A DNA stretch of 12,813 nucleotides from Candidatus Latescibacterota bacterium. Lineage in GTDB: Bacteria; Latescibacterota; UBA2968; GCA-2709665. A model generated the notes under the pieces. It worked only from the letters and a program-made list of their open reading frames with translations, searched no databases and had not been told where the DNA came from. Positions 1 through 12,813 of the stretch are shown piece after piece. Location of the stretch: NCBI GenBank assembly GCA_030746455.1, contig JASLMQ010000740.1, positions 1 to 12,813 on the forward strand. The letters are read 5' to 3'. Numbering within the stretch: the first letter of the stretch is position 1; the number at the start of each line of letters is the position of its first letter. The position numbers and the translations under genes are program-made.

Positions 1-1
1 G

Positions 2-139
2 AGGGAGGAGGGTGGATACTACGACGCGTGCCGGAGAGAGATCAACAGAGCGCTGCCCCGCGCGCGCGTGACGCGACCGCTCGAGCCGCCGGTGTGGGGG
101 GCTGTACGATTGATCAGAGAAGAGGGGGATGGACCATGA
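2..139 (+). CDS. C-terminal tail of a probable BadF/BcrA-type ATPase (N-acetylglucosamine-kinase-like), 5' truncated
   Basis: This frame is open from the window edge and ends at TGA 137-139, leaving 45 visible residues. Its stop overlaps the ATG of the next gene (ATGA at 136-139), the usual sign of translational coupling, and this supports it as a real gene end. The tail reads as an amphipathic helix (YYDACRREINRAL), then a strand, then PLEPPVWGAVRLIREEG. That resembles the C-terminal end of BadF/BadG/BcrA/BcrD-family ATPases, which include N-acetylglucosamine kinases, where a P-x-x-P/x-x-GA(V/L) segment closes the second actin-like domain. The family call rests on this short tail alone. A ROK or FGGY sugar kinase is possible, and the fragment could also be an accidental open frame. 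Confidence 0.55.
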   Translation, partial: REEGGYYDACRREINRALPRARVTRPLEPPVWGAVRLIREEGDGP

Positions 140-1416
140 AGGAGCTGCGTCCTGCCGTCGAGGTCGAGGAAGTCGTCTGTAGCTATGAGCCGCCGGACAA
201 CGGCTCCGGTCCGCTGTGGTGCTACGGCTCGCCCCTCCTGGTCCGTACGGATGCGGGGGTGTTCGTGTGCGTGCCGGAGACGGGAAGGGACGCGATGCCG
301 CTGTGCAACACGCGATGGTGTCTCTACAGAAGGGATGCCTCGGGATGGGAGCGGATTCACGCGGGATCCCGATACGACGAGCGCGAGCCTTGTCCGCTGG
401 TCCAGCTGCCGGGGCGCGGACTGTACCTGTCGGTCAACCCCGCACACGACCCAGGGGTCGAGCGCGGCCCGTGCCACCCAAGGCTGCTCGAGTCCCCGGA
501 GTCCGCGCTGGAAGATGATCCGAATCCCATCGAGCCCCGATGGCTCGGGGACCCCGCATTCACAGAGCACTCCTACAGAGGGATCGGCGTCGACGGGGAT
601 CGGGGGGAGATCCTGCTGCTGAACATCGAGGGGAGCACCAGCGTGCAGCACTGGGCCTTTCGCGACGCGGGTGGGGAGTGGTCGCGACAGGGCGGAATCG
701 AGTTCCAGATCAGGGGGTGCTATCCCCAGGTCGCGATGCGGGAGCAGGCCGGACACATCCTGGCGATCGGCGACATCGTGGAGCCCGTCGAGGCCTGGAG
801 GGAGCACAAGTACGAGCAGACCGGCAGGGATTGGGACTACGTGTTCCGTCGGCTGTTCTACACCTGGACGCCCGACATCACAAGGGAGGCGTTCTGCAGC
901 CCGCTCGAGATCGACAACGTGGAAGCGACCGCGGGGCACATCACGAACCTCGACCTCCACGTGGATGCGTCGGGCGCGGCCCATATACTCTACTTGAGGA
1001 GAACCGTTGCGCAGGAGCTGATACGAGAGCGCTTCTTCCCGCACCACACGTGCGTGGTGTCGCTCGAGTACGTGGCGCTTGCATCGGGGAAGATCGTGGA
1101 ACAACGCCAGCTCTTGTGGGCAGACGGAGCGCCGCCCGGGCTGACCCCGAGCTACGGACGGTTCCACACAACGCCCGACGGCGGTCTCCTCGTCGTGTAC
1201 GCCGCAACCGAGGCGGGAGACGGCACGGTCGGGAACTACGTGATGAGGCTTGACGGCGACGCACCGCCAGCACGTCTCGAGCTGGAGTCCCCGTTCCGGA
1301 CGTTCTTCACCGCAACGGAGCGGGGAGGATCGCCACCCTCACACCTGCTGGACCTCTACGGCGTCTGCGGCCCGGGCAACACCGTTCGGTATGCGAGGGT
1401 CAGCCTGGCTGAGTAG
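136..1416 (+). CDS. BNR/sialidase-like beta-propeller protein, function unknown
   Basis: The product is 426 residues. I chose ATG 136 because GAGGGGG (122-128) precedes it at good spacing and because it overlaps the previous stop as ATGA. Farther-upstream starts such as GTG 28 lie inside the preceding gene. The protein shows repeated strand-turn-strand units typical of six-bladed sialidase/BNR propellers: WCYGSPLLVRTDAGVFVCV (about 28-46), HSYRGIGVDGDRGEILLLN (about 144-162), CYPQVAMREQAGHILAIGD, HITNLDLHVDASGAAHILYL (about 267-286) and YGRFHTTPDGGLLVVYA. There is no signal peptide or membrane segment, so it is probably cytoplasmic. Similar genes in sugar-degrading bacteria are annotated as hypothetical BNR proteins. 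I see no sialidase Arg triad with certainty, so no reaction is claimed. Coupling to a probable sugar kinase hints at carbohydrate handling. Oligogalacturonide lyases are also propellers, but I see no direct similarity. Confidence 0.85.
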   Translation: MKELRPAVEVEEVVCSYEPPDNGSGPLWCYGSPLLVRTDAGVFVCVPETGRDAMPLCNTRWCLYRRDASGWERIHAGSRYDEREPCPLVQLPGRGLYLSVNPAHDPGVERGPCHPRLLESPESALEDDPNPIEPRWLGDPAFTEHSYRGIGVDGDRGEILLLNIEGSTSVQHWAFRDAGGEWSRQGGIEFQIRGCYPQVAMREQAGHILAIGDIVEPVEAWREHKYEQTGRDWDYVFRRLFYTWTPDITREAFCSPLEIDNVEATAGHITNLDLHVDASGAAHILYLRRTVAQELIRERFFPHHTCVVSLEYVALASGKIVEQRQLLWADGAPPGLTPSYGRFHTTPDGGLLVVYAATEAGDGTVGNYVMRLDGDAPPARLELESPFRTFFTATERGGSPPSHLLDLYGVCGPGNTVRYARVSLAE

Positions 1417-1470
1417 GCCCACGGTCTCACCGTCGCGCGTGGAGAACTGGGGGAGCATCACCTGAACAAG

Positions 1471-1505
1471 GAGAGCCGGCTGCGGACATATCGCAGCCGG
1501 CTCTC
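1471..1505. terminator. Strong hairpin between convergent genes, probable bidirectional terminator
   Basis: A 14-bp perfect stem (1471-1484 with 1492-1505) encloses a 7-base loop (GACATAT), and a G-T pair extends it at 1470/1506. It lies 54 bases after the stop of the propeller gene and about 200 bases beyond the end of the oppositely oriented mannonate-dehydratase-like gene. The + side is followed by the pyrimidine-rich TCCTCT and the - side by TTGTTC, so neither has a real T-run. Termination is inferred from the stem and its place between converging genes. Confidence 0.6.
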
Positions 1506-1570
1506 TCCTCTGGAATTGAGGCAAGAAGGCTATCAAGTGCAGCGGCTGACCCGGTCGGCTGGTCCTTCTC

Positions 1571-1620
1571 TCTCGATACACCCTCCTTCGCCACTTTGTG
1601 GCTACGGAGGGCACTCGAGA
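1571..1620. repeat. Imperfect fold-back sequence in convergent gap
   Basis: The core stem pairs 1581-1592 with 1600-1611 at 10 of 12 positions around the loop ACTTTGT. The flanks add a second match, TCTCGA against TCGAGA. It resembles dispersed intergenic palindromes of GC-rich bacteria. It could back up the nearby terminator or be a remnant of a mobile repeat. Only one copy is in this window. Confidence 0.4.
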
Positions 1621-1701
1621 CGGACGGGTCATTGGCACGCAGAGGGGGCCGCTGTGATCCGACGATGCGTTGGCTTCGTGATCCTCGTGGTGAGGTTGCC
1701 T

Positions 1702-2745
1702 CTACTGCAGACTCGTCTGCTCAACGGCATTCCGCATCGCGACTATTTGCCCGATCGCGAAGGCCCAGCCCAACCGGGTGTCCGGCGTGTCGCCGATGAT
1801 CCCGGGGGTGTGGTCCGGGTCGAGCAGACCGGAGTACCCGACCTCGTGGAAGGCCTGCATACAGCCGAACATGTCGCAGTCACCCTCGTCGTGGAAGGTC
1901 TCGACGTATTTGTCGCGAGGGACCTCGACGCGGACATTGCGGAAATGGACGATGGCGATCCGGTCGCGGCCGCCGAATCGACGAATGGCCTGAACGGCGT
2001 CTTCGCCGAGCTCGGTGGTCACCCCGGTGTCGAAGAAGAGGGAGTTGGCAGGGCTGTCCACGGTGTCAAGCAGGCGCTCGAGGCCGTCGAGGTCGGACAA
2101 CGGCTGGGCCACGCCGCGGTACTCGGGGATGGGAGGGTCATTCGGGTGCGCGGCCAGGCGGACACCGGCCTCCTCGGCGGCCGGAACGATCTCGCGGAGG
2201 AAGACGGTGAGGCGCTCCCACATGTCGTCGAGGCTGTGACAACCGACCGAATCGAGCGGCGGTAGCTCGCGGATCCGTTCGTGGTCGAAGTCGCGCAGAT
2301 CCGAACCCCCGCGGCCGGCGCCGGGAAGCGCGCCGTAGCCCTCCGATGCGCGCAGCGCGGTGAAGCTGTAGGTCATCACCGAAACGCCCAGGCGACCGGC
2401 CACGGCGATGCAGTCCCTGAGCCTCGCGAAATCCTCATCCCGTCCCGGCTGGCCGTACACGATGTTGCCGGACAGAGGGAGCCGCATCTCGGACGGCGTC
2501 AGCCCGAAGGACTCGATGCGTTCGTGGATCCGAAGGAGCTCGGATTCGTCCCACGGCGCGCTCAGCGGGCCCATCGGGCCCGTCTGGGTTGGCGGCACGA
2601 GAGGGCGCGAGCCGACCCGGGTATTGTAACGCGTCGGCAGGCCCACGTGCTCCACGCCGATCTGGCGGTAGAACCGAAGGACCTCCTCGGCGAGGGTGCC
2701 GAGACCCTTGCCGATCTTGATCTGGTGAGAGGGTGAGGCGGGCAT
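1702..2745 (-). CDS. Mannonate-dehydratase-like TIM-barrel enzyme (UxuA family, variant metal site)
   Basis: The product is 347 residues starting at ATG 2745; S. suis mannonate dehydratase, from memory, is about 360. The family removes water from D-mannonate to give 2-keto-3-deoxygluconate in uronate breakdown, using Mn. Family landmarks are visible in order: GRLGVSVMTYSF (about 118-128, where UxuA has VICYNF), AAHPNDPP (His200), FFDTG (237-241), HFRN (His267), FHDEGD (284-289) and DPDHTP (Asp311, His312). These align almost residue for residue with the S. suis metal ligands His199, Cys237, His266 and Asp310 as I remember them. Here the Cys position is Asp239, an altered ligand that may mean a different sugar-acid substrate. 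It is the last gene of the leftward run, 81 bp after glyA, and a heptad repeat lies just upstream. No strong ribosome site is seen. A generic sugar phosphate isomerase/epimerase is the alternative. Confidence 0.85.
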   Translation of the reverse strand: MPASPSHQIKIGKGLGTLAEEVLRFYRQIGVEHVGLPTRYNTRVGSRPLVPPTQTGPMGPLSAPWDESELLRIHERIESFGLTPSEMRLPLSGNIVYGQPGRDEDFARLRDCIAVAGRLGVSVMTYSFTALRASEGYGALPGAGRGGSDLRDFDHERIRELPPLDSVGCHSLDDMWERLTVFLREIVPAAEEAGVRLAAHPNDPPIPEYRGVAQPLSDLDGLERLLDTVDSPANSLFFDTGVTTELGEDAVQAIRRFGGRDRIAIVHFRNVRVEVPRDKYVETFHDEGDCDMFGCMQAFHEVGYSGLLDPDHTPGIIGDTPDTRLGWAFAIGQIVAMRNAVEQTSLQ

Positions 2746-2762
2746 TCAAGACACCCTAGGGT

Positions 2763-2810
2763 GGAGAATGCAAAATGCAAAATCTCCAATGCAAAGTGCA
2801 AAATGGAGAG
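2763..2810. repeat. Heptad tandem repeat (AATGCAA-type) between glyA and the mannonate-dehydratase-like gene
   Basis: Six consecutive 7-base units fill 2767-2808: AATGCAA, AATGCAA, AATCTCC, AATGCAA, AGTGCAA and AATGGAG. GGAGA (2763-2767) can pair with TCTCC (2783-2787). The AT-rich composition contrasts sharply with the GC-rich neighbours. I recall similar AAAATGC tracts in intergenic regions of many uncultivated bacteria, where their role is unknown. Confidence 0.7.
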
Positions 2811-2826
2811 GCACAAAGGGCGTTCG

Positions 2827-4125
2827 CTAGTCGTCGTCGCTGAGCGAACGCATGTAGCGAGGGGTCCTGTCCCCCGGAATGATGAAGTGGTCGGGCACCG
2901 GGAACTCGGAGTACAGCAGCAGTGCCTTCTTGCTGACCGCCTCGATCTCGGACTCGCTGTCGATGTTCTCTACAACCCGGTTGATGAATCCGGCGACGGC
3001 GGCCATCTCTTCCTCCTGCATCCCTCGCGTGGTCACCGCCGGAGTGCCGATCCGAAGCCCGCTCGGATCCATAGGTGGAGCCGGATCTCCAGGTATGGTG
3101 TTGTAGTTGGTGACGATTCCCGCGCGATCGAGCGCCTTGGCCAGCTTCTTCCCCGGAACGCCCTTGTTGCGCAGGTCGATCAGGATGAGGTGGTTGTCGG
3201 TTCCTCCGGAAACGAGATCGAATCCGTACTCCAGAAGCTTTTCGGCAAGCGCCCTGGCATTCTTCACGATCTGCTTCGCATAGGCCAGGAACTCCGCCGT
3301 GTCCGCCTCGGCCAGGGCCACCGCGATCCCCGTGATGGTGTGCATGTGCGGCCCTCCCTGGAGCCCCGGGAACACGGCGCGGTCAACCTGGTTTGCCAGA
3401 TCGCCTCTGCACAGCAGGAGCCCGCCCCTGGGGCCGCGGAGCGTCTTGTGGGTCGTGGTAGAGACGACGTCCGCGTAGGGCACGGGGCTTTTGTGACAGC
3501 CGGCGACCACGAGCCCGGAGACGTGAGCGATGTCGCTGACATGGTAGGCCCCCACGCCCTTCGCGATCCCTTCGAATACCTCGAAGTCGATCTCCCGAGG
3601 ATAGGCCGTTGCACCCGACACGATCACCTTCGGTTTGTGCTTCCGTGCAAGCGACTCGATACGGTCGTAGTCGAAGCGTCCCGTCGCAGGATCCACCGTG
3701 TATCGGATGCTCCGGAAGTACTTGCTGCTGGCGCTCACCTTCCACCCGTGTGTGAGGTGGCCCCCATCGGTGAGCGACAGGCCCATGATGGTGTCGCCGG
3801 GCTCGATCAGCGCGTTGTAGGCCGCCAGGTTGGCGACAGAACCCGAATACGGCTGCACGTTGGCGTGATCCGCGCCGAAGATCCGCTTTGCCCTATCGAT
3901 CGCCAGTTCCTCAATAAGGTCGGTAACCTGCTGGCCTTCGTAGTAGCGCCTGTTGGCGTATCCCTCGGAGTATTTGTTCGTCAGGCAACTCCCCGTTGCC
4001 AGCATCACCGCCATAGACACGTAGTTCTCGGACGGGATCAGGCGGATCTTGCCGCTCTGCCGGGTCTCTTCCTGTCGAACAAGCTCGTGGACGAGTGGGT
4101 CATACTGCTCGAGTGCCGTAACCAC
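2827..4125 (-). CDS. glyA: Serine hydroxymethyltransferase
   Basis: The product is 432 residues, a normal length. This PLP enzyme interconverts serine plus tetrahydrofolate with glycine plus 5,10-methylene-tetrahydrofolate in the cytoplasm. Visible family motifs are LIPSEN (29-34), NKYSEGYANRRYYEG (50-64), NVQPYSGSVAN (89-99), SDIAHVSGL (197-205, with the PLP-contacting Asp198 and His201), the Schiff-base lysine Lys227 in STTTHKTLRGPRGG, VFPGLQGGPH and a C-terminal GLRIGTPAVTTRGM. The start is GTG 4125, set by AGGAGA at 4135-4140, nine bases away. It begins 62 bp after the metallo-beta-lactamase gene and ends 81 bp before the mannonate-dehydratase-like gene, on the same strand. LIPSEN instead of the commoner LIASEN is seen in archaeal-type SHMTs and suggests a divergent subgroup, possibly a second paralogue of the genome. 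Confidence 0.97.
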   Translation of the reverse strand: MVTALEQYDPLVHELVRQEETRQSGKIRLIPSENYVSMAVMLATGSCLTNKYSEGYANRRYYEGQQVTDLIEELAIDRAKRIFGADHANVQPYSGSVANLAAYNALIEPGDTIMGLSLTDGGHLTHGWKVSASSKYFRSIRYTVDPATGRFDYDRIESLARKHKPKVIVSGATAYPREIDFEVFEGIAKGVGAYHVSDIAHVSGLVVAGCHKSPVPYADVVSTTTHKTLRGPRGGLLLCRGDLANQVDRAVFPGLQGGPHMHTITGIAVALAEADTAEFLAYAKQIVKNARALAEKLLEYGFDLVSGGTDNHLILIDLRNKGVPGKKLAKALDRAGIVTNYNTIPGDPAPPMDPSGLRIGTPAVTTRGMQEEEMAAVAGFINRVVENIDSESEIEAVSKKALLLYSEFPVPDHFIIPGDRTPRYMRSLSDDD

Positions 4126-4187
4126 AGTCGGTTCTCTCCTTGTTGAGTGCGATGGCGCGTTCGGCCAAGGTCTAGTTGACCCACGAA

Positions 4188-5987
4188 CTACACCACGTCC
4201 ACCAGCGCGACGGCGGGCTCGCCGATCAGTTGGCCGTCGATGTGGACTTCGGCGGCCAGCACGTAGCGGCCCTTGCGGGCTTTCCTCGGGATAGAGACCT
4301 CAAAGCTCGTGCGTCGGCTTCGACCGGCCGGCACCCGTGCCCTTCTCGTCTCGGGCTTGCCGCGCCAGCCCTCGGGCACAACGGCCCGGACCAGAGCCGA
4401 TGCCACCTGCTTGCCCAGATTCCGGAACTGGAACCGCAGAGATATGCGTGAGCCGGGCCTGGTGCTGCTGCGGAACGGGCACCAGGCCGTGGCACGATGG
4501 TCATAGTCCGCCGTCCACGGATCGGACGCGCAGAGGTCCTGGACCGACCTTTCCGCCTGCGAGGACCAGCGCAGGATCCGGCGGTAGTGGCCCGGGTGAT
4601 AGCGATAGATGCAGCTGTGCCCGTTGCAGATAAGCTCGGGCCCGAGATCCAGAACGTCCTGGACCGTGGGCGCGAAGCCCTCGGAGAACCGGCTTCCGTT
4701 GTAGGCGCAGAACCCTCCCGTGCCGTTCCAGCGCGAGGGCGGCTGGAAGCAGTCGCCCGAGAACAGGACATGCACGCCCGAGACCTCGGTGTCGATCGCG
4801 CAGTGCCACCAGGTCTGACCGGGGAACGGCCGGCTCCGCATGCGATATCGATTCCAGCGAAACGTCCCTTCGGCGGGGAGTAGCCGATCGGGCTCGACCG
4901 ACGTGGCAGGCAGGAAGGGCACGTCCAACCTGTCGCGATCGTGGATGGGCTCCGCAACCCGCGGATGCAGCCACACCATCGTGCCGTACCGATCCCGGAG
5001 CCAGTTCAGCCCGTCGCTGTGGTCGCAATGGTAGTGCGAGGCGGTGGCCGCCGTGATCGACTCGACGCCGACCTCCGCCATCAGATGCGGGATCTCCTTC
5101 ACGCTGGGTAGCGTGGGGTCGATCACGAAGCCCTGGCGCCGATCACCGACGAGCAGATAGGTGTTGTTCGCGAAGTGGTAGAGGTCGGGCAGAACGCGCG
5201 ATGCGCCGCACTCGAGTAGCTCGGTGGTCAACCAGCGGTCGCGCTCGCCGGCGCAGACCGACCCCTTGGACCGGATGAAGGCCATCAGGCGCTTGCGGGC
5301 CTCCCGCACGCAGGCGCCCGGGCGCTCGGAGACCATCGGCCCGTGCGACGGACACAGGAGATCGATCCGGCAATAGCTCAGGCGCTCCAGGCCGTACCAG
5401 GCCTCACGCGCGCCTCCCGGCGTCCAGTGGTCCCACTCCAGATGATAGGGCTGGTGGACCGTGCCTCCCGCGTGAACGGCATCGCCGCAGAAGGCGATTG
5501 CACGTCTCTCCCAGTTCACCACGTAGGTGAGCGCCCCGGGGGTGTGTCCGGGCGTGGGCACCGGGCAGATCCGCGTCCCCCCCCACTGGACCTCGTTGGA
5601 GTCGCCTACATCGCTCTGCACGAACGGTAGCGGCTCCCGCGGAGCGGCGTAGTTCGCCGGGCATCCGGAGTTCTGGTAGGTCAGCCAGAACCGCTTGAGG
5701 GCGTTGGGCCGGTAGAAGCGCGCGTCTTCGGCCGATGCGTGGACCTCGAAGGGCCAGTCGGATCGACGCGCCAGCCCGTAGCTCTGGTCGCGATGTGCGT
5801 GGGTGAGGAACACGTGGCGCAGCGATTTCACGCCAATATCCGGCAGGTGGGCCATCCAGCCGCCCGAGCCGAAGTCGAATGCGATTGCCTCGTCGCCTGA
5901 CTTGAGGAGGTAGACGTTGCAGGAGTCGTGGAAGCAGAAGAGGTCGGGCAATGGTGAATGCCAGGGAATCGCGAGACCACGAGACAT
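4188..5987 (-). CDS. Tandem metallo-beta-lactamase-fold hydrolase with C-terminal beta-sandwich
   Basis: The product is 599 residues. ATG 5987 is chosen because GGGAGG precedes it closely; the farther ATG at 6029 lies in a repeat element. Two MBL-fold domains are fused. Domain 1 (about 5-240) has HAHRDQ (His63, His65, Asp67, Gln68), PGHTPG (His148), FCGD (Asp169) and PSHG (His215). Domain 2 (about 265-475) has HYHCDH (His318, His320, Asp322, His323), PGQT (Gln391), FSGD (Asp412) and CNGH (His457). Each domain therefore lacks one canonical metal ligand, a different one in each. Residues about 510-599 look like a beta-sandwich similar to NEW3-type domains. No signal peptide is seen. The family hydrolyses esters, thioesters, lactones or phosphoesters; the substrate here is unknown, and a sugar lactone would fit the setting. 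It is the first gene of the run leading to glyA. Confidence 0.9.
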   Translation of the reverse strand: MSRGLAIPWHSPLPDLFCFHDSCNVYLLKSGDEAIAFDFGSGGWMAHLPDIGVKSLRHVFLTHAHRDQSYGLARRSDWPFEVHASAEDARFYRPNALKRFWLTYQNSGCPANYAAPREPLPFVQSDVGDSNEVQWGGTRICPVPTPGHTPGALTYVVNWERRAIAFCGDAVHAGGTVHQPYHLEWDHWTPGGAREAWYGLERLSYCRIDLLCPSHGPMVSERPGACVREARKRLMAFIRSKGSVCAGERDRWLTTELLECGASRVLPDLYHFANNTYLLVGDRRQGFVIDPTLPSVKEIPHLMAEVGVESITAATASHYHCDHSDGLNWLRDRYGTMVWLHPRVAEPIHDRDRLDVPFLPATSVEPDRLLPAEGTFRWNRYRMRSRPFPGQTWWHCAIDTEVSGVHVLFSGDCFQPPSRWNGTGGFCAYNGSRFSEGFAPTVQDVLDLGPELICNGHSCIYRYHPGHYRRILRWSSQAERSVQDLCASDPWTADYDHRATAWCPFRSSTRPGSRISLRFQFRNLGKQVASALVRAVVPEGWRGKPETRRARVPAGRSRRTSFEVSIPRKARKGRYVLAAEVHIDGQLIGEPAVALVDVV

Positions 5988-5990
5988 AGT

Positions 5991-5997
5991 GCCTCCC
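5991..5997 (-). promoter_or_regulatory. Ribosome binding site deciding the start of the tandem metallo-beta-lactamase gene
   Basis: On the minus strand GGGAGGC ends three bases before ATG 5987, giving GGGAGG a short spacing. The upstream in-frame ATG at 6029 has no such site and lies in the GTCAGCT repeat, so 5987 is preferred. Confidence 0.65.
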
Positions 5998-6017
5998 AAG
6001 GTCAGACGGGCTGAGTA

Positions 6018-6138
6018 GCCTTCAGCCATCAGCTGTCAGCTGAACCTGTTCATTGGATCTGCAGAAAGCAGTGGCCATAGAGACGGCAGATTCTGGTTCT
6101 GTTTTTAGCTGAAGGCTGACTGCTGATAGCTGAACGCC
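6018..6138. repeat. Heptad fold-back element, copy 1
   Basis: The left arm has 7-base units TCAGCCA, TCAGCTG and TCAGCTG (6022-6042). The right arm has AGCTGAA, GGCTGAC, TGCTGAT and AGCTGAA (6107-6134). The arms are complementary, so the whole element folds back. It matches the second copy at 11263-11391, in the same orientation. GAACC (6042) to GCTGAAGGCTGA (6108) spans 66 bases in both copies. Confidence 0.75.
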
Positions 6139-6151
6139 CACGTCCGGGCAC

Positions 6152-6166
6152 CGGATGTTGCATCCG
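6152..6166 (-). terminator. Short hairpin just after the glycosidase-like gene, possible weak terminator
   Basis: CGGATG (6152-6157) and CATCCG (6161-6166) form a 6-bp perfect stem with a 3-base loop. It lies 7 bases past the stop codon of the minus-strand gene ending at 6173. No T-run follows, so termination is only a suggestion. Confidence 0.3.
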
Positions 6167-6172
6167 TATGTG

Positions 6173-7939
6173 TCATGATCCACTGTTGTCCAACTCCATC
6201 TTCACCTGTCCCTCCGGCCTCCCCATCAACCCTCCAATCCGTTCCCCGAACTCCGACGCCAGCATGTCGCGATCTCCGACGTGCTTTAGGACGTTCCAGC
6301 GGGCCAGCCGGACGGGCGCGTTGCCCATCTCCCACACATCCACGGCATCGGCCCCCTGCCGGTAGAGGTCGTGGGCCTCGCGCAGCACGCGCCAGGCGTC
6401 CAGCTCGCCGAAGGGAACCAGATCGGTGGCCCCGGCACCCTCGTCGGTGAAGTAGAGGCTCCACTCGTAGCCACGGGGAAAGACGGCGTTGTCGTGCTGC
6501 CCGAGGGAGGGCACGAGCATGACTCGGCCCCGGGCATCTCCGAGCTCGTCCAACAGGTGCTCGAGGAACATGGGCTTGTAGGTACGACGGAAGGAAGGAG
6601 AGACGACGTCAACGAGTCCCTCGCGCGCCCACCGGCCGATGTCGAAGCCGGCCAGGAAGTTCTGCGAGACCGCCTTGACGAGCTTCCCATGCTTCAGAAT
6701 GTTCCAGTCACCCGAGACCTGTACGGCGATCGGGATGGGCCGGCCCAGCCGCCGGCCGATACGATCGGTCTGGGACCGGAGCCGACGCATGAACTCGGTG
6801 AGGTGGTCGCACCGGAACTGATACCATTCCTCAGGGGGCTCAGGATCGGAGGTCGGGTCGAAGCCGTGCTCGTCCCTGAACCGGATGACGGCCTGAGGGG
6901 CGAAGTCCCAAATGGCGTTCATCTCGCACATCAGGTTGAGATGGATTCCGGCCGGGCCCTTCTCGGCCAGCTCGGCGAGCAGGTCCAGCTTGTACTGCTC
7001 CCAACCGGGGTGGAAATGGCTGAAGAGGTGGCTGCAGACCTCGCCATTGCGGTCGACGTGACGCCAGTCCTGATGGGCGTCGGTGAACGGGGAGTTGAAG
7101 TCGTAGCCGAAGCCGCCGGCGTAATCATAGGGGTAGTCCTGCTGGATCCGGAAGTCAGCCCACAGCTCGAGCTCTATGTCCTCGCAATGGGCGATCAGGA
7201 TGTCAACGGGATCGTACCCCTCGCGCTCGGCGGCCTGGAGGGCCAGCGCGCAGCGACGGTTGCCGTCGGAGTGTAGCCGGTCCAGGGGCTGGTCCTGCCC
7301 CATGTGGTATCCCACCTTCGAGAGGAAGTTGAGGCGCATGGTGGTGGTGGTGCAGCCGAAGTGGATCCGCCTGAAGTCGCTGTCCACGAAGGGCTCGATC
7401 AGGTCCCGGACCTCGTCGGGCGACTGCGGGCCGTACGCACCGAGCATCTCGTGTCCGTCGATCACGGCCCCGGCGGTCCGGGTGGGTCGATCGGACAGAC
7501 CTTGCTGCCGCTTCCGCGCCTCCGCATCCGACACGGGCACCAGCCGCAGGTAGGCGACTCGGGAATCCCGCCGGTCGTGCCTGCGTGAGAGGAGCTGAGG
7601 TCGGAGCTCGAAGCCGGCGGCAGTGAGATCGGCAAGCCGCCAGTAGGCCTCTTCGCCGTCATCAGGGGATCCACCCCATCGGACCGAGCTTTCGAGCCAC
7701 CGGAAGGTCGGCTCCCCCGAGAGGCGGACCTGGATGCTGCTGGCGGCAGGGAAGCCGATGTACACGTCGTGCCAGCCTTCGACCGGGCTCGGCACATTGC
7801 AGATTCCGTCCGCCCCATCGTCCATGTGGAGCGTGTGCCCGTCTCGACCGTCGATCCGGGATGGGATGGTACGCGCGCCTGGCACGGCGTCTGTGGCCGG
7901 ACGGAAATCGCTGATGTAGATGCTATCGTCGTTGAGCAT
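6173..7939 (-). CDS. Probable TIM-barrel glycosidase-like protein with N-terminal beta-sandwich, function unknown
   Basis: The product is 588 residues from ATG 7939. A TTG at 7966 would add nine residues, and neither start has a clear ribosome site. The N-terminal third (about 1-135) is beta-rich (IYISDFRP, WHDVYIGFP, IQVRLSG, VAYLRLVPV), like a carbohydrate-binding or lectin-like sandwich. The rest (about 160-560) reads as a TIM barrel of the GH10-like hypothetical glycosidase type: RIHFGCTTTTMRLNFLS, DILIAHCEDIELELWADFRI (247-266), a Trp/Tyr/Phe-rich loop YDYAGGFGYDFNSPF (271-285), PAGIHLNLMCEMNAIWDF (329-346), IPIAVQVSGDW and DAVDVWEMGN (531-540). Candidate acidic residues are Glu253, Glu257, Glu339 and Glu537, but I cannot assign the catalytic pair. 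No signal peptide is seen. It stands alone between two repeat-filled gaps, downstream of the oxidoreductase on the same strand. Confidence 0.85.
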   Translation of the reverse strand: MLNDDSIYISDFRPATDAVPGARTIPSRIDGRDGHTLHMDDGADGICNVPSPVEGWHDVYIGFPAASSIQVRLSGEPTFRWLESSVRWGGSPDDGEEAYWRLADLTAAGFELRPQLLSRRHDRRDSRVAYLRLVPVSDAEARKRQQGLSDRPTRTAGAVIDGHEMLGAYGPQSPDEVRDLIEPFVDSDFRRIHFGCTTTTMRLNFLSKVGYHMGQDQPLDRLHSDGNRRCALALQAAEREGYDPVDILIAHCEDIELELWADFRIQQDYPYDYAGGFGYDFNSPFTDAHQDWRHVDRNGEVCSHLFSHFHPGWEQYKLDLLAELAEKGPAGIHLNLMCEMNAIWDFAPQAVIRFRDEHGFDPTSDPEPPEEWYQFRCDHLTEFMRRLRSQTDRIGRRLGRPIPIAVQVSGDWNILKHGKLVKAVSQNFLAGFDIGRWAREGLVDVVSPSFRRTYKPMFLEHLLDELGDARGRVMLVPSLGQHDNAVFPRGYEWSLYFTDEGAGATDLVPFGELDAWRVLREAHDLYRQGADAVDVWEMGNAPVRLARWNVLKHVGDRDMLASEFGERIGGLMGRPEGQVKMELDNSGS

Positions 7940-8000
7940 GGGAATCTGGATTGCCTGCCAGGCCAACCGCCACTGCCGTTGACTCCGTCACGCGACCCCA

Positions 8001-8238
8001 CTGTCATCCCGAGGGAGCCCTGGCCTGGCACTTTGAAGCTTCGACGGGAGTGAAGGAGGAGAGGGCGAACCGAGGGATCCCTGTGTCGGGGGCGTTGAGC
8101 AGGTGATGGCTGAACCGATCACAGAGAGCGCCTGTTGTGCCGTTGGCCTGTCGCCACCTAGAGAGTGCAGGGGTCCCTCGCGCACCCGACTGCGGGGGCA
8201 GGCCAGGACGGGGTAGGGTCACGCGCTCGGGATGACAG
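8001..8238. mobile_element. MITE-like fold-back element with 13-bp perfect terminal inverted repeats
   Basis: The ends are CTGTCATCCCGAG (8001-8013) and its exact reverse complement CTCGGGATGACAG (8226-8238). Further nested matches are CCTGGCCTG (8019-8027) with CAGGCCAGG (8199-8207), and CGAGGGATCCCTG (8071-8083) with CAGGGGTCCCTCG (8168-8180, one mismatch in the pairing). No believable protein is encoded, and no clear target duplication was found next to the ends. It fills most of the 354-bp gap 7940-8293; the rest (7940-8000, 8239-8293) shows nothing I can identify. I recall the TGTCATCCCGAG motif from dispersed intergenic repeats of many GC-rich bacteria. Confidence 0.7.
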
Positions 8239-8293
8239 CAGCGCCTGCGTTGTAGATCGAAATGTACTCCGCGTATCCACGAAGGCTGCCTTT

Positions 8294-9232
8294 CTATCCT
8301 ACAGAGGGATCGAGGCGATACGCGAGCTCGACCGAGGGGAAGACCTCCAGGATCGATGGCCACGGAGGACGACCCTCCTCGAGCGCGGTGACGAACTCGT
8401 GCGTCTCCCCGTAGGGGCCCACGCGCACGAAGTCGGGCTCGCCTTCGGGCGGCCGCTCGTCGACGACGATCTTGCCGTCCTTCCAGCACTGGAGCCCGGG
8501 ATCGGGAGATGGCCCCACGCACGCGTCGACGCGATAGCCCTCACCGAAGAGCTCGTAGCGCTCTTCCACGCTGCCGTCGGTGGGCATCACGTCCAGCGTT
8601 GCGACGGCTCCGGACGTGTAGTTGAAATCGAAGTGGAACCAGTCGGGCTCACCTTCGAGGATGAGGGACCGGTCGTCGGCGATGTCGCCGCCGATCTCGC
8701 GAAGCGTGTCGATGCAATGGATCGCGGTGCCGGATACGAAGGGGGGCTCGCGCCGGTTGTGACGCAGGATGGAAGCGCGAACATAGCGGAGCGGGCCCTG
8801 CTCGCGCGCCCAGTCGATCCCCCGGCGGGTCAGGGGTTCGAACCGCCTGTTGACCGAGACCATGTTCGGGGTGCCGGTCTCGCGGGCCACGTCTGCCAGC
8901 TTCTCCACCTCGGCGGTGCTGCCGCCCATGGGCTTCTCCACGGTGGTCGGCATTCCGCGGCGGAGCATGTCGATCGCCAGGTCCGTGGTGAGCTCGATGG
9001 GCATCACGCAGACGCATCCGCCGGGCTTCTCCTTGTCGATCATCTCCGAGTGGTCGGTGTACACGGCCTTGAACCCGTACTCCTCGGCGAAGGCCCTGGC
9101 CTTCTCGGGGATCAGGTCGCAGACGGCCGCGAGCTCCAGACGCTCGGGGTGGTCCACCGCGTACTTGGCGAGCGCAGGCGCGTGGTTGCCGCGGCAGTGG
9201 TTGCCGGCGCCAATCAGTGCGAGTCGTACCAT
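8294..9232 (-). CDS. Gfo/Idh/MocA-family NAD(P)-dependent oxidoreductase
   Basis: The product is 312 residues, somewhat short for a family usually of 330-400. ATG 9232 is set by AAAGGAG (9241-9247), eight bases away; the longer TTG/ATG starts upstream run into the promoter region. The N-terminal Rossmann domain opens with VRLALIGAGNHCRGNH (2-17, a GxGxx(G) dinucleotide site), continues with LAAVCD (34-39) and has the family EKP motif at 99-101. In the C-terminal half, AIHCIDTLREIGG carries the HxxD pair (His172, Asp175) that usually acts in hydride transfer and proton relay. The family oxidises or reduces sugars, sugar acids, inositols or nucleotide sugars; the substrate cannot be read. It is divergent from the galacturonokinase-like gene with 68 bp between starts and may share its operator. 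A sugar-acid or nucleotide-sugar substrate is a reasonable guess. Confidence 0.92.
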   Translation of the reverse strand: MVRLALIGAGNHCRGNHAPALAKYAVDHPERLELAAVCDLIPEKARAFAEEYGFKAVYTDHSEMIDKEKPGGCVCVMPIELTTDLAIDMLRRGMPTTVEKPMGGSTAEVEKLADVARETGTPNMVSVNRRFEPLTRRGIDWAREQGPLRYVRASILRHNRREPPFVSGTAIHCIDTLREIGGDIADDRSLILEGEPDWFHFDFNYTSGAVATLDVMPTDGSVEERYELFGEGYRVDACVGPSPDPGLQCWKDGKIVVDERPPEGEPDFVRVGPYGETHEFVTALEEGRPPWPSILEVFPSVELAYRLDPSVG

Positions 9233-9240
9233 TGCATATA

Positions 9241-9247
9241 CTCCTTT
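9241..9247 (-). promoter_or_regulatory. Ribosome binding site of the Gfo/Idh/MocA gene
   Basis: The minus strand reads AAAGGAG, eight bases before ATG 9232. It selects this start over the longer reading from 9277, which would add 15 residues before the Rossmann strand. Confidence 0.75.
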
Positions 9248-9249
9248 CG

Positions 9250-9259
9250 AAACCGGTTT
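9250..9259. promoter_or_regulatory. Putative LacI-family operator (AAACCGGTTT)
   Basis: AAACCGGTTT is a perfect 10-bp palindrome with a central CCGG, in the frame CGAAACCGGTTTTG. Operators of LacI/GalR-family sugar regulators typically have this form, with a central CG and A/T half-sites. It lies three bases before the -35 candidate of the rightward promoter, and three bases from the oxidoreductase ribosome site. A bound protein could therefore affect both genes. No regulator gene is in the window. Confidence 0.55.
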
Positions 9260-9262
9260 TGC

Positions 9263-9291
9263 TTGCTCGCGACACATGCTCCGTGTATAAT
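9263..9291 (+). promoter_or_regulatory. Sigma-70-type promoter for the kinase-nucleotidyltransferase pair
   Basis: A perfect -10 box TATAAT (9286-9291) sits 17 bases after TTGCTC (9263-9268, 3 of 6 to the -35 consensus). Transcription would begin near 9297-9299, one to four bases before ATG 9301, so the message may be leaderless. The complementary strand of the same box reads TATTAT and might serve the divergent oxidoreductase gene, but its -35 region is poor. Confidence 0.6.
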
Positions 9292-9300
9292 AGGTCCGCT

Positions 9301-10494
9301 ATGAATGACGACGCGATCCTCGACCGCCTGAGATCGGAAATGCAACGGCGCTACGACGTGGTACCCGACGCCGTCCGCATCGTGGAGTCCCCCTACAGGA
9401 TCTGCCCGCTGGGCGCCCACATCGACCACCAGCTCGGGCCGGTGACGGCCATGGCGATCGATCGGGCGGTGCACCTGGCCTTCGCCCCGTCGGGTTCGCG
9501 CGAGATCCGTCTGAGCAGTCTCTCGTTCGACGGTGAGATCAACTTCGGTCTTGACGGGATCCCACCCAGACGTGAGGACGATTGGGGCAATTACGTCCGC
9601 GGCGCCGCACTTGCGCTCGAGGATCACGTTGGGCTCGAGCAGGGCATTCTGGGCGTCACGGCCGGCCGGCTCGGGGCGGGAGGACTCAGCTCTTCGGCCG
9701 CGATCGGCGTGGCCTACCTTCTGGCGCTTGAAGACGTGAATGGACTGGCGCTGTCCGAAACGGAGAACATCCGGCTCGACCAGGCCATCGAGAACGGCTC
9801 CCTCGGTCTGCGCAACGGCATTCTGGACCAGGCCGCCATTCTGCTGTCGCGCGAAGACCACCTGACGCTCATCGACTGCCGCGATGCCAACCACCGGCTG
9901 ATTCCCCGAGCGGAATCCATGCCGCCGTTCGACATCCTGATCGCGTTCTCCGGGCTGGAACAGGCCCTGGTGACAACGGGCTACAACCAGCGCGTCGACG
10001 AGTGCGCCGAGGCGGCTAAGACGCTTCTCGATCTCGCGGGACGACCGGGGGAGCCGCACCTGCTCGGGAACGTGACACCCGACGAATACGGCGCGTACCG
10101 GTCGCGCCTCACCGGTGACCCGGCTCGCCGTGCCGCGCACTTCTTCGGCGAAACGGAGCGGGTCCGGGCCGGGGTGGAGGCCTGGGGCCGTGGCGACCTG
10201 GTGGGCTTTGGCCGGCTGATGACCGAATCGGGCCGAAGCTCGATCGACAACTACGAGTGCGGCAGCCCGCCGCTCATCGATCTCTACGAGATCCTGGTGG
10301 AGACCGAAGGCGTGTACGGCGCGCGGTTCAGCGGCGCGGGATTCCGGGGGTGCTGTGTGGCAGTCGTGGACGCCGGGGCGGGAGACGAGGCCGCGCAGCA
10401 CGTGCGGGACGTCTACGGCGATCGCTATCCCGACCTGGCCGCCGACGCACCGGTGTTCCTCTGCGGCTCATGCGACGGAGCGCGAATCCTGTGA
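9301..10494 (+). CDS. GHMP kinase closely resembling plant galacturonokinase (GalA-1-kinase)
   Basis: The product is 397 residues. GHMP kinases of this branch phosphorylate a sugar at C1 with ATP. The substrate motif reads SPYRICPLGAHIDHQ (30-44), not the galactokinase GEHTDY form, so the usual Glu is Ala39. I remember this block, plus SSSAA-GVAYLLALE, ENG-LGLRNGILDQ, SSI-NYECG and VYGARFSGAGFRGCC, as characteristic of Arabidopsis galacturonic acid kinase. The ATP-loop motif is GGLSSSAA (127-134), the likely catalytic base is Asp176 in RNGILDQ, and GHMP motif 3 is GARFSGAGFRGCC (340-352). The likely reaction is D-galacturonate plus ATP to alpha-D-galacturonate-1-phosphate, in the cytoplasm. 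ATG 9301 is preferred because a -10 box lies immediately upstream; only AGG (9292-9294) hints at a ribosome site. It overlaps the next gene by four bases. Galactose or glucuronate as substrate cannot be excluded. Confidence 0.9.
   Translation: MNDDAILDRLRSEMQRRYDVVPDAVRIVESPYRICPLGAHIDHQLGPVTAMAIDRAVHLAFAPSGSREIRLSSLSFDGEINFGLDGIPPRREDDWGNYVRGAALALEDHVGLEQGILGVTAGRLGAGGLSSSAAIGVAYLLALEDVNGLALSETENIRLDQAIENGSLGLRNGILDQAAILLSREDHLTLIDCRDANHRLIPRAESMPPFDILIAFSGLEQALVTTGYNQRVDECAEAAKTLLDLAGRPGEPHLLGNVTPDEYGAYRSRLTGDPARRAAHFFGETERVRAGVEAWGRGDLVGFGRLMTESGRSSIDNYECGSPPLIDLYEILVETEGVYGARFSGAGFRGCCVAVVDAGAGDEAAQHVRDVYGDRYPDLAADAPVFLCGSCDGARIL
10476..10480 (+). promoter_or_regulatory. Ribosome binding site of the nucleotidyltransferase, inside the kinase gene
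   Basis: CGGAG ends ten bases before GTG 10491. The alternative ATG at 10470 has no ribosome site and would add seven residues before the conserved KALILAAG start. Confidence 0.5.
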
Positions 10495-11258
10495 AGGCCC
10501 TCATCCTCGCTGCCGGCTATGCCACGCGGCTCTACCCGCTCACACTCGATTTCCCCAAGCCCCTGCTCGAGGTGGGTGGCAAGACCCTCCTGGACCACCT
10601 GGTGGATCAGATCCGCGAGATACCGGGCATCGAGCACGCGGTACTGGTGTCGAACCATCGCTTCGTCGGTCACTTCGACCTATGGGCGGCTGAGCGGACC
10701 GCGCAGGCGCGCCGGGGGGGACAGGCCCACAGGGGACTCCGCTTCGAGGTGCTGGACGACGGCACCACCTCGAATGACGATCGGCTGGGTGCGGTGGGCG
10801 ACATCCAGTATGCCTTGACCCATCGCGACGTCGACGATGATCTTCTGGTGTGCGCCGCGGACAACATCCTCCAGTTTCCGCTGAAGCGGTTCGTACAGAC
10901 CTTTCGCGGCAACCCGGCATCCCACATCTGCGTTCGGGCGATCGAGGATGTGGAGGACCGGAAGCGTCGGGGGATCGTCCTCCTGGATGCGGACAACCGC
11001 GTGCTCGAGTTCGAGGAGAAGCCGGAGGCCCCCAAGTCGAAGTGGGCCGTGCCTCCGCTCTACATCTATCCCAAGTCCGTTCTCCCGCGCATCGCCGAGT
11101 ACTTGCAACAAGGCGGTACCTCAGACGCGCCCGGACATCTCTTGGAATGGCTCTGCCAGGTGGAGCCGGTCTATGCATACGAGATAGAGGGTTCTGTGCT
11201 GGATATTGGCAATCATGAATCGTTGGCTGAGGCGAGAAGAATGCTTGTGAATCAGTGA
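10491..11258 (+). CDS. Sugar-1-phosphate nucleotidyltransferase
   Basis: The product is 255 residues from GTG 10491, whose GTGA overlaps the kinase stop. The family joins a sugar-1-phosphate to an NTP, releasing pyrophosphate. The canonical N-terminus KALILAAGYATRLYPLT (2-18) contains the nucleotide-binding GxxTR loop. FPKPLLEVGGKTLLDHLV (21-38) includes the PKPL lysine, Asp124 in CAADN is the likely metal ligand, EEKP is at 175-178, and LDIGNHESL (237-245) is the DxG metal/product motif. The length fits the compact RmlA/MurU/GMP-type enzymes without a left-handed beta-helix. Coupled to a galacturonokinase-like gene, the simplest role is to make UDP-galacturonate from GalA-1-phosphate, as the kinase-pyrophosphorylase pair does in plants. 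Nucleotide and sugar choice cannot be read from sequence; a dTDP- or GDP-sugar product is possible. Confidence 0.93.
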   Translation: MKALILAAGYATRLYPLTLDFPKPLLEVGGKTLLDHLVDQIREIPGIEHAVLVSNHRFVGHFDLWAAERTAQARRGGQAHRGLRFEVLDDGTTSNDDRLGAVGDIQYALTHRDVDDDLLVCAADNILQFPLKRFVQTFRGNPASHICVRAIEDVEDRKRRGIVLLDADNRVLEFEEKPEAPKSKWAVPPLYIYPKSVLPRIAEYLQQGGTSDAPGHLLEWLCQVEPVYAYEIEGSVLDIGNHESLAEARRMLVNQ

Positions 11259-11262
11259 AAAG

Positions 11263-11391
11263 GCAGCGGTCAGCTCTCAGCTGTCAGCTTGAACCGGATC
11301 AATGGCTCAGCCAGAGCGGGAGCTAGTGAGACTGCTCGATTGCGTTGTTGTTGGTGGCTGAAGGCTGATCGCTGAGTGCCGACGGCTGACG
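11263..11391. repeat. Heptad fold-back element, copy 2
   Basis: The left arm has TCAGCTC, TCAGCTG and TCAGCTT (11270-11290). The right arm has GGCTGAA, GGCTGAT, CGCTGAG, TGCCGAC and GGCTGAC (11356-11390). Between GAACC at 11291 and the end of GCTGAAGGCTGA at 11368 it aligns with copy 1 without gaps, about 44 of 78 bases identical by hand count. It begins just after the nucleotidyltransferase stop and might also act as a terminator by folding. Confidence 0.75.
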
Positions 11392-11420
11392 TTCCGTCTG
11401 GCAGTCGCAAGAACCTGTGA

Positions 11421-11437
11421 GGCAAGCATCACTTGCC
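11421..11437 (+). promoter_or_regulatory. Small palindrome upstream of the triple RidA gene
   Basis: GGCAAG (11421-11426) and CTTGCC (11432-11437) form a perfect inverted repeat around CATCA, 33 bases before ATG 11470. It could be an operator or a leader hairpin. No convincing -35/-10 pair was found nearby. Confidence 0.3.
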
Positions 11438-11469
11438 CGTCTAGAAATCCGTTTCCCGAGGAGGTATCT

Positions 11470-12672
11470 ATGGCAAAGGTCGACATCGTAAGACACCTGC
11501 CCGGCGCCGTGTTCTGCGGCACCTGTGAGGTGATCATCACCGACGACGAGAGCAACATCGTACGTCTCGTCGAGCCCAGCGGCAATGTGGGCACCCAGTA
11601 CCCGAAGGAGCTGGGATCCCAGTGGTTCGGAACCATCGAGAACCTGAACGCCGGACTCGCGCGGGGCGGGGTCACGTGGGGCGACGTGTACAAGACGGAC
11701 GTCCTCTGGACCACGCCGTCGTCGGACCGGGAGGCGTGCGACGCCTACAAGGACAGCTACAACGCGGTCTACGGCTCGATGGTCAAGGCGGTGACCGGCT
11801 GCGACCTCAACTCGAACCGGATGGCCCGTTTCACCCACCCCGAGGGATTCCCCGACCCGGAGGCCCTGTTCGAGGTGCAGATCAAGGCCATCAGGGGGGA
11901 AGGCGTGGTCGTCGGGGGAGGCAAGATCGACTTCGGCTCGTGGGTCGACCATCAGCCCAGCGGCGCATCGGTGCTCCACACGGACGCCCAGGGGAATTCG
12001 GTGGCGACGCTCGGGCCCGATCTCGCGAAGGAGATGGAGTTCGTGCTGGTGGAGCAGTACGAGAAGAAGCTGGCCGAGCAAGGCGTGGACTTCAAGACCC
12101 AGACGGCCTGGATGGAGATCCTGGTGGCCGTGGACGACGACCCCGGGCAGACATGGAGCCGGGTGGAGACCGTCCGCAAGGTGATGGCCGACTACTTCGG
12201 CGACCACCGGCCCGCCGGACTCATCTATCCGGTCTCACGGATCCCCAATCTCGACGGTATCGTGGAGCCCGAGCCGAGGTGTGTGGTTGGCGAAGGGGTC
12301 GAGATCGACCGGGCGGGGGAGATCGTCGACGGGTTCAGCACGTGGACGGCGATCCGCCGCTCCGGCGTGACCGAGGTGATGGTGAGCGGAGTGGGGGGAG
12401 ACGATGCGGCGGCCATCCTGGACACAATCGACGCGCGGGTCCGGGCGGCGGGCGGCACAGGCCTGAAGGCCGATGGGGTGTTCAACAACGCCTACGTGGT
12501 GGCGGGAGAAGATGGCCCGGCCAACCGCGACCGCTTTACCGAGTTCAACGGCCCCTTTTCGGGTTACTACGAGGGCACCGTTCCGGCGGGACGCACCGCC
12601 CAGTTCGTGCCCGGGTTCATGACCGAAGGGACGAAGTTCGGGATCTGCAATCGGTCGATCTTCGCGGGCTAA
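11470..12672 (+). CDS. Triple RidA (YjgF/YER057c/UK114)-domain protein
   Basis: The product is 400 residues from ATG 11470, preceded by a strong GAGGAGGT site (11458-11465). RidA proteins are normally about 130 residues, form trimers, and hydrolyse reactive imines and enamines made by PLP enzymes. Here three RidA-like units run in series. Unit 1 (about 15-142) has QWFGTIENLNAGLARGGVTW, DVYKTDVLW, DAYKDSYNAVYG, SNRMAR and PEALFEVQIKAI. Unit 2 (about 155-273) has EFVLVEQYEKKLAEQGVDF, MEILVAVDD, HRPAG and GIVEPEPR. Unit 3 (about 285-398) has VSGVGGDDAAAILDTIDARV, GVFNNAYVV and AGRTAQF. An arginine near the catalytic RidA Arg position can be pointed to in each unit: Arg117/120, Arg247 and Arg375. 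No signal peptide is seen. It may be a single-chain pseudo-trimer. It is probably its own transcription unit after the repeat element. Substrate and partner are unknown. Confidence 0.85.
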   Translation: MAKVDIVRHLPGAVFCGTCEVIITDDESNIVRLVEPSGNVGTQYPKELGSQWFGTIENLNAGLARGGVTWGDVYKTDVLWTTPSSDREACDAYKDSYNAVYGSMVKAVTGCDLNSNRMARFTHPEGFPDPEALFEVQIKAIRGEGVVVGGGKIDFGSWVDHQPSGASVLHTDAQGNSVATLGPDLAKEMEFVLVEQYEKKLAEQGVDFKTQTAWMEILVAVDDDPGQTWSRVETVRKVMADYFGDHRPAGLIYPVSRIPNLDGIVEPEPRCVVGEGVEIDRAGEIVDGFSTWTAIRRSGVTEVMVSGVGGDDAAAILDTIDARVRAAGGTGLKADGVFNNAYVVAGEDGPANRDRFTEFNGPFSGYYEGTVPAGRTAQFVPGFMTEGTKFGICNRSIFAG

Positions 12673-12692
12673 CCTCAATACGTCAAGATCTT

Positions 12693-12734
12693 ACCACAGA
12701 TGAACACGGATAGACACCGATTTAGAAACACGAA
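12693..12734. repeat. Decamer-period intergenic repeat after the triple RidA gene
   Basis: Three 10-base units follow one another at 12693-12722: ACCACAGATG, AACACGGATA and GACACCGATT. AACACGAA (12727-12734) follows. I recall AACACAGAT-type tracts from intergenic regions of many uncultivated bacteria. The rest of the tail, 12735-12813, holds no gene or clear signal. Confidence 0.6.
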
Positions 12735-12813
12735 GGCCCGAGAAATCCTGGCCCAAACGGTATTCGTGTAGGGCTAACGGATAGTGGACCCACCCCGAAC
12801 CCTTATCTCACCA

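Follow-up and report, generated by a model that had tools for sequence, protein, structure and literature searches.

A two-gene unit on a contig of a Candidatus Latescibacterota bacterium (JASLMQ010000740.1, assembly GCA_030746455.1) is likely to be a bacterial salvage module that takes free galacturonate (GalA) through GalA-1-phosphate to UDP-GalA. We analysed a 12,813-nucleotide stretch of this contig (here called the window), in which a gene for a galacturonokinase (GalAK)-type GHMP kinase overlaps one for a sugar-1-phosphate nucleotidyltransferase (NTase). The case for the module is built on the gene structure, the sequence and tree position of the kinase, the fold of the NTase as given by a structure model, the coupling of the two genes, and the neighbours of related loci. 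The kinase would phosphorylate free D-galacturonate at C1 with ATP, yielding GalA-1-phosphate. The coupled NTase would then turn GalA-1-phosphate and a nucleotide, most likely UTP (the one we favour), into UDP-GalA and pyrophosphate, and the UDP-GalA would be used for glycan synthesis. To judge from the sequences, the module is real and probably functional, a variant in bacteria of the salvage route of plants.

Gene structure and immediate surroundings

The features of the window that matter here are as follows.

9301..10494, + strand: GalAK-type GHMP kinase (ATG start, TGA stop at 10494, 397 amino acids)
9391..9432, + strand: sugar-binding signature PYRICPLGAHIDHQ (kinase residues 31-44, including Ala39)
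10491..10494, + strand: GTGA, the 4 bases shared by the two genes (kinase stop, NTase start)
10491..11258, + strand: sugar-1-phosphate nucleotidyltransferase, termed type A (GTG start, TGA stop, 255 amino acids)
11470..12672, + strand: 400-amino-acid protein downstream of the pair (context)
1702..2745, - strand: UxuA-like (mannonate dehydratase family) TIM-barrel protein (Pfam UxuA, E = 9.4e-44; context)

The first-pass annotation placed the GTG start of the NTase over the kinase stop, and the GTGA at 10491 to 10494 bears this out. It also called the genes fused, which was the wrong word: the two open reading frames encode separate proteins and overlap in different frames. The overlap probably leads to translational coupling. 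It is beyond chance, because a 4-base overlap (a spacing of -4, counted to the point where the tblastn alignment begins) recurs in 25 of the 34 pairs of the same type among 80 related loci.

Nine clustered loci of the Latescibacteria type, the window among them, retain the 400-amino-acid gene downstream of the pair. Pfam and NCBIfam scans gave no match for its product, which by eye looks RidA-like (putative). The UxuA-like gene lies 6.5 kb from the kinase, and no pectin-degrading enzyme was found among the nine window proteins scanned with Pfam. As neighbours shared with other loci, the UxuA-like and 400-amino-acid genes would point to a Latescibacterota-like host. A TATAAT sequence at 9286 to 9291, 9 bases 5' of the kinase ATG, would mean a near-leaderless message; a promoter scan reported no site. 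Elsewhere in the window (4188 to 6029, - strand), one protein combines two metallo-beta-lactamase-fold stretches with a C-terminal NEW3 domain.

The kinase groups with plant galacturonokinases

Pfam recognises GHMP_kinases_N, GHMP_kinases_C and GalKase_gal_bdg domains in the kinase. Over nearly the whole protein it is 47 to 51% identical to nine plant GalAK sequences, and its identity to 14 galactokinase (GalK) sequences is 28 to 35%. In the PDB, its closest matches by sequence are galactokinases; in NCBIfam, the top five hits are galactokinase models as well, each scoring under its cut-off (TIGR00131, 180.1 bits versus 226.65; PRK05322, 184.4 versus 385; and three further models). We considered a GalK assignment and rejected it: the kinase scores under the NCBIfam cut-offs, falls outside the GalK clade and has Ala in place of the Glu of the G-E-H-T-D-Y motif. 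As the first-pass annotation had it, residues 31 to 44 carry the galacturonokinase form of this motif, with Ala39 where galactokinases have Glu (Glu34 in E. coli GalK). In all 12 GalAK-bearing genomes scanned, a separate GalK match over the cut-off was present.

A protein-collection search with the window kinase returned 3,662 homologues (the 7,997 best candidates were scored and the best 120 listed). The motif GAH[IV]DHQ is present in every one of the best 120 of these 3,662 (110 + 10) and in all 120 proteins listed from a search with Arabidopsis GalAK (112 + 8). The latter query was an approximate sequence; it retrieved plant proteins, many of them named galacturonokinase, with a best identity of 97%. 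Bacterial homologues had been expected to be annotated simply as galactokinase, which turned out to be mistaken: among the best 120 of the 3,662 homologues, JGI names 31 galacturonokinase and 3 galactokinase, and most are unnamed. The GalAK family is thus partly annotated already.

For the diagnostic residues we aligned 99 sequences (77 bacterial including the window, 9 plant and 13 GalK), leaving out of the count four GalAK sequences at contig ends (L027, L063, L064 and L066) and one partial GalK (L092). Yang and colleagues reportedly studied Arabidopsis GalAK (At3g10700) in 2009 with mutants at positions A41, Y250 and A368, and the specificity is said to be able to shift in Y250F. We take Ala39, Tyr228 and Ala346 of the window kinase to be these tested positions. 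At position 41, Ala occupies all 77 bacterial and all 9 plant sequences, and Glu 12 of the 13 GalK sequences. Position 250 is Tyr in every sequence, GalK included (13/13), and at position 368 Ala is found in 70 of the 77 bacterial sequences (the other 7 have Gly) and in 9 of the 13 GalK sequences. Only position 41 therefore separates GalAK from GalK, the other two being weakly diagnostic because GalK shares them. His43, Gln44 and Arg349 belong to a set of 27 GalAK-specific alignment columns (at least 90% in GalAK and at most 15% in GalK).

The tree comprised 72 sequences: the window kinase, 48 of 80 GalAK-type loci (hand-chosen for breadth), 9 of 120 plant sequences (all from flowering plants), 13 GalK-family sequences from the 12 genomes scanned for galactokinase, and E. 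coli GalK. The 58 GalAK-type sequences split from the 14 GalK sequences at 100/100. The window kinase, 24 other bacterial sequences and all 9 plant sequences form a 34-member clade (100/98), so that the kinase lies outside GalK and together with plant GalAK, as first proposed. The plant sequences nest among bacterial ones, and the AU test leaves bacterial monophyly unrejected (P = 0.279). The tree program warned of long branches in two GalK sequences (L091 and L093) and of odd letter composition in seven sequences. Judged by sequence and tree, the window kinase is a galacturonokinase.

The pair is conserved across bacterial phyla

We scanned genome contigs for related loci and kept the best 80 of 141; because these are the closest, the pairing rate may fall further out. 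NTases were typed by their identity to the window NTase (type A, >32%). We counted as directly downstream the next same-strand NTase match, which lay at most 196 bases (type A) or 327 bases (type B) away. Among these best 80 of 141 loci, an NTase directly follows the kinase at 46 of the 74 that could be assessed. The 80 divide into 34 with type A, 11 with type B, 1 with probable type B and 28 with none, plus 5 that end too soon and 1 (L072, a 39-residue fragment) that was set apart. One locus counted as type A (L057) is visible over 40 residues only, before the contig ends.

Type-A pairs occur at 9 of 10 loci in Latescibacterota, 2 of 3 in Gemmatimonadota, 8 of 10 in Verrucomicrobiota, both in Calditrichota, 4 of 6 in Armatimonadota (plus one type B) and the single one in Acidobacteriota, as well as at one Chloroflexota locus and at 7 of 8 loci with no phylum name. 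Type B, which resembles GlmU/RmlA-type enzymes, is found in Chloroflexota in 10 of 11 cases. No NTase lies downstream at any of the 13 assessable Planctomycetota loci, at either of the 2 in Sumerlaeota or at 7 of the 19 assessable in Chloroflexota; outside Planctomycetota and Chloroflexota, the count is 34 of 42 assessable loci with an NTase. L014, from the cultured Tautonia sociabilis, is one of the loci where GalAK has no NTase beside it. Overall, the best 80 of 141 loci place the kinase in nine named bacterial phyla, seven of which have the pair.

We also scanned two genome samples, each from one phylum. The Latescibacterota sample (the phylum of the genome with L002, titled Latescibacteria; 64 genomes) has GalAK at an E value of 1e-100 in 18 genomes, with the NTase adjacent in 14 of these, a less selected rate than that of the control genomes below. 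For the Verrucomicrobiota sample, 288 genomes were drawn from the phylum of the genome with L046 (titled Verrucomicrobia); 3 of them have GalAK, each with an NTase adjacent by coordinates. The expectation that the two genes are conserved neighbours thus held up. As a control, we used NTase queries of five types and found no match beside any of 13 loci of the GalK family in 12 genomes (one locus shortened by its contig), and the same genomes have an NTase beside GalAK at 11 of 12 loci. The latter rate is biased, as the genomes were picked after their NTase-bearing loci were known, and 0 of 13 is the telling figure. A functional coupling would predict what is seen here, NTases of two subfamilies directly downstream of the kinase.

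A second kinase-nucleotidyltransferase pair

A glucuronokinase-like GHMP kinase is encoded in 97 of the 288 genomes of the Verrucomicrobiota sample. We fetched 10 of these loci (L173 to L182), and in 9 of them a GalU-like NTase directly follows the kinase. At L173 (the same place as L163), a type-A NTase follows the glucuronokinase-like kinase. On sequence grounds, the glucuronokinase-like kinase and the GalU-like NTase make a possible second bacterial uronate-salvage pair.

The nucleotidyltransferase and its specificity

Pfam places the window NTase in NTP_transferase (PF00483, over the cut-off), with PF12804 also listed. The structure model has a GalU/RmlA-type fold, its best matches being UDP-glucose pyrophosphorylases and RmlA. 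Twenty-five NCBIfam families match the protein, all under their cut-offs (the best at 73.9 bits versus 400), and we accordingly rejected the named equivalogs RmlA, GalU, AglF, MurU and GlgC. A plant-type UDP-sugar pyrophosphorylase (USP) identity was also rejected, since Pfam gives PF00483 and PF12804 and no UDPGP (PF01704), which we take to be the family of plant-type USP. JGI names 11 of the best 120 NTase homologues listed glucose-1-phosphate thymidylyltransferase; it is the NTase and not the kinase that bears the misleading name in annotation.

NTases of this family occur more widely than the kinase. Type-A NTases occur in 22 of the 64 genomes of the Latescibacterota sample, 8 of which have no GalAK match at an E value of 1e-100, and in 16 of the 288 of the Verrucomicrobiota sample, 13 of which lack GalAK. 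The NTase may therefore be a general sugar-1-phosphate enzyme. In one of the 8 Latescibacterota-sample genomes, the neighbour of an intact type-A NTase is a GalAK gene split over two frames and changed in its sugar motif (L135:1695-2887); the seven others have a type-A NTase without a GalAK match. At four loci with a type-A NTase and no GalAK (L162, L166, L169 and L172), the preceding gene is, by eye, PTS enzyme I-like.

This distribution bears on the main alternative, a galacturonokinase paired with an NTase of broad or different specificity (for example, for GlcA-1-phosphate, dTTP or GTP), with something other than UDP-GalA as the main product. The NTase-bearing genomes without GalAK speak for it, as do a type-A copy lying 21 bases after a glucuronokinase-like kinase and sequence matches that span uridylyl-, thymidylyl- and guanylyltransferases, that is, enzymes using UTP, dTTP and GTP. 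An unrelated specificity is nevertheless argued against by the 4-base overlap kept in 25 of the 34 type-A pairs, and in Chloroflexota a second NTase subfamily sits in the same position, which fits selection for activating the kinase product. We regard this alternative as unlikely, and prefer a UDP-GalA-forming NTase.

Neighbour genes in other genomes

We searched the 80 loci and the window by tblastn with identified neighbours. A uronate isomerase gene (UxaC) lies 125 to 143 bases from GalAK in L063, and tagaturonate epimerase (UxaE) is encoded near GalAK in L050, L061 and L065 (Pfam UxaE, E = 9e-150 for L050). In L020, the kinase is preceded by a PL10 pectate lyase and then an MFS transporter, and a PL10 pectate lyase is also present in L029. 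UxuA-like proteins are encoded within 145 bases of GalAK in seven loci and at 1 to 3 kb in two more. Other neighbours include a TRAP solute-binding protein (L014, L027 and L030), GH95 directly upstream (L040 and L052) and an NAD-dependent epimerase-family protein directly upstream (L059 and L069). Many further neighbours scanned had no evident tie to uronates, two of these scans listing 25 of 49 families and 25 of 69. The pectin and uronate neighbours occur in a minority of loci, but these come from separate lineages. The pectate-lyase and uronate-catabolism neighbours favour galacturonate as the substrate.

Two other associations were seen. A protein that is Gfo/Idh-like by eye is encoded beside GalAK in 14 loci (L020, L007, L014, L017, L026, L034 and eight more), mostly in Planctomycetota without the NTase; its gene is on the opposite strand in three of the 14 and upstream in one, and a Pfam scan of the L014 copy gave no match. 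A group of six Chloroflexota loci (L048, L054, L062, L064, L069 and L073) has a gene for an ATP-sulfurylase/APS-kinase protein, identified by Pfam in the L054 copy, upstream of GalAK and in five of the six directly so.

The UxuA-like neighbours fall in the mannonate/glucuronate branch rather than the galacturonate branch, and together with the reported Y250F result for Arabidopsis GalAK they leave some room for a kinase acting on another sugar acid near GalA (GlcA, guluronate or an unsaturated uronate), which the module would then activate. This we consider improbable: the equivalents of Tyr250 and Ala41 are present in all 77 bacterial sequences, the clade shared with plant GalAK disfavours another sugar-acid substrate, the PL10 and UxaE neighbours point to galacturonate, and bacteria have a separate glucuronokinase-like family. 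Least credible is an Isselbacher-type route in which the pair would activate galactose, with the kinase as an unusual galactokinase, as its top PDB and NCBIfam matches might suggest, given that all five NCBIfam hits fall under cut-off, GalK splits off at 100/100, Ala replaces Glu in the sugar motif and each of the 12 genomes has its own GalK.

Discussion

The pair described here is probably a conserved bacterial form of a route known mainly from plants, with a kinase family that JGI already partly names galacturonokinase. Its kinase shares with plant GalAK (At3g10700) the PYRICPLGAHIDHQ motif, 47 to 51% identity, a clade and the residues at positions 41, 250 and 368, but differs in being bacterial and in forming an operon-like pair with its own NTase. 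Leloir GalK resembles it in its GHMP domains and overall sequence and differs in having Glu for Ala in the sugar motif, in its separate clade and in being a second gene in the same genomes. In AmgK-MurU cell-wall sugar salvage, an anomeric sugar kinase is followed by a sugar-1-phosphate uridylyltransferase. That system is similar in that kinase and NTase act in sequence, but AmgK is not known to be a GHMP kinase and its substrates are MurNAc and GlcNAc; MurU models match the window NTase weakly, under cut-off.

In plants, an anomeric kinase makes GalA-1-phosphate and a separate, broad UDP-sugar pyrophosphorylase (USP/Sloppy) takes it with UTP to UDP-GalA (PMC6329318). The second step would be alike here, but the window NTase is short, belongs to PF00483 and has, by the model, a GalU/RmlA-type fold. 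The zebrafish protein DrGKUP likewise joins a uronate anomeric kinase to a bacterial-type NTase, but the substrate is glucuronate, the fusion is a true one and the activity of the putative pyrophosphorylase was reported to be extremely low (PMC3938481). One group found the known GalA kinase too unstable and weak for UDP-GalA synthesis (PMC7984243). Among the matches listed in the literature searched, as far as their accessible text goes, we found no description of a bacterial GalAK-NTase pair. A genome study of Latescibacteria describes the catabolism of galacturonate and the breakdown of pectin, with PL10 included in the latter (PMC4454575).

There is about an even chance that these pairs represent a general class of bacterial uronate-salvage operons, in which a C1 uronate kinase has been wired repeatedly to NTases (GalAK with type A, GalAK with type B in Chloroflexota, and the glucuronokinase-like kinase with a GalU-like NTase in Verrucomicrobiota), with plant GalAK maybe descended from that bacterial radiation. 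If the proposed salvage module is real, bacteria that meet pectin could convert free galacturonate directly to an activated sugar for reuse, an alternative to only burning galacturonate or epimerising UDP-GlcA to UDP-GalA. The pair would then be a possible two-enzyme source of UDP-GalA, and it bears on the origin of plant GalAK.
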